Part shown: one piece after another, positions 1 to 64,000 of the stretch | How positions within the stretch are numbered: position 1 is the first letter of the stretch | Layout: every line of letters starts with the position of its first letter | Assembly (NCBI GenBank): GCA_021414305.1 | Contig: JAIOOS010000012.1 | Coordinates: 170,696 to 234,695, forward strand | Direction: 5' to 3' | Origin: Burkholderiales bacterium | Lineage (GTDB): Bacteria; Pseudomonadota; Gammaproteobacteria; Burkholderiales; Burkholderiaceae_C | Length of the DNA: 64,000 nucleotides | The notes under the pieces: generated by a model | Told to the model about the DNA's origin: nothing | The model's database searches: none | The model's input: the letters and a program-made list of their open reading frames with translations, nothing else | Program-made: the position numbers and the translations under genes

Positions 1-110
1 TCGCTCAGGGCCGAGCGGTACTCGAGGAGCTCGAGCTCGGGCGCGAGCGCGGAGATTGCCGCGACGTACGGCGCCGCCGGCATCGGCTGCGTCATGAGCA
101 GCACCTTCAT
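1..110 (-). CDS. Partial gene, possible D-2-hydroxyacid dehydrogenase N-terminus
   Basis: Only the first 36 codons lie in the window; the rest runs off the left edge. The peptide begins MKVLLMTQPMPAAPYVAAIS and continues with an acidic ELELLEY stretch. A hydrophobic first strand followed by an Ala-rich helix and a second strand is what the N-terminal catalytic half of D-isomer 2-hydroxyacid dehydrogenases looks like, but no cofactor or catalytic motif is visible, so the family is a guess. The ATG overlaps the stop of the upstream Rieske oxygenase gene by four bases (ATGA), so the two are very probably co-transcribed and translationally coupled. Confidence 0.45.
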   Translation of the reverse strand, partial: MKVLLMTQPMPAAPYVAAISALAPELELLEYRSALS

Positions 111-1282
111 GCGGCGAGGAAGTTGCCGCAGTTCGCGAATCGCTGCGTCGCCTCGGCGCCGGGGCCGCGGACGACGCCGCTCGGGTCCTCGCCGCGCGCC
201 AGCGCCGCGAGCTGCTCGCGCAGGAAGCGGCGCAGCAAGGCCACGCCGCGGTCGCTGGTGCGCAGGTGCTCGGCCGAATGCGCGGTGATCCTGCCCTGGC
301 TCACCTGCGCCTCGTAGTCGCCCGGAAAGTCGCGGTGCTCGGCCTCGCTCAGCTCCCACCAGAACTTGCCGTTCATCTTCGAGCGCATGCGGCCGAGGTC
401 GCCCGGTTGCCGCACCCGGCCGGCAACGTAGATGCGAAAGTGGCCGTCGTCGATCGGCAGCACCCAGCCGATCGATTCGACCGGGCCGAAGCTGGCCAGG
501 CGCGGGCTCGGCACCACGCGCAGGGTGGGCATCGCCGCTTCGGTGACGCGGTGCAGGCGGCGGCCGTCGTCGAGGTCGCGATAGCTGGTGGCGCGCACGC
601 CGCGCTCGGTCGCATCCCATTGCACCTCGGGCATCTGCGCCATCGCCGGCACGAACTGGTGGCCGGAGAACACGCCATGCAGGATCGGCACGTGCAGGCT
701 GTCGACCACGTTCTCCCAGTGCTGCAGCCAGTTGCAGGGAATGACCGGCGGGCCGCCGCCGCCGATGCTGCTGTCGTCGGCCTCGAGCGATTCGCCCGGG
801 GCGAGCTGCTCGAGCACGTCGATCCGCGGCAGCAGCGGCTTGCGGTCGGGTGGGCCGAGGTAGGCGAAGACGAGGCCGTAGCGCTCCTCCAGCGGATACC
901 AGGGCTGGCGCACGTTGCCACGGAGCTTCCCGCCCTCGGGCTCGCACGGCTGGTCGAGGCAGCGGCCGTCGACCGAGAACATCCAGCCGTGGTAGCAGCA
1001 GCGGATGCCCTCGGCCTCGACGCGGCCGTAGTGGAGCGAGGCGCCGCGATGGGCGCAGCGGGGATGGACCAGGCCGGGCCGGCCCTGGCCGTCGCGGAAC
1101 AGGATCAGGTCCTCGCCGAGCACCCGCACCGGCTTGGGCGTGGCGCCGGCATCGGCGGCGAGGCCGACCGGATGCCAGTAGCGGCGCAGCAGCTCGCCCA
1201 TCGGCGCGCCGGCGCCGACCTCGGTCAGCTCCTTGTCGTGGCTGGCCAGCGCCAGGCCGTACGCCGTGCCTTCGTCGAGCAT
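107..1282 (-). CDS. Rieske non-heme iron oxygenase, large subunit
   Basis: A 391-residue oxygenase of the aromatic ring-hydroxylating / O-demethylase type. The Rieske [2Fe-2S] site is CAH at residues 76-78 and CCYH at 95-98 (C-x-H...C-x2-H). The catalytic iron site shows the family pattern D-x2-H-x4-H in ENVVDSLHVPILHG at about 191-203. Length fits single-component alpha subunits that use a separate reductase. The start at MLDEGTAYG is chosen because it is the first ATG after the upstream stop (12 bases away); the 765-residue track ORF simply reads back through the TctC gene. It sits between a Bug binding protein and a putative dehydrogenase, which suggests uptake and catabolism of an aromatic or ether substrate; the substrate is unknown. 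The ferredoxin reductase at 3343 is a possible electron donor. Confidence 0.9.
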   Translation of the reverse strand: MLDEGTAYGLALASHDKELTEVGAGAPMGELLRRYWHPVGLAADAGATPKPVRVLGEDLILFRDGQGRPGLVHPRCAHRGASLHYGRVEAEGIRCCYHGWMFSVDGRCLDQPCEPEGGKLRGNVRQPWYPLEERYGLVFAYLGPPDRKPLLPRIDVLEQLAPGESLEADDSSIGGGGPPVIPCNWLQHWENVVDSLHVPILHGVFSGHQFVPAMAQMPEVQWDATERGVRATSYRDLDDGRRLHRVTEAAMPTLRVVPSPRLASFGPVESIGWVLPIDDGHFRIYVAGRVRQPGDLGRMRSKMNGKFWWELSEAEHRDFPGDYEAQVSQGRITAHSAEHLRTSDRGVALLRRFLREQLAALARGEDPSGVVRGPGAEATQRFANCGNFLAA

Positions 1283-1293
1283 GGCCTTGACGG

Positions 1294-2313
1294 CTACTCC
1301 GGCTTCGCGCCCGAGGCCTTGATGAAGTCGATCCACTTCGGCGCGTCGCGGGCGAACGACGCGGCGAACTCCTCGGGCGAGTTGCCGAGCGGCGTCTGTC
1401 CCTGCTCGATCAGCTTGGGCAGCACATCGGGCAAGCGGATCACCGCCGCGATCTCCTTCTGCAGGCGGTCGACGATGGCCTTGGGCGTGCCCGCGGGCGC
1501 GTAGGCGGCGACCCAGATCGGCAGCTCGAAGCCCTTGTAGCCCTGCTCGGCGAAGGTGGGCACGTCGGGCATGGCCGACGAGCGCCCCGGCCCGGTCATG
1601 CCGATCGCCTTGAGCTTGCCGGACTGCACCTGCGGCTTGGCGCCGACCGGGCTGGCGAAGGTCACGTCGAGGCTGCCGCCGATCACGTCGGTGATCGCCG
1701 GCTGCTCGCCCTTGTAGGGCACGTGGGTGAGGCTCACGCCGTGGTCGCGGGCCAGGATCTCGCCGTACACGTTGGCCGAGGAGCCGATGCCCCACGAGCC
1801 GTAGGAGATCGGCCGGTTCTGCTGCTTCGCCCAGGCGATGAAGCCCTTGAGGTCGCTGTAGCCGGCGGTGCCCGGCGCGGTGAGGAGCACGCTGCCGAGC
1901 GAGACCTGGGTGATCGGCGCGAAGTCCTTGACCGGATCGAACGGCAGCTTCCTGAACAGCACCGTGTTGTTCACGTGCGTCGACATCGTCGTGATCATGA
2001 AGGTGTAGCCGTCGGGCGCCGCCTTGGCGACGACGTCGGCGCCGACGATCGTGTTCGCGCCCGGCACCGCGTCGACGATCACCTGCTGGCCGAGGCGCTG
2101 GCCGAGCTTTTCGGCGATAACGCGGTTGAGCACGTCGATCGCGCCGCCGGGGTTGAAGGGCGAGACCAGGCGGATCGCCTTGGTCGGCCAGGCGGCGGCC
2201 GGAGCGGACGCCTGGGCCAGGGCCCCGCCGGCGAAAGGGGCGAGGATCGAGGCGGCCAGCGCCGCGGCCAAGGTCGCGCGGGTCCCTCCGGACCGGCGCA
2301 CTGCGGAACCCAT
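1294..2313 (-). CDS. Bug/TctC family periplasmic substrate-binding protein
   Basis: A 339-residue periplasmic binding protein of the tripartite tricarboxylate receptor family. A signal peptide with an Arg-rich n-region and Ala/Leu core ends near GGALAQA. Family hallmarks are the first strand and loop IRLVSPFNPGGAIDVLNR, the VGADVVAKAAPDGYTF segment, and SSAMPDVPTFAEQG near residue 245. The start is set by AGGAG six bases before MGSAVRRS; the ATG two codons upstream lies directly against the Shine-Dalgarno. No TctA or TctB permease gene is in the window, the usual state for the many orphan Bug genes of Burkholderiales. The Rieske oxygenase follows 11 bases downstream, so its ligand is plausibly that enzyme's substrate. 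Confidence 0.9.
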   Translation of the reverse strand: MGSAVRRSGGTRATLAAALAASILAPFAGGALAQASAPAAAWPTKAIRLVSPFNPGGAIDVLNRVIAEKLGQRLGQQVIVDAVPGANTIVGADVVAKAAPDGYTFMITTMSTHVNNTVLFRKLPFDPVKDFAPITQVSLGSVLLTAPGTAGYSDLKGFIAWAKQQNRPISYGSWGIGSSANVYGEILARDHGVSLTHVPYKGEQPAITDVIGGSLDVTFASPVGAKPQVQSGKLKAIGMTGPGRSSAMPDVPTFAEQGYKGFELPIWVAAYAPAGTPKAIVDRLQKEIAAVIRLPDVLPKLIEQGQTPLGNSPEEFAASFARDAPKWIDFIKASGAKPE

Positions 2314-2372
2314 GAGCATCTCCTGCCAATCTTGTTCGTTGTCGGCCCATTGTTCGGGCCGCGCGGCCGATC

Positions 2373-3281
2373 TCAATCGGGGGAAGCGCGCAAGCCCTCG
2401 ACAACCGTCGGATGGCGCAGGACCAGGCGCAGCTCCTCCTTGAGGCGGCGGTTGACGAGCCGGCGCGACTCGCCGAGAAAGCTCATCTGCAGCGGCGACA
2501 GCGACGCTTCGGCCTCCGCGCGGGAGATCCGCGGCGGCCGCGCCAGGCCGTGCAGGTTGGCGACGAGGTCGAAGTAGTCGCCCATGCGCAGCTCGGTGTC
2601 GTCGCTGGCGTTGACCGCCCGCTGCGGCCGGCCGCGGCAAAGCGCGGCGGCGCAGGCCCGCGCCAGGTCGTCGGCATGGATGTGGTTGGTGTAGACGTCG
2701 TCGGCCGCTGCGAGCACCGGCGTGCCGCGCGCCAGCCGCTCGCGCGGGTCGCCGCCGGCACGATCGAGCGCATAGATGCCGGGGATGCGCAGGGCCGTCA
2801 CGGCGACGCCGGCGCTGCGGCCGAAGATGCGCAGGCGCGCCTCGGCGTCCACGCGCCGGCGGGCGCGGTCGGTCGCCGGCGCGAGCGGCCGGGTCTCCTC
2901 GACCTTCGCCCCGCGGCAGTCGCCGTAGACGCCGCTGGTCGAGCCGTAGACCACGCGCTGCAGGCGCGGCGACCGTGCCAGGGCGTGGATCAGCCGGGCG
3001 GTGCGCCGGTCGTCCAGGCCCGAGGAAGCCGGCGGCGCCAGGTGCAGAACCGCGTCGGCCAGGCCGGCGAGGCGCGCAAGAGTCTCCGGGCGGTCGAGAT
3101 CGCCGGCCAGCGGCACCACGCCGGCGGCGCGCAGGGTGGCATGGCGCGTCGCGCTCGAGGTCAGGGCGAGCAGGCGCCAGCGGCCGCGCAGCAGCGCCGC
3201 GACGCGCAGCCCGACGTCGCCGCAGCCCACGATCAGGAGCACGGGCCGGCGGAAGCGGGAGGGGCGGTCGGTCGGGTTCAT
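2373..3281 (-). CDS. NAD-dependent epimerase/dehydratase (extended SDR, YeeZ-like)
   Basis: A protein of about 302 residues with an N-terminal Rossmann fold. The dinucleotide loop is GCGDVG in LLIVGCGDVGLRVAALL, and YGSTSGVYGD matches the SDR active-site strand. HIHADDLARA resembles the segment seen in NAD-dependent epimerases. The length and the GxGxxG-type loop fit the poorly characterised YeeZ-like subgroup rather than a sugar epimerase with a clear YxxxK. I start it at ATG 3281; the track starts at a TTG at 3293 that has a close GAGG ahead of it, so four more residues are possible. It is divergent from the reductase at 3343, and the 61 bases between them must hold both promoters. Confidence 0.8.
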   Translation of the reverse strand: MNPTDRPSRFRRPVLLIVGCGDVGLRVAALLRGRWRLLALTSSATRHATLRAAGVVPLAGDLDRPETLARLAGLADAVLHLAPPASSGLDDRRTARLIHALARSPRLQRVVYGSTSGVYGDCRGAKVEETRPLAPATDRARRRVDAEARLRIFGRSAGVAVTALRIPGIYALDRAGGDPRERLARGTPVLAAADDVYTNHIHADDLARACAAALCRGRPQRAVNASDDTELRMGDYFDLVANLHGLARPPRISRAEAEASLSPLQMSFLGESRRLVNRRLKEELRLVLRHPTVVEGLRASPD

Positions 3282-3342
3282 CGATGCAGGCAAAATCCTC
3301 GATTCAGTCTAGGCGACGCCCGCTCCCCGCGAATTCCCTCCC

Positions 3343-4386
3343 ATGTCCTTCACCGTCACCGTCCAGCCCAGCGGGCGCAGCTTCGACGTCGAGCGCGACG
3401 AACCCATTCTCCAGGCCGCCATCCGCCAGGGCGTGGGCCTGCCCTACGGCTGCAAGGACGGCGCCTGCGGCTCGTGCAAGTGCCGCATGCTCGAAGGCCG
3501 CGTCATCCACGGCGCGCACCAGCAGAAGGCGCTCAGCCTCGAGGAAGAAGCCGCGGGGCTGATCCTCACCTGCCAGGCCGCGCCGCAGACCGACATCGTC
3601 CTCGAGGCGCGAACCGTGCCCGGCGCGGGCGAGTTTCCGGTGCGAAAGCTGCCGAGCCGGGTGCTCTCGATCGTGAAGCCCGCTCCCGACGTGGCGATCC
3701 TCACGCTGCAGCTTCCGGCCAACGACCCGCTGCAGTACCGGGCCGGCCAGTTCGTCGAGTTCATCCTGCGCGACGGCTCCCGGCGCAGCTATTCGATGGC
3801 CAACGCGCCGCACAACCAGGGCGAGAGGCCGCAGATCGAGCTGCACCTGCGGCATCTGCCCGGCGGCAGGTTCACCGATCACGTGTTCGGCGCGATGAAG
3901 GAGAAGGAAATCCTGCGCGTCGAAGGGCCGTTCGGCAGCTTCTTCCTGCGCGAGGATTCCGAGAAGGACATGGTGCTGCTCGCCTCGGGCACCGGCTTCG
4001 CGCCGATCAAGGCGATCATCGAGCACATGATCGAAAAGGGCAGCCAGAGAAAGGCGGTCCTCTACTGGGGCTGCCGCTCGAAGGGCGACCTCTACATGCA
4101 CGAGTGGGCCGAACAGGCGACCGCCCGGCTCGCGCACCTGCGCTACGTGCCGGTGCTGTCGGAGCCCAAGCCCGAGGACGGCTGGACCGGACGCACCGGC
4201 CTGGTCCACCAGGCGGTGATGCACGACCTGCCCAACCTGATGGAGCATCAGGTCTATGCCTGCGGCGCGCCGATCATGGTCGAATCGGCGCAGCGCGACT
4301 TCGTCGCCCGCTGCGGCTTGCCCGACGACGAGTTCTACGCCGATTCGTTCACCTCCGAAGCCGACAAGCACGGCCCGCTCGCATGA
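3343..4386 (+). CDS. CDP-6-deoxy-glucoseen reductase-like ferredoxin/FAD/NAD reductase
   Basis: A 347-residue three-domain electron-transfer flavoprotein. The N-terminal plant-type [2Fe-2S] ferredoxin domain has cysteines 37, 42, 45 and 77 (YGCKDGACGSCKC...LTCQA). An FAD-binding barrel follows with RRSYSMAN at about 147-154, then an NAD-binding domain with LLASGTGFAPIKAI near 212. This order matches AscD-type CDP-6-deoxy-delta-3,4-glucoseen reductases, whose relatives in Burkholderiales are mostly general oxygenase or ubiquinone-pathway reductases. No sugar-dehydratase partner is present here, so a role as reductase for the nearby Rieske oxygenase is at least as likely. Its stop overlaps the next ATG by four bases. 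Confidence 0.88.
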   Translation: MSFTVTVQPSGRSFDVERDEPILQAAIRQGVGLPYGCKDGACGSCKCRMLEGRVIHGAHQQKALSLEEEAAGLILTCQAAPQTDIVLEARTVPGAGEFPVRKLPSRVLSIVKPAPDVAILTLQLPANDPLQYRAGQFVEFILRDGSRRSYSMANAPHNQGERPQIELHLRHLPGGRFTDHVFGAMKEKEILRVEGPFGSFFLREDSEKDMVLLASGTGFAPIKAIIEHMIEKGSQRKAVLYWGCRSKGDLYMHEWAEQATARLAHLRYVPVLSEPKPEDGWTGRTGLVHQAVMHDLPNLMEHQVYACGAPIMVESAQRDFVARCGLPDDEFYADSFTSEADKHGPLA

Positions 4387-5387
4387 ACCCCAGGATGAAA
4401 CGCCGCCACGCCCTCGCCATGCTGGCCGCCGGCGCCGCCGCCTGCGCCCTGCCCTTCGCGGCGCGGGCGCAGGCCGCGCGGACGCTGCGCTTCATCGTGC
4501 CTTACCCGCCGGGCGGTCCGCTCGACATCGTCGCCCGCTCGCTGGCCGAGCGGGTGAAGGAGAGCCTGGGCGTGGTGATCGTCGAGAACCGGCCGGGAGC
4601 CGGCGGCAACCTCGGCGCCGACGCCGTTGCCAAGGCGCCGCCCGACGGCAACACGATCGTCATGGGCGCGGTGGCCACGCACGCGATCAACCCCTGGCTG
4701 TATGCGAAGCTGCCCTACGACCCGATCAAGGACTTCACGCCCATCACCGGCGTGGCCCGGGTGCCCAACGTGCTGGTGATGAGCCCGGAGGCCGCGAGCC
4801 GGCTGGGCATCGCCGGCGTCGCCGACCTGGTGGCCTACGCCAAGAGAAACCCCGGCAAGCTCAACTACGGCTCGGGCGGCAACGGCAGCGCCGGCCACCT
4901 TGCCGGCGAGATGTTCAAGGCGCAGGCCGGCGTGTTCATGGTCCACATTCCCTACGCCGGCGGCAGTCCGGCGCAGCTCGCGCTGCTCGGCGGCCAGGTC
5001 GACCTGAACTTCGACAATCTCGCCGCCGCTTCGGCCAACATCAAGGCCGGCAAGCTGAAGGCGCTGGCCGTCACCACCGCCGCGCGCTCGAGCGCGATGC
5101 CCGACGTGCCGACCATCGCCGAGGCGGGCAAGGCGCTCGGCCTGGCCAGCTTCGACATCGACACCTGGTTCGGCATCTTCGCCCCGGCGAACCTGCCGGC
5201 CGAGGCGACCGCCCGGCTGAACAAGGCGTTCGTCGAGGCGATCGGATCGGTCGAGCTGAAGGCGCGCTTGGCGAGCCTGTTCGCCGAGTCGATGGCGAGC
5301 TCGCCGGACCGCTTCGCCGCTTTCGTGAAGAGCGAGCTGGGCAAATACGAGAAGGTCGTCAAGGCCTCCGGTGCGCGGATCGAATAG
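4383..5387 (+). CDS. Bug/TctC family periplasmic substrate-binding protein
   Basis: A 334-residue Bug protein. It has a basic n-region (MKRRHALAM), a long Ala-rich core and a cleavage site near ARAQA, then the family motifs IVPYPPGGPLDIVAR, VENRPGAGGNLGAD and SSAMPDVPTIAEAG. The ATG overlaps the reductase stop as ATGA; a second ATG four codons in (MKRRH) is also possible and gives a more standard signal peptide. No permease genes accompany it. It ends 13 bases before the ACP that opens the polyene-like operon, so it could share a transcript with that operon, although its function (solute capture) is unrelated. Confidence 0.9.
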   Translation: MNPRMKRRHALAMLAAGAAACALPFAARAQAARTLRFIVPYPPGGPLDIVARSLAERVKESLGVVIVENRPGAGGNLGADAVAKAPPDGNTIVMGAVATHAINPWLYAKLPYDPIKDFTPITGVARVPNVLVMSPEAASRLGIAGVADLVAYAKRNPGKLNYGSGGNGSAGHLAGEMFKAQAGVFMVHIPYAGGSPAQLALLGGQVDLNFDNLAAASANIKAGKLKALAVTTAARSSAMPDVPTIAEAGKALGLASFDIDTWFGIFAPANLPAEATARLNKAFVEAIGSVELKARLASLFAESMASSPDRFAAFVKSELGKYEKVVKASGARIE

Positions 5388-5400
5388 GACAATCTCACTC

Positions 5401-5673
5401 ATGGCTTTCGTTCAAACCGACCTGCAGCGCGAAGTCGCGGCCCTTCTGGTCGAGGCGCTCAACCTCGACCTCGCCGCGGAAGCGATCGACCCCGAGGCGC
5501 CGCTCTACGGCGAAGGCCTGGGCCTCGACTCGATCGACATCCTCGAGGTCGCGCTCGTCGTTTCCCAGCGCTACGGCTTCCAGCTCCGCTCCGACGACGA
5601 AGACAACGTGCGCATCTTCCGCTCGCTGGCGAGTCTGTCCGAGCACGTCGCCGCCAATCGTCAACCCGCCTAG
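5401..5673 (+). CDS. Acyl carrier protein of polyene-type cluster
   Basis: A 90-residue acyl carrier protein. The phosphopantetheine attachment serine is S44 in GEGLGLDSIDILEVAL, a well-preserved D-S-I/L context. The acidic segment RSDDEDNVRIFRSL after helix II is typical of the ACPs in aryl polyene clusters rather than of fatty-acid AcpP. The start is ATG 5401; the track's earlier start lies inside the preceding Bug gene. It is the first gene of a run in which nearly every junction overlaps or nearly overlaps. In APE pathways such ACPs carry the growing aryl-polyene chain in the cytoplasm. A second ACP that might belong to the pathway lies at 25957. Confidence 0.92.
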   Translation: MAFVQTDLQREVAALLVEALNLDLAAEAIDPEAPLYGEGLGLDSIDILEVALVVSQRYGFQLRSDDEDNVRIFRSLASLSEHVAANRQPA

Positions 5674-5680
5674 GGGCCGC

Positions 5681-6322
5681 ATGCGCGCCCGCACCGTGCT
5701 GGTCGGGTTGGTCGGCGCGGCCTACGTCGCCGGCTGCCATTGGCTGATGACCAGCGCGCCCGACTCGCGCTGGAACGCGGTCGTCGTGATCGGGCCGATG
5801 CTCGGCCTCGTCGCCTTCGTCGCCGCGAGGCGCGGTCCGCGGCTGGTCGCCGGCATCGCCGGGCTCGGCCTGGTCGCGCTTCTGTTCCAGGCCTGGCGCG
5901 GCGGCGGCCTGGCGCCCGCGACGCTCTACCTGGCGCAGCACGTCGCCATCCATGCCGCCCTGGCGGTCATGTTCGCGCTCACCCTGAGGCCCGGCCAGGA
6001 ACCGCTGGTGACGGCGCTGGCGCGCCGCGTCCACGACGGCCTCTCGCCGGGCATGGCGAGCTACTCGCGCAAGGTCACCGTCGCCTGGATCGTCTACTTC
6101 GTGCTGATGGCGGCGACCTCGGTCGCGCTGTTCGCGTTCGCGCCGTTCGACGCCTGGGCGGTGTTCGCCAACCTGGCGACGCCGCTGGCGATGGTGCTGA
6201 TGTTCGTCGGCGAGTACCTGCTGCGCTATCGCCTGCATCCCGAGTTCGAGCGGGCGACGCTGGCCGATGCGATGAACGCCTACTCGCGGCGCCACGCCGC
6301 CCCACTCGACCGCGCGCCATGA
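5681..6322 (+). CDS. COG4648-type inner membrane protein of polyene cluster
   Basis: A 213-residue integral membrane protein with about five hydrophobic segments (for example TVLVGLVGAAYVAG, VVVIGPMLGLVAFVA, VAWIVYFVLMAATSVALFAF and ATPLAMVLMFVGEYLL). Short membrane proteins of this size and position, directly after an ACP and before an AMP-dependent ligase, recur in APE clusters (COG4648); their biochemical role is not established. It begins eight bases after the ACP stop, and its own stop overlaps the next ATG (ATGA). The C-terminal LRYRLHPEFERATLADAM tail is hydrophilic and probably cytoplasmic. Confidence 0.8.
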   Translation: MRARTVLVGLVGAAYVAGCHWLMTSAPDSRWNAVVVIGPMLGLVAFVAARRGPRLVAGIAGLGLVALLFQAWRGGGLAPATLYLAQHVAIHAALAVMFALTLRPGQEPLVTALARRVHDGLSPGMASYSRKVTVAWIVYFVLMAATSVALFAFAPFDAWAVFANLATPLAMVLMFVGEYLLRYRLHPEFERATLADAMNAYSRRHAAPLDRAP

Positions 6323-7680
6323 CGAGCGAAGCCCTGCTCGGCCCCGGCCCGATGGATGCCGCGCTGGCGTACCGCGACGGCGTCGCGATCAGCCGCCGCC
6401 AGTACCTCGCCGACGCGGCCGCGCTCGCCGAGCGGCTGCCGGGCGCGGGCGCGATGCTCAACCTCTCGGTCGACCGCTACCGCTTCGCGGTCGGCCTCGG
6501 CGCCGCGCTGCTGCGCGGCCACACCTGCCTGCTGCCGCCGAACCACACCGCGCACACGGTCGAGCGCCTGCGGGCACGCTTCGCCGGCGTGTACGCGCTG
6601 GTCGAAGCGGGCGCCGACGGCGACGGCCTGCCGAGCGTCGCCCATGGCGCGCCCGCGCAGGCGACGCAGGCCGAGCCAGCGCCTCCGCTCCTCGCCGCCG
6701 ATCTCGTCGCCGCCTACGTGCTCACCTCGGGCTCCACCGGCGACCCGGTGCCGCATGCCAAGCCCTGGGGCCTGCTCGCGAGGAGCGCGCGCGCCGAAGC
6801 CGCGCGTCTCGCCGAGGCGATGGGCCGCGACTCGCTCGCCGGCGTCGCCCTGGTCGCGACCGTGCCGCCGCAGCACATGTACGGCTTCGAATCGAGCGTG
6901 CTGATCGCCCTGCACGGCGGCGCCGCGTTCGATGCCGGGCGGCCGTTCTATCCGGCCGACGTCGTTGCCGCGCTCGCCGCCGCGCCGGCGCCGCGGCTGC
7001 TGGTGACGACACCGTTCCACCTGAAGGCGCTGCTCGAATCGGGCCTGGCGATGCCGCAGGTCGAGCTCGTCCTCTGCGCCACCGCACCGCTCTCGCCGCA
7101 GATGGCGGCGCGCGCCGAGGCGGCCTTTGCCGCACCGCTGGTCGAGATCTACGGCTGCACCGAGGCCGGCCAGGTGGCGACCCGGCGCACCACCGCCGGC
7201 GCCGAATGGCGCACCTTCGACGGCCTGGTGCTGAGCGGCAACGACGAGCACGCGATCGTGAACGGCGGCCACGTGCCCGAGCCGACGCCGCTGGCCGACG
7301 TGCTCGAGGTCCTGGGCCCCGAGCGCTTTCGCCTGCTCGGCCGCTCCAACGACCTGGTGAACATCGCCGGCAAGCGCAGTTCGCTCAGCCATCTCAACTT
7401 CCATCTCAACGCGATCGAGGGCGTGGTCGACGGCGCGTTCTGGGCACCGCCCGAAGGCGCCGGCTCGCCCGGCATCGTTCGCCTGGTGGCCTTCGTCGTC
7501 GCCCCCGGGCTCGGCCGCGAGCAGATCCTCGCCGGCCTGCGCCAGCGGGTCGACGCCGCCTTCCTGCCGCGGCGCATCGTCGCCGTCGATGCCCTGCCGC
7601 GCGAGCCGACCGGAAAGCTGACCACGGCGCGCCTCGCCGACCTCGCCGCCGCGCACGGCCTGCGCTCTGGCTCGCGCTAG
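6319..7680 (+). CDS. AMP-dependent acyl/aryl ligase of polyene cluster
   Basis: A 453-residue adenylate-forming enzyme that should activate the aromatic starter acid, or another acyl group, for loading on the ACP. It carries the P-loop-like motif LTSGSTGDPVPHAKPW, the A5-type motif EIYGCTEAGQVATR, and near the end PREPTGKLT with the lysine expected for adenylation. The P-loop lacks the usual PKG lysine; the SGSTGxPxPHAK form is also what APE ligases show, so this looks like a subgroup trait rather than damage. It overlaps the preceding gene by four bases and is followed after 13 bases by the dehydratase. Confidence 0.88.
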   Translation: MTSEALLGPGPMDAALAYRDGVAISRRQYLADAAALAERLPGAGAMLNLSVDRYRFAVGLGAALLRGHTCLLPPNHTAHTVERLRARFAGVYALVEAGADGDGLPSVAHGAPAQATQAEPAPPLLAADLVAAYVLTSGSTGDPVPHAKPWGLLARSARAEAARLAEAMGRDSLAGVALVATVPPQHMYGFESSVLIALHGGAAFDAGRPFYPADVVAALAAAPAPRLLVTTPFHLKALLESGLAMPQVELVLCATAPLSPQMAARAEAAFAAPLVEIYGCTEAGQVATRRTTAGAEWRTFDGLVLSGNDEHAIVNGGHVPEPTPLADVLEVLGPERFRLLGRSNDLVNIAGKRSSLSHLNFHLNAIEGVVDGAFWAPPEGAGSPGIVRLVAFVVAPGLGREQILAGLRQRVDAAFLPRRIVAVDALPREPTGKLTTARLADLAAAHGLRSGSR

Positions 7681-7693
7681 GACCTGGACGGCG

Positions 7694-8032
7694 ATGGACA
7701 GCCCCCCGCACCGTACGCAACGCGTCGAAATCGCCATCGACCACCCGGCCTTCGCCGGCCACTTTCCCGGCCGGCCGATGCTGCCCGGTGTCGCCCTCGT
7801 CGCCGAGGCGATGGAAGCGGCCGCCGCCGACCCGGCGCTGGCCCGGGCGATCGGCCCGGCGCCGCGCCTTTCGGTGGTGAAGTTCCTGGCGCCGGTGCTG
7901 CCGGGCGCCACGCTCGAGATCGCCTTCCGGCTCGAAGCGCGCGCCGTCTCGTTCAGCATGGGCGAGCAGGGCCGCGTCGCCGCCACCGGCCAGTTCGCGC
8001 GCGTCGACACCGAACGGGACGAGCCGCGGTGA
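7694..8032 (+). CDS. Small FabA/FabZ-like hotdog dehydratase
   Basis: A 112-residue single-hotdog protein with the diagnostic HPAFAGHFPGRPMLPGV segment (His at about 23 in GHFPG), which in FabA/FabZ proteins forms the catalytic histidine loop. APE clusters usually encode two such 3-hydroxyacyl-ACP dehydratases; the second here is at 13611. It would remove water from the beta-hydroxyacyl-ACP so that each extension cycle leaves a conjugated double bond. The start at ATG 7694 is 13 bases after the ligase stop, and its TGA overlaps the following GTG start as GTGA. Confidence 0.85.
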   Translation: MDSPPHRTQRVEIAIDHPAFAGHFPGRPMLPGVALVAEAMEAAAADPALARAIGPAPRLSVVKFLAPVLPGATLEIAFRLEARAVSFSMGEQGRVAATGQFARVDTERDEPR

Positions 8033-8988
8033 AGAGCGAAGGCAGCAGCGGCGCGACCGCCGCGGGCTGGGCGGGCCAGCGCGAGCGCAGCAACCTGCCG
8101 GCCCTGCGCGTGATGCGCTGGATCGCCGTGGCCGCCGGGCGGCGGGCGGCGCGGCTGATGCTGCACCCGATCGCGATCTACTTCTTCCTCGCGAGCAGCG
8201 CGCCGCGCCGCCATTCGCGCGCCTACCTCGAGCGCGTGCTCGGCCGCAAGCCGGGCTGGCGCGACGTCTATCGCCATTTCCACACCTTCTGCGCGACCGT
8301 GCTCGATCGCGTCTACCTGCTGCGCGAGCAGTTCGACGAGTTCCAGTTCGAGGCCAGCGGCATCGGGGCCATCCTCGAGCCCTTCGCCCGTGGCGAGGGC
8401 GTGCTCGCCTGCGGCGCGCACCTCGGCAGCTTCGAGGCGCTGCGCATGGTCGGCCACGACAAGGGCCTGCGCGTGGCGATGATCATGTACGAGGACAACG
8501 CCCGGCTGATCAACGACACGCTGGCGGCGATCGCGCCGAACGCGAAGCTGCACACCATTGCGCTCGGCCGGCTCGACGCGATGCTGGTCCTGCGCCGCTG
8601 GCTCGACGAAGGCGGCGTCGGCGGCATGCTCGCCGACCGCACCCTGCCCGGCAACAACCCGCAGCGCTCGAAGACCGTGGTCCTGCCGTTCCTCGGCGCG
8701 CCGGCGCGCTTCGCCGACGGACCCTTCCGCCTGGCGGCCCTGCTGCGCAGGCGGGTCGTGTTCATGGCCGGCCTCTACCGCGGCGGCAATCGCTACGACC
8801 TGCGCTTCGGCGAGCTCGCCGATTTCTCGACCGCGGCCTCGGCCGAGGAGCGCGACGCGGCGATCGGCGCCGCCCTCCAGCGCTACGTGACGACGCTCGA
8901 GGAGCTCTGCCGTGCCGCGCCGTACAACTGGTTCAACTTCTTCGATTTCTGGGCCGATGCCGATGCCGAAGCGAACCCGCGTGCCTGA
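8029..8988 (+). CDS. LpxL/HtrB-like lysophospholipid acyltransferase
   Basis: A 319-residue membrane-associated acyltransferase. CGAHLGSFEALRMV carries the H-x4-E acyltransferase motif of the LpxL/HtrB family, and MLADRTLPGNNPQR and FLGAPARFADGPFRLAA match later conserved blocks. A hydrophobic N-terminal segment (LMLHPIAIYFFLAS) probably anchors it to the inner membrane. In polyene clusters such enzymes are thought to attach the polyene chain to a lipid or sugar-lipid anchor. GTG is taken as the start because it overlaps the preceding stop as GTGA, the operon's usual junction, and no in-frame ATG lies nearby. Confidence 0.87.
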   Translation: MKSEGSSGATAAGWAGQRERSNLPALRVMRWIAVAAGRRAARLMLHPIAIYFFLASSAPRRHSRAYLERVLGRKPGWRDVYRHFHTFCATVLDRVYLLREQFDEFQFEASGIGAILEPFARGEGVLACGAHLGSFEALRMVGHDKGLRVAMIMYEDNARLINDTLAAIAPNAKLHTIALGRLDAMLVLRRWLDEGGVGGMLADRTLPGNNPQRSKTVVLPFLGAPARFADGPFRLAALLRRRVVFMAGLYRGGNRYDLRFGELADFSTAASAEERDAAIGAALQRYVTTLEELCRAAPYNWFNFFDFWADADAEANPRA

Positions 8989-9589
8989 GCGCCGCGCCTG
9001 GCTGCGCCGCGCGGCCGCGCTGCTCGCGGGGCTGGCCGCGGCAGCGGCGACGACGACGATCGCCGCCGCCGGCTTCGACCTCGCGCAGCTCACGGCGCAG
9101 CTCGCGCGCGTGAAGTCCGGGGAAGCGACCTTCACCGAGAAGCGCCGAGTCGAGATGCTCGACCGCACCCTGGAATCGTCGGGCCGGCTGGTGTTCCGCG
9201 CACCCGACACCTTCATCCGCGAGACCCTGAAGCCGCGGCGCGAGAAGCTCGAGGTCTCGGGCAACGTGCTGACCATGAGCCTGGGCGATCGCAGCCGGAC
9301 GCTGCAGCTCGACAGCGCCCCGGAAGCCGCGGTCATCGTCGAGGCGGTGCGCGGCACGCTCACCGGCAACCGCGAGGCGCTGGAGCGGCTGTTCGAGTGC
9401 GCGCTGTCGGGCAGCGCCGAGCGCTGGTCGCTCGATCTGGTGCCGCGCGACCTGCGCCTGCGCGGCCAGGTCGCCTCGGTCCGCGTAAGCGGCCGCGGCG
9501 CCGTCGTCCGCGAGGTGCAGGTGCTGCTCGCCGACGGCGACCGCTCGACGATGACGATCGAGCCGCTGCCCGCGAGCGCCGCGCCGTGA
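8963..9589 (+). CDS. LolA-like outer membrane lipoprotein carrier protein
   Basis: About 208 residues with a Sec-type signal peptide (WLRRAAALLAGLAAAAATTT) and a LolA/LolB-like body: LARVKSGEATFTEKRRVEML, GRLVFRAPDTFIRETLKP and EKLEVSGNVLTMSLGD. These resemble the incomplete beta-barrel of LolA. The housekeeping lolA is elsewhere (27488), so this copy is pathway-specific; APE clusters regularly include one next to an MMPL exporter. The start is uncertain: ATGs at 8957 and 8963 and a GTG at 8981 are all in frame and all overlap the acyltransferase 3' end. I chose 8963. Confidence 0.82.
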   Translation: MPKRTRVPERRAWLRRAAALLAGLAAAAATTTIAAAGFDLAQLTAQLARVKSGEATFTEKRRVEMLDRTLESSGRLVFRAPDTFIRETLKPRREKLEVSGNVLTMSLGDRSRTLQLDSAPEAAVIVEAVRGTLTGNREALERLFECALSGSAERWSLDLVPRDLRLRGQVASVRVSGRGAVVREVQVLLADGDRSTMTIEPLPASAAP

Positions 9590-9596
9590 GCGTGCC

Positions 9597-12032
9597 GTGA
9601 CGACAGCGACTGCTCGCCGCCCGGCGCGTGCCGGCCTCGTCGCCCTGGCGGTCTGGATCCTCGCCATGGCGGTCGCGGTCGCGCTGGCGATCCGTGCGCA
9701 CTACGTCGCCGACCTGTCCGCGTTCCTGCCCTCGGCGCCGACGCCCGAGCAGGCGGTCCTGCTCGACCAGCTGAAGAGCGGCAGCGCCTCGCGCCTGATC
9801 CTGGTCGGCATCGAAGGCGGCGACGCCGCGACGCGCAGCGCGGCCTCGCGGCGGCTCGGCGCGGCGCTGCGGGCGACGCCGCATTTCGCTTCGGTCGACA
9901 ACGGCGACACCGCCCCCTGGCAGGACGCCGGCCGCTTCGTCTTCGCCCATCGCTACGCGCTCAGCCCCGCGGTCGACGCGGCGCGCTTCGAGGTCGAGGG
10001 CCTGCGCGCGGCGATCGACGACACGCTGTCGCTGCTCGGCACGCCGGCGGGCGCGCTGGTCAAGCCGATCCTGCTGCGCGACCCGACCGGCGAGACCGTG
10101 CGCATCGTCGAGGCGCTGACCCCGGCGCAGGCGCCGCGGATCGACGGCGGGGTCTGGGTCTCGCGCACCGAGCCGCGCGCGGTGCTGGTGCTGACGACGC
10201 GCGCCGACGGCGCCGACCTCGACGGCCAGCAGGGCGCGCTGAACTCGGTGCGCAACGCCTTCCTGCAGCAATCGCAGCGTGCCGACGCGAACGTCGAGGC
10301 CGAGGCGACGCTCCGGCTCGTGCTGTCGGGTCCGGGCAGCTTCGGCGTCGCCGCGCGCGAGCGGATCAAGAGCGAGGTCGAACGCCTCGCGATCTGGGGC
10401 ACGGCCACGATGGTCGTGCTGCTCTGGATCGCCTTCGCTTCGCTGCGCTCGCTTGCCGTGGCGCTGCTGCCGGTGGCGACCGGCGTGCTCGCCGGCATCG
10501 CCGCGGTCTCGCTCGGCTTCGGCCAGGTGCACGGCATGACGCTCGGCTTCGGCACCACGCTGATCGGCGAAGCGGTCGACTACGCGATCTACTACCTGAT
10601 CCAGGCGCGCACGCCGGCCGCTGCCGCCGCGGCGACGGGTGAAGGCGGGCACGCGACGCGCTGGCTGCGCGAGAGCTGGCCGACGGTGCGGCTCGGCCTC
10701 TTCACTTCGCTGATCGGTTTCGCCGCGCTCGTCTTCGCCGGCTTTCCCGGCCTCGCCCAGCTCGGCGTGTTCTCGATCGCCGGCCTCGCCGCCGCGGCGG
10801 CGACGACGCGCTTCGTCTTTCCCGTGATCGCGCCCGACGGCGCACCCGGCGGCGGGCTGCGCGACCAGCTCGGCCGCTTCATGCGCCGCGCCGCCAGGGC
10901 TCTGCCGCGCGTGCGCTGGGCGATCGTCGCCCTCGCGGCGCTGGCGGTGGTCGCGCTGGTCGTGCTGCCGACGCCGTGGCGCGGCCAGCTCTCCGACCTC
11001 AGCCCGATCGACGCCGACGACCTCGCCCGCGACGCCGCGCTGCGCGCCGACGTCGGCGCGCCCGACGCCGGCACCCTGGTGGCCGTGTCCGCGGCCGACG
11101 AGGCGGGCGCGCTGGCCGCGGCCGAGGCGGTCGGTGCGCGCCTCGATGCGCTGGTGAAGGAAGGCGCGCTGCAGGGCTATGCGTCGCCGGCGCGCTTCCT
11201 GCCCAGCCCGGCCACGCAGCGGGCGCGGCTTGCCGCCCTGCCCGACGCGGCGACGCTCTCAGCCCGGCTGGCGCAGGCGACCGAGGGCGGCCCGCTGCCG
11301 GCGGCGCGCCTGGCAGGCTTCGTCGACGAGGTTCGGGCCGCGCGCCAGGGCGCGCCCTTCGACCGCCGCGCGATCGAGGGCACGCCGCTCGCCGCCGCGG
11401 TCGACGCGCTGCTGCTGCAGGGCGATGCGAACCGGCCGTGGCGCGCCCTGCTCAGCCTGCAGGCGGCCGAGAGCAAGCCGCTCGACGCCGCGCGCATCCG
11501 CGGCGCGATCGCCGGCGTGCCCGGAGCCCAGCTCGTCGCCATCAAGCCCGAGCTCGACGCGCTCTACGCCCGCTACCTCCGGCAGGCCGAGTGGCAGGCG
11601 GCGCTCGGCGCGGCCGCGGTGGTGGCGCTGCTCGCGCTCGCCCTGCGCAGCGCGCGCCGCCTCGTCGTCGTGCTGCTGCCGATCGCTGCGGCCTGCGCGG
11701 TCGTCCTCGCCGCCTTGACGGCGAGCGGCGCGGCGCTCGGCATCCTGCACCTGGTCGGGCTGCTGCTCACGGTCGCGATCGGCTCGAACTACGCGCTCTT
11801 CTTCGACCACCTGCGCCGTGCCGACGCGGTCGACGAGGACACGCTCGCGTCGCTGCTGCTCGCCAACCTGACGACGGTGGTCTCGTTCGGCCTGCTCGCC
11901 AGCTCGCAGATTCCGGTGCTGCAGGCCGTCGGCGCGGTGGTCGCCCCGGGCGCCCTGCTCTGCCTCGTGTTCTCGGCCTCCTTCATCGGCCGCCCGGAAG
12001 GCGCCGGTACGCATGGGAAAATCGCCGCATGA
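9597..12032 (+). CDS. MMPL/RND-superfamily exporter
   Basis: An 811-residue polytopic inner-membrane transporter with the duplicated layout of RND/MMPL proteins: one TM near residue 15-35, a large periplasmic loop, a block of helices around 265-425, then a second TM at about 440-460, a second loop and a last helix block (about 670-800). HGMTLGFGTTLIGEAVDYAIYY is the family's conserved TM4-like segment. It should move the lipid-linked polyene, or its carrier, to the outer leaflet for the neighbouring LolA-like protein. It starts at GTG 9597, seven bases after the previous stop, and its stop overlaps the next ATG. Confidence 0.92.
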   Translation: MTTATARRPARAGLVALAVWILAMAVAVALAIRAHYVADLSAFLPSAPTPEQAVLLDQLKSGSASRLILVGIEGGDAATRSAASRRLGAALRATPHFASVDNGDTAPWQDAGRFVFAHRYALSPAVDAARFEVEGLRAAIDDTLSLLGTPAGALVKPILLRDPTGETVRIVEALTPAQAPRIDGGVWVSRTEPRAVLVLTTRADGADLDGQQGALNSVRNAFLQQSQRADANVEAEATLRLVLSGPGSFGVAARERIKSEVERLAIWGTATMVVLLWIAFASLRSLAVALLPVATGVLAGIAAVSLGFGQVHGMTLGFGTTLIGEAVDYAIYYLIQARTPAAAAAATGEGGHATRWLRESWPTVRLGLFTSLIGFAALVFAGFPGLAQLGVFSIAGLAAAAATTRFVFPVIAPDGAPGGGLRDQLGRFMRRAARALPRVRWAIVALAALAVVALVVLPTPWRGQLSDLSPIDADDLARDAALRADVGAPDAGTLVAVSAADEAGALAAAEAVGARLDALVKEGALQGYASPARFLPSPATQRARLAALPDAATLSARLAQATEGGPLPAARLAGFVDEVRAARQGAPFDRRAIEGTPLAAAVDALLLQGDANRPWRALLSLQAAESKPLDAARIRGAIAGVPGAQLVAIKPELDALYARYLRQAEWQAALGAAAVVALLALALRSARRLVVVLLPIAAACAVVLAALTASGAALGILHLVGLLLTVAIGSNYALFFDHLRRADAVDEDTLASLLLANLTTVVSFGLLASSQIPVLQAVGAVVAPGALLCLVFSASFIGRPEGAGTHGKIAA

Positions 12033-12862
12033 CGCTGCCCGCGTACGTGAAGGCCAGTGCCGCCGTCCACGCCGCCGCCGGCGCTGCGGCGCTGCTCGTG
12101 CCTGCCGCCTGGCCCTGGGCGCTCGGCACCGTCGCCGCGAATCATCTCGTGCTCACCGGCGCGGGCCTCTGGCCGCGCTCGACCTGGCTCGGCCGCAACT
12201 GGTCGCGCCTGCCCGAGGCGGCGACGGCGCGCGGCGAGATCGCGATCACGATCGACGACGGTCCCGATCCCGAGGTCACGCCGGCGGTGCTCGACCTGCT
12301 CGACGCGCATGCGGTGCGCGCGACCTTCTTCGCCATCGCCTCGCGCGCCGCCTTGCATCCGCAGCTCTGCCGCGAGATCGTGCGCCGCGGCCACAGCGTG
12401 CAGAACCACAGCGACCGCCATTCGCACGCCTTCTCCCTGCTCGGGCCGCGCGGCCTGGCGCGCGAGATCGGCGCGGCGCAGGCGCGGCTCACCGATCTCG
12501 CCGGCACGCCGCCACGCTATTTCCGCGCCCCCGCGGGCCTGCGCAATCCGTTCCTCGCACCGGTGCTGGACCGGCTGGGCCTGGAACTGGTGAGCTGGAC
12601 CCGGCGCGGCTACGACACCGTGCGGCGCGAGCCCGCGGACGTGCTGGCCCGGCTCGGCAAGGGGCTGGCGGCCGGCGACATCCTGCTCATGCACGACGGC
12701 AACGCTGCACGCACCGCTGCCGGACAGCCCGTGCTGCTGAGCGTCCTGCCGACGCTGCTCGAGCGCGCCGCCGCCGCCGGCTTGCGCGCCGTGACCCTGC
12801 CCGAGGCCTTGCCCGCGGCGAACCACGCGCCGGTCGGCGCGATGGCGACGGCGTCGCCATGA
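12029..12862 (+). CDS. Membrane-anchored polysaccharide deacetylase (NodB fold)
   Basis: A 277-residue carbohydrate esterase family 4 protein. The NodB motifs are ITIDDGPDPEVT (D76, D77) and QNHSDRHSHAF (H127-x3-H131), which together form the metal triad and base; RAPAGLRNP and ILLMHDGN are later conserved motifs. Two N-terminal hydrophobic segments (residues 8-30 and 32-48) precede the catalytic domain. It is embedded in the operon by ATGA overlaps on both sides, so it belongs to the polyene pathway or to its glycan carrier. Its substrate may be an N-acetylated sugar on the lipid anchor; that is inference. Confidence 0.88.
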   Translation: MTLPAYVKASAAVHAAAGAAALLVPAAWPWALGTVAANHLVLTGAGLWPRSTWLGRNWSRLPEAATARGEIAITIDDGPDPEVTPAVLDLLDAHAVRATFFAIASRAALHPQLCREIVRRGHSVQNHSDRHSHAFSLLGPRGLAREIGAAQARLTDLAGTPPRYFRAPAGLRNPFLAPVLDRLGLELVSWTRRGYDTVRREPADVLARLGKGLAAGDILLMHDGNAARTAAGQPVLLSVLPTLLERAAAAGLRAVTLPEALPAANHAPVGAMATASP

Positions 12863-13602
12863 GCGCGACGCTGGCGGCGGCGGCGGCGTGGCGAACGCTG
12901 GTCGAGCGGGCGAGCGCGTCGTATCGCCCGGCGGGCCGGTTCGCGCTGCACTTCGCGCGCGGCAAGCTGAGCTGGGATCCGGTGTTCCGCCACCTGCTGG
13001 TTCACGGCCTGATCGCGCCGCGCTCGCGCGTGCTCGACATCGGCTGCGGCCAGGGCCTGCTGGCGAGTCTGCTCGAGGCCGCCGACGACGAAGCCCGGCG
13101 CGGCCGCTGGCCCGCGGGCTGGGCGCCGCCACCGCTGGAAGTTCGCCTCACCGGCATCGAGCTGAGCCAGCGCGAGGTCGCGCGCGCCCGCGACGCGCTC
13201 GGCGACAGCGCCGAGTTCGTCTGCGGCGACATGCGCAACGTCGCCTTCCCCGCCGCCGACACCGTCGTCATCCTCGACGTGCTGCATTACGTCGCGCGGC
13301 GAGAGCAGGACGAAGTGCTGGCGCGCGCCCGGGCCGCGCTCGGCAGCGGCGGCCGGCTGCTGCTGCGCGTCGGCGACGCCGCGTCGCGGCGGCGCTTCGC
13401 GACCAGCCAGTGGGTCGACCGCCTGGTGTTCCTGCTGCGCGGCTGCCGCTCGCGGCCGCAGGCCGGGCGGCCGGTGGCCGAATGGACCGCCCATCTCGTC
13501 GGCCTCGGTTTCGAGGTCGCCGGGCAACCGATGGCCCAGGGCACGCCGTTCGCGAACGTGCTCCTGATCGGCACCGTCGCGGCGCCGGGGACCACCTCCT
13601 GA
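12859..13602 (+). CDS. Class I SAM-dependent methyltransferase
   Basis: A 247-residue methyltransferase with the SAM-binding motif RVLDIGCGQGLLASLL and an acidic post-II residue in GIELSQREVA; TVVILDVLHYVARREQ is motif IV. It has no signal peptide, so it acts in the cytoplasm. Aryl polyenes are often methylated on the aromatic head group, and a cluster-borne methyltransferase is expected there; a role on the aryl ring is inferred from context only. It overlaps the deacetylase stop by four bases. Confidence 0.85.
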   Translation: MSATLAAAAAWRTLVERASASYRPAGRFALHFARGKLSWDPVFRHLLVHGLIAPRSRVLDIGCGQGLLASLLEAADDEARRGRWPAGWAPPPLEVRLTGIELSQREVARARDALGDSAEFVCGDMRNVAFPAADTVVILDVLHYVARREQDEVLARARAALGSGGRLLLRVGDAASRRRFATSQWVDRLVFLLRGCRSRPQAGRPVAEWTAHLVGLGFEVAGQPMAQGTPFANVLLIGTVAAPGTTS

Positions 13603-13610
13603 AGCCCGCC

Positions 13611-14063
13611 GTGCTCGACCACGCGGGGATCGAAGCGCGGGTGCCGCACCGCGGCGCGATGTGCCTGCTCGATCGCCTGGTCGCCTGGGATCCGGAGCGG
13701 ATCGAATGCGTCGCCACCGGCCATCGCGATCCGGCCCATCCCTTGCGCAGCCGAAGCGGCCTGATGGCCGCCACCGCGATCGAGTACGCCGCCCAGGCGG
13801 CCGCGCTGCACGGCGGATTGCTGGCCGAGGCCGCGGGCGCGCACGCGCAGCCCGGCTACCTGGCGAGCGCGCGCGACGTGCGGCTGAGCGCCTGGCGGCT
13901 CGACGACCTTGCCGACGCTGCGCTCGACGAGCTGCGCATCGTCGCCGAGCGCCAGGCGGGCGATGCCGCGCGCCTGCTCTATACGTTTCGCATCGAGCAC
14001 GGCGGACGCGAAGTCGCCTCCGGGCGGCTCGCCGTCGTTCTCGATGCAGGAGTCAATTCATAA
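13611..14063 (+). CDS. Hotdog-fold 3-hydroxyacyl-ACP dehydratase (APE type)
   Basis: A 150-residue hotdog protein whose N-terminal VPHRGAMCLLDRLVAWD block, with the presumed catalytic histidine at H13, is characteristic of the dehydratase placed just before the FabG-type reductase in APE clusters. AIEYAAQAAALHGG is the conserved central helix. No ATG is available: GTG 13611, eight bases after the methyltransferase stop, is the best start, while a CTG at 13599 overlapping that stop is the alternative. Its TAA overlaps the presumed ATA start of the next gene. Confidence 0.85.
   Translation: MLDHAGIEARVPHRGAMCLLDRLVAWDPERIECVATGHRDPAHPLRSRSGLMAATAIEYAAQAAALHGGLLAEAAGAHAQPGYLASARDVRLSAWRLDDLADAALDELRIVAERQAGDAARLLYTFRIEHGGREVASGRLAVVLDAGVNS
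14048..14052 (+). promoter_or_regulatory. Shine-Dalgarno AGGAG selecting an ATA start
   Basis: AGGAG is followed by seven bases and then ATA at 14060, the spacing expected for a working start. It lies within the last codons of the dehydratase gene. No ATG, GTG or TTG exists in the ketoreductase frame nearby, so this site is what defines that gene's start. Confidence 0.6.
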
Positions 14064-14797
14064 ACACCGAACCCACGCTCGGCCGGCGCGCCCTCGTCAC
14101 CGGCGCCAGCGGCGGCATCGGCAGGGCGATCGCCGAGCGGCTGGCGCGCGACGGCGCGCATGTCATCGTCCACGCCAATTCGCGCCTCGAGACGGCGCAG
14201 AAGATCGCCGGGCAGATCGTCGCCGCCGGCGGCAGCGCCGAGGCGATCGCCTTCGACGTGACCGATCGCGAGGCGGCGCGTGCGGCCTGCGAGCGCCTGG
14301 CCGCCGCCGGCGCGATCCAGATCGTCGTCAACAACGCCGGCGTGCACGACGACGCCGCCTTCCCGGCGCTGCGCGAGGCGCAGTGGCAGCGCGTGATCGA
14401 CGTCTCGCTCAACGGCTTCTTCAATGTCACCCAGGCGCTGGTGATGCCGATGATCCGCACCCGCTGGGGCCGGATCGTCAACCTCTCGTCGGTGGCGGCG
14501 ATCGCCGGCAATCGCGGCCAGGTCAACTACGCCGCGGCCAAGGGCGCGATCAACAGCGCGACCAAGGCGCTGGCGCTCGAGCTCGCGAGCCGCGGCATCA
14601 CCGTCAACGCGGTCGCGCCCGGCCTGATCGCCGCCGGCATGGCGGACAAGATCGATCCGGCACTGATCGAGAAGATCGTGCCGATGAAACGCGCGGGAAG
14701 CGCCGCCGAAGTGGCGGCGCTGGTGGCCTTTCTCGCCTCCGACGAGGCCGGCTACATCAGCGGCCAGGTGGTCTCGATCAACGGCGCGATGATCTAG
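14060..14797 (+). CDS. FabG-like 3-oxoacyl-ACP reductase
   Basis: A 245-residue classical short-chain dehydrogenase. RALVTGASGGIGRAIAERL is the NADP-binding loop, VNNAGVHDD the NNAG motif, VNLSSVAAIAGN holds the catalytic serine and VNYAAAKGAINS the Y-x3-K pair. It would reduce the beta-keto group in each polyene extension round, and its place straight after an APE-type dehydratase is typical. The start is odd: the only well-spaced site is ATA 14060 behind AGGAG, overlapping the previous TAA. All other junctions in the operon use ATG or GTG, so either this is a true non-standard start or one base (G to A) differs. The ketosynthase gene that normally follows is absent. Confidence 0.88.
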   Translation: MNTEPTLGRRALVTGASGGIGRAIAERLARDGAHVIVHANSRLETAQKIAGQIVAAGGSAEAIAFDVTDREAARAACERLAAAGAIQIVVNNAGVHDDAAFPALREAQWQRVIDVSLNGFFNVTQALVMPMIRTRWGRIVNLSSVAAIAGNRGQVNYAAAKGAINSATKALALELASRGITVNAVAPGLIAAGMADKIDPALIEKIVPMKRAGSAAEVAALVAFLASDEAGYISGQVVSINGAMI

Positions 14798-14813
14798 CTG
14801 GCGCTCCGCAGCG

Positions 14814-15215
14814 CTACTTGCGCGCGCCGCCCTCGCCCGCAGGCACGAGCTCGCCCTTCTTCTTCGCTTCCATCGTCTCGGCCTTGCGCTGTTCGCGCGT
14901 CTTGGTCGGGGCACGGGCGGCATCGGCCACATCGGCCTTCTGGGTCGCTCCGGCCGGCGCCAGCTGGTGGGCCTTCGCCGCTGCGGTGGTCTCGGCCTTG
15001 CGCTCCTCGCGCGTCTTGGTCGGGCCCGACGCGGGCGCCGCCATCGGCGCCGCGCCTTCCCCGGCCGGGGTGAGCTTGCCCGCCTTGTTCGCAGCCGCGG
15101 TCTCGGCTTTTCTCTGCTCGCGCGAGACCGGGCTCGAGGCCTGGGCCGAGGCGGATTGCCAGGCCATCGTGGCGACCGTGGCCAGCGCCGCCAGCGCAAT
15201 GAATTTCGAAGCCAT
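14814..15215 (-). CDS. Secreted repeat protein with SREQRKAET/PAGEG units (copy 2)
   Basis: A 133-residue exported protein of unknown function. The signal peptide MASKFIALAALATVATMAWQSASAQA is followed by three units of the form S/T-R-E-Q/E-R-K-A-E-T-x3-A-K-x-G-x-L-x-PAGEG, separated by Ala/Pro-rich linkers. Units are about 25-30 residues and alternate a charged, probably helical, stretch with a flexible PAG turn. GGAG five bases before the ATG decides the start. It lies 112 bases downstream of a paralogue on the same strand. Similar Lys/Ala repeat proteins in Burkholderiales are often labelled TolA-like, which says little; no enzyme motif is visible. Confidence 0.75.
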   Translation of the reverse strand: MASKFIALAALATVATMAWQSASAQASSPVSREQRKAETAAANKAGKLTPAGEGAAPMAAPASGPTKTREERKAETTAAAKAHQLAPAGATQKADVADAARAPTKTREQRKAETMEAKKKGELVPAGEGGARK

Positions 15216-15676
15216 CTTCACTCCATGACATGCAACGCGGGCGATGCGCCTCGCCCGGGGAGTTTCGCCCGGAGCGAGGCTCGCCGCAAGGGGCGGCGCG
15301 ACGTTCTGCCGCGCCGCCGTGCCGGCCTTACTTGCTCGGCGCCGGGCTGCCCTGGCCGGCTGGCACGAGCTCGCCCTTCTTGCGCGCCTCGACGGTTTCC
15401 GCCTTGCGCTGCTCGCGCGTCTTGGTCGACGGCGCCGCGGCGGTCGTCGACTTCGGCGCACCGCCTTCGCCCGCTGGCGTCAGCTGGCCGGCCTTGTTCG
15501 CCGCCGCGGTCTCGGCCTTGCGCTGGGCCCGCGACGGGGACGAGCCCGGTGCGGCGGTGGCCTTCGCCACCGGCGCGCCGCCTTCTCCGGCCGGGGTGAG
15601 CTTGCCCGCCTTGTTCGCGGCCGCGGTCTCGGCCTTCCTCTGCTCGCGCGAGACCGGGCCCGAGGCCTGGGCCGAA
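15061..15676 (-). repeat. Near-identical 90-bp segments in two tandem paralogous genes
   Basis: Bases 15061-15150 and 15587-15676 are nearly identical. They encode the end of the signal peptide and the first repeat unit (QASxPVSREQRKAETAAANKAGKL) of the two neighbouring genes. A further, more diverged copy of the unit lies around 15477-15540. The pattern indicates gene duplication on top of internal repeat expansion. Confidence 0.7.
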
Positions 15677-15741
15677 GCCGACTCCCAGCACAGCGTCGCC
15701 GCGGTGGCCAGCGCCGCGACAAGAACCAATTTCGAAGCCAT
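15328..15741 (-). CDS. Secreted repeat protein with SREQRKAET/PAGEG units (copy 1)
   Basis: A 137-residue paralogue of the adjacent downstream gene, with signal peptide MASKLVLVAALATAATLCWESASAQA and three units ending in TPAGEG, TPAGEG and VPAGQG. The unit core REQRKAETAAANKAGKLTPA is repeated almost exactly between the copies. GGGAG lies five bases before the ATG. Both genes run against the polyene operon and sit between its two arms, so they may be unrelated passengers or envelope proteins that interact with the pigment; nothing in the sequence decides this. Function unknown. Confidence 0.75.
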   Translation of the reverse strand: MASKLVLVAALATAATLCWESASAQASGPVSREQRKAETAAANKAGKLTPAGEGGAPVAKATAAPGSSPSRAQRKAETAAANKAGQLTPAGEGGAPKSTTAAAPSTKTREQRKAETVEARKKGELVPAGQGSPAPSK

Positions 15742-15837
15742 CGTCACTCCCTGATCAGGATCGCGGGCAGCGTGCCGCGGCCGCGAGTTTCTCCCCACTG
15801 GGGGCCTCGCCACAATATGCCCGAAGCACAGGTGTTG

Positions 15838-16620
15838 CTACTTCACACGCCCGGCGAAGGGCGGCCGGCCGGCCAGGCGCCGCAGGAGCAGCGACGGCAG
15901 GCGCAGCACGAAGCCGGCCATCAGGCGAAGGTGCATCCAGGTCAGCAAGGTGTTGTCGCGTCCGTAGCGGAAGTGCGAAACGCCGCCTTCTTCGGGCCGC
16001 AGGTACTTCACCGGCGCGGCGACGTTGAGCGGCCGCACGCCGCGCCACGCCAGCCGCACCACCGCTTCGGTGTCGAAATCGAAGCGGCGCATCCAGCGCT
16101 GGCCGCGCATCACCTCGACCAGCGGCGCGACCGGATAGACGCGAAACCCGTACAACGAGTCGGCGATGCCCGCGCCGAGCGTCTCGAGGTTGGTCCACCA
16201 GTTGGAGATGCGCCGGCCACGCACCCGGAGCAGCGGCGCGGAAGCATCGAAGACCGGGCGGCCGAGGATCATCGCGCCGGGCGCGGCGATCGAGTCACGC
16301 ATGAATTCGGGGATCAGCGCGGCCGGATGCTGGCCGTCCGAGTCCATCGTCAGGGCATGCGTGAAGCCGGCGGCCCGCGCCGCCTCGAGCGCGTGCAGCA
16401 CGGCCGCGCCCTTGCCGGAGTTGCGCGGCAGCACGTCGACGCGCAACCCCGGGTCGGCGGCGGCGAGCTCGCGCAGGCCCTCGGCCGTGCCGTCGTCGCT
16501 GCCGTCGACCACCACCCACACCGGCGTCCACGCGGCGCGCGCGGCCCGCACGGTCGTGTACACGGTCGGCCCGGTGTTGTAGCTCGGGATGACGACGAGG
16601 TGCGTCTTCGAGGCGTTCAT
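15838..16620 (-). CDS. Family 2 glycosyltransferase
   Basis: A 260-residue GT-A fold glycosyltransferase related to dolichol-phosphate-mannose synthase-like enzymes. Visible motifs are LVVIPSYNTG at the start, VVVDGSDDGT (nucleotide-binding aspartates), and LTMDSDGQHP (the DxD-type metal site). The C-terminal part contains LLTWMHLRLMAGFVLRLPSLLLRRL, an amphipathic or membrane-associated stretch. It overlaps the acyltransferase upstream by ATGA. Such enzymes occur in APE clusters and could glycosylate the lipid-linked polyene. Confidence 0.87.
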   Translation of the reverse strand: MNASKTHLVVIPSYNTGPTVYTTVRAARAAWTPVWVVVDGSDDGTAEGLRELAAADPGLRVDVLPRNSGKGAAVLHALEAARAAGFTHALTMDSDGQHPAALIPEFMRDSIAAPGAMILGRPVFDASAPLLRVRGRRISNWWTNLETLGAGIADSLYGFRVYPVAPLVEVMRGQRWMRRFDFDTEAVVRLAWRGVRPLNVAAPVKYLRPEEGGVSHFRYGRDNTLLTWMHLRLMAGFVLRLPSLLLRRLAGRPPFAGRVK

Positions 16621-17366
16621 CCGCCGATCTCCAGCGCGAAGTAGCGCTCCACCGCGCGCAGCAGGTTGCGGTGGTCGGCCTGCGGCTCGAAGCGCTTGCC
16701 CAGGCGCACCCGGATCACCACCGGCGCCGGCGGCGGCCTGAGCAGCGGCCAGCCCTTCCTGAGGTACGGCGAGTCGCTTTCGATGATGACGGTCTGGATC
16801 GGCGCCTTCGCCAGGTGGGCGATCATCGTGATGCCGGGCTTGAACGCGTTGACCGGCGGCCGGACGGTGCGCGTGCCTTCGGGAAACAGCACCAGCTGCC
16901 CGCCCTCCTTCAGGCACTCGACGGCGGCGCGCACCATGCCGCGGCCGGAGTCGTTGCGGATGTAGCCGGCCAGGCGCGCCCCGCCGCCGAGGAAGACGTT
17001 GCGCAGCAGCTCGGCCTTCATCACGCAGGCGCCGCGCGGCAGCCGGGCCACGACGACCATTGCATCGAACATCGCCGGATGGTTGGCGGCGACGATCAGC
17101 CCGCCCGGCTCGTCGCGCAGCGCGTCGAGGGCGCTGGAGTCGACGCTCATCATGCCGAGCCGTTCGGCCGTGGCCCAGCCCGAACGGTAGATGAACGAGA
17201 TCGCCGCGCGGCCGATCCGCTCGCGGGTGCGGCGCGGGAGCAGCAGCGAAAGCAGCGGCGCGAGCAGGTTCCAGACGAGCGACACCAGGCCGAGCTGGGC
17301 GATCACGAGCGCGAACAGCAGGCGACGACGCAGCTCGGGCACGGGAGGCCGGGCCGCGCGGGTCAA
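16617..17366 (-). CDS. 1-acyl-glycerol-phosphate-type acyltransferase (PlsC family)
   Basis: A PlsC-like acyltransferase of about 249 residues. VAANHPAMFDAMVVV contains the H-x4-D catalytic motif, LVLFPEGTRTVRPP the FPEGTR substrate site, and PIQTVIIESDSPYL the later conserved block. An N-terminal hydrophobic helix (LLFALVIAQLGLVSLVWNLLAPLLSLLLP) anchors it in the membrane. I place the start at a TTG overlapping the upstream TGA (TTGA), in line with the other junctions; an ATG at 17408 would add 14 residues and overlap the MipA gene by 46 bases. Together with the glycosyltransferase it could build the polyene's lipid anchor. Confidence 0.82.
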   Translation of the reverse strand: MTRAARPPVPELRRRLLFALVIAQLGLVSLVWNLLAPLLSLLLPRRTRERIGRAAISFIYRSGWATAERLGMMSVDSSALDALRDEPGGLIVAANHPAMFDAMVVVARLPRGACVMKAELLRNVFLGGGARLAGYIRNDSGRGMVRAAVECLKEGGQLVLFPEGTRTVRPPVNAFKPGITMIAHLAKAPIQTVIIESDSPYLRKGWPLLRPPPAPVVIRVRLGKRFEPQADHRNLLRAVERYFALEIGG

Positions 17367-18286
17367 TCTTCCGCCACGACGCGTTGACTCGAAGCCGCGA
17401 AGATCCATGAGACACCGAATCCAGCCGAGAAACCGTGCTCGCTGCGGACCAGCGGGCTGGGACCGAAGCGGGCGCCGCGCAGGTCGTCCTGGCGAACGAA
17501 GCCGCCGACCCAGAGATCGCCGTAGCGCCGTGAGAACGCAGCCACGGCGCGCCACCCGCCGAACCCGCCGGGCGCCTCGTAGGCCGGCCGCGTGGCGGTG
17601 GCGAATCCGGGCGCCACGCCGTAGTAGTACTGATGATGACGCTGGTTCGCGAACACCGGCCCGGCCAGCAGGCCGAATTGCCAGCCGCCGAAGCCCTGGC
17701 CATCGAGGTTGAGATTGGGCGAGAAGGTGATCCCCGCGTTGTGCGGATGACCCTCGAGCGTGACCGCCTGGCGCAAGGGCAGGCGCAGGTCGAGCTTCAG
17801 CCGGCGATCGGCCGACTGCCAGAGCCCGACTTCGAGATTGGGCCCGATCTCGAACGTGCCCGCCAGGTCCGGCATGCCCTGGCGAGCCTCGTTGTGCGCG
17901 CTGCGTGTCGGCACCGAGGCGGCGAGGCTCACGTCGACGGTGACCCGGCTGCCGGCGAACAGGATCGCGCGCGCGCCGTCGCGGTCGGCGCGAAGGAACC
18001 GGCCACGGTAGGCGACATACGGCAGCGGCAGGAGATAGGCGGCCGATTCGTCGGAGCCGCGATAGTCGGGAAAGCGCACCGCGGCGACGCCGATGCCGAG
18101 CTCCCAGAGCGGCTTCGTGACCGCGCCCGCAGGCGGCGCCGCATCGCCGACCTTGACGACCGGACCGTCGATCGCCGGTCCCGGCATCGGCAGCTCTTCG
18201 GCGCGGGCCGTTGCGACCACGCCGGAAGCCGAGCAGAGCACGATGGCAGCGAGACCGACCCGGCGCGCCCGCGAGGGCGCCCTCAC
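17363..18286 (-). CDS. MipA/OmpV family outer membrane protein
   Basis: A 307-residue protein with a signal peptide (ending near ATARAEE) and a body rich in alternating hydrophobic/aromatic strands: LWELGIGVAAVRFPDYRGS, YLLPLPYVAYRGRFLRADRDG and the C-terminal GFGVSWIF. These are the standard opening motifs of MipA/OmpV proteins, which form outer-membrane beta-barrels and in some species scaffold murein enzymes. It starts at a GTG overlapping the flavoprotein's stop and so lies in the same minus-strand operon. A pore or anchor for the polyene product is conceivable but unproven. Confidence 0.82.
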   Translation of the reverse strand: MRAPSRARRVGLAAIVLCSASGVVATARAEELPMPGPAIDGPVVKVGDAAPPAGAVTKPLWELGIGVAAVRFPDYRGSDESAAYLLPLPYVAYRGRFLRADRDGARAILFAGSRVTVDVSLAASVPTRSAHNEARQGMPDLAGTFEIGPNLEVGLWQSADRRLKLDLRLPLRQAVTLEGHPHNAGITFSPNLNLDGQGFGGWQFGLLAGPVFANQRHHQYYYGVAPGFATATRPAYEAPGGFGGWRAVAAFSRRYGDLWVGGFVRQDDLRGARFGPSPLVRSEHGFSAGFGVSWIFAASSQRVVAED

Positions 18287-19623
18287 GATGCCGGTACCCC
18301 GGCGTCGCGGATGTTGAAGCGCCGTCGCCGCCAGAATGCGAGGCTGCGCCCGAGGTGGCCCAGGGAGACGAGGTAGTACAGCGCCTTCAGCGCGAAGATC
18401 GATCGCCAGATCGGCGTCTTGCCGAAGATGTCGCCGGCCAGCAGCGAGATCAGCGCCTCCTTCACGCGCAGCGGATTCTGCGGCGACATGAAGAAGTCGC
18501 GCATCGTCGGGCTGGAGACGCGGAAGATGAACCAGGAGAACACGCGCGGCCCGTGCCGCATGACGCGGTCGAAGCGGCGCCGCGCCGCTGCGGCCTTGCG
18601 CGGCCGGTCGAGCGTGGTCTCGACCACGTCGGCGCCGGCGAAGCCGCTCTGCATCGCCAGGTAGACGCCCGAGGAGAACACCGGGTCGATGAAGGCGTAG
18701 GCGTCGCCGAGGAGCAGGTAGCGCTCGCCGCTGGAGATGCGGCTGCTGTACGAGTAGTTGCCGGTGGCGTGCACATCGGAGACGAGCTCGGCGCCGGCGA
18801 GCCGTTCGGCGAGCGCCGGGCAGAGCGCGATCGTATCGCGGAAGAACTCGGGCAGCGGCTTGGTTCGCGACTTCAGGTAGTACGGCCAGCAGACCGCGCC
18901 GATGCTGGTGACGCCGTCGGCCAGCGGGATCTGCCAGAACCAGCCGTGGTCGAACCAGAAGATCGTGATGTTGCCTTCGAGCCTGCCTTCGGCCCGCCGG
19001 GCACCGCTGAAATGGCCGTACAGCGCCGAGCTGTTGTGCTTCGGATTCTTCTCCTTGCAGCGGAACTGGTTGGCGAGCAGCGTGTCGCGGCCCGAGGCGT
19101 CGACCAGGAAGCGCGTGCGCCAGCTGCGCTTCGCGCCGTCGTCGAGCTCGGCTTCGACCGTGGCGCCTTCGGCGTCGAACTCGACCTTGCGCACCCGGCA
19201 GCCTTCGAGGGCGCGCGCACCCTTCTTCGCGGCATTGCGGAACAGCAGCTCGTCGAGCTCGGAGCGACGCACCTGCCAGGCGTACGGCATCGACTTGTCC
19301 CAGGCCTCGGCGAACTCGATCATCCCCTCGCAGTCGTGGTCCGGCGAAACGAACTCGGCGCCGTACTTGGCCATGCCGAAGCGCTCGACCTCCTCGCGCA
19401 CGCCGAGGCGGTCGAACAGCACCGCGTTGGCGGGCAACAGCGACTCGCCGATGTGAAAGCGCGGATGGTGGGTCTTCTCGACCAGCAGCACGCTGCGGCC
19501 GCGCTCGGCGAGCAGGGCGGCGATGGTCGAGCCGGCCGGACCGCCGCCGACGACGAGCACCTCGCAGTCGAAAGCGCCGGGCAAGGGGGTGGCGGTCGCT
19601 GGAGTCGCGGGCGGCAGGGACAT
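18283..19623 (-). CDS. FAD-dependent oxidoreductase, tryptophan-halogenase-like
   Basis: A 446-residue flavoprotein. VLVVGGGPAGSTIAALLAERG is the FAD-binding loop, HPRFHIGESLLPAN matches the R-x-x-IGESLLP block shared by flavin-dependent halogenases and geranylgeranyl reductases, and HGWFWQIPLADG fits the W-x-W-x-I-P halogenase signature. YLLLGDAYAFIDPVFSSGV is the second FAD motif. It heads the minus-strand operon with the MipA protein, acyltransferase and glycosyltransferase. Brominated aryl polyenes (xanthomonadins) are known from Xanthomonas, so halogenation is one reading; a desaturase or reductase role is the other. No flavin reductase is adjacent. Confidence 0.85.
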   Translation of the reverse strand: MSLPPATPATATPLPGAFDCEVLVVGGGPAGSTIAALLAERGRSVLLVEKTHHPRFHIGESLLPANAVLFDRLGVREEVERFGMAKYGAEFVSPDHDCEGMIEFAEAWDKSMPYAWQVRRSELDELLFRNAAKKGARALEGCRVRKVEFDAEGATVEAELDDGAKRSWRTRFLVDASGRDTLLANQFRCKEKNPKHNSSALYGHFSGARRAEGRLEGNITIFWFDHGWFWQIPLADGVTSIGAVCWPYYLKSRTKPLPEFFRDTIALCPALAERLAGAELVSDVHATGNYSYSSRISSGERYLLLGDAYAFIDPVFSSGVYLAMQSGFAGADVVETTLDRPRKAAAARRRFDRVMRHGPRVFSWFIFRVSSPTMRDFFMSPQNPLRVKEALISLLAGDIFGKTPIWRSIFALKALYYLVSLGHLGRSLAFWRRRRFNIRDAGVPAS

Positions 19624-19772
19624 GATTCGATGAGATGCAGTGGCGGCCGCGGCCAGCGTCCAGCGCAGGCTGGGATGGGGCCGAATTCTATCGTCGGGCC
19701 TCGGAGCCGCCGGGGTTGCCCGGGCCGGGCAACCCACGTGCCTTCCCTGCGGCCTGCACCGCGGCCCTGGGC

Positions 19773-20387
19773 TCAGCGCGAAGGCAGCGCGCGGAACTCC
19801 GGCAGGGACTCGGCCGCGGCCGCATGCGCGGCCAGCGCCGGATAGGCCGCGACGGCGACGACGTCGGCCAGCAGCGACTGCGTGAATTCCCAGACCACGG
19901 CGGCGGTCACGCCTGCCTGGGTGATGGACTGACGGCTCACGCCGAGCGGCGCCCGAAGCTGCTCGCCCTCCAGCGCGGCGAGCGCGGCGAACAGCTGGCC
20001 GCGAACCCGCTCCAGCCACCATGCATGCTGCTTCTCGGCGGGGCGAAGCGTCGTCTCGTAGACCATCTGCACCGCCTTCTCGCAGGCGGCCAGGCCCAGG
20101 CCGACGAGGTGCAGGTCGCGCTGCGCCTCGCGCCGCCCCGCGGGCACGAGGCTGGCCCGCGGCGCGGCGAGGCGCTCCGCGTACTCGAGGATCAGGGTCG
20201 AATCCATGAGCACCTCGCCGTCGTCGCAGACGAGAGAGGGCGCCTTGACGACCGGATTGATCGCCGCGAATTCGTCGAACTGGCGAAAGACCGAGAGCGG
20301 CAGATGCTCGAACGGCAGGCCGAGCAGGCGCAGCGAAATCGCCGTACGACGGACGTACGGCGAATCGAGCATGCCGACGAGTTGCAC
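19773..20387 (-). CDS. Glutathione S-transferase
   Basis: A 204-residue GST. The N-terminal thioredoxin-like domain opens with VGMLDSPYVRRTAISLRLLG, contains the cis-proline segment NPVVKAPSLVCDDG and the glutathione-binding acidic-Ser pair in LMDSTLILEYAERL. An all-helical C-terminal domain follows. I choose GTG 20387 (MQLVGMLDSPYV), right after TAGGGG, because GST beginnings of this type need the VGMLDSPYVRR strand; the 327-residue track ORF reads back through the gene upstream. It starts two bases after the preceding stop. Likely a general detoxification enzyme. Confidence 0.9.
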   Translation of the reverse strand: MQLVGMLDSPYVRRTAISLRLLGLPFEHLPLSVFRQFDEFAAINPVVKAPSLVCDDGEVLMDSTLILEYAERLAAPRASLVPAGRREAQRDLHLVGLGLAACEKAVQMVYETTLRPAEKQHAWWLERVRGQLFAALAALEGEQLRAPLGVSRQSITQAGVTAAVVWEFTQSLLADVVAVAAYPALAAHAAAAESLPEFRALPSR

Positions 20388-20389
20388 CC

Positions 20390-20665
20390 CTAGGCCGTGG
20401 GCGCGTTCGACTCGTACTCGATGCCGCCGGTCATCGGCGTGACGACGTTGTAGATCGCGCAGCCGATCACCGTCGCGATGTAGCCGATGATGAGATAGAC
20501 GATGGGCAGGATGATGATGCCCCAGAGCGGCATCGACTGGCCCGCGCCGGCGAGCGATGCGATCAGGAACACCGGCACCAGGAAGATGAGCGAAGTGACG
20601 GCGCCGAGGACGCCGAAGACCTTGCCGTTCTGATGCGGGGACAAGCGGGAAATTTGTTGTTTCAT
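20390..20665 (-). CDS. Small two-helix membrane protein, DUF3566-like
   Basis: A 91-residue membrane protein. After a short basic N-terminus there are two strong hydrophobic segments (VFGVLGAVTSLIFLVPVFLIASLA and LWGIIILPIVYLIIGYIATVIGCAI), then a tail YNVVTPMTGGIEYE. The YNxVTxxxGGIE ending is the signature of the DUF3566 family. GGAGG nine bases before ATG 20665 supports this start; a GTG one codon earlier is in frame. Function unknown. The GST follows almost immediately. Confidence 0.78.
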   Translation of the reverse strand: MKQQISRLSPHQNGKVFGVLGAVTSLIFLVPVFLIASLAGAGQSMPLWGIIILPIVYLIIGYIATVIGCAIYNVVTPMTGGIEYESNAPTA

Positions 20666-20752
20666 CACAAGGCGCCTCCTCCGCGCCGGCAGGGACTTTC
20701 GCGGACTCCGGCCGGCCGGTCAAGACCACTCCCCCTTCCTCGCGGGAGGGCC

Positions 20753-21481
20753 TCACTCACCCAGGTAGGCGGCCCTCACCTTGGGATCGGCGAGCAGCGC
20801 CTTCGCGTCGCCGGTCATGGTCACCTCGCCCGAGTCCATCACGTAGCCGCGCGAGGCGAGCTGCAGGGCGCGGCTCGCGTTCTGCTCGACCAGGAGGATG
20901 GTCGTGCCCTGCTGGTGGATGTCGTTGACCACCTCGAAGATCTTGTCGACCATGATCGGCGAGAGGCCCATCGAGGGCTCGTCCATCAGCAGCACCTTCG
21001 GCCGCGCCATCAGCGCCCGGCCCATCGCCAGCATCTGCTGCTCGCCGCCGCTCATCGTGCCGGCGAGCTGGTTGCGGCGCTCCTTCAGGCGCGGGAAGAT
21101 GCCGAACACGCGGTCGATGTCGGCGGCGATGTCCTTGACGTCGTTGCGAACGAAGGCGCCCATCTGCAGGTTCTCGGTGATCGTCATCCGCGAGAACACG
21201 CCGCGGCCCTCGGGCACCATCACCAGGCCCTGCTCGACCAGCAGCCACGGCCCCTGGCCGCGCGTGCTCCTGCCCATGAACTCGATCTCGCCGCCGGCCG
21301 AGGGCTGGGTGCCGGTGATCGCCTTGAGGGTGGTCGTCTTGCCGGCTCCGTTGGCACCGATGAGGCTGACCAGCTCGCCTTCGCGGACCTCGAACGAAAC
21401 GCCCTTCACCGCCTGGATGCCGCCGTAGGCGACGCGCAGGTTGGTGACGCGGAGCAGGACCTTTGCGGTGGAGGCAGCCAT
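20753..21481 (-). CDS. livF: Branched-chain amino acid ABC transporter ATPase LivF
   Basis: A 242-residue ABC ATPase of the high-affinity branched-chain amino acid (HAAT) type. Walker A is GANGAGKTT, the Q-loop lies near PEGRGVFSRMT, the signature is MSGGEQQMLAMGRAL and Walker B is KVLLMDEPSMGLSP. The wording of the signature and the MVPEGRGVF segment place it in the LivF rather than LivG branch. It lies 20 bases after livG and is the last gene of the livHMGF operon. It energises transport across the inner membrane with LivG. Confidence 0.95.
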   Translation of the reverse strand: MAASTAKVLLRVTNLRVAYGGIQAVKGVSFEVREGELVSLIGANGAGKTTTLKAITGTQPSAGGEIEFMGRSTRGQGPWLLVEQGLVMVPEGRGVFSRMTITENLQMGAFVRNDVKDIAADIDRVFGIFPRLKERRNQLAGTMSGGEQQMLAMGRALMARPKVLLMDEPSMGLSPIMVDKIFEVVNDIHQQGTTILLVEQNASRALQLASRGYVMDSGEVTMTGDAKALLADPKVRAAYLGE

Positions 21482-21501
21482 CGGCGGTTCCGGAACGAAG
21501 G

Positions 21502-22284
21502 CTAGTGGGCGGCGTGGCCGGCACCGAGATAGGCTTCGATCACCTTCTCGTTGCGCTGCACCTCGGCCGGCGTGCCTTCGGCGATCTGCTTGCCGTAGTC
21601 GAGCACGGTGACGCGGTCGCACAGGCCCATCACCAGCTTCACGTCGTGCTCGATCAGGAGGATGGTGCGGCCGTCGTTGCGAATCCGGTCGATCAGCTCG
21701 CGCAGCGTCACCTTCTCGGTCGAGTTCATGCCGGCCGCCGGCTCGTCGAGGGCGATCAGCTTCGGGTCGGTGGCCAGGGCGCGCGCGACCTCGAGCCGGC
21801 GCTGGTCGCCGTAGCTCAGGGTGCGCGCCTTGTACTCCGCGAAGCCGCCGATGCCGACGTAGTCGAGCAGCTCCTGCGCGCGGCTGGCGATCGCCGCCTC
21901 CTCGGCCTTGAAGCCGGGCGTGCGGAAGACCGCGCCGATCAGACCGGAATGGGTGCGCACGTGCCGGCCGACCATCACGTTCTCGAGCGCCGTCATGTCG
22001 GAGAAGAGACGGATGTTCTGGAACGTGCGGGCAATGCCGGCCTTGGCGACCTCGTGCACCGCGCTCGGCTTGTAGGGCTTGCCGCCGAGCTCGAAGGTGC
22101 CCGAGTCGGGCGTGTAGAGGCCGGTCAGGACGTTGAAGAAGGTCGTCTTGCCGGCGCCGTTCGGGCCGATCAGGCCGTAGACCTGGCCCTTCTCGATGGT
22201 GATGCCGACGTCCGACAGCGCCTGCAGCCCGCCGAAGCGCTTGGAGACGCCGCCGACCTTGAGAACCGTCTCGCGTTCAGGCAT
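21502..22284 (-). CDS. livG: Branched-chain amino acid ABC transporter ATPase LivG
   Basis: A 260-residue ABC ATPase. It has Walker A GPNGAGKTTFFN, IARTFQNIRLFSDMTALENV (Q-loop and the LivG-specific RTFQNxRLF motif), signature LSYGDQRRLEVARAL and Walker B KLIALDEPAAGMN. The C-terminal YLGAGHAA tail is typical. It overlaps the livM stop by eight bases, so it is translationally coupled. Confidence 0.95.
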   Translation of the reverse strand: MPERETVLKVGGVSKRFGGLQALSDVGITIEKGQVYGLIGPNGAGKTTFFNVLTGLYTPDSGTFELGGKPYKPSAVHEVAKAGIARTFQNIRLFSDMTALENVMVGRHVRTHSGLIGAVFRTPGFKAEEAAIASRAQELLDYVGIGGFAEYKARTLSYGDQRRLEVARALATDPKLIALDEPAAGMNSTEKVTLRELIDRIRNDGRTILLIEHDVKLVMGLCDRVTVLDYGKQIAEGTPAEVQRNEKVIEAYLGAGHAAH

Positions 22285-23467
22285 GCCGGGTCCCGCTCGG
22301 GTGGTTCTCGTTGGTGACCTCGCTCACGTTCGGGCCGACCGGCTGCGGCACCGAGGGGTCGTCGCGCACCTTCTGCGGCGGCGGGCTCGGCGCCAGCTTG
22401 CCGTGCTCGGGCGAAGGCCAGAGGCCGCGCGGCCGCGCCAGCATGATGCCGATCATCGCCAGCGCGATCAGCAGCTGGCGCAGGATCGAGGCGTCGAGCC
22501 GGCCGTCGGTCATCGACTGCAACGGCCCGGCGACGTAGCGCAGCACCTCCGGCAAGGCCGCCAGCAGCAGCGCGCCGACGATGACGCCGGGCAGGTGGCC
22601 GATGCCGCCGAGCACGACCATCGCCACCACGATCACCGATTCCTGCAGGCTGAACGACTCGGGCGAGATGAAGCCCTGGAAGCTCGCGAACATCACGCCC
22701 GACACGCCGCCGAACGTGGCGCCCATGCCGAACGCGAGCAGCTTCAGGTTGCGGGTGTTGATGCCCATCGCCTTGGCGGCGATCTCGTCCTCGCGGATCG
22801 CCATCCAGGCGCGGCCGATGCGGCTGCGCTCGAGCCGGTAGCAGATGAGCACGGCGAAGACGACGAGCAGCAGGAACAGGAAGTAGTAGTTGGTGACCTT
22901 GGGCCACTCGAGGCCGAACCAGTGCCCCGTCTTGCCGAGGCCGACGCCGAAGATCGAGATCTCGTCGATCGAGGCGATTCCCTTCGGGCCGTTGGTGATG
23001 TTGACCGGCGCGTCGAGGTTGTTCATGAACACGCGCACGATCTCGCCGAACCCGAGCGTGACGATCGCCAGGTAGTCGCCGCGCAGTTTCAGGGTGGGCG
23101 CGCCGAGCAGCACGCCGGCCACGCCGGCGACCACCGCGCCGAGCGGAATGACCACCCACCACGGCGTGTGCAGGCCGTTCGGAAACGCGGCGGCGAACGC
23201 CGGGAAGGTGTCGGTGAGCTGCGGCGAGGCGAGCAGTCCCAGCATGTAGGCGCCGACCGCGTAGAAGGCGACGTAGCCGAGGTCGAGCAGGCCGGCGTAG
23301 CCGACCACGATGTTCAGGCCAAGCGCGAGCAGCACGTAGAGCAGCGCGATGTCGATGATCCGCACCCAGGCGTTGCCTGCCATCTGCACCACGAACGGCA
23401 GGATGCAGAGCAGCACCGCCACGCCGATGAAGACGACGAGCTTGTTGCGGCGCGCGAATTCGTTCAT
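22277..23467 (-). CDS. livM: Branched-chain amino acid ABC transporter permease LivM
   Basis: A 396-residue permease with eight or more hydrophobic segments. GLNIVVGYAGLLDLGYVAFYAVGAY is the family's conserved second block, and LKLRGDYLAIVTLGFGEIVR the conserved cytoplasmic EAA-like loop. GINTRNLKLLAFGMGATFGGVSGVMFA is also typical of LivM. The C-terminal tail (about residues 355-396) is hydrophilic and Pro-rich. It overlaps livH by four bases. Confidence 0.95.
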   Translation of the reverse strand: MNEFARRNKLVVFIGVAVLLCILPFVVQMAGNAWVRIIDIALLYVLLALGLNIVVGYAGLLDLGYVAFYAVGAYMLGLLASPQLTDTFPAFAAAFPNGLHTPWWVVIPLGAVVAGVAGVLLGAPTLKLRGDYLAIVTLGFGEIVRVFMNNLDAPVNITNGPKGIASIDEISIFGVGLGKTGHWFGLEWPKVTNYYFLFLLLVVFAVLICYRLERSRIGRAWMAIREDEIAAKAMGINTRNLKLLAFGMGATFGGVSGVMFASFQGFISPESFSLQESVIVVAMVVLGGIGHLPGVIVGALLLAALPEVLRYVAGPLQSMTDGRLDASILRQLLIALAMIGIMLARPRGLWPSPEHGKLAPSPPPQKVRDDPSVPQPVGPNVSEVTNENHPSGTRHA

Positions 23468-24387
23468 GCCCGATCGGCCACCCGTTCGCCCAGCAGGCCC
23501 TGCGGACGCAGCGTCAGCACCAGGATCAGCACGACGAAGGCGAAGATGTCCTGGTAGTGGCTGCCGAGCACGCCGCCGGTGAGGTCGCCGATGTAGCCGG
23601 CGCCGAGCGCTTCGATCAGGCCGAGCAGCACGCCGCCCACCATCGCCCCGGCGAGGTTGCCGATGCCGCCGAACACCGCCGCGGTGAACGCCTTCAGCCC
23701 GGGCAGGAAGCCCATCGTGTGCTGGACCGAGCCGTAATTGGCCGCGTACATCACGCCGGCCAGGGCGGCGAGCGCGGCGCCGATGACGAAGGTGGCCGAG
23801 ATCACCGTGTCGGGCCGCACGCCCATCAGCGCGGCGACCCGCGGGTTCTCGGCGGTGGCGCGCATCGCCCGGCCGAGCTTGGTGCGGTTGACGAGGTACA
23901 TCAGCCCGGCGAGCGTGACCGCGGTCGAGACCAGGATCAGGATCTGCACGTTGTTGATCACCGCGCCGCCGATGTGGTGCGGTTCGCCGGGCAGCAGGAT
24001 CGGGAACGACTTGTAGTTCGGCTTCCAGATGATCATCGCCAGCGTCTGCAGGAGCAGGCTCATGCCCATGGCGGTGATCAGCGGCGCCAGGCGCGGCGCG
24101 TTGCGCAGCGGCCGGTAGGCGATCTTCTCGATCGAGTAGTTGAGCACCGCGCAGACGATCACCGCGGCGATCAGGCCGAGCAGGAGCAGCAGCCAGCCCG
24201 GCAGGCCGAGGCCGGCGAGCACCGTCACCACGGTCCAGCTCGTCAGCGCGCCCACCATCAGCACCTCGCCGTGGGCGAAGTTGATGAGGTTGATGATGCC
24301 GTAGACCATCGTGTAGCCGAGCGCGACCAGCGCATAGACGCTGCCGAGGACCAGGCCGTTGATGATCTGCTGGATGAAGGTGTCCAT
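23464..24387 (-). CDS. livH: Branched-chain amino acid ABC transporter permease LivH
   Basis: A 307-residue permease. The start MDTFIQQIINGLVLGSVYALVALGYTMVYGI and INFAHGEVLMVGA are near-invariant in LivH proteins. LKAFTAAVFGGIGNLAGAMVGG is the conserved late loop. This is the first gene of the livHMGF operon. No LivJ/LivK binding-protein gene is adjacent in the window, so the substrate, which may be an amide or another carboxylate rather than leucine, cannot be read from context. Confidence 0.95.
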   Translation of the reverse strand: MDTFIQQIINGLVLGSVYALVALGYTMVYGIINLINFAHGEVLMVGALTSWTVVTVLAGLGLPGWLLLLLGLIAAVIVCAVLNYSIEKIAYRPLRNAPRLAPLITAMGMSLLLQTLAMIIWKPNYKSFPILLPGEPHHIGGAVINNVQILILVSTAVTLAGLMYLVNRTKLGRAMRATAENPRVAALMGVRPDTVISATFVIGAALAALAGVMYAANYGSVQHTMGFLPGLKAFTAAVFGGIGNLAGAMVGGVLLGLIEALGAGYIGDLTGGVLGSHYQDIFAFVVLILVLTLRPQGLLGERVADRA

Positions 24388-24434
24388 GGACGGCCGGTCA
24401 GGGCTCCCGGGTGAGGCTGCCCGACTCTAGTAGC

Positions 24435-24452
24435 AAAACCCCGGCCAGGGGC
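24435..24452 (-). terminator. Possible Rho-independent terminator after rarA
   Basis: On the minus strand GCCCC-TGGCC-GGGG is followed by TTTT, in the gap between the rarA stop and the livH start. The stem is short (four to five pairs), so it is a weak candidate. Confidence 0.4.
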
Positions 24453-24519
24453 TTGGGGAATCAGCCTAGGGCGATTTGCCGGTGACGGCGCTATGCCGGC
24501 GGCGGCGCCGGGCTCCCGC

Positions 24520-25857
24520 CTACTCGGCCTTCTCGGCGGCGTCGTTGAGGGCGCGCAGCTCCGCCAGCCGCTCGCCAATGCGGATTTCGAGCCCGCGGGC
24601 CACCGGCTCGTAGAAGCGCGGCGGCTCGAGGTCGTCGGGCCAGTAGCGCTCGCCCGCGGCAAAGCCGCCCGCCTCGTCGTGGGCGTAGCGATAGCCCTTG
24701 CCGTAGTCGAGCGACTTCATCAGCGAGGTCGGGGCGTTCCTCAGGCGCAGCGGCACCGGACGGGTGCGGTCGGCCTTGACGAAGGCGCGGGCCGCGTTCC
24801 AGGCCTGATAGACCGCATTGCTCTTCGGCGCCATGGCGAGATAGACCACGGCCTCGGCGAGCGCCAGCTCGCCTTCGGGCGAGCCGAGCCGCTCGTAGGT
24901 CTCGGCGGCGTCGAGCGCGAGGCGCAGCGCCCGCGGGTCGGCCAGGCCGATGTCCTCGCTCGCCATCCGCACCAGGCGGCGCGCCGCGTAGCGCGGGTCG
25001 ACGCCGCCGTCGATCATGCGCACGAACCAGTACAGCGACGCGTCGGGGTCGCTGCCGCGCACCGCCTTGTGCAGGGCCGAGATCGTGTCGTAGAACTGCT
25101 CGCCGCCCTTGTCGTAGCGGCGCAGCTGCTCGCCGAGCGCCTGCTCGAGCAGCCGCTCGTCGATCTCGGCGGCGTCGCGGGCGGTGGCGACGAGGTTCTC
25201 GTAGGCATTGAGCAGGCGGCGGGCGTCGCCGTCGGCGTAGTCGATCAGGCGCGTCGTCGCCGCCTCGGTCATCGGCGGCGCGGCGAGCAGGGCGCGGGCA
25301 CGCTCGAGCAGGACGACGAGGTCGGCGTCGGTCAGGCTCTTCAGCACATGAACCGTGGCGCGCGACAGCAGCGCCGAATTCACCTCGAACGACGGGTTCT
25401 CGGTGGTCGCGCCGATGAAGGTGAGCAGGCCCGATTCGACGTGCGGCAGGAACGCGTCCTGCTGGCTCTTGTTGAAGCGGTGCACCTCGTCGACGAACAC
25501 GACCGTGCGCCGCCCCTGCGCCTGCGCCGCCGACGCCCGCTCGACCGCCTCGCGGATGTCCTTGACGCCGCCGAGCACCGCCGACATGGCGATGAACTGG
25601 GCGTCGAATGAATCGGCCATCAGCCGCGCCAGGGTCGTCTTGCCCGTGCCCGGCGGGCCCCAGAGGATCATCGAATGCAGCCGCCCCGACTCGAAGGCGA
25701 CGCGCAGCGGCTTGCCGGGGCCGAGCAGGTGCTGCTGGCCGATCACCTCGCTGAGCGTCTTCGGCCGCAGCCGCTCGGCGAGCGGCGCGGCGCCGGAGGA
25801 ATCGGCGAAAGGGAGTTCGAGGGAGGCGGGCGGCACGGGCAGGCGCCGCTGCGGCAT
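24520..25857 (-). CDS. rarA: Replication-associated recombination protein A (MgsA/RarA ATPase)
   Basis: A 445-residue AAA+ ATPase acting at stalled replication forks. [22 protein letters not shown] is the family's opening, [19 protein letters not shown] is Walker [23 protein letters not shown] is Walker B with the HRFNK motif, and [20 protein letters not shown] holds sensor 1 and the arginine finger. [19 protein letters not shown] is the tetramerisation region. The start [10 protein letters not shown] is set by homology; the 690-residue track ORF reads into antisense DNA of the ketosynthase gene. In many proteobacteria rarA follows lolA directly; here an ACP-ketosynthase pair stands between them. 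Confidence 0.95.
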
Positions 25858-25956
25858 CGGGGCGGCGGACGGACGGATTCTGCCCGCCCCGCCAGCGCCG
25901 CACCGGACATGGGACATAAGATGCACGCTCGCCCACCTCGCCCGCCGGCCCGCTGC

Positions 25957-26232
25957 ATGACCCGCCCGACCTTCGCTGCCATTTCGTCCGTGCTGGCGGA
26001 CAAGTTCAAGGTCGACGCCGACAAGGTCCGCCCCGAATCCACCCTCGAGCAGCTCGGCCTCGATTCGCTCGCCCTCATGGAATTCGTGTTCGCGGTCGAG
26101 GACCGGTTCGACGTGCGCATTCCGGAGGAACGGCTCGATCCGCGCCAGGCCGGGGTAACGCTCGATCACCTCGCGCAGCTGATCGACGAGGCGGTCGCGG
26201 CCAAGCCGGGGAGCGATGCCACCGTCGCCTAG
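25957..26232 (+). CDS. Acyl carrier protein
   Basis: A 91-residue acyl carrier protein with the phosphopantetheine serine in [21 protein letters not shown] (about residue 38). The basic [11 protein letters not shown] helix I and the [13 protein letters not shown] helix II resemble specialised ACPs next to ketosynthases. The start is ATG 25957, 99 bases from the divergent rarA start; an ATG at 25921 is also in frame. The following ketosynthase begins within or just after its end. It is likely the carrier that the partner ketosynthase uses, either in the polyene pathway or in another fatty-acid-like pathway. Confidence 0.88.
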
Positions 26233-26242
26233 GAACCCGAGC

Positions 26243-27475
26243 GTGCCGGTCGCGATGACCGGCGCGGGCGTCGTCAGCCCGATCGGCAACACCCTGGCCG
26301 ACTTCGATGCGGCGCTCTTCGCCGGCCGCTCGGCGCTGCGCGCGCAGGCGCTCGACCTGCCGGGCATCGACCTGCCGCCCGTGCCGGTGGCGAGCGCGGA
26401 TTTCGACGCCACGGCGGAGGTCGCGCCTTCGCGGGTGCCGCTCGACCGGGCAACGGCGATGGCGCTTGCGGCGGCGCGCGATGCCGCGCGCTCAGCGGGT
26501 CTGGCCCCCGGGAGCTTCGAGCCCGAGCGGCTCGGCATCTTCTGGGGCAGCGGCATGGCCGGCGCCGCGACCTTCGAGGCGACCTGCCGCACCGTCTTCG
26601 CCGACCGGCGGCGGATGCGCCCGACCAGCGTCGTGACGACGATGCCGAACGCACCCGTGGCCGAAATCGCGCTGCTGTTCGGCGCCCGCGGCGCGGCGCT
26701 CGCCTATGCCTGCGCCTGCGCCTCGTCGGCGGTGGCGATCGGCGAGGCGATGCGCGCGATCCGCGCCGGCTGGATCGACGTCGCCATCGCCGGCGGCAGC
26801 GAAGCGATGCTGACGCCGGGCGTGCTCGCGAGCTGGCAGGCGATGCGCGTGCTCGTGCCGATCGGCGCCGCGGCTGGCGATGCCGCAGCGGTGGAGGCGT
26901 GCTGCCGACCCTTCGCCGCCGAGCGCAACGGCTTCGCGCTCGGCGAGGCGGCGGCGGCGTTCGTGCTCGAGTCGAGCGCGCACGCGGCCGCGCGCGGCGC
27001 GCGTGCGCAGGCGCTGCTGGCCGGCTACGCGACCAATTGCGACGGCGTGCACATCACCCAGCCCGATGCCTCGGGCCAGGCGCGGGCGATGGCGGCGGCG
27101 CTGGCCGACGCCGGCCTGGCCGCCGGCGACATCGGCTACCTCAACGCGCACGGCACCGCGACGACCGCGGGCGACGCCGCCGAGGCGGAATCGATCGCCC
27201 GCGTGTTCGGCGCCGGCGGCGTTCCGGTCAGCTCGAGCAAGGCGACCCACGGGCACCTGCTCGGCGCGGGCGGCGCGGTCGAGCTGCTGGCCGCCCTGCG
27301 CGCGCTGCATCGGGGACGCTTGCCGCCGACGGCGAACACCACGGCCGCGGATCCGGCGTTCGCGATCGACCTGGTGGTGGGAACCGCGCGCGAGCGCGCG
27401 GGCCTGGACGCAGTGATGTCGAATTCGTTCGCCTTCGGCGGAACGAACGCCGTGCTCGTCGGCACGCGCGCCTGA
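26243..27475 (+). CDS. Beta-ketoacyl-ACP synthase (FabF/KAS II-like)
   Basis: A 410-residue condensing enzyme. The full catalytic set is visible: the nucleophilic Cys in LAYACACASSAVAIGEA, one His in YLNAHGTATTAGD and the other in KATHGHLLGAGGAVE, with SNSFAFGGTNAVLV at the end. So it is a chain-extending synthase rather than a chain-length factor. I favour GTG 26243 (MPVAMTGAGVVSPIG) because AGGA sits eight bases upstream; ATG 26216 would overlap the ACP by 17 bases. This is the only ketosynthase in the window. It ends 12 bases from the convergent lolA stop. Confidence 0.92.
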   Translation: MPVAMTGAGVVSPIGNTLADFDAALFAGRSALRAQALDLPGIDLPPVPVASADFDATAEVAPSRVPLDRATAMALAAARDAARSAGLAPGSFEPERLGIFWGSGMAGAATFEATCRTVFADRRRMRPTSVVTTMPNAPVAEIALLFGARGAALAYACACASSAVAIGEAMRAIRAGWIDVAIAGGSEAMLTPGVLASWQAMRVLVPIGAAAGDAAAVEACCRPFAAERNGFALGEAAAAFVLESSAHAAARGARAQALLAGYATNCDGVHITQPDASGQARAMAAALADAGLAAGDIGYLNAHGTATTAGDAAEAESIARVFGAGGVPVSSSKATHGHLLGAGGAVELLAALRALHRGRLPPTANTTAADPAFAIDLVVGTARERAGLDAVMSNSFAFGGTNAVLVGTRA

Positions 27476-27487
27476 GCGCTTCGCCCC

Positions 27488-28111
27488 CTACTGCTCGATG
27501 ACGTCGGCGCCGGCCGGCGGCGTGAAGCGGAACGTCTCCGGCGCGATCGTGCCGTTCGCCTGGAACGCCTCGAAGCGGAGCAGCGACTTCTGCCCGAAGC
27601 TGTCGACGATCTCGAGCGCGGCCAGGTCCTTGCCCTTGAAGCCGACGCGCACCGACTGGAAGGCGCCGTCCTTGGCCTTGGGCTTCGCCTCGGCCCACTC
27701 GAGGCCGTCCCTGGCCGGCAGGCTGGCGAGATCGAAGTCCTTGTCGAGCGAGCCGCCGGCGAGCAGCGCCGCCGGGGTGGCGCCGAGGGCCTGGCCGATG
27801 CGCCGCGAGCTCGCCTGGTTCAAGTCGCGGTCGTAGATCCAGACCTTCTCGCCGTCGGCGACGATGGTCTGCTCGAACGGCTTCGCGTAGGCGAAGCGGA
27901 AGCGATTCGGGCGGGCGAAGTCGAAGCTGCCGCTCGAGGCCTTCTTCCTCGCGCCGTCGGGCGAGGTCACGGTCTGCGTGAACTGCGCGTGGCCGGTCTT
28001 CACCTCGCGCACGAATTCGCGCAGCGTGTCGACCGGCGCCGCCACAGCGGCGAGCGAAAGGACCAGGCCGAACGTGGCGACGCCGCCGGCCAGCATGCGC
28101 GGCAGCGTCAT
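27488..28111 (-). CDS. lolA: Outer-membrane lipoprotein carrier protein LolA
   Basis: A 207-residue periplasmic chaperone that takes lipoproteins from LolCDE to LolB. It has a signal peptide ending near LAAVAA, then [43 protein letters not shown] and [16 protein letters not shown], all conserved LolA blocks. It overlaps ftsK by four bases (ATGA), and the ftsK-lolA pairing identifies it as the housekeeping copy, in contrast to the LolA-like protein at 8963. Confidence 0.95.
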
Positions 28112-30432
28112 TCCGCGCGCACGGGCACGAGCAGGTCCCGGTTGCCGTTGGTCGCCATGCTCGATACGAGCCCGGACTTCTCCATTTGTTCCAGCAATCG
28201 CGCCGCCCGGTTGTAGCCGATGCGCAGATGGCGCTGCACGAGCGAGATCGAGGCCCGGCGATGCTGCAGGACGATGCCCACCGCCTGGTCGTACATCGGG
28301 TCGTTCTCGCCGCTCGCCGGGCCGCCTTCGCCGGCCGCGGTGTCACCGTCGCCGTCGAGCGTGCCGCCTTCGAGAATGCCCTCGACGTAGTTCGGCTCGC
28401 CCTGCGTCTTGAGGTAGGCGACGACGCGGTGCACTTCCTCGTCGCTGACGAAAGCGCCGTGCACGCGGATCGGCATGCCGCTGCCCGAAGGCAGGTAGAG
28501 CATGTCGCCCATGCCGAGCAGCGCCTCGGCGCCCGACTGGTCGAGGATGGTCCGCGAGTCGATCTTGCTCGAGACCTGGAACGAGAGCCGGGTCGGGATG
28601 TTGGCCTTGATCAGCCCGGTGATGACGTCGACGCTCGGCCGCTGCGTCGCCAGGATCAGGTGCACGCCCGAGGCCCGCGCCTTCTGCGCCAGGCGGGCGA
28701 TCAGCTCCTCGATCTTCTTGCCGACGACCATCATCAGGTCGGCGAGCTCGTCGATCACGACCACGATGTAGGGCAGCCGCTCGAGCGGCTCGGGCGATTC
28801 GGGCGTGAGGCTGAACGGGTTCGGCAGCGACTCGCCGCGCTCGGCGGCTTCGGCGAGCTTCTTGTTGTAGCCGGCGACGTTGCGCACGCCGAGCTTGCTC
28901 ATCAGCTTGTACCGCCGCTCCATCTCGCCCACGCCCCAGTTGAGCGCGTTGGCCGCCTGCTTCATGTCGGTGACCACCGGGCAGAGCAGGTGCGGAATGC
29001 CTTCGTAGACGCTCATCTCGAGCATCTTCGGATCGATCAGGATCAGGCGCACGTCGCGCGCCTCGGCCTTGTAGAGCAGGCTCAGGATCATGGCGTTGAT
29101 GCCGACCGACTTGCCGGCGCCGGTGGTGCCGGCGACCAGGCAGTGCGGCATCTTCACCAGGTCGGCCACCACCGGGATGCCGACGATGTCCTTGCCCAGG
29201 CCGATGGTGAGCTGCGAGCCCGAGTCGGCATACGCCTGCGAGCCGAGCACCTCGGAAAGGCGGATCGTCTGCCGCTTGGCGTTGGGCAGCTCGAGCGCCA
29301 TCGTCGTCTTGCCGGGGATCGTCTCGACGACCCGGATCGAGACCAGGCTGAGGCTGCGCGCCAGGTCCTTGGCGAGGTTGACGACCTGCGAGCCCTTCAC
29401 GCCCACCGCCGGCTCGATCTCGTAGCGCGTGATCACCGGCCCGGGCGAGGCGGCGACGACGCGGACCTCGACGCCGAAGTCCTTGAGCTTCTTCTCGATC
29501 AGGCGCGAGGTCATCTCGAGCGTCTCGGCGCTCACCGTTTCCTGGCGCTGCGGCGCCGAGTCGAGCAGGTCGACCTGCGGCAGCTTGGTGTCGACCAGCT
29601 CGCTGAAGAGCGGCTTCTGCCGTTCCTTGACGACGCGCGTGCTCTTCGGCACATCGATCAGGGTCGGCTCGATGACGATCGGCAGGTGATGCTCCTGCAG
29701 CTCGTGCTCGACCTCGACGATCTCCTCGCGCTCGCGCATCGCCTCCTCGCCGAGGCGCGCGTCCTCCGCGCGCTCCAGGCGCGAGGCGCGGCGCGAGCGC
29801 AGCGATTCGATCCCCCGGCCGATCGACTCGGCGGCGGCCAGCCAGGAGAAGCCGAGGCCGAGCGAGATGCCCGCGACCAGCACCGCGATCCAGAGCACGC
29901 CCGAGCCGGCGAAGCCGATCGCCGACTGACTCAGCTTTCCGAGACCGTAGCCGAGCACGCCGCCAGCGTTGCCGCCGGCGACCAGCGTTTCCCAGCGGTA
30001 GAGCCGGGTCCACTCGAGGGCCGCGCTGGCAGCGAGCAGCAAGGCGAGGCCGAGCCAGAGGTGCCAGGCCGGCACCTCGGTCGTCGCCGGCGCGCCGGCG
30101 TTGGCGCGCAGCACCCGCGCCAGGCCGCCCAGCCAGGCGCGCGCGCCCACCAGCACCGCCCACCAGACCGAGTAGCCGACCAGGAAGAAGGCGAGGTCGG
30201 ACAGCCAGGCGCCGACGGCGCCGGCCTTGTTCTGGATCGGTCCGCCGCTGCCCGAGGTGGAGAAGCCCGGGTCGGCGGCACTGTGCGTCGCCAGTGCGAT
30301 CACCACCAGGATCCAGGCCACGGCGCCGGCCAGCAGAGCGATCTGCGCGCGCCAGCTCGGCGGGGTGGCGGTGCGCGGCGGGGAGGCGTCGGAGCCGCCT
30401 TCGTAGCGGAGCGATCCGAGGGGAAAGGTCAT
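28108..30432 (-). CDS. ftsK: DNA translocase FtsK
   Basis: A 774-residue divisome translocase that pumps chromosome ends through the septum and activates XerCD at dif. About four N-terminal TM helices (residues 30-195) anchor it. The RecA-like motor has Walker [18 protein letters not shown] and Walker [17 protein letters not shown]. The C-terminal gamma winged helix ([17 protein letters not shown]...) recognises KOPS sites. The linker is short, with [23 protein letters not shown] in place of a long Pro/Gln-rich stretch. It is coupled to lolA and lies 16 bases after the Crp/Fnr gene. Confidence 0.96.
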
Positions 30433-30448
30433 CCCCGAATTGTGCCGG

Positions 30449-31114
30449 CTAGCCGGTGAGTTGTTCCTTGATGATGACCCAGCCGTTTTCCTGGGTCTGG
30501 ACCATGCCGCGCCCTTCCAGGTCCTTCATCACCCGGCTCACCATCTCGCGCGACGCGCCCACCACCTTGGCCAGGTCCTGGCGCGAGACCTTGTTGCGGA
30601 TGATCTTGATCTCGCCGTCCATCTCCGACATGTCGAGCAGGGTGCGCGCGACCCGGCCGTAGACGTCGAGCAGGGCCAGCGACTCGATCTGCCGGTCGGC
30701 GCTGCGCAGGCGCTGCACCAGGCCACGCATGATCGCGTAGGACAGGCTCGAGTTCTCCGGGAGGCAGCGGGCGAACTCGGCGCGGCCGAGGATCAGCATG
30801 TCGGTCTGGACCTCGGCGCGGACGGTGGCGGAATGCGGCTCGTTGTCGATCAGGCTCATCTCGCCGACGTAGTCGCCCGACTGCAGCACCGCGAGAATGA
30901 CCTCGCGGCCGCGCGAGTCGGCGGTCAGCACGCGGGCCCGCCCGGTCAGCAGGATGAACAGGGCGTTCGATTTCTTGCCATGCTCGACCACGATCTCGCC
31001 GCGACGAAAGCGCCTCTTGACGACGCTGTCGGCGATGCCCTGGGCCTGCTCGTTGGTCAGAAGCGAGAACAGCGGCACGCGCCGGATGAGATCGAGATTG
31101 GAGAGCATCGCCAT
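30449..31114 (-). CDS. Crp/Fnr family transcriptional regulator
   Basis: A 221-residue regulator with an N-terminal cyclic-nucleotide-binding-type barrel (residues 15-125; [43 protein letters not shown]) and a C-terminal winged helix ([25 protein letters not shown]). Fnr-type iron-sulfur cysteines are absent, so it is not an oxygen-sensing Fnr. AGGG seven to eight bases before ATG 31114 supports the start. It is divergent from trxB and probably co-transcribed with ftsK. Regulators of this type sit next to ftsK in many betaproteobacteria; the effector is unknown. Confidence 0.9.
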
Positions 31115-31259
31115 CGGTGAACCCTTTCTGAGGTGCCTAACGCGCCGCGCGGCGACGCGTGAAAATATCACGACGGCCCGGGCTGGGCTATTGTCGTCAT
31201 AACCGGTGTTGACGCCAGTCGGTCTCGCCTCCATGTCAGACTGCCGCGACGCTCGCTGA

Positions 31260-32234
<975 letters not shown>

Positions 32235-32240
32235 CTGCTC

Positions 32241-32246
32241 TATAAT
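32241..32246 (+). promoter_or_regulatory. Sigma-70 -10 box (TATAAT) for rpmB-rpmG
   Basis: A perfect TATAAT lies seven bases after the trxB stop and 75 bases before the rpmB ATG. The -35 region would fall in the trxB 3' end; TTCCTC at about 32217 is a poor match. The position fits a strong ribosomal-protein promoter. Confidence 0.65.
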
Positions 32247-32321
32247 CGCAGGCTTTGCCGCAAATCGAGTGGGCCTTCCCTCGGCGCGGCAGGCACCCCT
32301 TACAAGTCACGGAGAAGCGTC

Positions 32322-32555
32322 ATGGCACGCGTCTGTCAAGTCACGGGCAAGCGCCCGATGGTCGGGAACAACGTTTCCCGCGCCAACAACAAAACGAAGC
32401 GCCGCTTCCTGCCCAACCTGCACTACCGCCGGTTCTGGGTCGAGAACGAGAACCGCTGGGTGCGCCTGCGCATCAGCAACTCGGGCCTGCGCATGATCGA
32501 CAAGGTGGGCATCGAGCAGGTCGTCGCCGACCTGCGCGCCCGCGGCGAAATCTAA
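32322..32555 (+). CDS. rpmB: 50S ribosomal protein L28
   Basis: A 77-residue ribosomal protein with the L28 signature [20 protein letters not shown] and [13 protein letters not shown]. It lacks zinc-binding cysteine pairs. GGAG precedes the ATG by eight bases. It is paired with rpmG 12 bases downstream, the universal arrangement. Confidence 0.97.
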
Positions 32556-32567
32556 GGGAGAGCGACC

Positions 32568-32735
32568 ATGGCAAAAGGTGGACGCGAAAAGATCAAGCTC
32601 GAATCGAGCGCAGGCACCGGTCACTTCTACACGACCGACAAGAACAAGAAGACCACGCCGGAAAAGCTCGAGATGATGAAGTTCGACCCGAAGGCACGCA
32701 AGCACGTGACCTACAAGGAAACGAAGCTGAAGTAA
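32568..32735 (+). CDS. rpmG: 50S ribosomal protein L33
   Basis: A 55-residue protein, too short for the ORF track. The product starts [20 protein letters not shown] and ends [18 protein letters not shown], the classic L33 ending. It is the cysteine-free (zinc-independent) form. GGGAG lies eight bases before the ATG. It forms an operon with rpmB and ends ahead of a series of hairpins. Confidence 0.97.
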
Positions 32736-32758
32736 TAGGGCGCTTCGCTGGGATCAGC

Positions 32759-32777
32759 GGGGTCGCTGCGCGACCCC
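32759..32777 (+). terminator. GC-rich hairpin after rpmG
   Basis: GGGGTCG-CTGCG-CGACCCC is a perfect seven-pair stem 24 bases after the rpmG stop, followed by a T-rich TTCTCTTTC. Probably part of the rpmBG termination region. Confidence 0.55.
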
Positions 32778-32796
32778 TTCTCTTTCAGCCAAATGC

Positions 32797-32823
32797 AAAA
32801 GGGTCGCCGCGGCGACCCTTTTT
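32797..32823. terminator. Bidirectional Rho-independent terminator (rpmG / desaturase)
   Basis: AAAA, then the perfect palindrome GGGTCGCCGCGGCGACCC, then TTTTT. The A-run and T-run on either side make it work on both strands, serving the convergent rpmG and desaturase genes. It is the clearest terminator in the window. Confidence 0.85.
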
Positions 32824-32832
32824 GTTTGGTCA

Positions 32833-32851
32833 GGGACCGCGCTGCGGTCCC
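32833..32851. terminator. Third hairpin in the rpmG-desaturase gap
   Basis: GGGACCGC-GCT-GCGGTCCC is a perfect eight-pair stem just downstream of the desaturase stop. On the minus strand it precedes the A/T-flanked terminator, so it probably helps termination from that side. Confidence 0.5.
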
Positions 32852-32856
32852 TTCGC

Positions 32857-34080
32857 TCAGGCGTGGACAGCTCTGAGGCGTAGGGCGAACTCCTGCAGAG
32901 TAGCAATGCCGCTCTCCTCGGCCTTGTGCAGCCAGGCTTGCAGGTCGGCGACGAGCTGCTCGGCCGAGACGCCGGTGCGGGTCCAGAGCTGGCGCAACTC
33001 CTCGCGCATGGCGACGAGCTTGGCCAGGTAGGGGCTCTGCGCCACCGCTTCGGCGACCTGGCCCTTCACCGCATGCGGAATCTTGTCGTCGTCGCGGTGC
33101 AGCCAGGGGCGCGCCGCGAGCATGGTCGCGAGCTTGCCGGAGCTGACCGCGCCTTCGCTCTTCAGGCGCGCGACTTCGGCGCGGCTGGCGCGGCGGAGGC
33201 TGCGCGCGTAGTTCGCCATCACCTCGTAGCGGTTGGCGATGATCGCCTCGAGCGTCTTGTCGTCGGCGACCGGCTTGACGGCGCCGAGGCGGATCTGCGG
33301 CGCGGTCTTGCGCACCTTCGCCAGGCCGAGGATCTCGAGGCCGCGGATGTAGGCCCAGCCGATGTCGAACTCGTACGGCTTGACCGACAGCTTGGCCGAG
33401 GTCGGATAGGTGTGGTGGTTGTTGTGCAGCTCTTCGCCGCCGATGACGATGCCCCAGGGCGAGACGTTGCGGCTCGCGTCCGGCGCCTCGAAGTTGCGGT
33501 AGCCCCAGTAGTGGCCGATGCCGTTGACGATGCCGGCGGCGGTGATCGGGATCCAGAGCATCTGCACGGCCCATACCGCGGCGCCGATGGCGCCGAACAG
33601 GAACAGGTCGATGATCAGCATCAGGCCGACGCCCTGCCAGCTGAAGCGCGTGTAGAGGTTGCGCTCGAGCCAGTCGTCGGGCGTGCCGTGGCCGTACTTG
33701 GCGAGCGTTTCCTGGTTCTTGGCTTCGCTGCGATAGAGCTCGCTGCCGGTCAGCAGCACGGTCTTGATGCCGCGCGTCTGCGGGCTGTGCGGGTCGTCGA
33801 CGGTCTCGCACTTGGCGTGGTGCTTGCGGTGGATCGCGACCCACTCCTTGGTCACCATGCCGGTGGTGAGCCAGAGCCAGAAACGGAAGAAGTGCTCGGG
33901 AATGGGGTGCAGGTCGAGCGCGCGGTGCGCCTGCGCCCGGTGCAGGAATATGGTCACCGCTGCGATGGTGATGTGCGTCGCGACCAGGGTGAACGCGAGA
34001 ACCTCCCAGCCGTTGAACGACGAGAAGCCGTGGGCGAGCCAGTCGACCAGCGCAGCGAACACCGAATTCAGCACATCCAT
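32857..34080 (-). CDS. Membrane fatty acyl desaturase (acyl-CoA/acyl-lipid delta-9 type)
   Basis: A 407-residue di-iron membrane desaturase. The three histidine boxes are visible: HRAQAHR at 47-53, HRKHHA at 84-89 and ELHNNHH near 218-224. Hydrophobic pairs flank them (FTLVATHITIAAVTIFL, GLMLIIDLFLFGAIGAAVW). The C-terminal 150 residues are a soluble helical extension beyond the usual fold, common in the betaproteobacterial version. It introduces a cis double bond into membrane fatty acids. It stands alone, with its own upstream gap of 115 bases. Confidence 0.93.
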   Translation of the reverse strand: MDVLNSVFAALVDWLAHGFSSFNGWEVLAFTLVATHITIAAVTIFLHRAQAHRALDLHPIPEHFFRFWLWLTTGMVTKEWVAIHRKHHAKCETVDDPHSPQTRGIKTVLLTGSELYRSEAKNQETLAKYGHGTPDDWLERNLYTRFSWQGVGLMLIIDLFLFGAIGAAVWAVQMLWIPITAAGIVNGIGHYWGYRNFEAPDASRNVSPWGIVIGGEELHNNHHTYPTSAKLSVKPYEFDIGWAYIRGLEILGLAKVRKTAPQIRLGAVKPVADDKTLEAIIANRYEVMANYARSLRRASRAEVARLKSEGAVSSGKLATMLAARPWLHRDDDKIPHAVKGQVAEAVAQSPYLAKLVAMREELRQLWTRTGVSAEQLVADLQAWLHKAEESGIATLQEFALRLRAVHA

Positions 34081-34195
34081 GAATCGAACCTTGGGGTAAG
34101 TCTGTGTAAACCAGTCGATTCTATTCGACCGGGGCGTGGCGATACCCTACGAAAGCACCGGATATCACCGCTAGATCGGGCCCTTTTGACGCAGA

Positions 34196-35464
34196 TCAAG
34201 ACGCACGCCGTTCCCACGCCGCCGCGTAGAAGCCGTCGCTGCCGTGACGGTGGGTCCACAGGCGAAGGTCGCTTCCGCTGACAAGGCGGTCCGAGCCGCT
34301 CACCTGGGCGCGCTGCAGCAACTCCAGCGCGGGCAGCCGGGTGAACGATCCGCCGAGCGTGCCGGCGTCGAAGTCGTCCGCGACCTGCTCGTCTTCCTCG
34401 CGCAGCGGGCTGCAGGTCGCATAGACCAGGCGCCCGCCCGGCTTCAGCAGCCGCGCCGCGGCGTCGAGGATCTTGCGCTGCAGCTCGCCGAGCGCGGCCA
34501 GCGCCTCGGGTGTCTGCCGCCACTTGAGGTCGGGATGGCGGCGCAGCGTGCCGAGGCCGGTGCACGGCGCATCCACCAGAACGCGGTCGACCTTGCCGCC
34601 GAGCCGCTTGATGCGCTCGTCGCGCTCGTGCGCGATCTGCACCGGGTAGACGTTCGACAGGGAGCTTCGCGCCAGGCGCGGCTTCAGGGCGGCGAGCCGA
34701 TGCCCGGACACGTCGAACGCATAGAGGCGGCCGGTGTTGCGCATCTGCGCGCCGAGCGCCAGCGTCTTGCCGCCCGCGCCGGCGCAGAAGTCGACCACCA
34801 TCTCGCCGCGTTTCGCGCCGGTGAGCAGCGCGAGCAGCTGGCTGCCTTCGTCCTGCACCTCGATCCAGCCTTCGGTGTAGATCTCGAGCTTGTTCAGCGA
34901 AGGCTTGCCCTCGACGCGGATGCCCACCGGCGAGTAAGGCGTCGCCTCGGCGGCGATGCCGCCGGCGCGCAGCCGCGCCAGCGCCTCGTCGCGGCTCGCC
35001 TTGGCGACGTTGACGCGCAGGTCGAGCGGCGCCGGCCGGCCGATCGCCTCGACCCACGGCCAGAACTCCTCGCCGAGCTGCGCCTGCATCCGCTCGGCGA
35101 ACCACTCCGGCAGGTTGTGGCGCAGCGGCTCGGGCAAGGCCTCGCGCGGTGTCGCCCGGCTGCGTTCGAGCCAGGCGACCTCGCTCTCGCTCAAGGCCGC
35201 GCGCAGGAAGCCGGCGTTGCCGGTCCAGGCGAGCAGCACCAGTCGGCGCTCCTGCTCGCCGCTGCCGGCGCGGGCGAGATGACGCAGCAGAGGCAGCTCG
35301 CGCAGCACCGCGAACACCGTGTCGGTCAGGGTGTGCCGCTCGCGCGAGCCGAGCGAACGCGATTCGCGGAAGAAGTCGGCGACGACACGGTCGGCCGGAT
35401 GCTCGAAGCGCAGGACGCGGTGCACGAGATCGGTCGCCGCCTCGAGCAGGGCGTGGGGAGGCAT
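34196..35464 (-). CDS. rsmB: 16S rRNA (cytosine-C5) methyltransferase RsmB
   Basis: A 422-residue enzyme that methylates C967 of 16S rRNA. An NusB-like N-terminal RNA-binding domain (residues 1-130) precedes the SAM domain with VVDFCAGAGGKTLALGA. RVLVDAPCTGLGTLRRHPDLKW holds the PCxG cysteine and VYATCSPLREED the catalytic TCS cysteine. The start is set by homology (MPPHALLEAATDL). It is divergent from the DUF1345 gene, with only 21 bases between the start codons. Confidence 0.94.
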   Translation of the reverse strand: MPPHALLEAATDLVHRVLRFEHPADRVVADFFRESRSLGSRERHTLTDTVFAVLRELPLLRHLARAGSGEQERRLVLLAWTGNAGFLRAALSESEVAWLERSRATPREALPEPLRHNLPEWFAERMQAQLGEEFWPWVEAIGRPAPLDLRVNVAKASRDEALARLRAGGIAAEATPYSPVGIRVEGKPSLNKLEIYTEGWIEVQDEGSQLLALLTGAKRGEMVVDFCAGAGGKTLALGAQMRNTGRLYAFDVSGHRLAALKPRLARSSLSNVYPVQIAHERDERIKRLGGKVDRVLVDAPCTGLGTLRRHPDLKWRQTPEALAALGELQRKILDAAARLLKPGGRLVYATCSPLREEDEQVADDFDAGTLGGSFTRLPALELLQRAQVSGSDRLVSGSDLRLWTHRHGSDGFYAAAWERRAS

Positions 35465-35485
35465 TGCGGCGATTATCCTTGCCGG

Positions 35486-36169
35486 GTGACCAGACGCTCC
35501 TCGCCGACCCCCGACCAGGCCGCGGGCGACGCCCGATTCCTTCCCCAGCACCGCCTGCTGATCTGCGCCTTTCTCGGCGTCCTCATCGGCGCCTCGTGGC
35601 CCGAGGTGGAGACGCTGCTGTCGCGCATCCTCATCGGCTGGAACGTCGCGACCTGGATCTACCTCGCCTGGGTCCTGTTCGCGCTGCTTCGGGCCGACGC
35701 TGGCCACATGAAAAGGGTGGCGCTGGCGCAGGCGGAGAGCGCGGGCACGGTGCTGCTCGTCGTCACCAGCGCCGCGGTGGCGAGCGTGGTCGCCGTCGTC
35801 TTCGAGCTGATGGCGGCCAAGGCGGCCGGGCCGAACCACATGGCCGCCCACGGTGCATTCGCGGCCTTCACCGTGATCGGCTCCTGGCTGTTGCTGCCGG
35901 TGCTGTTCGCCCTGACCTACGCCGCGAGGTACTTCGCCCCGGAACCCGACGGCGGCCTGGAATTTCCCGGCGCGAGCAAGGCCTGCGAGCCCGACCACAC
36001 CGACTTCCTCTACTTCTCGTTCACCATCGCCGTCACGGCGCAGACGTCCGACGTCGCGGTCACGACGCGCTCGATGCGCCGCCTCGTCCTCTGGCACTCG
36101 CTGCTGTCGTTCGTCTTCAACACCACCATCCTCGCCTTCTCGATCAACGCCGCCGCCAGCTTCTTCTGA
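35486..36169 (+). CDS. DUF1345 family inner membrane protein
   Basis: A 227-residue protein with about five TM segments (LLICAFLGVLIGAS, IYLAWVLFALL, VLLVVTSAAVASVVAVVFELM, FTVIGSWLLLPVLFALTYAARYF and the last, HSLLSFVFNTTILAFSINAAASFF). DFLYFSFTIAVTAQTSDVAVT is the conserved DUF1345 motif. Function unknown. GTG 35486 is the only candidate near the expected start; the next ATG would remove the first two helices. Confidence 0.85.
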   Translation: MTRRSSPTPDQAAGDARFLPQHRLLICAFLGVLIGASWPEVETLLSRILIGWNVATWIYLAWVLFALLRADAGHMKRVALAQAESAGTVLLVVTSAAVASVVAVVFELMAAKAAGPNHMAAHGAFAAFTVIGSWLLLPVLFALTYAARYFAPEPDGGLEFPGASKACEPDHTDFLYFSFTIAVTAQTSDVAVTTRSMRRLVLWHSLLSFVFNTTILAFSINAAASFF

Positions 36170-36181
36170 GCCGGCGCGCCG

Positions 36182-36214
36182 CGTGACGCCGGTGTGACGG
36201 CGCCCGACCTACAA
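36182..36214 (+). promoter_or_regulatory. Putative SARP-type operator and -10 before the BTAD regulator
   Basis: CGTGACGCCGGTGTGACG contains two GTGACG repeats with an 11-base period. Ten bases later comes TACAA, giving CTACAA as a likely -10. The same 18-base block and the same ten-base gap occur at 40663. The repeats occupy the -35 region and lie on one face of the helix, as in operators of actinobacterial SARP regulators. The regulator encoded 139 bases downstream of the TACAA is the obvious candidate to bind it. Confidence 0.65.
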
Positions 36215-36352
36215 ACCGCAGGCGGCCCCACGGTCCGGGGCGATCGGGAGGGCGAGATGGAAGGTCCGGATTCGCGCATCCGGCCTCTGCGCCAGCCGCT
36301 ACGGCTGAGCCGGGGACTTATGCTGCGTCACGCTGGCCGGTGAGCGACGACC

Positions 36353-39300
36353 ATGCGCCTCTTCTTCGAGGAATTCGCGTCACCTGCCATGCCCGTCGCC
36401 CCTGTCCGCGTTGACGCACTGCACCTCGCCCGCGAGCCGCGGCTGGTGCGCGCCGACGGCTCGATCGGCGCGCTCGAGCAGAAGGATGCGCTGCTGCTCG
36501 CGTACCTGGCGATCGAGGGGCCGACGCCGCGCGGCCGCCTGGCTGCCCTGCTCTGGCCCGACGTCGACGCCGAGCGTGCCCGCGCCAACCTGCGCCAGCG
36601 CCTGTTCCGCCTGCGCAAGGCGGTCGGCCGCGAGCTGCTCGAAGGTGGCGACGTCGCCGCCCTGTGCGCCGACCTCGAGGTGCGGCTCGATCCGCCCGAA
36701 GCCGAGCCCGGCGAGCTGTTGCAGGGCCTCGCCGAGCCGGTGGCCGGCGAGCTCGCCGAGTGGCTCGCCCTGGCGCGCGAGCAGCGCCGCGGCGGCCGCA
36801 TCCGCGCCCTGGCCGACGAGTCGACCCGCCTCGAACGGGCGGGCCAGCTCGTCGCCGCGCTGGCCGCGGCCGAGCGCCTGATCGAGCTCGACGCGACTTC
36901 CGAGCATGCCCACCGGCGGCTGATGCGGCTGCACTACCTGCGCGGCGACCGGGCCGCGGCGCTGGCCGCCTTCGACCGCTGCTGCGACGTGCTCGAGCGC
37001 AGTCTCGGCGTCGCTCCCGACGCCGAGACCGAGGCCCTGCGCGCCCGCGTCGCCGCGAGCAGCCTGCCCGGCGATCTGGCGCAGCCGCGGCCGCTGCCGG
37101 TGAGCGTGCTGCGGCCGCCCCGCCTGATCGGCCGCGACGCCGAGTGGCAACGCCTCCACGCCGACTGGTCCGCCGGCCATCCGAGCCTGGTCGCGGGCGA
37201 GGCCGGCCTCGGCAAGACCCGGCTGGTGAGCGACTTCGCCCAGGCCCGGCCCGACGCGCTTGCCGTCGTCGCCCGGCCGGGCGATGCACGCGTGCCGCAC
37301 ACCCTGCTCTCGCGCCTGCTGCGCGGCCTGCTCGCGCGCCTGCGCGAGCCGCTGCCAGGCGGGGTCGCGGCCGAGCTCGCGCATCTGCTGCCCGAGCTCG
37401 GCGGCGCCACGCCGCGGCGCAGTGCCGGCAGCACGCGCTTCGTCGCCGCGGTCGAGGCAGCGCTGCGCCAGGGACAGGCCGAGGGCGTATCCGGACTGGT
37501 CGTCGACGACCTGCAGTTCGCCGACACGGCGAGCATCGAGGCGATGCAGCAGCTCGCCGCGGCCGGCTTGGGCCTGCGCTGGATCGTCGCCTTCCGGGCG
37601 CACGAGCTGGCGCCGCCGGCGCAGTCGTTCCACGACCTGCTGCTCGGCGCGCACGGGGCCCGCCTGCAGGTGCTGCAGCCGTTCGCCGTCGAGCAGGTCG
37701 GCGTGCTGATCGATTCGCTCGGCGTCGCCGCGCTCGAGGCCGATCGGCTCGCGCCGGCGCTGACGCGGCACACCGGCGGCAACCCGATGTTCCTGCTCGA
37801 GACGCTGAAGCTGATGCTGGCGCCGGCGAGCCCCGCGCCCGCCCCTTCACCCGGTGCGCGGCTGCCGACCGCCTCGAACGTCGCCCACCTGATCGGCCAG
37901 CGGATCGACCGGCTCTCGCCGATGGCGGTGAAGCTGGCGCGCTGCGCCGCGATCGCCGGCGCCGACTTCTCCGCCGAGCTTGCCGCGCACGTGCTCGGCC
38001 TGCGCGCGATCGACCTGAGCGACGCCTGGGCCGAGCTCGAGGCGGCGCAGGTGCTGCGCGAAGGCGCATTCGCCCACGACCTGATCTTCGAGGCGGCGCG
38101 CAGCTCGGTGCCGGCGCCGATCGCGCGCCGGCTCCACGCCGAGATGGCGGGCTTTCTCGAAGCGCGAGGCGCCGAGCCGGCGCACGTGGCACAGCACTGG
38201 CGCGACGCCGGCGAATCGCTGAAGGCGCTGCCCTGGCTGGTCGCCGCCGCCGAGCGCGCCGCCGCCGCCTGGCGGCCGGCCGAGGAAGGCGCGCTGCTCC
38301 TGCTCGCGGCCCACGTCGCCCGCGGCGTCGGCCAGGACCGGACCCGCGCCTTCGAGCTGCTGCGGCGCGCGCACCGGGCGCATCTGCAGGCGAGCCTGGG
38401 CAGCGCGGCGCATCTCGAGTGCCTCGACCTGCTGGCGACGCTCGCGCTCGATCCCCTCGAGCGCGGCTACGCCCACTTCGCGCGCTCCGACACGCTCGCC
38501 CAGCAGGCCGAAGGCGCCGCCGCCGAGGCGGCGGCACGCAGCGGCCTGGCGGCGATCGCCGGCGAGAGCGGCCGGGCGGCCGACGAGCTGCACGTCGACC
38601 TGGTCTCGGCGCTCGCCAACGGCCTCTTCATCCAGGACCTGCCCGGCCCGGGCGCCGACGCGGTGCGCGCCGCCGAGCCGCGGATGCTCTCGCTCGGCGA
38701 CCGCCACCGCGAGATCGAGCACTACGCCAACCTCGGGGTCCTGCTCGACGCCGGCAACCGCCACATCGAGGCGCAGGCCGCGCTCGGCCACGTGATCTCG
38801 CTCACCCGCGCCGAGGGCGACCGGACGAGCGAGCTCGTCGTGCTCTCGAATCTCGCCTCGAGCCTGCACGACGTCGGCAAGGTCGCCGCCGCCTTGCAGC
38901 CGCTGCGCGAGGCGCATCGCCTGAAGGAGCAGTACCCCGAGCTGCGCACCAGCGCCGTGTTCCTGCAGGTGCAGATGGGCAACATGGAACGCGCGCTCGG
39001 CAACTACGCCGAAGCGCTGCGCTGGCTCGAGGAAGGGCTGGCGATCCTCGGCGAATACGTGCCCAAGGTGGTGAGCGCCGCGCACGTCGGCCTGACCCGG
39101 CTCTGGTTCGACCTCGGGCAGCCGGCGCGCGCGGGCCAGCATCTCGAGCGGGCACTGGCAACCCCGTCGGGCCCGGCGATGTTCCATGCCCTCACCCACC
39201 TGCTGGTCGCGCGAGCGGCGCTGGCGCAGGGACGGCGCGACGCCGCGGCCGAGGCGCTGGCTGCGGCCGACGCCTACATCATCGACTCGACCCGCTACGC

Positions 39301-39742
39301 CGTCCGGGCGCAGGCGGCGCTGCTGTCCGGGTCGCTGCAGGCTCCGGAGCTCGCCTACGCGAACGCGATCGAGGTCGCGCGCGAGGCGGGCCGGTTGCAC
39401 ATGATGGGCGTGCGCATCGACGCGCTCGTCTGGGCGGCGCGCGCCGCCATCGCCAGCGGCCGCCCGGCGGTGGCGGCGACGCATGCGCTCGAGGCGCTGG
39501 GCCTGTGGCCCGAGCACGCGCCCGACGGCCTGTACATCGGCGAGGTCTGGCTGACCGCGGTCGAGAGCGGCGCCGACGCCGGCGGCTCGACCGCCCTCCT
39601 CGCCGGCGCGGCGCGCTGGATCGAGGCGACCGCCGCGCGCCTTCCCGAGGAGTTCCGCACCGCCTTCCGCGATCGCAATCCGGTCAACCGGCTGCTGCTG
39701 GCGCGCGCCGGTTCGACCCCCCGATCTGGAGAACCCCGATGA
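36353..39742 (+). CDS. SARP/BTAD-type transcriptional regulator with AAA ATPase and TPR regions
   Basis: An 1129-residue regulator of the AfsR/SARP-LAL type. Residues about 18-105 form a winged-helix-like domain (RGRLAALLWPDVDAERARANLRQRLFRLRK), and 135-240 a bacterial transcriptional activation domain (RAGQLVAALAAAERLIELDATSEHAHRRLMRLHYLRGDR). An ATPase follows, with Walker A GEAGLGKTRLV near 280 and Walker B GLVVDDLQFAD near 382, then a long helical, TPR-rich sensory half. ATG 36353 is used; MPVAPVRVD at 36389 would also be a reasonable start. Its stop overlaps the next gene's ATG. The shared operator at 36182 and 40663 suggests it controls its own operon and the metallopeptidase gene. The inducing signal is unknown. 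Confidence 0.9.
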   Translation: MRLFFEEFASPAMPVAPVRVDALHLAREPRLVRADGSIGALEQKDALLLAYLAIEGPTPRGRLAALLWPDVDAERARANLRQRLFRLRKAVGRELLEGGDVAALCADLEVRLDPPEAEPGELLQGLAEPVAGELAEWLALAREQRRGGRIRALADESTRLERAGQLVAALAAAERLIELDATSEHAHRRLMRLHYLRGDRAAALAAFDRCCDVLERSLGVAPDAETEALRARVAASSLPGDLAQPRPLPVSVLRPPRLIGRDAEWQRLHADWSAGHPSLVAGEAGLGKTRLVSDFAQARPDALAVVARPGDARVPHTLLSRLLRGLLARLREPLPGGVAAELAHLLPELGGATPRRSAGSTRFVAAVEAALRQGQAEGVSGLVVDDLQFADTASIEAMQQLAAAGLGLRWIVAFRAHELAPPAQSFHDLLLGAHGARLQVLQPFAVEQVGVLIDSLGVAALEADRLAPALTRHTGGNPMFLLETLKLMLAPASPAPAPSPGARLPTASNVAHLIGQRIDRLSPMAVKLARCAAIAGADFSAELAAHVLGLRAIDLSDAWAELEAAQVLREGAFAHDLIFEAARSSVPAPIARRLHAEMAGFLEARGAEPAHVAQHWRDAGESLKALPWLVAAAERAAAAWRPAEEGALLLLAAHVARGVGQDRTRAFELLRRAHRAHLQASLGSAAHLECLDLLATLALDPLERGYAHFARSDTLAQQAEGAAAEAAARSGLAAIAGESGRAADELHVDLVSALANGLFIQDLPGPGADAVRAAEPRMLSLGDRHREIEHYANLGVLLDAGNRHIEAQAALGHVISLTRAEGDRTSELVVLSNLASSLHDVGKVAAALQPLREAHRLKEQYPELRTSAVFLQVQMGNMERALGNYAEALRWLEEGLAILGEYVPKVVSAAHVGLTRLWFDLGQPARAGQHLERALATPSGPAMFHALTHLLVARAALAQGRRDAAAEALAAADAYIIDSTRYAVRAQAALLSGSLQAPELAYANAIEVAREAGRLHMMGVRIDALVWAARAAIASGRPAVAATHALEALGLWPEHAPDGLYIGEVWLTAVESGADAGGSTALLAGAARWIEATAARLPEEFRTAFRDRNPVNRLLLARAGSTPRSGEPR

Positions 39743-40647
39743 CACGAAGCCGCCGACGCATTGCCGCATCGATGCTGGTTCTGCTGCTGACGCTGTCGCC
39801 GCTGCCGGGCCAGGCGCTGGCGCCGGTGCTGCTGCTGCTCGTCAAGCAGATCGTCAAGGACGCCGCCCAGTCGATGCTCAAGGACATGCTGCTCTCGAGC
39901 CTGAACGGCATGGGCTGCAAGGGCATGGCGATCGCCAATGCCCTGCAGGCGCTCGACCTGCGCAAGGGCGCCGGCGGCGGCGGGATGATGGGCATGTTCG
40001 GCGGCGCCATGCCGAAGCTGCCTTCGGGAGGCGCGATGCCCGGCCTGCCCGCCGGGATGGCGATGCCGCAGATGCCCGGGGGCATGACGATGCCGCAGAT
40101 GCCGGCGGGAATGTCGATCCCGGGCATGCCGGCGATGCCCGGCGGCATGGCCGGCATGACCGGCATGGGGCTGGGCGCGCCGGGCTCGGAGGAGATGATG
40201 GCGCGGATGCGGGCGATGATGCCCGGCGGCGGCCAGATGCCAGCGGGTACCGGCATCGACCCGGAGCAGATGTCTCGCATCATGCAGGCGATGAGCCAGC
40301 CGCTCTCGCCGCCTGAGACGCTGGCGGTGATCGACGAGATGACCGAGATCGGCTTCCTGCCGAAGGCGATGCAGGCCGAGCTCAAGGAATGCATGGTCCT
40401 GATCCCGACCGCGGCGCCCGCGCTCGGCATGGGCATGGGCATGCTCAAGCCGATGCTGCCGCAACTTCGCCAGGCGCGCGAGCAGCTGCACGCGCTTTCC
40501 CCGGCCGAGCAGGACGAGCTCGTGGCCGCGCTCGCGCCGGAGATGAAGGCGCTGCCCGCCGACGAGCGCAAGAACCTGCTCGAGTTCCTCGACAGCGGCT
40601 TCTTCCCGAAGCGCGTTGCCGAAGGGCTGCGCCGCCAGCTCGGCTGA
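39739..40647 (+). CDS. Exported Met/Gly/Pro-rich protein of unknown function
   Basis: A 302-residue protein with an N-terminal signal or anchor (RRIAASMLVLLLTLSPLPGQALA). A helical stretch with the lone pair of nearby cysteine/Met residues GMGCKGMAIA follows. From about residue 80 to 155 there is a low-complexity region of MP-x-MPGGM-type repeats (MPQMPGGMTMPQMPAGM). The C-terminal 130 residues are helical and charged (LSPAEQDELVAALAPEMKALPADERKNL). GGAG lies about seven bases before the ATG, which overlaps the regulator's stop as ATGA, so the two are coupled. Met-rich repeats bind Cu(I) in some periplasmic proteins; that is one possible role. I do not recognise the family. Confidence 0.8.
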   Translation: MTRSRRRIAASMLVLLLTLSPLPGQALAPVLLLLVKQIVKDAAQSMLKDMLLSSLNGMGCKGMAIANALQALDLRKGAGGGGMMGMFGGAMPKLPSGGAMPGLPAGMAMPQMPGGMTMPQMPAGMSIPGMPAMPGGMAGMTGMGLGAPGSEEMMARMRAMMPGGGQMPAGTGIDPEQMSRIMQAMSQPLSPPETLAVIDEMTEIGFLPKAMQAELKECMVLIPTAAPALGMGMGMLKPMLPQLRQAREQLHALSPAEQDELVAALAPEMKALPADERKNLLEFLDSGFFPKRVAEGLRRQLG

Positions 40648-40662
40648 AACGGCGCGTCGCGC

Positions 40663-40696
40663 CGTGACGCCGGTGTGACGCCAGCGTCGCTACAAC
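40663..40696 (+). promoter_or_regulatory. Putative SARP-type operator and -10 before the metallopeptidase
   Basis: CGTGACGCCGGTGTGACG recurs here exactly as at 36182, again followed by ten bases and TACAA. The ATG of the lipoprotein gene lies 38 bases after the TACAA, with GGAGG at the right distance. A separate promoter here implies that the metallopeptidase is its own transcript under the same regulator. Confidence 0.65.
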
Positions 40697-40733
40697 TCCC
40701 TACCGACCCCGCCCGGGTCCGTTCGGAGGCGTC

Positions 40734-43418
40734 ATGCAAAGAGCTCTCTTCCTCGACCGCACCGTCGCGACAGCGATCGCCGGCCCGCTTCGCGGCGGTG
40801 CGCTCGCCCTCGCCGCCGCTCTCGTCGCCGCTCTCGTCGCCGCTTGCGGCGGCGGCGGTTCCGGCGCCGCCGATTCGCCGGTCGCCGATCCCGGTCCCGC
40901 GGCGATCACGTTCCAGCTCGCGCCCGCAAGGCTGCCCTTGAGCAGCGGCGGAACTGGCCGCGTGCTCGCGCTGCAGGCGCCCGGCGCGCTCGTGTGGTCG
41001 TCGAGCGATCCGGCGGTGGCGAGCGTCGACGCCGAGGGCCAGGTCACCGCGCTCGCCGCGGGCAGCGCGGTCATCAGCGCTTCCGCCGGCGCGGCGAGCG
41101 CGTCGGCACGGGTCACGGTCCATGCGCCCGCCGCGCCGAGTTCGGCAACGCTGATCGAGAACGCGCTGGCGCTGAACACGATCAGCGCCGAGCAGGCGCT
41201 GACCTATCGCGTGTTCGCCCTGTTCGCCGATCCGCGCTTGCCGCCGCAGTTCGAGGGCGCGCCCGAAGGCGTCGCCGACGACGCGCTGATGCGCCAGCTC
41301 TCGGCCGCGCTGCCGACCCTCTCGGCGCCGACCCGCGACCTGCTGCAACCGTTCCTGGTGCCGCCGATCTACGCGCAGAGCTGGTTCGCACAGCGCCTGG
41401 CCGGCACGACGCCGGTCGCCGCGGCGACAGGCGCGCGCGCCCAGGCCGCGCGCTCGGCGCGGCCGCAGGCGACGCCGGTGAACTGCGAAGCCCAGGCGCT
41501 GCCGACCTTCTGGAAGCGGCTCTCGACCGCGCACTTCAACATCTTCTACCTCGCCCTCGGCGACGCGGCCTACGACAACTACTACCGCGCCGCCGCCGAA
41601 ACGATCGCCGGCGTCGTCGAGGAGGTGTACGCGGCCGAGACCGGCCTGCTGCAGCGCTTTCCGCTCGCCGATACCACCGAGTCGTGCAACGGCGGCGACG
41701 GCGCGGTCGACATCTACCTTGCCAGCCTCGGCGACGGCGACGTGCGCGGCCTGACCAGCACCTACCCCGGGCGCTGCAATCACGTACCGAGCTTCATCGC
41801 CATCAACGCCAACGACCCGGCGCTGCAGGCGGTGGGACCTCGCCTCGACGAAGCGCGGCGCGAATTCAAGGCGATCCTGGCGCACGAGATCGCGCACGTG
41901 CTGCAGTTCGCGATGGACCGCACCGGCGCCGCCTGCGCCGACTACGAGTGGCTCGACGAGGCGACCGCCGAGTGGGCGATGGACTACGTCGACCCGGGCT
42001 GGAACCGCGAGGACGGCGCCAACAAGGTGAGCCCGAACTACCAGCGCAGCGGCTCGTTCTACGCCCAGTACCTCTACAGCGACCACATGACGTCGATGGA
42101 AAAGCCCGGCCTGGCCGGCAGCCGGCGGAAGAACGGCTACGCCGAGTACATCTTCTTCCAGTACCTGGCACGCAAGTACGACCCGCAGATCGTCAAGGCG
42201 GTGTTCGACGCCAGCACGACGCAGGGGAGCGTCGAGGCGGTCGAGGCGGCGCTCGCCGCCAAGGGCGGGATGAAGACGGTCTGGCCCGAGTTCGCCCTGA
42301 CCCTGTGGAACGACGCCTTCAACCAGAACCTCGACGACTTCAGCCGCTGGGACGGCTACGACTTCGGCCTCGCGCCGGTGTTCGAGCGACGTGCCGGCGT
42401 GCCGCCCGCGCATCCCGAGGCCGAGAAGCTGAAGACGATCGACGTCGAGCAGCAAGGCGCCGGCCGGCAGAGCTTCAAGATGCTGAAGAACGCCCTCGAG
42501 CGGCCGAACGGCGCGACCGCGGGCGACTTCTACGAGATCCAGCCACGCAGCATCTTCTACGAGCACCTGCGCTTCACCGACCCGACCGTGCACTCGGTCT
42601 ACTTCACCAACCCGATCGGCACGATCCCGATGCACCAGAACATGAAGGTGCAGGCGCGAAAGAAGATCGCCGGCCAGTGGAAGGACGTGGAAGACTGGAC
42701 GAGCGAGCCGTTCAAGCAGTTCTGCCTCGACAAGAAGGCCGAACGGCTGGAAGAGCTCGTGATCGTCATCAGCAACAGCGAGGTGAACCGGGCGAGCGAG
42801 CAGCCGTTCCGCTTCCCGAAGCTGTTTCCGATGCTGGCGAGCAGCTCCAACGTCGGCTGCTTCATGTGGCTGGGAACCGCCACCACCACCGTGACCGGCG
42901 GCTCGACGATCGTCACCGACTCGACGACCAGCGCGGTCAGCGTCGCCCTGGTGCCGGGCGCCGTGCTGCCGGGGCGGATCACGTTTCTCACCCAGTACGG
43001 CACCGCCCGGGGGATGTCGGTCACGACCGCGGCCGCCTGCACGACGACGCTCGACGGCGCCAGCCACGACTTCAATCTGCCCGGCAGCACCGGCGTCTTC
43101 CCGCCCACCGACGACGGCACGGTCGACTTCAACCTCGACCTGGACATGGGCTTCGGCGAGGTCGGCGGCGAACCGCCCGATCGCAAGCTGATCACGCTGA
43201 CCGGAGCGTCGAGGCTCGTGACCACGTCGACCGTCGTCTGCCCGGCGGTCACCCAGGTCACGACCGGCACGCAGAGCTGGGAGTGGCTGCACGTCGACGA
43301 CCCGGGCCTGTACACCGTGTCGGCCGACGGCCAGACGATCGAGGGCCGCTTCACCGCGCCCCTGCCGGGCGGCTACACGATCGACAGCCGCTGGAAGTTC
43401 ACGTCGGTGCGCGAGTAG
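40734..43418 (+). CDS. Lipoprotein with Big2 domain and HExxH zinc metallopeptidase
   Basis: An 894-residue surface or periplasmic lipoprotein. The signal peptide ends in the lipobox LVAAC followed by GGGGSG. Residues about 55-130 are a Big2 immunoglobulin-like domain (VWSSSDPAVASVDAEGQVTALAAGSAVISAS). The peptidase part has HEIAHVLQF with zinc ligands H384 and H388 and catalytic E385, then YEWLDEATAEWAMDY, where the DEATAEW glutamate is the likely third ligand (gluzincin type). The C-terminal 300 residues are beta-rich with many Thr/Val strands. GGAGG precedes the ATG. Its 3' end overlaps the convergent purN by 20 bases. The substrate is unknown. Confidence 0.88.
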   Translation: MQRALFLDRTVATAIAGPLRGGALALAAALVAALVAACGGGGSGAADSPVADPGPAAITFQLAPARLPLSSGGTGRVLALQAPGALVWSSSDPAVASVDAEGQVTALAAGSAVISASAGAASASARVTVHAPAAPSSATLIENALALNTISAEQALTYRVFALFADPRLPPQFEGAPEGVADDALMRQLSAALPTLSAPTRDLLQPFLVPPIYAQSWFAQRLAGTTPVAAATGARAQAARSARPQATPVNCEAQALPTFWKRLSTAHFNIFYLALGDAAYDNYYRAAAETIAGVVEEVYAAETGLLQRFPLADTTESCNGGDGAVDIYLASLGDGDVRGLTSTYPGRCNHVPSFIAINANDPALQAVGPRLDEARREFKAILAHEIAHVLQFAMDRTGAACADYEWLDEATAEWAMDYVDPGWNREDGANKVSPNYQRSGSFYAQYLYSDHMTSMEKPGLAGSRRKNGYAEYIFFQYLARKYDPQIVKAVFDASTTQGSVEAVEAALAAKGGMKTVWPEFALTLWNDAFNQNLDDFSRWDGYDFGLAPVFERRAGVPPAHPEAEKLKTIDVEQQGAGRQSFKMLKNALERPNGATAGDFYEIQPRSIFYEHLRFTDPTVHSVYFTNPIGTIPMHQNMKVQARKKIAGQWKDVEDWTSEPFKQFCLDKKAERLEELVIVISNSEVNRASEQPFRFPKLFPMLASSSNVGCFMWLGTATTTVTGGSTIVTDSTTSAVSVALVPGAVLPGRITFLTQYGTARGMSVTTAAACTTTLDGASHDFNLPGSTGVFPPTDDGTVDFNLDLDMGFGEVGGEPPDRKLITLTGASRLVTTSTVVCPAVTQVTTGTQSWEWLHVDDPGLYTVSADGQTIEGRFTAPLPGGYTIDSRWKFTSVRE

Positions 43419-44052
43419 CGACCAGGGTCCCGATCAGCTGCGCCTCGCCGCCGCGGTGCCGCACGACGCCGTCGCGGCGCTCGAGCGCGCCCTCGACCAG
43501 CCAGCGGATCGCCCGCGGGTAGAGCACGTGCTCCTGCGCGAGCACGTGCGCGGCGAGCGACTGCTCGGTGTCTTCGGGCAGCACCGGCACGATCGCCTGG
43601 CCGATGATCGGGCCGTGGTCGAGGTCGGCGGTCACGAAGTGCACGCTCGCGCCGGCCACCTTGCAGCCGGCCTCGATCGCCCGGCGGTGCGTGTGCAGCC
43701 CGGGGAACATCGGCAGCAGCGACGGATGGATGTTGACCATGCGGCCTTCGAAGCGCTGCACGAAGCCGGGCGTCAGGATGCGCATGAAGCCGGCCAGGGC
43801 GACGACATCGGGCGCGTGGCTGGCCACCGCCTCGGCCAGCTTCTCGTCGAAGGCCGCGCGCGTGGCGAACGCGGTGTGATCGACGACGGCGGTGGCGATG
43901 CCGTGCGCCGCGGCGAAGGCGAGGCCGGCGGCGTCCGGCCGATTGCTGATGACGGCGGCGACCCGCGCGGGCCACGCCTCCTCGACCGAGCGCCTCACGA
44001 TCGCCTCCATGTTCGAGCCGCGCCCCGAGATCAGGATGACGATGTTCTTCAT
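43399..44052 (-). CDS. purN: Phosphoribosylglycinamide formyltransferase
   Basis: A 217-residue GAR transformylase of purine synthesis, using 10-formyl-THF. MKNIVILISGRGSNMEAIV opens it; GRMVNIHPSLLPMFPGLHTHRRA holds the catalytic N-x-H and the S-L-L-P block, and HFVTADLDHGPIIGQA the catalytic aspartate. The start is ATG 44052; the track ORF runs upstream through the trpS promoter. It is divergent from trpS, 64 bases apart. Confidence 0.96.
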   Translation of the reverse strand: MKNIVILISGRGSNMEAIVRRSVEEAWPARVAAVISNRPDAAGLAFAAAHGIATAVVDHTAFATRAAFDEKLAEAVASHAPDVVALAGFMRILTPGFVQRFEGRMVNIHPSLLPMFPGLHTHRRAIEAGCKVAGASVHFVTADLDHGPIIGQAIVPVLPEDTEQSLAAHVLAQEHVLYPRAIRWLVEGALERRDGVVRHRGGEAQLIGTLVATRAPT

Positions 44053-44081
44053 GAGGGGCCGCAGTGTATCGGTCGCAAACC

Positions 44082-44087
44082 TACAAT
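44082..44087 (+). promoter_or_regulatory. Possible -10 box for trpS
   Basis: TACAAT lies 29 bases before the trpS ATG in the purN-trpS divergent gap. No convincing -35 is visible 17 bases upstream. Confidence 0.35.
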
Positions 44088-44116
44088 CGCACCCTTTTGC
44101 CGAAGAGCCGCACGCG

Positions 44117-45367
44117 ATGAGCGAGAGCACCGAGCCGACGAACGCCAGCGCCGCAGGGCTGCCCGGGGCGCGCCGCGAGCGCGTCCTCTCGGGCATGCGC
44201 CCGACCGGCGCGCTGCACCTCGGCCACTATCACGGCGCGCTGAAGAACTGGGTGCGCCTGCAGGCCGAGTACGAGTGCTTCTATTTCGTCGCCGACTGGC
44301 ACGCGCTGACCACGCACTACGAAGAGCGCGGCGTCATCGAGAAGAACGTCTACGACATGGTGATCGACTGGCTCGCCGCCGGCGTCGATCCCGACAATGC
44401 GACCATCTTCATCCAGAGCCGCCTGCCCGAGCATGCCGAGCTGTTCACGCTGCTGGCGATGGGCACGCCGCTCGGCTGGCTCGAGCGCGTGCCGACCTAC
44501 AAGGACCAGATCGACAAGCTCAAGGACCGCGACCTCGCGACCTATGGCTTCCTCGGCTACCCGCTGCTCCAGGCCGCCGACATCCTGATCTACAAGGCCG
44601 CCTGGGTGCCGGTGGGCGAGGACCAGTCTTCGCACGTCGAGCTGACGCGCGAGGTCGCGCGCCGCTTCAACCACCTCTACGGTCGCGAGGCGAACTTCGA
44701 CGAACTGGCGAGAAACGTCATCAAGAAGCTCGGCAAGGACGCGGCCAGGGCGTTCGAGGCGGCGCGCAAGAAGTTCCAGGAAGAAGGCGGCGAAGAGGCG
44801 CTGCAGCGGGCGCGCGCCGTGCTCGATGCCAGCAAGTCGCTCGGCACGGCCGACCACGAGCGCCTCGACGCCTGGATCCGCGGCACCGGCAAGACGATCC
44901 TGCGCGAGCCGCAGGCGCTGCACACCGAGGTGCTGAAGCTGCCCGGGCTCGACGGCACCAAGATGAGCAAGAGCTACGGCAACGCGATCGCCATGCGCGA
45001 GGAGCCGGCCGAGGTCGAGAAGAAGATCCGCCGCATGCCGACCGACCCGGCGCGAGCGCGGCGCGAGAATCCGGGCGATCCGGAGAAGTGCCCCGTCTGG
45101 GCGCTGCACAAGGTCTACTCGACCGAGGAGACGAAGGCGTGGGTCGTCAACGGCTGCACCACCGCGGCGATCGGCTGCCTCGACTGCAAGCAGCCGCTGA
45201 TCGAGGCGATCGTCGCCGAGCAGAAGCCGTGGCGGGAGCGCGCGGCGGCCTACCTGGCCGACCCGAAGCGGGTGCACTGGATCGTCGAGGTCGGCACCGA
45301 GCGGGCGCGGACCGTGGCGCGGGAGACGATGCGCGACGTGCGCGAAGCCATGGGCCTCGCGTACTGA
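44117..45367 (+). CDS. trpS: Tryptophan-tRNA ligase
   Basis: A 416-residue class I synthetase. The HIGH-type motif is GALHLGHYHGALKNW and the KMSKS loop LDGTKMSKSYGNAI. The protein is longer than the E. coli enzyme and carries extra C-terminal sequence with a cysteine set (NGCTTAAIGCLDCKQP), as seen in other betaproteobacterial versions. ATG 44117 is the start; earlier in-frame codons belong to antisense purN. Confidence 0.96.
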   Translation: MSESTEPTNASAAGLPGARRERVLSGMRPTGALHLGHYHGALKNWVRLQAEYECFYFVADWHALTTHYEERGVIEKNVYDMVIDWLAAGVDPDNATIFIQSRLPEHAELFTLLAMGTPLGWLERVPTYKDQIDKLKDRDLATYGFLGYPLLQAADILIYKAAWVPVGEDQSSHVELTREVARRFNHLYGREANFDELARNVIKKLGKDAARAFEAARKKFQEEGGEEALQRARAVLDASKSLGTADHERLDAWIRGTGKTILREPQALHTEVLKLPGLDGTKMSKSYGNAIAMREEPAEVEKKIRRMPTDPARARRENPGDPEKCPVWALHKVYSTEETKAWVVNGCTTAAIGCLDCKQPLIEAIVAEQKPWRERAAAYLADPKRVHWIVEVGTERARTVARETMRDVREAMGLAY

Positions 45368-46027
45368 TCAGCGCTTGGCCGGCGCCTTGCGCTTCGCGCC
45401 CGTGCCCGCGCTGCCGCCGATCCTGCTCTCGGTTCCGGCCAGCAGCTTGGCGATGTTCGGCGCATGCCGCCAGGCGAGCAGCAGCGACATCACGACGATG
45501 ATCGCGGCTCCCGGCTCGGCGCCCCAGATCAGGAACTGGTAGAACGGCGCGAACGCCGCCGAGACCAGCGAGGCGAGCGACGAGTAGCGGAAGAACGCGG
45601 CGATGATCAGCCAGGTGGCGAGCGTCGCCAGGCCGAGCCAGGGGTTGATCGCCAGCAGCACGCCCGCCGCCGTGGCCACGCCCTTGCCACCCTTGAAGCG
45701 GAAGTACAGCGGCCAGAGGTGGCCGACGAAGGCGCCGAAGCCGGCCAGCGCGGCACTCCATTCGACCGCGTCGCCGCTCAGGCCGAGCCGCACCGCGCCC
45801 CATCGTGCGGCAAGCACGGGCAGCACGCCCTTGAGCGCGTCGAGGGCGAGCGTCGCCAGCGCCGCCGGCTTGCTGCCCGAGCGCAGCACGTTGGTCGCGC
45901 CCGGGTTGCCCGAGCCGTAGCTGCGCGGGTCGGCCAGGCCCATGGCGCGGCTGACGAGCACCGCGAACGCGAGCGAGCCGACCAGGTAACCGCCGACGAG
46001 CACGAGAAGAGGAAAGCCGAAGGTCAT
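45368..46027 (-). CDS. plsY: Glycerol-3-phosphate acyltransferase PlsY
   Basis: A 219-residue membrane acyltransferase using acyl-phosphate. [18 protein letters not shown], the G-S-G-N-P-G-A-TN motif in [14 protein letters not shown], and [15 protein letters not shown] are the three conserved loops of PlsY. About five TM helices. The C-terminal tail is basic (AKRKAPAKR). The ATG overlaps the YbaK-like gene's stop by four bases. It is convergent with trpS with no spacer. Confidence 0.95.
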
Positions 46028-46557
46028 CGCGAGGAGCGGGAAGGCCCGGAATGCGGCGATTCTGGCGGGTGGTTGGCGCAGCGCACCGGGCGCGCGCCGA
46101 TCGCCTTGATCAGCACCGTCGGCGCGATGCCGACGAGATAGCCGCGCCGGCCGCCGTTGATGTAGATCCGCTCGAGCCCGAGCACGGTCTGCTCGACGTA
46201 GACCGGCATCGCCTTGCGGGTGCCGAACGGCGAGGTGCCGCCGACCTGGTAGCCGCTGTGCCGCTCGGCCACCTCGGTGTCGCACGGCTCGACCGACTTG
46301 ACGCCGATCGCCCGCGCCAGGTTCTTGGTGCTCACCTTCTGGTCGCCGTGCATGAGCACGATCAGCGGCCGCGCCGCCTCGTCCTGCATGACCAGGGTCT
46401 TGACCACCGCGTGCTCGTCGACGCCGAGCTGGCGCGCCGATTCGGCCGTGCCGCCGTGCTCGACATAGTCGTAGACGTGCTCGGAAAAATCGACGCCCGA
46501 GCGGCGCAGGAACTGCGTCGCCGGCGTCTCGCTGACGTGAGGGGACTTCTTCGCCAT
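46024..46557 (-). CDS. YbaK/EbsC-type Cys-tRNA(Pro) deacylase
   Basis: A 177-residue protein of the INS/YbaK superfamily. [14 protein letters not shown] contains the catalytic lysine, and [17 protein letters not shown] and [21 protein letters not shown] are conserved surface loops of the substrate pocket. It hydrolyses Cys mischarged on tRNA(Pro). The GTSPFGTRK block fits the YbaK group rather than ProX. It is coupled to plsY by ATGA. Confidence 0.92.
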
Positions 46558-46625
46558 GTGCGGGGGACCGCCGCGATTCTCGCGCGCCGGAGGCGCCCCG
46601 CGGCGCGGTCGGCCCCGCAGGCGCT

Positions 46626-46913
46626 TCAAAAGGTGACGGGCGGCTCCTCGACCTTGGCCCCGGAGCGCTCGAACACCGAAGCGGCGCTCGGCACCGAAGG
46701 ATCGCCGGCGACTGCCGATTCGCCGACGATGCCGACCGGAACGACAGCGGCGCTTCCGCCTTGCGGCCCGGCCGAACTCGCCCAGGAGGCGCGCTCGGCC
46801 GGCTCGAGCAGCGCTGCGGCGGCGGCGAGCGCCGCCACCGCCATCACCGCGGCCGCGATCAATCCGGTGCGCCGCGCCGGCGAGGCGCGAAACGGGGTAG
46901 GAATGGCGTGCAT
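46626..46913 (-). CDS. Small single-pass membrane protein, unknown function
   Basis: A 95-residue protein with a basic N-terminus ([15 protein letters not shown]), one hydrophobic helix ([20 protein letters not shown]) and a periplasm-side tail rich in Gly, Ser, Pro and Val. AGGAG six bases before the ATG makes it a credible gene. I recognise no family. It lies 68 bases upstream of the ybaK-like gene on the same strand. Confidence 0.6.
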
Positions 46914-47010
46914 GGCGTTCTCCTGACGGGCGGCCCGAAGGAGACGCCTCGCAGGGAAGTACGGAACCGGACCTATCGAACCGGACACGGGCGCCCGTGC
47001 GCCCGCCGCG

Positions 47011-47385
47011 CTAGTTCGCGCCGCCGCTGGCCTTGGCGACGTAGCGGGCGAGCGCCAGGATCTGCTCTTCCTTGAGCGTCGCCTTGTACGACGGCATCGC
47101 GCCGATGCCGGTGCGCAGCGCGGTGGCGACGCGGGCCGCGTCGGGCTGCAGCTCGTCGAGCACCGGGCCGACCGCGCCGCTCGTGCCCGCGTCCTTGAGG
47201 GTGTGGCAGAGCGCGCAAGGCGGCATCGCGCCGCCGACGAAGAGCGCCTTGCCGGCGGCGAGCTGCGCCGCGTCGTCGGCAGCGCCGGCCGAAGTGACGA
47301 TCAGGGTCGCGGCGGCCGGCAGGGCCGCAGCGAGCAGGGCGAGACGGAGCAGGCGAAGGCCGCGGCGCGGCCCGCGCTCAGACAA
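47011..47385 (-). CDS. sorB: c-type cytochrome, probable sulfite dehydrogenase subunit SorB
   Basis: A 124-residue exported monoheme cytochrome. After the signal peptide, PPCALCHTLKDAG binds heme (C-A-L-C-H), and IGAMPSYKATLKEEQ supplies the distal methionine. The start is a TTG that overlaps the molybdoprotein's stop by eight bases, so it is translationally coupled. The pairing of a Tat-exported Mo enzyme with a small cytochrome c matches SorAB, where SorB passes electrons to the respiratory chain. Confidence 0.85.
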   Translation of the reverse strand: MSERGPRRGLRLLRLALLAAALPAAATLIVTSAGAADDAAQLAAGKALFVGGAMPPCALCHTLKDAGTSGAVGPVLDELQPDAARVATALRTGIGAMPSYKATLKEEQILALARYVAKASGGAN

Positions 47386-48598
47386 CCGCCACCTTCACCG
47401 CCGCGTCGGCCCAGCTGTTGTTGTTGTAGCCGTGCGCGTTCTCGAGCCGCTCCTGCGGCTGCACGTTGCCGGCCGCGTCGATGGCGCGGCTGGTGAGCAC
47501 GTAGTTGCCCGGCGCCATCTGCAGCGGCAGGGCGAACTGGCGCCAGGCGAAGCGGCCGAGGTCGGGGCCGACGAAGGGCGCGTCGATCCAGGTCTTGCCG
47601 CCGTCGCTCGAGACCTCGACCCGCCCGATCGGCGCGCCCGAGCCGAAGGCGACGCCGGTGACGTACACCGTACCGGCGCGCACGCTGCGGTCGCCGGCGG
47701 GGTAGTTGACCCACGACTTGAGCGGCATCTGCTGCACCGAGGGCTCGCCCGGCACCGAGGTGCCGCCGAGCGGCGTGATGCGGTAGCCGTGGCTCATGAT
47801 CTTGGCCTGCGACTCGGCCGAGGTGAAGGCCAGCCGCTTCACGTACTTGATGTTGTTCACGCCCTGGTAGCCGGGGACGATCAGGCGCAGCGGCCCGCCG
47901 TGCGCAAGCGAGATCGGCGCACCGTTCATCTCCCACGCGAGGATCGCGTCGGTCATCGCCGTGATCGGCACCGAGCGCTCGACCACGACCGACAGCGGGT
48001 CGACGCCGTCGGGCAGCTTCTCGCCGCCGGTGCCGGTGAGATAGACCATGCCGGAGGCGACGCCGCCGCAGGCCTCGGCGACGTAGCGCACCGGCACGCC
48101 GCTCCAGACCACGCAGCCGGCCGCACCCACCGTCCACGGCGTGCCGCTCGGCTTGCTCGGGAAAAAGCCGCGGCCGTTGCCCGAGCACTGCAGCACCGTC
48201 GCCACCGTTTCGAGGCCGATCGTCTTCAGGTCGCCGACGCTGATCGTGCGCGGGTTGCGCACGCCCTCGACCGAGACCTGCCAGGCGTCGCGGTTGGCGA
48301 CGATCGCGGCATCCGGCGCGGGCAGGTTGTTGCGGATGAACAGCCGGTCGGTCGGCGTGATGCTGCTGGTGCCGAACGCGCTGCGCCTGGTCTCGATGGT
48401 GGTGGCGCTGTGCACGATCACGGCATCGGCGTCCTTCCACGCCGCGTACGCGGGCAGAGGCCGCGGCCCCGCTGGCGCCGCGGGTGCGGCCTGCGCGACC
48501 GCCTTGTCGGCGAAGCCGACCAGGCCTGCGGTGGCGAGAGCACCGGCGCTGCCGGCGAGAAGTTGGCGTCGACGCAGGAATTGCGCGGCTTCGGTCAT
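47378..48598 (-). CDS. sorA: Sulfite oxidase-family molybdoenzyme, probable SorA
   Basis: A 406-residue molybdopterin enzyme. The Tat signal RRRQLLAGSAGALA is near the N-terminus. VLQCSGNGRGFF supplies the Mo-ligating cysteine, and PLRLIVPGYQGVNNIKYVKRLAF is the conserved substrate/cofactor region. The C-terminal Ig-like dimerisation domain (VAFGSGAPIGRVEVSSDGGKTW) is complete. Followed by a cytochrome c, it is best read as periplasmic sulfite:cytochrome c oxidoreductase; SoxC is the alternative, but no sox genes are near. Confidence 0.88.
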   Translation of the reverse strand: MTEAAQFLRRRQLLAGSAGALATAGLVGFADKAVAQAAPAAPAGPRPLPAYAAWKDADAVIVHSATTIETRRSAFGTSSITPTDRLFIRNNLPAPDAAIVANRDAWQVSVEGVRNPRTISVGDLKTIGLETVATVLQCSGNGRGFFPSKPSGTPWTVGAAGCVVWSGVPVRYVAEACGGVASGMVYLTGTGGEKLPDGVDPLSVVVERSVPITAMTDAILAWEMNGAPISLAHGGPLRLIVPGYQGVNNIKYVKRLAFTSAESQAKIMSHGYRITPLGGTSVPGEPSVQQMPLKSWVNYPAGDRSVRAGTVYVTGVAFGSGAPIGRVEVSSDGGKTWIDAPFVGPDLGRFAWRQFALPLQMAPGNYVLTSRAIDAAGNVQPQERLENAHGYNNNSWADAAVKVAVV

Positions 48599-48689
48599 CG
48601 ATGCACTCCACGGGAAGGGTTGGCGGCGCGCCAGGGCGGCAACGCCGGGTGTTTCGAGTATCCCACCGCCCGCGGCGCGCGGGCAACGG

Positions 48690-49394
48690 TCAGGGCGCCC
48701 CGCGCGTATAGGTGAGCATGCGTCCCTTGTACGCCGCCCCGGCGGGGCCGGCGGCGGCGCTCAGGCGCTCTTCGCGACGGGCAAAGCCAAGGGCCGCCAT
48801 CTGCCGGTTGAACGCCGGCCGGTTGCCGCGATCCGGGTCGACGATCCACACCTCGGCGACGGGCAGGGTGTGCCGGCCGATGAAGCCGGCCAGGCTCGCA
48901 TGCTCGTCGCGCTCGTAGAGCAGGTCGCTGCCGATTACCAGGTCGAAGCGGCCACGCACGGTGCGCCCGCCGAGGGTGCGGCTCGGCGCGCGCCGGGTCT
49001 GCCGCGTCGCCCAGTCGCCGTAGCGGAACTGCATCGGCGCCAGCCCGTTGAGCCGGAGGTTGCGGCGCAGGAAGGCGGCGGCGAGCGGATGGCAGTCGCT
49101 GGCGGTGACGTCGGCGCCGAGACGATGGCCGACCAGGCTCGCCAGCGCCAGGCCGCAGCCGATCTCGAGGATGCGCTCGCCGGGGCGGACCGGGTGCGCC
49201 GCCATCCGCGTCGCCAGATGGAAGCCCGAGGGCCAGAGCAGGCCGAACAGCGGCCAGGTCGCCGAGGAGACGCCGCGCCGCTCGGCCTCGCCGAAGGGAT
49301 CGGAGAACTGCTGGCGATCGAGCAGCGAGCGGATCGTCAGGTCGGCCGCCCCGGCGATGGCGATGCGCTCTTGCTTGGTGGCGTAGCCGGGCAT
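48690..49394 (-). CDS. SAM-dependent methyltransferase (protein-lysine/NNT1-like)
   Basis: A 234-residue methyltransferase. ERILEIGCGLALASLVGHRLGADVTASD is motif I with the acidic residue after strand 2, and FDLVIGSDLLYERDEHASL the motif IV block of the METTL/Nnt1-type protein-lysine methyltransferases. TWPLFGLLWPSGFHLA upstream of motif I is also typical of this group. The target is unknown. It stands alone between sorA and the TrpE-like gene. Confidence 0.82.
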   Translation of the reverse strand: MPGYATKQERIAIAGAADLTIRSLLDRQQFSDPFGEAERRGVSSATWPLFGLLWPSGFHLATRMAAHPVRPGERILEIGCGLALASLVGHRLGADVTASDCHPLAAAFLRRNLRLNGLAPMQFRYGDWATRQTRRAPSRTLGGRTVRGRFDLVIGSDLLYERDEHASLAGFIGRHTLPVAEVWIVDPDRGNRPAFNRQMAALGFARREERLSAAAGPAGAAYKGRMLTYTRGAP

Positions 49395-49479
49395 GGCGTG
49401 AAGCGGTGGAGGACGACGCGGCGACGATGGATCGAGGCCCCGAGTATGGAGCGTGCCCCTCGCGGCCGAAGAAGCCGGC

Positions 49480-51498
49480 TCAGCCGGCGGCGAAGGCGAG
49501 CGCGGCGCGCAGCAGGTCGCGGGCGAGCGGATCGGAGAGCAGCGACTCGGGGCGGATCAGGAAACACACGCTGCGATCGGCGGCGCGGGCCAGCACCAGC
49601 GGCGCGCCCGCCTCGTCGCGCAGCCACGGCGTCCACTCGGTCGCAGCCGTGCCGCGATCCCGGGCGGCATCGGCCATGACTCCGTCGAGCGCCAGCGTGG
49701 CGTAGCGCATCGCCACGAACGCTCGCGTCGCGCCGCCGGGGGCGCCGGCGACGGGCAGGCAGGTGACGAGCCGGCCGTGCTGCGGAGGCGTCGCCCTGAC
49801 CGGCAGGCCGGCGTCGCGCAGCAGCCGGGCCGCGGCGTCGCCGAGCGCCACCAGGCGGCCGCGTCGCGCTGAGCTCGCCTGCGCGCGCACGAAGGCGTTG
49901 TCGCCGCCCACCAGGACGGCCGGGGCCGCGGCCGGGTCGAGCACCAGGCCGAAGCCGCGCAGCGTCTCGGCCACCGCGGCGCCGAACGGGTCGCCGCCGT
50001 CGAGCAGCGCCACCGCCTCGGGCAAGACGCCGAGGGGCGAGCCGGGCGAGGCCGGGCCGCCGGCGACGCTCTGCTGCAGGTCGTCGGCGACGGCGAGCCC
50101 GAGCGCGCGCCAGAGCGACACCGCCTTGATCCGCGTCTCGAACTCCTCGCGCGCCGGGTCGGACTCGGCGAGCAGGTCGCCGCCGGTGCGAACCTCGGCG
50201 ACGCCGTCACGCACGACGGCGGCGCGCAGCATCGTGCCGACGCGCGCGCCGCCGCTGGCCCGCACCTCGAGCACCAGCCCGCCGTACCAGCCGCGCGGGC
50301 CGGCCTCGTGCGCGGCGATCGCGGCCAGCGCCGCGGCGCGCGGCGTGCCGGTCAGCATGACCGGCGCGGCCGTGGCGACGATCGCGTCCCAGGCATCGAC
50401 GCCTTCGCGCAGGCGGCCGTGCAGCCGGTCGACCGCGTGCACGACGGTGGCCAGGGTCATCGGCCGGCGCCGGTCGAGAAGCTGCAGCGATCCAGGCTCG
50501 CACAGCGGCGCGAGGTCGTTGCGCAGCGCGTCGCTGCAGACGGCGAGCGAGGCGGCGTCGACCTCTTCGTTGAACAGCAGGCGCAAGGCCTCGGCCTCGC
50601 CCACCGGACCGTGGCCGCGCGCGACGGTGCCGCAGACCGGTAACGACTCGACCTCGCGGCCGTTCACGACGAGCTGCAGGTCGGGCGACGCGCCGAACAC
50701 GCATTCGCCGTCGCCGGTATCGAGCATGAAGGTCGCCGGCGCCGGGTTCACCGCGCTCAGCTCGGCGAAGGCGCGCGCCGGCGAGCGCGCGCCGAGGCGG
50801 CGGCGAAAGCTCTGGCTCAGGGTGAGCGAGACCAGGCCCGAGCTCGCGAGCTGCGCGAGCGCGCGCGCCACGACCTGGGCATAGCCGCCGGGCGGAAAGT
50901 CGTCGTGCGCCGCGTCGAGCATCGCGGGCGCGCCGGGTGCGCCGGACCGGAGAGCGGGCCGTGGCGCGGCCTGCGCCTCGGCGAGCGCCTCGTCTGCGAA
51001 CAGCAGAGAGGCGTGCTGCCACGCGCCGGCTGCGTCGCGCTGCAGGGTGCGGGGAGAAAAGAAGAGCACGCCGAGCGGCGCCATGTCGTCGCTGGCCGCG
51101 ACCGGCGCCGCCAGCCGATGCGCTTCGAATCGAAGGGCGCCGGCGAGGATCGCGTCGTCGCCAGCGTCGTCGCCGTTCCCGAAGTGGGAGAGAAAGGCGC
51201 GCAGCGAGGCGATCGCGCCCGCGCCGCCGCCGCGCTTCGATGCTCGCCGCCACGCCGCCAGGGCGGCGTGCTCGAGCAACGCAACGCCGAACGCATCGAG
51301 CGCCTCGATCTCGAGGCCGTCGGCATGAACGCGCAGCGCCAGCGAGGGATCGACGAGCAGCAGCGCCGCCCGCGGATGCATGCCGGCGACGCCGGCATCG
51401 CATCCGAAGTAGAGACCGGGCAGGCCGTCGAGCCGGGCCCTTGCGGCCTCGACTTCCGAAGCCGGGGCCGGACGCCGCTCGACGGTGTAGCGGAGCAG
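49480..51498 (-). CDS. TrpE(G)/PhzE-like fusion protein with degenerate active sites
   Basis: About 672 residues. It has a chorismate-binding domain (for example GECVFGASPDLQLVVNG, ALRNDLAPLCEPGSLQL, AGPRGWYGGLVLEVRASGG) followed by a class I glutamine amidotransferase-like domain. By hand alignment with PhzE and TrpE(G), the KEESE block is replaced by VDAAS, GAPK by GTPR, the amidotransferase VCLGHQ by VALGDAA and HPES by RPES. So both the Mg/chorismate site and the Cys-His pair are altered. No ATG/GTG/TTG lies near the homologous start: CTG 51498, behind AGGGG, is my choice, and ATG 51381 would cut off clearly homologous residues. It follows a Bug gene and a chorismate-mutase-like gene. Confidence 0.75.
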   Translation of the reverse strand: MLRYTVERRPAPASEVEAARARLDGLPGLYFGCDAGVAGMHPRAALLLVDPSLALRVHADGLEIEALDAFGVALLEHAALAAWRRASKRGGGAGAIASLRAFLSHFGNGDDAGDDAILAGALRFEAHRLAAPVAASDDMAPLGVLFFSPRTLQRDAAGAWQHASLLFADEALAEAQAAPRPALRSGAPGAPAMLDAAHDDFPPGGYAQVVARALAQLASSGLVSLTLSQSFRRRLGARSPARAFAELSAVNPAPATFMLDTGDGECVFGASPDLQLVVNGREVESLPVCGTVARGHGPVGEAEALRLLFNEEVDAASLAVCSDALRNDLAPLCEPGSLQLLDRRRPMTLATVVHAVDRLHGRLREGVDAWDAIVATAAPVMLTGTPRAAALAAIAAHEAGPRGWYGGLVLEVRASGGARVGTMLRAAVVRDGVAEVRTGGDLLAESDPAREEFETRIKAVSLWRALGLAVADDLQQSVAGGPASPGSPLGVLPEAVALLDGGDPFGAAVAETLRGFGLVLDPAAAPAVLVGGDNAFVRAQASSARRGRLVALGDAAARLLRDAGLPVRATPPQHGRLVTCLPVAGAPGGATRAFVAMRYATLALDGVMADAARDRGTAATEWTPWLRDEAGAPLVLARAADRSVCFLIRPESLLSDPLARDLLRAALAFAAG

Positions 51499-51506
51499 CG
51501 CGGCCC

Positions 51507-52508
51507 CTAGTCGGCGGTGGCGCCGCTGCGCTTGATGATCGGCGTCATCACGGTCAGCTCGCGCTTCATGAAGTCGCGCAGGTCGGCGACCGAGCCGCCG
51601 ACCGGCTCCATGAACTGGCCGGCGAGCTTCTCGCGCACCTCGGGCAGGGCGAGCGCGGCGTTGATCTCCTGGTTCATGCGCTCGACCACCTCGTTCGGCG
51701 TCGACGCCGGCGCCATCACCGCCATCCAGGCCATGTTCTCGATCTCGGGCAGACCCGCTTCCTTCATCGTCGGAATCTCCGGCGTCAGGGCGCTCCGCTT
51801 GGCGGTGGAGACGGCGAGCGGACGGAGCTTGCCGGCCTTGACCTGCGGCATCACCGCCACCGCCGGCACGCAGGCGAACTGCACGTCGCCCTGCAGCAGG
51901 GCGAGGATCGCCAGCGGCGACGAGGCGTACGGGATGTGCACCGCGAAGGTGTCGGTCTTGGCCTTGAGCAGCTCGACGCCGAGCTGCGAGAGGCTGCCGA
52001 CGCCGGTCGACGAGAAGTTGAACTTGCCGGGGTTGGCCTTCATCGCCTTGACCAGCTCGCCGAGGCTGTTGATGCCGGAATCGGTGCGGACGGCGCAGAC
52101 GTTCGCCTGCGCGCCGCCGAGCACCACCGGCCGCAGCTCGGTGAACGGGTCGTAGCCGAGCTTCTTGTAGAGCACGGTGTTGTAGACCAGCGGCCCGTTG
52201 GTGCTGATCAGGAAGGTGTAGCCGTCGCCCGGCGAATGCGCGACCGCGCCGGTGCCGGTGTTGCCGCCGGCGCCCGGCCGGTTGTCGACCAGCACCTGCT
52301 GGCCGAGCTTCGGCCCGATCTTGTCGGCGACGATGCGCGCGAACACGTCGGGCGAGGAGCCGGCGGCATAGGGAATGACGATGCGGATCGGCCGGTTCGG
52401 CCACGGCCCTGTCTGCGCGCCGGCGAGGCCGGCGGTACCGGCGAGAAGCAGGGCCAGGCCAGCGCGAACAAGGGCGGCGCGGCGCACGGAAGTGGTCGAT
52501 GAGGTCAT
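51507..52508 (-). CDS. Bug/TctC family periplasmic substrate-binding protein
   Basis: A 333-residue Bug protein with a signal peptide (ALVRAGLALLLAGTAGLAGAQ) and the motifs IVIPYAAGSSPDVFAR, VDNRPGAGGNTGTG and SALTPEIPTMKEAG. It overlaps the mutase-like gene by ATGA and precedes the TrpE(G)-like gene by a few bases. A solute receptor inside a chorismate-type operon suggests an imported carboxylate that is related to the pathway. This is the third orphan receptor of the family in the window. Confidence 0.9.
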   Translation of the reverse strand: MTSSTTSVRRAALVRAGLALLLAGTAGLAGAQTGPWPNRPIRIVIPYAAGSSPDVFARIVADKIGPKLGQQVLVDNRPGAGGNTGTGAVAHSPGDGYTFLISTNGPLVYNTVLYKKLGYDPFTELRPVVLGGAQANVCAVRTDSGINSLGELVKAMKANPGKFNFSSTGVGSLSQLGVELLKAKTDTFAVHIPYASSPLAILALLQGDVQFACVPAVAVMPQVKAGKLRPLAVSTAKRSALTPEIPTMKEAGLPEIENMAWMAVMAPASTPNEVVERMNQEINAALALPEVREKLAGQFMEPVGGSVADLRDFMKRELTVMTPIIKRSGATAD

Positions 52509-52882
52509 GAAGTGATCGGCTCGGTTTCTGCGAAGAAGCGCTCCTCGCCGGCGATGAAGCCGGCGACGAGCACGCGGTAGGCGGCCTCGACGACGTCGGG
52601 CAGCGAGGGGAATTCGGCGGCTCGCGCTGCCGCGAGCGTGCGCACGCGGTCGAACACCGCCGCCTGCCGCTCGGGCGCCGCGAGCTGGAAGGCGTCGCGC
52701 TTGAAGCGGGTGGCGTCGCGCACGCACAGGGCGCGGGCGGCGAGCAGCTCGACGATCTGCGCGTCGAGCGCGTCGATCCGCTCGCGCAGCGCGCCGAGCG
52801 TTTCCGCCTGCGGCTGGTAGTGCGGGTCGCGGAAGCGGCGAACGGGCGCGGCGTCGACGCGGGGTTCCTGGGCAGAGGTCAT
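52505..52882 (-). CDS. AroQ/PchB-type chorismate mutase or isochorismate-pyruvate lyase
   Basis: A 125-residue all-helical AroQ-fold protein. Aligned by hand to PchB, active-site residues correspond as R14=R33, R31=R50 and K42=K61 with identical spacing, and APERQAAV parallels PchB's APERVAAM. The glutamine at PchB position 90 corresponds to E113 (IAGEERFF). This fits PchB-like lyase or mutase activity on isochorismate or chorismate. There is no signal peptide, and the first 28 residues are a variable extension. It opens a three-gene operon with the Bug and TrpE(G)-like genes. Confidence 0.8.
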   Translation of the reverse strand: MTSAQEPRVDAAPVRRFRDPHYQPQAETLGALRERIDALDAQIVELLAARALCVRDATRFKRDAFQLAAPERQAAVFDRVRTLAAARAAEFPSLPDVVEAAYRVLVAGFIAGEERFFAETEPITS

Positions 52883-52916
52883 GACGAGTGCCGAAACGAG
52901 GAGCCGTGGATCGTAA

Positions 52917-54224
52917 CTACCGCTGCGGCATGTCGGCCGCCCCGTATCCCAGGCTCACCGTCGCATCCGGCGGGATCGGCGGCATCGTCTCGTTCCACGC
53001 CAGCCAGGCATCGCGCATCGCCGCCAGCCGCACCGGCTCGCGCTTGCCGAGGTTGGCGCGCTCGCGCTCGTCGGCGGAGAGGTCGAACAGGTACTCGTGG
53101 CCGTCGACCTGCAGGTACTTCCACCGGCCGTCGCGCAGGGCGCGCTGGCCGCGATGGTTCATGCGCCAGTGCAAGGGCCGCTCGAACTCGTGCGCCGGAT
53201 CCGCGAACACCGGCAGCAGCGAAACGCCGTCGAGCGGATGCGCCGGATCGGCGGCGACGCCGGCCGCGGCGAGCATCGTCGCCGACCAGTCCATCGTCAT
53301 GCACAGTTGCGCGCTGGTGCCCCCGGGGGCGATGCGCGCCGGCCAGTAGGCGATCCACGGCACGCGGATGCCGCCTTCGGTGAGGTCCATCTTGCCGCCC
53401 ACCAGCGGCCAGCTGTCAGAGAAGCGCTCGCCGCCGTTGTCGCTGGTGAAGACGATGAGCGTGTCGTCGGCGACGCCCCGGGCCTCGAGCGCGGCGACGA
53501 TCCGGCCGATGCCTTCGTCCATGTGCTCGATCATGCGGCGATAGGTGTGGATGTTGCCGCCGTGCAGGTGGAACAGGTTGTCCTTCACCTCCTCGGCAGA
53601 AGCGGCGTCGTCGCGCGTTTCCCACGGCCAGTGCGGCGCCGTGTAGTGCACGCTGAGGAAGAACGGCGCGCCGCCGGGCGCGGCGAAGCGCTCGATCGTC
53701 TCGACCGCGCGCGCCGAGATCAGGTCGGTGAGGTAGCCCTCCTCGCGGTGCTCGGCCTCGCCCTGCCACAGGTCGTGGGTGCCGCGCGAGTCGCAGTGGC
53801 TGAAGTAGTCGACGCCGCCCGACATCGGACCGAAGAACTCGTCGTAGCCCGAGCGCAGCGGCCCGAACGCGGGCGGATAGCCGAGGTGCCACTTGCCGAC
53901 CAGCGCGGTGCGGTAGCCCGCGCCGCGCAGCAGGGAAGGCAGCGTCGGATGCTCGGGCGGCAGGCCGAGCGTCGTGCTGCCGCGGCTTTTGCTGTTGATC
54001 GGCTCCTCGGCGGCGCCGCGCAGCCGGTACTGGTAGCGGCCGGTCATCAGCGCGAACCGGGTCGGCGAGCACACCGGCGAGTTGGCGTAGCCCTGGGTGA
54101 AGCGCAGGCCGCGCGCGGCGAGACGGTCGAGCACCGGCGACACCGGCACCCGCCCGCCGTAGCAGCCGAGGTCGGCGAAGCCGAGGTCGTCGGCGACGAC
54201 GAAGACGATGTTGGGGCGGTTCAT
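52917..54224 (-). CDS. Type I sulfatase
   Basis: A 435-residue arylsulfatase-type enzyme. RPNIVFVVADDLGFADLGCYGG gives the metal-binding DD, and NSPVCSPTRFALMTGR is the C-x-P-x-R signature whose cysteine becomes formylglycine. VGKWHLGYP, TAPHWPW and FTSDNGGERF complete the site. No signal peptide is evident, so it would be cytoplasmic unless the start is further upstream. Starting at MNRPNIVF removes the non-homologous leader of the track ORF. No maturase gene is adjacent. The substrate is unknown. Confidence 0.9.
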   Translation of the reverse strand: MNRPNIVFVVADDLGFADLGCYGGRVPVSPVLDRLAARGLRFTQGYANSPVCSPTRFALMTGRYQYRLRGAAEEPINSKSRGSTTLGLPPEHPTLPSLLRGAGYRTALVGKWHLGYPPAFGPLRSGYDEFFGPMSGGVDYFSHCDSRGTHDLWQGEAEHREEGYLTDLISARAVETIERFAAPGGAPFFLSVHYTAPHWPWETRDDAASAEEVKDNLFHLHGGNIHTYRRMIEHMDEGIGRIVAALEARGVADDTLIVFTSDNGGERFSDSWPLVGGKMDLTEGGIRVPWIAYWPARIAPGGTSAQLCMTMDWSATMLAAAGVAADPAHPLDGVSLLPVFADPAHEFERPLHWRMNHRGQRALRDGRWKYLQVDGHEYLFDLSADERERANLGKREPVRLAAMRDAWLAWNETMPPIPPDATVSLGYGAADMPQR

Positions 54225-54396
54225 CGCTGAGTGAGTGAAGTCGCGGCGAGCATATCCCGACGGCGGCGGCGGCCGACGCCAGCTCGGCATGTCATCCGAC
54301 CTGCTCCGGGCTGCGTAGGGGACCGAAGCGCTTCAGAATCGTCAGACTGGAGCGTCGCTCCTGCCCCTTCAGCGCTTCAACCTCCGAGGAAATCCC

Positions 54397-54843
54397 ATGA
54401 TCGCTCGTCGCTTCTCTCTCGCCCTCCTCGCCGCCGCGACTCTGGCCGCAGCCGGCTGCAGCATGACCGGCATGTCCGACAGCAAACCGATGGTGATGGG
54501 CGGCGAGATGAACGTGCCCCTCTCGGCGAAGAACGAGGTCCCGCCGAACGCCAGCACCGCGGTCGGCACGGCGCGAGTCTGGCTCGACGGCATGAACCTC
54601 AAGTGGACCGTCACGTACTCGGGCACGACCGGCCCGGTGACGGCCGGCCACTTCCACGGTCCGGCCGCGCCGGGAGCGAACGCCGGCGTCGTCCTGCCCT
54701 TCAGCGGCTCGATGGCCAGCCCGATCGAAGGCTCCGCCACCTTGACACAGGCCCAGGTCGACCAGCTCAAGGCCGGCATGTGGTACGTGAACCTGCATAC
54801 CGCCGCCAACCCCGGTGGCGAGATTCGCGGCCAGGTCAAGTAG
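54397..54843 (+). CDS. CHRD-domain lipoprotein (copy 1)
   Basis: A 148-residue lipoprotein. The lipobox LAAAGC ends the signal peptide at about residue 21. The rest is a single CHRD (chordin-like) domain: MNVPLSAKNEVPPNASTAVGT, LKWTVTYSGTTGPVTAGHFHGPA and GMWYVNLHTAANPGGEIRGQV, with conserved histidines in HFHGPA. GAGGAAATCCC before the ATG supports the start. CHRD proteins are common in Burkholderiales, with no settled function. A paralogue lies 116 bases downstream. Confidence 0.9.
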   Translation: MIARRFSLALLAAATLAAAGCSMTGMSDSKPMVMGGEMNVPLSAKNEVPPNASTAVGTARVWLDGMNLKWTVTYSGTTGPVTAGHFHGPAAPGANAGVVLPFSGSMASPIEGSATLTQAQVDQLKAGMWYVNLHTAANPGGEIRGQVK

Positions 54844-54847
54844 CGCC

Positions 54848-54866
54848 GCTGCGGCAAAGCCGCAGC
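54848..54866 (+). terminator. Hairpin after first CHRD gene
   Basis: GCTGCGGC-AAA-GCCGCAGC is a perfect eight-pair stem four bases after the stop, followed by TCCTGTTCC. The T-tract is poor, so it may be an attenuating or stabilising hairpin rather than a full terminator. Confidence 0.4.
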
Positions 54867-54959
54867 TCCTGTTCCACGGCGGGGTCGCCGCTGCGCCTAT
54901 CATCGCGCCGCCGCACCCGCCGTCCTGACGACGGCACCCTACTCTCGCTGGAGATCGCG

Positions 54960-55559
54960 ATGCACGTTCGTCGACTTGCTTTCGGAACCGCCCTCGTCGC
55001 CGGAGCCTGCGCGCTCGCGGCCTGCAGCAACGTGAGCATGCCCACCCTCCCGGGCTCGGCACCGACCGCACCGGCCAAGCCCGCGATGCCCTCGGCAACC
55101 GCTCCCACGGCACCGGCCGCACCGGCCATGCCCACCGCGCCGGCCATGCCGACCGGTCAGCAGGCCGCCCAGGCGGCCCAAGCGCAGGCGCAAGGCATGA
55201 TCATCGGCAACCTCATGTCGGCGACCCTCAGCGGCGCCACCCAGGTTCCGCCGAACAGCACCACCGGCAGCGGCACCGCTTCGATCAAGCTCGACGGCGA
55301 CGTTCTCAGCTGGGTCGTCACCTATTCGGGCCTGACCGGCCCGGTGACCGGCGCGCATTTCCACGGCCCGGCGGCCGCCAATGCCAATGCCGGCGTGATC
55401 GTGCCGTTCGCGGGCAGCCTGGGCAGCCCGATCAACGGCAGCCAGAAGCTGACCGCGGCGCAGATCGCCGGACTGAGAGGCGGGCTCTGGTACGTCAACC
55501 TGCACACGGCCGCCTTCCCGGGCGGCGAGATCCGCGGCCAGGTGACCGCGGCCCGGTAG
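54960..55559 (+). CDS. CHRD-domain lipoprotein with Ala/Pro-rich linker (copy 2)
   Basis: A 199-residue paralogue with lipobox ALAAC at about residue 22. A low-complexity linker of APTAPAKPAMP-type repeats (about residues 33-75) lifts the CHRD domain away from the membrane; the domain itself has TLSGATQVPPNSTTGSGT, GPVTGAHFHGPAAANANAG and GLWYVNLHTAAFPGGEIRGQV. GGAG lies six bases before the ATG, which is at 54960. The two CHRD domains are clearly related but have diverged, and only this one carries the linker. Confidence 0.9.
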   Translation: MHVRRLAFGTALVAGACALAACSNVSMPTLPGSAPTAPAKPAMPSATAPTAPAAPAMPTAPAMPTGQQAAQAAQAQAQGMIIGNLMSATLSGATQVPPNSTTGSGTASIKLDGDVLSWVVTYSGLTGPVTGAHFHGPAAANANAGVIVPFAGSLGSPINGSQKLTAAQIAGLRGGLWYVNLHTAAFPGGEIRGQVTAAR

Positions 55560-55571
55560 CCGCGGCCGCGC

Positions 55572-57269
55572 TCAGCCCGCCTTCGCCCGCGCCCGCTCTT
55601 CCTCGCGCAGGCGCAGCACGCGCCGCTGCACCTTGCCGGTGGTGGTCATCGGCAAGGCCTCGATGAACTCGATCTCCTTCGGATACTCGTAGGGCGCGAG
55701 CTTGCCGCGCACGTGCGCCTGCAGCTCGTGCTCGAGCTCGCGCGAGGCGAGGTAGCCGGCGGCGAGCACGACATACGCCTTCACCAGGGCGCCACGCTCG
55801 GCATCGGGCTTGGGCACCACCGCGGCATTGGCGACGGCGGCATGCTTGACCAGGCAGTTCTCGATCTCGCTCGGGCCGATGCGGTAGCCCGCCGCCTTGA
55901 ACACGTCGTCGCTGCGGCCCTGGTACCAGAGGTAGCCGGCCTCGTCCATGACCGCGGTGTCGCCGGTGCGGCACCAGCTGTCGTCGGGATCGCCGGTGAA
56001 CTTGGCCGCGGTCGCGTCGTCGCGCTGCCAGTAGCCGAGGAAGAACACCGGGTCGCGGTCGCCATGGCGGTCGCGACGATGCAGGGCGACGTCGCCGGGC
56101 GTGCCGCGTGCGCATTCGCGGCCGTCGTCGTCGATGACGGCGACGCGATGCCCCGGGTAGGGCCGGCCCATGCTGCCGGCTCGGGCCGGCCAGCGCGCGT
56201 CGCAATTGCCGACGATGTAGTTGATCTCGGTCTGGCCGAACATCTCGTTCGGCACCACGCCGAGCCGGTCGCGACACCAGGCGAAGACCGCGTCGCCCAC
56301 CGCCTCGCCCGCGCTCATGATCGCGCGCAGCTTCAGGTCGAACCGGCCGCGCGGCTCGGGGACGGCCTTCATCATCGCCTTCAGCGCGGTAGGAAAGAGA
56401 AAGCTGTGCGTGACGCGGTGCGTCTCCATCAGCGCGAACGCGGTCTCGGGCGCGAAGCGGCCCTGGTAGGCGACGATCTCGCGGCCGAAGTAGAGCGTGG
56501 GCAGGAGGGCGTCCATCAGCCCGCCGGTCCAGGCCCAGTCGGCCGGAGACCAGAACACCGCATCGTCCTGCGGGAACCAGTTCTGGCTGCAGACGAACCC
56601 CGGCAGGTTGCCGATCAGCGCCCGATGCGGCACCAGCGCGCCCTTCGGCGGACCGGTCGTGCCGCTGGTGTAGATGAGCACGCAGGCGTCGTCGGCGGAC
56701 GTGTCGACCGGCGCCGGCGCCGCGCCCGCGCCTTCGAGCAGCGCGCTCCAGTCGGCGTCGCCGCGGCCTTCGGCGCCGCCGACTGCGACCAGCGTCGCGA
56801 GCTGCGGGCAGAGCGGCCGCGCCTCGAGCACGTTGGCGATGCCGGTCTCGTCGACGAGCGCGAGCCGGGCGCCGCTGTCGTTGATGCGGTACTCGAGCGC
56901 GTCGGGGCCGAACAGCATCGACAGCGGCATCGCCACCGCGCCGAGCCGGTAGAGCGCGATGTGCGCCACCGCGGTCTCGAAGCGCTGCGGCATGACGATC
57001 GCCACCCGGTCGCCGCGAGCGACGCCGAGGCCCTGCAAGGCGGCGGCGAGGCGGTCGGCGGCGCGGTCGAGCTCGGCGTAGCTGTAGTCGCGGCGCGAGC
57101 CGTCCTCGCGCTGGTAGCGGATCGCTATTCGTTCAGGTGAGGTCCGCGCCCAGCGGGTGCAGCAGACCTCGGCGATGTTGAAGCGCCCGGGCACCTGCCA
57201 GCGAAAGCCGGCATGCAGCTCGTCGTAGCGGTCGACTCGGTCTTCAGCCACCGCCGCGCCCCGCGCCAT
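55572..57269 (-). CDS. Acyl-CoA synthetase (AMP-forming), medium-chain/acetate-like
   Basis: A 565-residue adenylate-forming ligase. CVLIYTSGTTGPPKGALVPHRA is the P-loop, FGQTEINYIVGNC the A5-like motif, SWCRTGDTAVMDEAGYLWYQGRSDDVFKAAGYRI the hinge region, and PMTTTGKVQRRVLR contains the catalytic lysine. The N-terminal RYDELHAGFRWQVPGRFNIAEVCC is typical of the AMP-binding proteins related to benzoate/acyl-CoA ligases. ATG 57269 overlaps the GNAT gene by 26 bases; GTG 57251 would overlap by eight and is nearly as likely. The substrate is not readable. Confidence 0.9.
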   Translation of the reverse strand: MARGAAVAEDRVDRYDELHAGFRWQVPGRFNIAEVCCTRWARTSPERIAIRYQREDGSRRDYSYAELDRAADRLAAALQGLGVARGDRVAIVMPQRFETAVAHIALYRLGAVAMPLSMLFGPDALEYRINDSGARLALVDETGIANVLEARPLCPQLATLVAVGGAEGRGDADWSALLEGAGAAPAPVDTSADDACVLIYTSGTTGPPKGALVPHRALIGNLPGFVCSQNWFPQDDAVFWSPADWAWTGGLMDALLPTLYFGREIVAYQGRFAPETAFALMETHRVTHSFLFPTALKAMMKAVPEPRGRFDLKLRAIMSAGEAVGDAVFAWCRDRLGVVPNEMFGQTEINYIVGNCDARWPARAGSMGRPYPGHRVAVIDDDGRECARGTPGDVALHRRDRHGDRDPVFFLGYWQRDDATAAKFTGDPDDSWCRTGDTAVMDEAGYLWYQGRSDDVFKAAGYRIGPSEIENCLVKHAAVANAAVVPKPDAERGALVKAYVVLAAGYLASRELEHELQAHVRGKLAPYEYPKEIEFIEALPMTTTGKVQRRVLRLREEERARAKAG

Positions 57270-57765
57270 AGGCCGCGAGCGTGTCGCCGGCGATGCGGCA
57301 GATGCGCCATTCGGGCATCACGGTCGCGCCCATGCGCTCGTAGAAGCGGATCGCATCCGCGTTCCAGTCGAGCACGCTCCATTCGAAGCGGCCGCAGCCG
57401 CGCTCGGCCGCGAGCTCGGCCAGCCGCGTGAGCAGCGCCTTGCCGATGCCGCGGCCGCGCTGCTCGGGCTCGACGAACAGGTCCTCGAGGTAGAGGCCCG
57501 GCCGGGCGAGGAAGGTGGAGAAGTTGGTGAAGAAGAGGGCGAAGCCCACGACCTGCGCGCCGCTGTCGACCACCAGCGCCTCGGCGACCGGGCGCGGCCC
57601 GAACAGGTGCGGCCCGAGCTTTTCGGGCGTGGCCTGCACGAGATGGGAGAGATGCTCGAACTCCGCGAGGCGGCCGATCAGGCGGACGATGGCGTCGAGG
57701 TCGCGCGGCTCGGCAGCGCGTATGGCGAAGGCAGCGGAGTCGGTCGAGGCAGGCATGCGCGGCAT
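57244..57765 (-). CDS. GNAT family N-acetyltransferase
   Basis: A 173-residue acetyltransferase. LYLEDLFVEPEQRGRGIGKALLTRLAELA is the acetyl-CoA motif A (R/Q-x-x-G-x-G/A), and NADAIRFYERMGATVMPEW motif B. The layout matches diamine or spermidine acetyltransferase-like GNATs, but the substrate cannot be assigned. GAGGG seven bases before ATG 57765 supports this start over the ATG three codons later. It is coupled to the acyl-CoA synthetase downstream. Confidence 0.9.
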   Translation of the reverse strand: MPRMPASTDSAAFAIRAAEPRDLDAIVRLIGRLAEFEHLSHLVQATPEKLGPHLFGPRPVAEALVVDSGAQVVGFALFFTNFSTFLARPGLYLEDLFVEPEQRGRGIGKALLTRLAELAAERGCGRFEWSVLDWNADAIRFYERMGATVMPEWRICRIAGDTLAAYGAGRGGG

Positions 57766-57827
57766 TGTGCAACCCTCGCCGCCCCCGCCCGGACAGGCGC
57801 GCGAAGGGTCTGCCCTAGGATGCAGCC

Positions 57828-58763
57828 ATGGACCCTGCTTCGAGCTACTCGCCGCGCCGGCCGGCGACGAGCCGATTCGTGACCGCCCGCGGCCTCTCCC
57901 ATCACCTGCTCGAATGGGGCTCGCCGGCCCTCGCCTCGCCCGAGCGGCCGACGCTGGTGATGCTGCACGGCTGGATGGACGTCGCCGCGTCGTTCCAGTT
58001 CGTGGTCGATGCGCTGCCGACGGAGCGGCACGTGATCGCCCTCGACTGGCGCGGCTTCGGCGCGAGCGAGACGCCGCAGGCCGACACCTACTTCTTCCCC
58101 GAGTACCTGGGCGATCTCGAGCTGGTGCTCGACGTCCTGTTCGGCGTCGACCGCGGGCCCGTCGACCTGCTCGGCCACAGCATGGGCGGCAACGTCGCGA
58201 TGCTCTATTCCGGCATCCGGCCCGACCGCGTGCGCCGCCTCGTCAATCTCGAGGGCTTCGGCATGCCGCGCTCGAGGCCGGAGCAGGCGCCCAAGCGGCT
58301 CGCGTTCTGGCTGGTCGGCCTGAAGGTCGAGGAACAGCTTCGCCCCTACGACTCGCTCGAGGCCGTCGCGGCCCGCCTGCAGAAGACCAACCCGCTGCTG
58401 CGCGGCGACCGCGCCCGCTGGCTTGCCGGGCACTGGTCGAAGCGCGTGCCCGGAGCGAACGGCGCGGCCGACATCTGGCACCTGCTCGCCGATCCGGACC
58501 ACAAGCGCCCGAGCCCGATCCTGGCGAACGTCGACGAGTGGCTCGAATGCTGGAAGCGGATCACCGCGCCGGTGCTCTGGATAGAAGGCGACCGCACCGA
58601 CGTCAGCATCTGGTGGGGCGACCGCTACACCAAGGCCGAGTTCCACGAGCGGCTGAACGTCGTGCGCCAGGTCGAGCGGCATGTCGTCGCGCCGGCGGGC
58701 CACATGCTGCACCACGACCGGCCCGAGGACACGGCCCGCCTGGTCGAGGCCTTTCTCGCCTGA
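57828..58763 (+). CDS. Alpha/beta-fold hydrolase
   Basis: A 311-residue hydrolase. The nucleophile elbow is LLGHSMGGNVAMLYS (serine in GHSMG), the oxyanion segment LVMLHGWMDVAASFQF, the acid in WIEGDRTDVS and the catalytic histidine in VAPAGHMLHHDRP. No signal peptide, so it is cytoplasmic. The fold group includes epoxide hydrolases, haloalkane dehalogenases and esterases; the motif set does not choose among them. It is divergent from the GNAT gene and followed by prfB. Confidence 0.9.
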   Translation: MDPASSYSPRRPATSRFVTARGLSHHLLEWGSPALASPERPTLVMLHGWMDVAASFQFVVDALPTERHVIALDWRGFGASETPQADTYFFPEYLGDLELVLDVLFGVDRGPVDLLGHSMGGNVAMLYSGIRPDRVRRLVNLEGFGMPRSRPEQAPKRLAFWLVGLKVEEQLRPYDSLEAVAARLQKTNPLLRGDRARWLAGHWSKRVPGANGAADIWHLLADPDHKRPSPILANVDEWLECWKRITAPVLWIEGDRTDVSIWWGDRYTKAEFHERLNVVRQVERHVVAPAGHMLHHDRPEDTARLVEAFLA

Positions 58764-58838
58764 CGCTCGGTCGCCGCGAGGCAGGAAGGGCAACTTGTTC
58801 CTGCGACAATCCCGCCCTTTCCCGAACCCGAGCCCATC

Positions 58839-59943
58839 ATGGACGTCGAACACATCAATGCCATCGGCAACCGGCTGGCCGACCTGAGCAAGCGCACGGT
58901 CGACCTTCGGGGGTATCTTTGACTACGACCGCAAAGCGCTGCGCCTGAACGAGGTCAACGCCGCCCTCGAGAACCCCAAGGTCTGGGACGAGCCGAAGCG
59001 AGCGCAGGAGCTCGGGCGCGAGAAGCGCGCCCTCGAGAACGTGGTCGAGACGGTCGACCACCTGACCTCGAACCTGGCCGACAACACCGAGCTGTACGAC
59101 ATGTCGAAGGCCGACCAGGACTTCGACGGCCTGCTCGCGATCGAGGCCGACGCCGCCAAGCTCGAGAGCACCGTCGCCGAGCTCGAGTTCCGGCGCATGT
59201 TCAACCAGCCCGAGGATCCGCTCAACTGCTTCCTCGACCTGCAGGCCGGCGCCGGCGGCACCGAGGCGCAGGACTGGTGCCAGATGCTGCTGCGCCAGTA
59301 CCTCAAGTACTGCGAGCGCAAGGGCTTCAAGACCGAGGTCATGGAAGAGAGCGCGGGCGACGTGGCCGGCATCAAGAGCGCGACCATCAAGGTCGAGGGC
59401 GAGTACGCGTTCGGCCTGCTGCGCACCGAGACCGGCGTGCACCGGCTGGTGAGGAAGAGCCCGTTCGATTCCTCCGGCGGCCGCCACACCTCGTTCGCCA
59501 GCGTCTTCGTCTACCCCGAGGTCGACGACTCGATCGAGATCGACATCAACCCGGCCGACGTGCGCACCGACACCTTCCGCGCCTCCGGCGCCGGCGGCCA
59601 GCACATCAACAAGACCGATTCGGCGGTGCGGCTCACGCACATCCCGACCAACATCGTGGTCCAGTGCCAGAACGACCGCTCGCAGCACCGCAACCGCGAC
59701 GAGGCCTGGCAGATGCTCCGCTCGCGCCTCTACGAGCACGAGATGCGCATCCGCATGGCCGCGCAGCAGAAGCTCGAGGACTCGAAGACCGACGTCGGCT
59801 GGGGTCACCAGATCCGCAGCTACGTGCTCGACCAGAGCCGGATCAAGGACCTGCGCACCAACGTCGAGATCAGCAACACGCAGAAGGTGCTCGACGGCGA
59901 CCTGGACGCCTTCATCGAAGCCAGCCTGAAGCAAGGCGTCTAG
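58839..59943 (+). CDS. prfB: Peptide chain release factor 2 (programmed +1 frameshift)
   Basis: A 367-residue release factor once the +1 frameshift is read: codons 58839-58919, skip base 58920, then 58921-59943. The first 27 residues come from a short upstream frame that ends at an in-frame [23 protein letters not shown] carries the GGQ peptidyl-hydrolysis motif, and [18 protein letters not shown] the SPF tripeptide that reads UGA/UAA. The ORF track shows only the downstream frame from 59041. The autoregulatory frameshift makes RF2 level control its own synthesis. Confidence 0.96.
58908..58922 (+). promoter_or_regulatory. prfB programmed frameshift site
   Basis: CGGGGGTATCTTTGA combines an internal Shine-Dalgarno-like GGGGGT, the slippery CTT and an in-frame TGA followed by C, the arrangement known from E. 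coli prfB. Slow reading of the TGA by RF2 permits the +1 shift. Confidence 0.95.
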
Positions 59944-59979
59944 ACGCCGTACAAGAAGCAGAGACAAGGAAACCGCTCC

Positions 59980-62655
59980 ATGCGCGAAGGCACCGCTCCC
60001 CTCATCCGCCGCGAAGACTACGCGGCGCCGCCGTTCTGGATCAGGAAGGTCGACCTCACCTTCGACCTCGATCCGGCGAAGACGTTGGTCATCAACCGCA
60101 TGCAGATCGAGCGCAACGCGGCGGTGCCGGCCGGGCCGCTGCGCCTGCACGGCGAAGACATCGTCCTGACCCGCTGCCTGGCGAACGGCGAATCGGTGTC
60201 GTTCCGCCACGAAGAGGGCGTGCTGGTCATCGACAGCCTGCCCGAAGGCAGCTTCACGCTCGAGATCCGCAACACCTGCGCGCCGGAGAAGAACACCCAG
60301 CTCTCGGGCCTCTACACCTCGGGCGGGGGCTTCTTCACGCAGTGCGAGGCCGAGGGCTTTCGCCGCATCACCTTCTTCCTCGACCGGCCCGACGTGATGG
60401 CCGAGTACACGGTGCTGATGCGCGCCGGCAAGGCCGCCTACCCGGTGCTGCTCTCGAACGGCAACCTGGTCGAAGAAGGCGATCTCGACAACGGCCGCCA
60501 CTTCGCGAAGTGGCACGACCCGTTTCCCAAGCCGAGCTACCTGTTCGCGCTCGTCGCCGCCAAGCTGGTGGCGCGCGAGCAGCGCATCCGCTCGCGCTCG
60601 GGCAAGGACCACCTGCTGCAGGTCTGGGTGCGCCGCGGCGACCTCGACAAGACCGAACAGGCGATGGATTCGCTGGTGGCCTCCGTGGTCTGGGACGAGG
60701 CGCGCTTCGGCCTGCCGCTCGACCTCGAGCGCTTCATGATCGTCGCCGTCGGCGACTTCAACATGGGAGCGATGGAGAACAAGGGGCTCAACCTCTTCAA
60801 CACCAAGTACGTTCTCGCCAACCCGGCCACCGCGACCGACGAGGACTACGCGGCGATCGAATCGGTGGTCGGCCACGAGTACTTCCACAACTGGACCGGC
60901 AACCGCATCACCTGCCGCGACTGGTTCCAGCTGAGCCTGAAGGAGGGCCTCACGGTCTTCCGCGACCAGGAATTCAGCATGGACATGGTGGCGAGCCCGA
61001 CCGCCCGCGCCGTCCGCCGGATCGAGTCGGTGCGCGACCTCCGCCAGGTCCAGTTCCCCGAGGACGCCGGGGCGATGGCGCATCCGGTGCGGCCCGACAG
61101 CTACGTCGAGATCAACAACTTCTACACGCCGACGATCTACGAGAAGGGCGCCGAGGTCGTGCGCATGATGCAGACCCTCGTCGGCCGCGAGGGCTTCGAG
61201 CGCGGCATCACGCTGTACTTCGAGCGCCACGACGGCCAGGCGGTGACCTGCGACGACTTCGCCCAGGCGATCGCCGACGCCAACCCCGAAAGCGACCTGG
61301 CGAAGCGGCTGCCGCAGTTCAAGCGCTGGTACGCCCAGGCGGGCACGCCGCGGCTCACCGCCCGCGGCCGCTACGACGCGCCGTCGCGCACCTTCACCCT
61401 CGGCCTCGAGCAGTCGGCGGCCGCTTCGGCCGGCGCCGCGCGCGAGCCCTTCGTCATTCCGCTGGCGATCGGCCTGCTGGCCCGCGACGGTCGCGAGATG
61501 CGGCTTCGCCTCGAGGACGAGCCCGAGGCGGCCGCCGCGACCAGCCGCATGCTGGTGCTCGACGACACCAAGGCGTTCTTCACCTTCGTCGAGGTCGACG
61601 AGGCGCCGGTGCTCTCGCTGCTGCGCGGCTTCTCGGCGCCGGTGTGCCTGGTCGACGGCCTCGGCGACGCCGAGCTGATCGTCCTGCTGCGCCACGACAG
61701 CGATCCGTTCAACCGCTGGGAGGCGGGCCAGCGGCTGGCGCTGAACCGGCTGCTCGCAGCGGTTTCCGGCAACGTGGATGCGCCGCTCGACCCGGCCTTC
61801 ATCGAGGCGATGCGCGACGTGCTGCGCCACCCCGGGCTCGACCCGGCGTTCAAGGCGCTCGTGCTCATGCCGCCGAGCGAGGTCTATGTCTCCGAGCAGC
61901 TCGACAGCGTTGATCCGCAGCGCGTTCACGCGGCGCGCGAGTCGATGAAGACTCAGCTCGCCACGGCGCTCGCCGCCGACTGGCAATGGGCGTTCGAGGC
62001 GCACCAGGTGACGGGCGGCTACTCGCCCGACCCGGTCTCCGCCGGCCGGCGCGCGCTTGCCAATCTCGCCCTGGCGATGCTCTGCATCGCCGCGCAGAAG
62101 AGCGGCGACCCGGTCTGGCCGGGCCGCGCCTGGCAGCGCTTCAAGGACGCCTCGAACATGACCGACCGCCAGGGCGCACTGCTGGCGCTGATGGCCGCGG
62201 GCTCGGTGCTCGCCGACGCCGCGTTCGATCGCTTCCATGCACTGTTCAAGGACGACGAGCTGGTACTCGACAAGTGGTTCGAGCTGCAGGCCGGTGGGCC
62301 GGAGCACGAAGGTCGCGTCTTCGATCGCGTCAAGCGGCTGCTCGCCCACCCCGACTTCAGGCTCGGCAACCCGAACCGGGCGAGAAGCCTGATCGGCACC
62401 TTCTGCAAGATGAACCCGGCCGCCTTCCATCGGAGCGACGGCGCCGGCTACGCGTTCTGGGTCGACCGGGTGCTCGCGCTCGACCCGATCAACCCGCAGC
62501 TCGCCTCGCGGGTGGCGCGTGCGCTCGACCGCTGGACGAACCTGGCCGAGCCGTATCGCTCGGCCGCGCGGGCGGCGATCGAGCGGGTCGCGGCAGCGCC
62601 GAAGCTCTCCGACGACACGCACGAGATCGTGTCGCGGGCCCTCGAAGGAGCCTGA
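59980..62655 (+). CDS. pepN: Aminopeptidase N
   Basis: An 891-residue M1-family zinc aminopeptidase. GDFNMGAMENKGLNLF is the exopeptidase GAMEN motif. VVGHEYFHNWTGNRITCRDWFQLSLKEGLTVFRDQ contains the HExxH-x18-E zinc site. The C-terminal helical domain of about 400 residues is full length (DDTKAFFTFV, ALAADWQWAFEAH). It is cytosolic and completes peptide degradation. It lies 36 bases after prfB. Codon choice is uniformly G/C-ending, in contrast to the gene that follows. Confidence 0.96.
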   Translation: MREGTAPLIRREDYAAPPFWIRKVDLTFDLDPAKTLVINRMQIERNAAVPAGPLRLHGEDIVLTRCLANGESVSFRHEEGVLVIDSLPEGSFTLEIRNTCAPEKNTQLSGLYTSGGGFFTQCEAEGFRRITFFLDRPDVMAEYTVLMRAGKAAYPVLLSNGNLVEEGDLDNGRHFAKWHDPFPKPSYLFALVAAKLVAREQRIRSRSGKDHLLQVWVRRGDLDKTEQAMDSLVASVVWDEARFGLPLDLERFMIVAVGDFNMGAMENKGLNLFNTKYVLANPATATDEDYAAIESVVGHEYFHNWTGNRITCRDWFQLSLKEGLTVFRDQEFSMDMVASPTARAVRRIESVRDLRQVQFPEDAGAMAHPVRPDSYVEINNFYTPTIYEKGAEVVRMMQTLVGREGFERGITLYFERHDGQAVTCDDFAQAIADANPESDLAKRLPQFKRWYAQAGTPRLTARGRYDAPSRTFTLGLEQSAAASAGAAREPFVIPLAIGLLARDGREMRLRLEDEPEAAAATSRMLVLDDTKAFFTFVEVDEAPVLSLLRGFSAPVCLVDGLGDAELIVLLRHDSDPFNRWEAGQRLALNRLLAAVSGNVDAPLDPAFIEAMRDVLRHPGLDPAFKALVLMPPSEVYVSEQLDSVDPQRVHAARESMKTQLATALAADWQWAFEAHQVTGGYSPDPVSAGRRALANLALAMLCIAAQKSGDPVWPGRAWQRFKDASNMTDRQGALLALMAAGSVLADAAFDRFHALFKDDELVLDKWFELQAGGPEHEGRVFDRVKRLLAHPDFRLGNPNRARSLIGTFCKMNPAAFHRSDGAGYAFWVDRVLALDPINPQLASRVARALDRWTNLAEPYRSAARAAIERVAAAPKLSDDTHEIVSRALEGA

Positions 62656-62656
62656 G

Positions 62657-63934
62657 ATGGCAACTCGCAAGCCCGCGAAGAAGAACGCTTTCTATGCCCA
62701 GTCGGGCGGCGTCACCGCCGTCATCAATGCCTCGGCCGCCGGCGTGATCGAGACCGCGCGCGCGCACCGCGACGCGATCGGCACCGTCTACGCCGGCCGC
62801 AACGGCATCATCGGCGCGCTGACCGAGGACCTGATCGACACCGGCAAGGAGTCGGCCGCGGCCATCAAGGCGCTGCGCTCCACGCCTTCGGGCGCGTTCG
62901 GCTCGTGCCGCTACAAACTCAAGGGCCTCGACGAGAACCGCGCCCAGTACGAGCGCCTGCTTGAAGTCTTCAAGGCGCACAACATCGGCTATTTCTTTTA
63001 CAACGGCGGCAACGACTCCGCCGATACCGCATACAAGGTGTCGCAGATTTCGGGCGCGCTTGGTTATCCGGTGGTCTGCGTCGGCATACCCAAGACGGTT
63101 GACAACGATCTCGTGGTAACCGATTGCTGCCCGGGCTTCGGCTCGGTGGCCAAGTACGTCGCTACCAGCATCCGCGAAGCGGGTTTCGACGTCGCCTCGA
63201 TGGCGCGCACCTCGACCAAGGTATTCGTGCTCGAGGTGATGGGCCGCCATGCCGGCTGGATCACCGCCGCCTGCGGGCTGGCCGCCGAAAAAGCCGGTGA
63301 CGCGCCGCAGATCCTGCTGTTCCCGGAAATCACTTTCGATGCCGACAAGTTTCTCGCGCGCGTCGACGCCACCGTCAAACAGTACGGCTATTGCGCGATC
63401 GGCGTGTCGGAAGGCATCCGCAATGCCGACGGCAAGTTCCTGTCCGAATCCGGCCTGAAAGACGCTTTCGGCCACGCACAACTGGGCGGTGTTGCGCCGC
63501 AGATCGCCAACCTCGTCAAAGACAAGCTGGGCTATAAATACCACTGGGCGGTAGCGGACTACCTGCAGCGCGCCGCGCGCCACATCGCGTCGAAAACCGA
63601 CGCGCAGCAGGCCTACGCGGTGGGCAAGGCCGCAGTCGAACTCGCCCTGCAGGGCCGCAACGCCGTGATGCCGGTGATCGTGCGCAAATCGAACAAGCCG
63701 TACAAATGGGCAATCGAAGCCGCCGACCTGAAGGACATCGCGAACAAGGAAAAAATGATGCCGCGCGATTTCATCACCGCCGACGGCTTTCACATTACCG
63801 AAAAATGCCGCCAGTACTTGTCGCCCCTCATCGCGGGCGAAGACTATCCGCCGTTCAAAAACGGCCTGCCGGACTACGTAAAACTGAAAAACACCGCGGT
63901 ACCCAAGAAGCTCAAGACCGCATTCAAGGTCTGA
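62657..63934 (+). CDS. pfp: Pyrophosphate-type 6-phosphofructokinase
   Basis: A 425-residue PFK of the long, group II-like branch. FAQSGG-type N-terminus (AFYAQSGGVTAVINASAAG), FFYNGGNDSADTAYKV and VGIPKTVDNDLVVTDCCPGFGS form the active site; lysine in PKTVDND is the residue associated with PPi use, and the family's GGDD appears here as GGND. RHAGWITAACGLA is also conserved. GGAG within the pepN stop region precedes the ATG. The first 110 or so codons share the neighbours' G/C-ending style, whereas the remainder uses AAA, GTA, GAA and ATT freely, so the gene looks mosaic. It interconverts fructose 6-phosphate and the 1,6-bisphosphate. Confidence 0.92.
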   Translation: MATRKPAKKNAFYAQSGGVTAVINASAAGVIETARAHRDAIGTVYAGRNGIIGALTEDLIDTGKESAAAIKALRSTPSGAFGSCRYKLKGLDENRAQYERLLEVFKAHNIGYFFYNGGNDSADTAYKVSQISGALGYPVVCVGIPKTVDNDLVVTDCCPGFGSVAKYVATSIREAGFDVASMARTSTKVFVLEVMGRHAGWITAACGLAAEKAGDAPQILLFPEITFDADKFLARVDATVKQYGYCAIGVSEGIRNADGKFLSESGLKDAFGHAQLGGVAPQIANLVKDKLGYKYHWAVADYLQRAARHIASKTDAQQAYAVGKAAVELALQGRNAVMPVIVRKSNKPYKWAIEAADLKDIANKEKMMPRDFITADGFHITEKCRQYLSPLIAGEDYPPFKNGLPDYVKLKNTAVPKKLKTAFKV

Positions 63935-64000
63935 GCGCGGGGCGTCCCGGTGACCGGCCCGGCTCCATTTTCGGTTGAGGTTTGTGTATGGATTGATTGT

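Follow-up and report, generated by a model that had tools for sequence, protein, structure and literature searches.

FUS, a protein of 672 residues encoded in the window (the whole 64,000-nucleotide stretch of Burkholderiales DNA analysed here), is one of a small group of conserved proteins whose ancestor, as their sequence relationships indicate, was an enzyme of the tryptophan pathway. Both active sites inherited from that ancestor are altered, as the initial annotation had claimed and as alignment with seven genuine TrpE(G) sequences and with Salmonella TrpE confirmed. FUS is encoded next to a PchB-like enzyme and a periplasmic binding protein, and our tentative reading is that it has been re-purposed to act with the former.

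Architecture, ancestry and family of FUS

The FUS gene closes a series of genes on the minus strand and forms an open frame of 672 codons, from 51498 to the stop at 49480 (49480..51498, minus strand), identified as a TrpE(G)-type fusion by alignment. No ATG, GTG or TTG start codon was found near the FUS N terminus in the window. At the corresponding codon the nearest relative (L046) has TTG, and most others have ATG or TTG; the window copy has a CTG there, directly after the TctC stop and with an SD-like AGGGG upstream, and this CTG (51498-51496) is the likely start. A promoter and terminator scan and a repeat search yielded nothing informative.

An N-terminal region is followed by a chorismate-binding (MST) domain (PF00425; 50125..50883, minus strand), which scored 148 bits against a Pfam cut-off of 27, and by a C-terminal class I amidotransferase-like domain without the catalytic Cys and His (residues 490-672; 49483..50031, minus strand), recognized from the alignment and the predicted fold. 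A Pfam search for a GATase domain in FUS gave no match, whereas a bona fide TrpE(G) from another genome matched PF00117 at 168 bits. The best NCBIfam models for FUS were TrpE(G) models, all far under their cut-offs: TIGR01815 and NF010081 gave 236-244 bits against cut-offs of 739 and 645, the window copy scoring 235.6 bits with TIGR01815, below the curated threshold of 739. Over its full length FUS aligns with TrpE(G), an MST domain and then a class I GATase-type domain in a single chain. An AlphaFold2 (AF2) model from 25 family sequences reached a pLDDT of 84.8, and in a Foldseek search its MST half matched TrpE and PabB, while PhzE aligned across both halves. Modelled alone by AF2, the C-terminal domain reached a pLDDT of 90.5 and a TM-score of about 0.7 to class I amidotransferases, PabA and TrpG; according to these models the fold has survived in a domain that is no longer an enzyme. 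The initial description of FUS as PhzE-like is thus apt for fold and domain order only, since the FUS sequence profile lies far closer to TrpE (159 bits to 1qdl) than to PhzE (49 bits to 3r74). The PhzE ADIC synthase shares the arrangement of an MST domain before a GATase domain; however, FUS has lost the amidotransferase residues, and no phenazine genes were seen nearby.

A search of 401 same-family genomes with a two-sequence profile retrieved five further full or near-full copies in addition to the window copy and that of congener G004. When 84,980 species genomes were pattern-scanned with a seven-member alignment, 27 FUS loci emerged, some of them in genomes already found, and all were assigned to betaproteobacteria or to wider groups containing them; the named hosts are Ramlibacter, Polaromonas, Schlegelella, Rubrivivax and one Comamonadaceae. 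Sampling 349 genomes from the order added one more FUS. The 28 members that were compared are all from Burkholderiales/Betaproteobacteria. They can be divided into clade A, which includes the window copy and has the gene order PchB-like, TctC, FUS, and clade B, in which the order is mostly PchB-like, FUS, TctC.

In a tree that was built without PhzE and carries a long-branch warning, the FUS family formed a monophyletic group (100/99), with alphaproteobacterial TrpE(G) as its sister (97/92). The TrpE(G) ancestry proposed at the outset is therefore supported by tree, alignment and NCBIfam matches alike. Domain order, end-to-end alignment, sister-clade position and a CxDxDRNDK-type signature common to clade B link FUS to the alphaproteobacterial TrpE(G) proteins (TIGR01815/NF010081). 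FUS differs from them in the substitutions 263 to Ser, E309 to Asp and E361 to Ser or Ala, in the absence of the GATase Cys and His, and in its operon.

Active-site residues and selection

Active-site residues were surveyed in the 28 members under Salmonella TrpE and MbtI numbers, whose equivalence we infer from a constant offset of 64 at most of these sites. The S224 codon (50827..50829, minus strand) occupies the position of Q263 (TrpE)/K205 (MbtI), which is Ser in 28/28 FUS proteins and Glu in 7/7 TrpE(G) proteins, the water-activating Lys of isochorismate synthases (K147/K205) thus being replaced by Ser in every member. At the general acid E309/E252, represented by the D273 codon (50680..50682, minus strand), all 28 have Asp. 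The direct Mg2+ ligand E361/E297 corresponds to the S317 codon (50548..50550, minus strand) and is Ser in 23 and Ala in five of the 28. In MbtI, K205 serves to activate the attacking water and E252 to protonate the leaving hydroxyl, and Mg is bound directly by E297 and E434 and via water by E294 and E431 (PMC8008425). Two of these changes, ASPE to ASPD and the replacement by Ser of the nucleophile position (Glu in TrpE(G), Gln in TrpE), had not been listed in the initial annotation.

The motifs that it had listed, VDAAS and GTPR in the chorismate half and VALGDAA and RPES in the amidotransferase half, are present as described when aligned, and two of them call for a narrower reading. VDAAS represents a loss at E361, but its Asp is ancestral, as TrpE(G) itself has KDESE; GTPR is found in the window and throughout clade A, whereas clade B retains the Lys. 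Moreover, H398, Y449, R469, G483, E495, E498 and K502, in ligand-site and metal-site columns, are retained in 28/28 members, and position 358 of the metal site is Asp or Glu in all of them. The Mg2+ site is incomplete, with Ser or Ala at the E361 equivalent in 28/28 and the equivalents of E358 (as Asp or Glu), E495 and E498 kept. Most residues that hold the substrate persist, as do three of the four acids at the metal site; with H398, Y449, R469, E495, E498 and K502 intact, 'degenerate' has to be understood as selectively altered. Two further substitutions, T425 to Met and K431 to Arg, are confined to clade A. No new acid able to replace E361 family-wide was seen in the FUS alignments, and an Asp at G485 in clade A is not common to clade B. 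A Cys at window residue 289, next to the substrate-loop Gly-Thr, is new and invariant in FUS (Ser in TrpE(G)). The window copy has all of the family-invariant active-site residues.

In the amidotransferase-like half the catalytic Cys is absent from 28/28 members, and the catalytic His position (HPES to RPES), encoded by the R649 codon (49552..49554, minus strand), is Arg in 28/28. The outcome that the initial annotation had named as refuting its claim, catalytic residues conserved at shifted positions, was looked for and did not appear: across the family this half has no invariant Cys, His or Glu. With no GATase catalytic residues left, this half should be unable to supply ammonia from glutamine.

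The initial annotation had taken the intact frame as a sign of selection. In GC-rich DNA antisense open frames are long, so that the open frame of the window is by itself little proof. For the family, however, selection is supported: all checked frames among the 28 members are open, and purifying selection, strongest in the chorismate half, is indicated in close pairs. In the closest Polaromonas pairs (Nei-Gojobori; dS below about 0.5), dN/dS was about 0.09-0.13 for the MST domain, 0.19-0.24 for the amidotransferase-like half and 0.24-0.38 for the N-terminal region, values that apply to these pairs, as the window copy has no relative close enough for a reliable value of its own. One clade B pair showed higher values (0.21, 0.42 and 0.76, respectively).

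Operon partners and possible roles

Upstream of FUS, a PchB/AroQ-type pericyclic enzyme of the isochorismate lyase/chorismate mutase family (52505..52882, minus strand), whose stop overlaps the TctC start (ATGA), precedes a Bug/TctC periplasmic solute-binding protein (51507..52508, minus strand; PF03401, 214 bits), for which the nearest solved structure is the terephthalate-binding TBP. The PchB-like, TctC and FUS genes are neighbours, in varying order, in nearly every locus that is not truncated by a contig end; in G112, FUS stands alone and the PchB-like/TctC pair lies elsewhere in the genome. The nearest solved relative of the PchB-like partner is PchB (66 bits, versus 32 for chorismate mutases), and the equivalents of R14, R31 and K42 are kept. 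The cut-off of 126 bits of the PchB model NF005475 (PRK07075) is not reached by the partner in the window (53 bits) or in clade B (82 bits). Val55 is a diagnostic site linked with isochorismate-pyruvate lyase (IPL) activity (PMC12329711); it is Val in clade B and Gln, thus neither Val nor Glu, in clade A including the window. A PchB-like gene beside an MST-family gene recalls the PchA/PchB salicylate pair. However, FUS clusters with TrpE(G), carries a dead GATase domain and is without the Lys, Glu and Mg ligand of isochorismate synthases. The TctC protein likewise resembles the aromatic-acid binding proteins of the Bug/TctC type (TBP/TphC; PF03401, 185 bits to the terephthalate-binding protein), but no TctAB genes were noticed in the immediate operon. 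The operon theme may be uptake of, and chemistry on, ortho-substituted benzoates or chorismate-type precursors. Literature searches on operons of this kind and on MST pseudoenzymes returned nothing relevant.

The PchB-like and TctC genes are the more widespread unit and FUS an optional addition to it, the two genes being found together without FUS in over a dozen family genomes. Congener G002 (L034:1619-1813) retains only a relic of about 52 residues after an intact pair, with a CoA-transferase gene in the place of FUS, and the FUS gene is therefore dispensable in the genus of the window. In the draft contigs of congeners G001 and G003, the former ending inside TctC, the pair is present and FUS was not found.

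The reading that we prefer, although with somewhat less than even confidence, is that FUS is a re-purposed chorismate-site protein working with its PchB-like partner without glutamine or canonical chemistry. It draws on the changes common to all 28 members, the purifying selection, the retained ligand-site and metal-site columns, the tree, the AF2 models and the operon context, including the FAD oxidoreductase and the AndAc-like oxygenase described below. The ligand of FUS would be chorismate or something closely similar, which the Bug protein may import, and FUS would perform or prepare a non-canonical step that the partner completes, a division of labour like that of PchA and PchB; the pathway may be the metabolism of an ortho-substituted benzoate of salicylate or anthranilate type, and the dead amidotransferase domain may serve as a structural or regulatory scaffold. 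Points against it are the changes of T425 and K431 in clade A, the dispensability of the gene and the Gln at the diagnostic site of the window partner. The main rival is a pseudoenzyme proper, a possible but less probable role in which chorismate or a product is bound by FUS but left unconverted, and FUS acts as a regulator or scaffold of the PchB-like partner or as a sensor of chorismate supply. In its favour are the substitution of three catalytic positions in all members alongside retained ligand-binding residues, a dead amidotransferase half still under selection and a small partner enzyme encoded next door. However, a mere binder would hardly need E495, E498 and an acid at 358, kept in 28/28, and the partner pair exists in many genomes without FUS. 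The retention of the pocket together with the three metal-site acids is why a catalytic role is favoured over pure binding. That FUS is instead on its way out of this genome and functionless is the least probable account; the unusual CTG start, the relic in G002 and the failure to find FUS in G001 and G003 would suit it, but 672 codons are open at a GC3 of 0.92 similar to that of the neighbouring genes, the window copy has every family-invariant active-site residue, an SD-like sequence precedes the CTG, and the frames of all relatives are open.

Characterised MST enzymes require Mg2+, and they are a textbook case of a few residues steering one scaffold between amination, hydration and elimination. 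MbtI, too, requires Mg2+ (PMC8008425). The loss of E361 and of the nucleophile residue, as read from the alignment, argues against classical MST turnover by FUS. It is unlikely that FUS is an altered but classical enzyme, namely a synthase of isochorismate, anthranilate or aminodeoxychorismate that uses ammonia or water and in which the losses are compensated, for example one standing in for PabB. Besides a gene pairing that resembles PchA/PchB, this alternative draws on PF00425 counts, the extra PF00425 protein being taken as usually PabB, as assumed from frame length: a third such protein is missing from 26/27 FUS genomes, whereas a second is missing from only 65/180 family genomes without FUS or the pair (Fisher 9e-10, not corrected for kinship or phylogeny). 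However, the second protein is also missing from most of the genomes that have the pair without FUS (14/16), which argues that FUS is not the replacement of PabB, and no compensating residue is conserved family-wide, the clade A Asp at G485 being absent from clade B. In the genome of the window (G000), TrpE and FUS are the sole PF00425 proteins and PabB is missing; FUS-free congeners have TrpE alone. Because congeners (G001, G003 and G005) do without both, FUS was not read as replacing PabB, strong as the association is. A search of the window's genome for p-aminobenzoate synthesis of the CADD type gave one match of 25.6 bits, under the cut-off. A Mg-free chorismate mutase side activity of MST enzymes was also considered and dropped, as the reports of it for MbtI are attributed to faulty purification (PMC8008425).

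Replacement of UbiC was rejected as a general role of FUS: UbiC (PF04345) occurred in only 2/57 family and FUS genomes and is thus nearly absent with or without FUS, and an FkbO/Hyg5-type chorismatase model was clearly matched in 8/57 genomes, all FUS-free. For most of the 57 genomes this leaves the source of 4-hydroxybenzoate for ubiquinone unaccounted for. In many Burkholderiales genomes neither the source of 4-hydroxybenzoate nor that of p-aminobenzoate is accounted for, and FUS may mark an unknown route from chorismate in this order. A bolder and improbable version of the preferred reading is that FUS and its partner form a new pair that consumes chorismate, needs neither glutamine nor classical Mg2+ chemistry and yields a hydroxy- or aminobenzoate precursor where UbiC, FkbO/Hyg5-type chorismatase and PabB are not found. 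On this version, two clade B FUS genes (L063:151-2927 and L068:2832-6402) would sit in an O2-independent ubiquinone gene cluster; UbiT-, UbiX- and UbiD-like genes lie upstream of PchB-like, FUS and TctC genes in both loci, with a UbiV-like gene also in L068. With most of the pocket kept, base, acid and metal ligand replaced, the amidotransferase disarmed and both halves under selection, the FUS family represents a natural test of how the MST scaffold can be rewired.

Other genes around the locus

In six genomes (L163, L164, L165, L167, L168 and L169) the FUS-free pair is preceded by a LysR gene and by a gene for an oxygenase large subunit, of a single type throughout, in what is likely an uncharacterised aromatic-acid operon with an AndAc-like oxygenase. 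Two of the six large subunits were scanned, each scoring roughly half the cut-off for AndAc (anthranilate 1,2-dioxygenase), and three of the loci showed a small subunit when read. An FAD-dependent oxidoreductase (PF12831) joins the FUS operon in four loci, one in clade A (L059) and three in clade B (L062, L067 and L071). ABC-importer-like genes, named from sequence by eye, lie upstream in L064 and L066, and an FMN lactate-dehydrogenase-like gene lies upstream in the Polaromonas loci, perhaps through shared descent only.

In the window, a sulfatase gene (PF00884; 52917..54230, minus strand) is located directly upstream of the PchB-like gene. It has the same place in congeners G002 and G003 but is not a recurrent neighbour of the locus in other genera, and it is therefore probably outside the operon core. 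Two tandem, similar genes for CHRD-like small lipoproteins follow at 54397-54843 and about 54940-55559, with similar ones beside the locus in G002 and G003. In several family genomes (L125-L129 and L131), a chorismate-mutase/PchB-like gene lies directly behind trpE.
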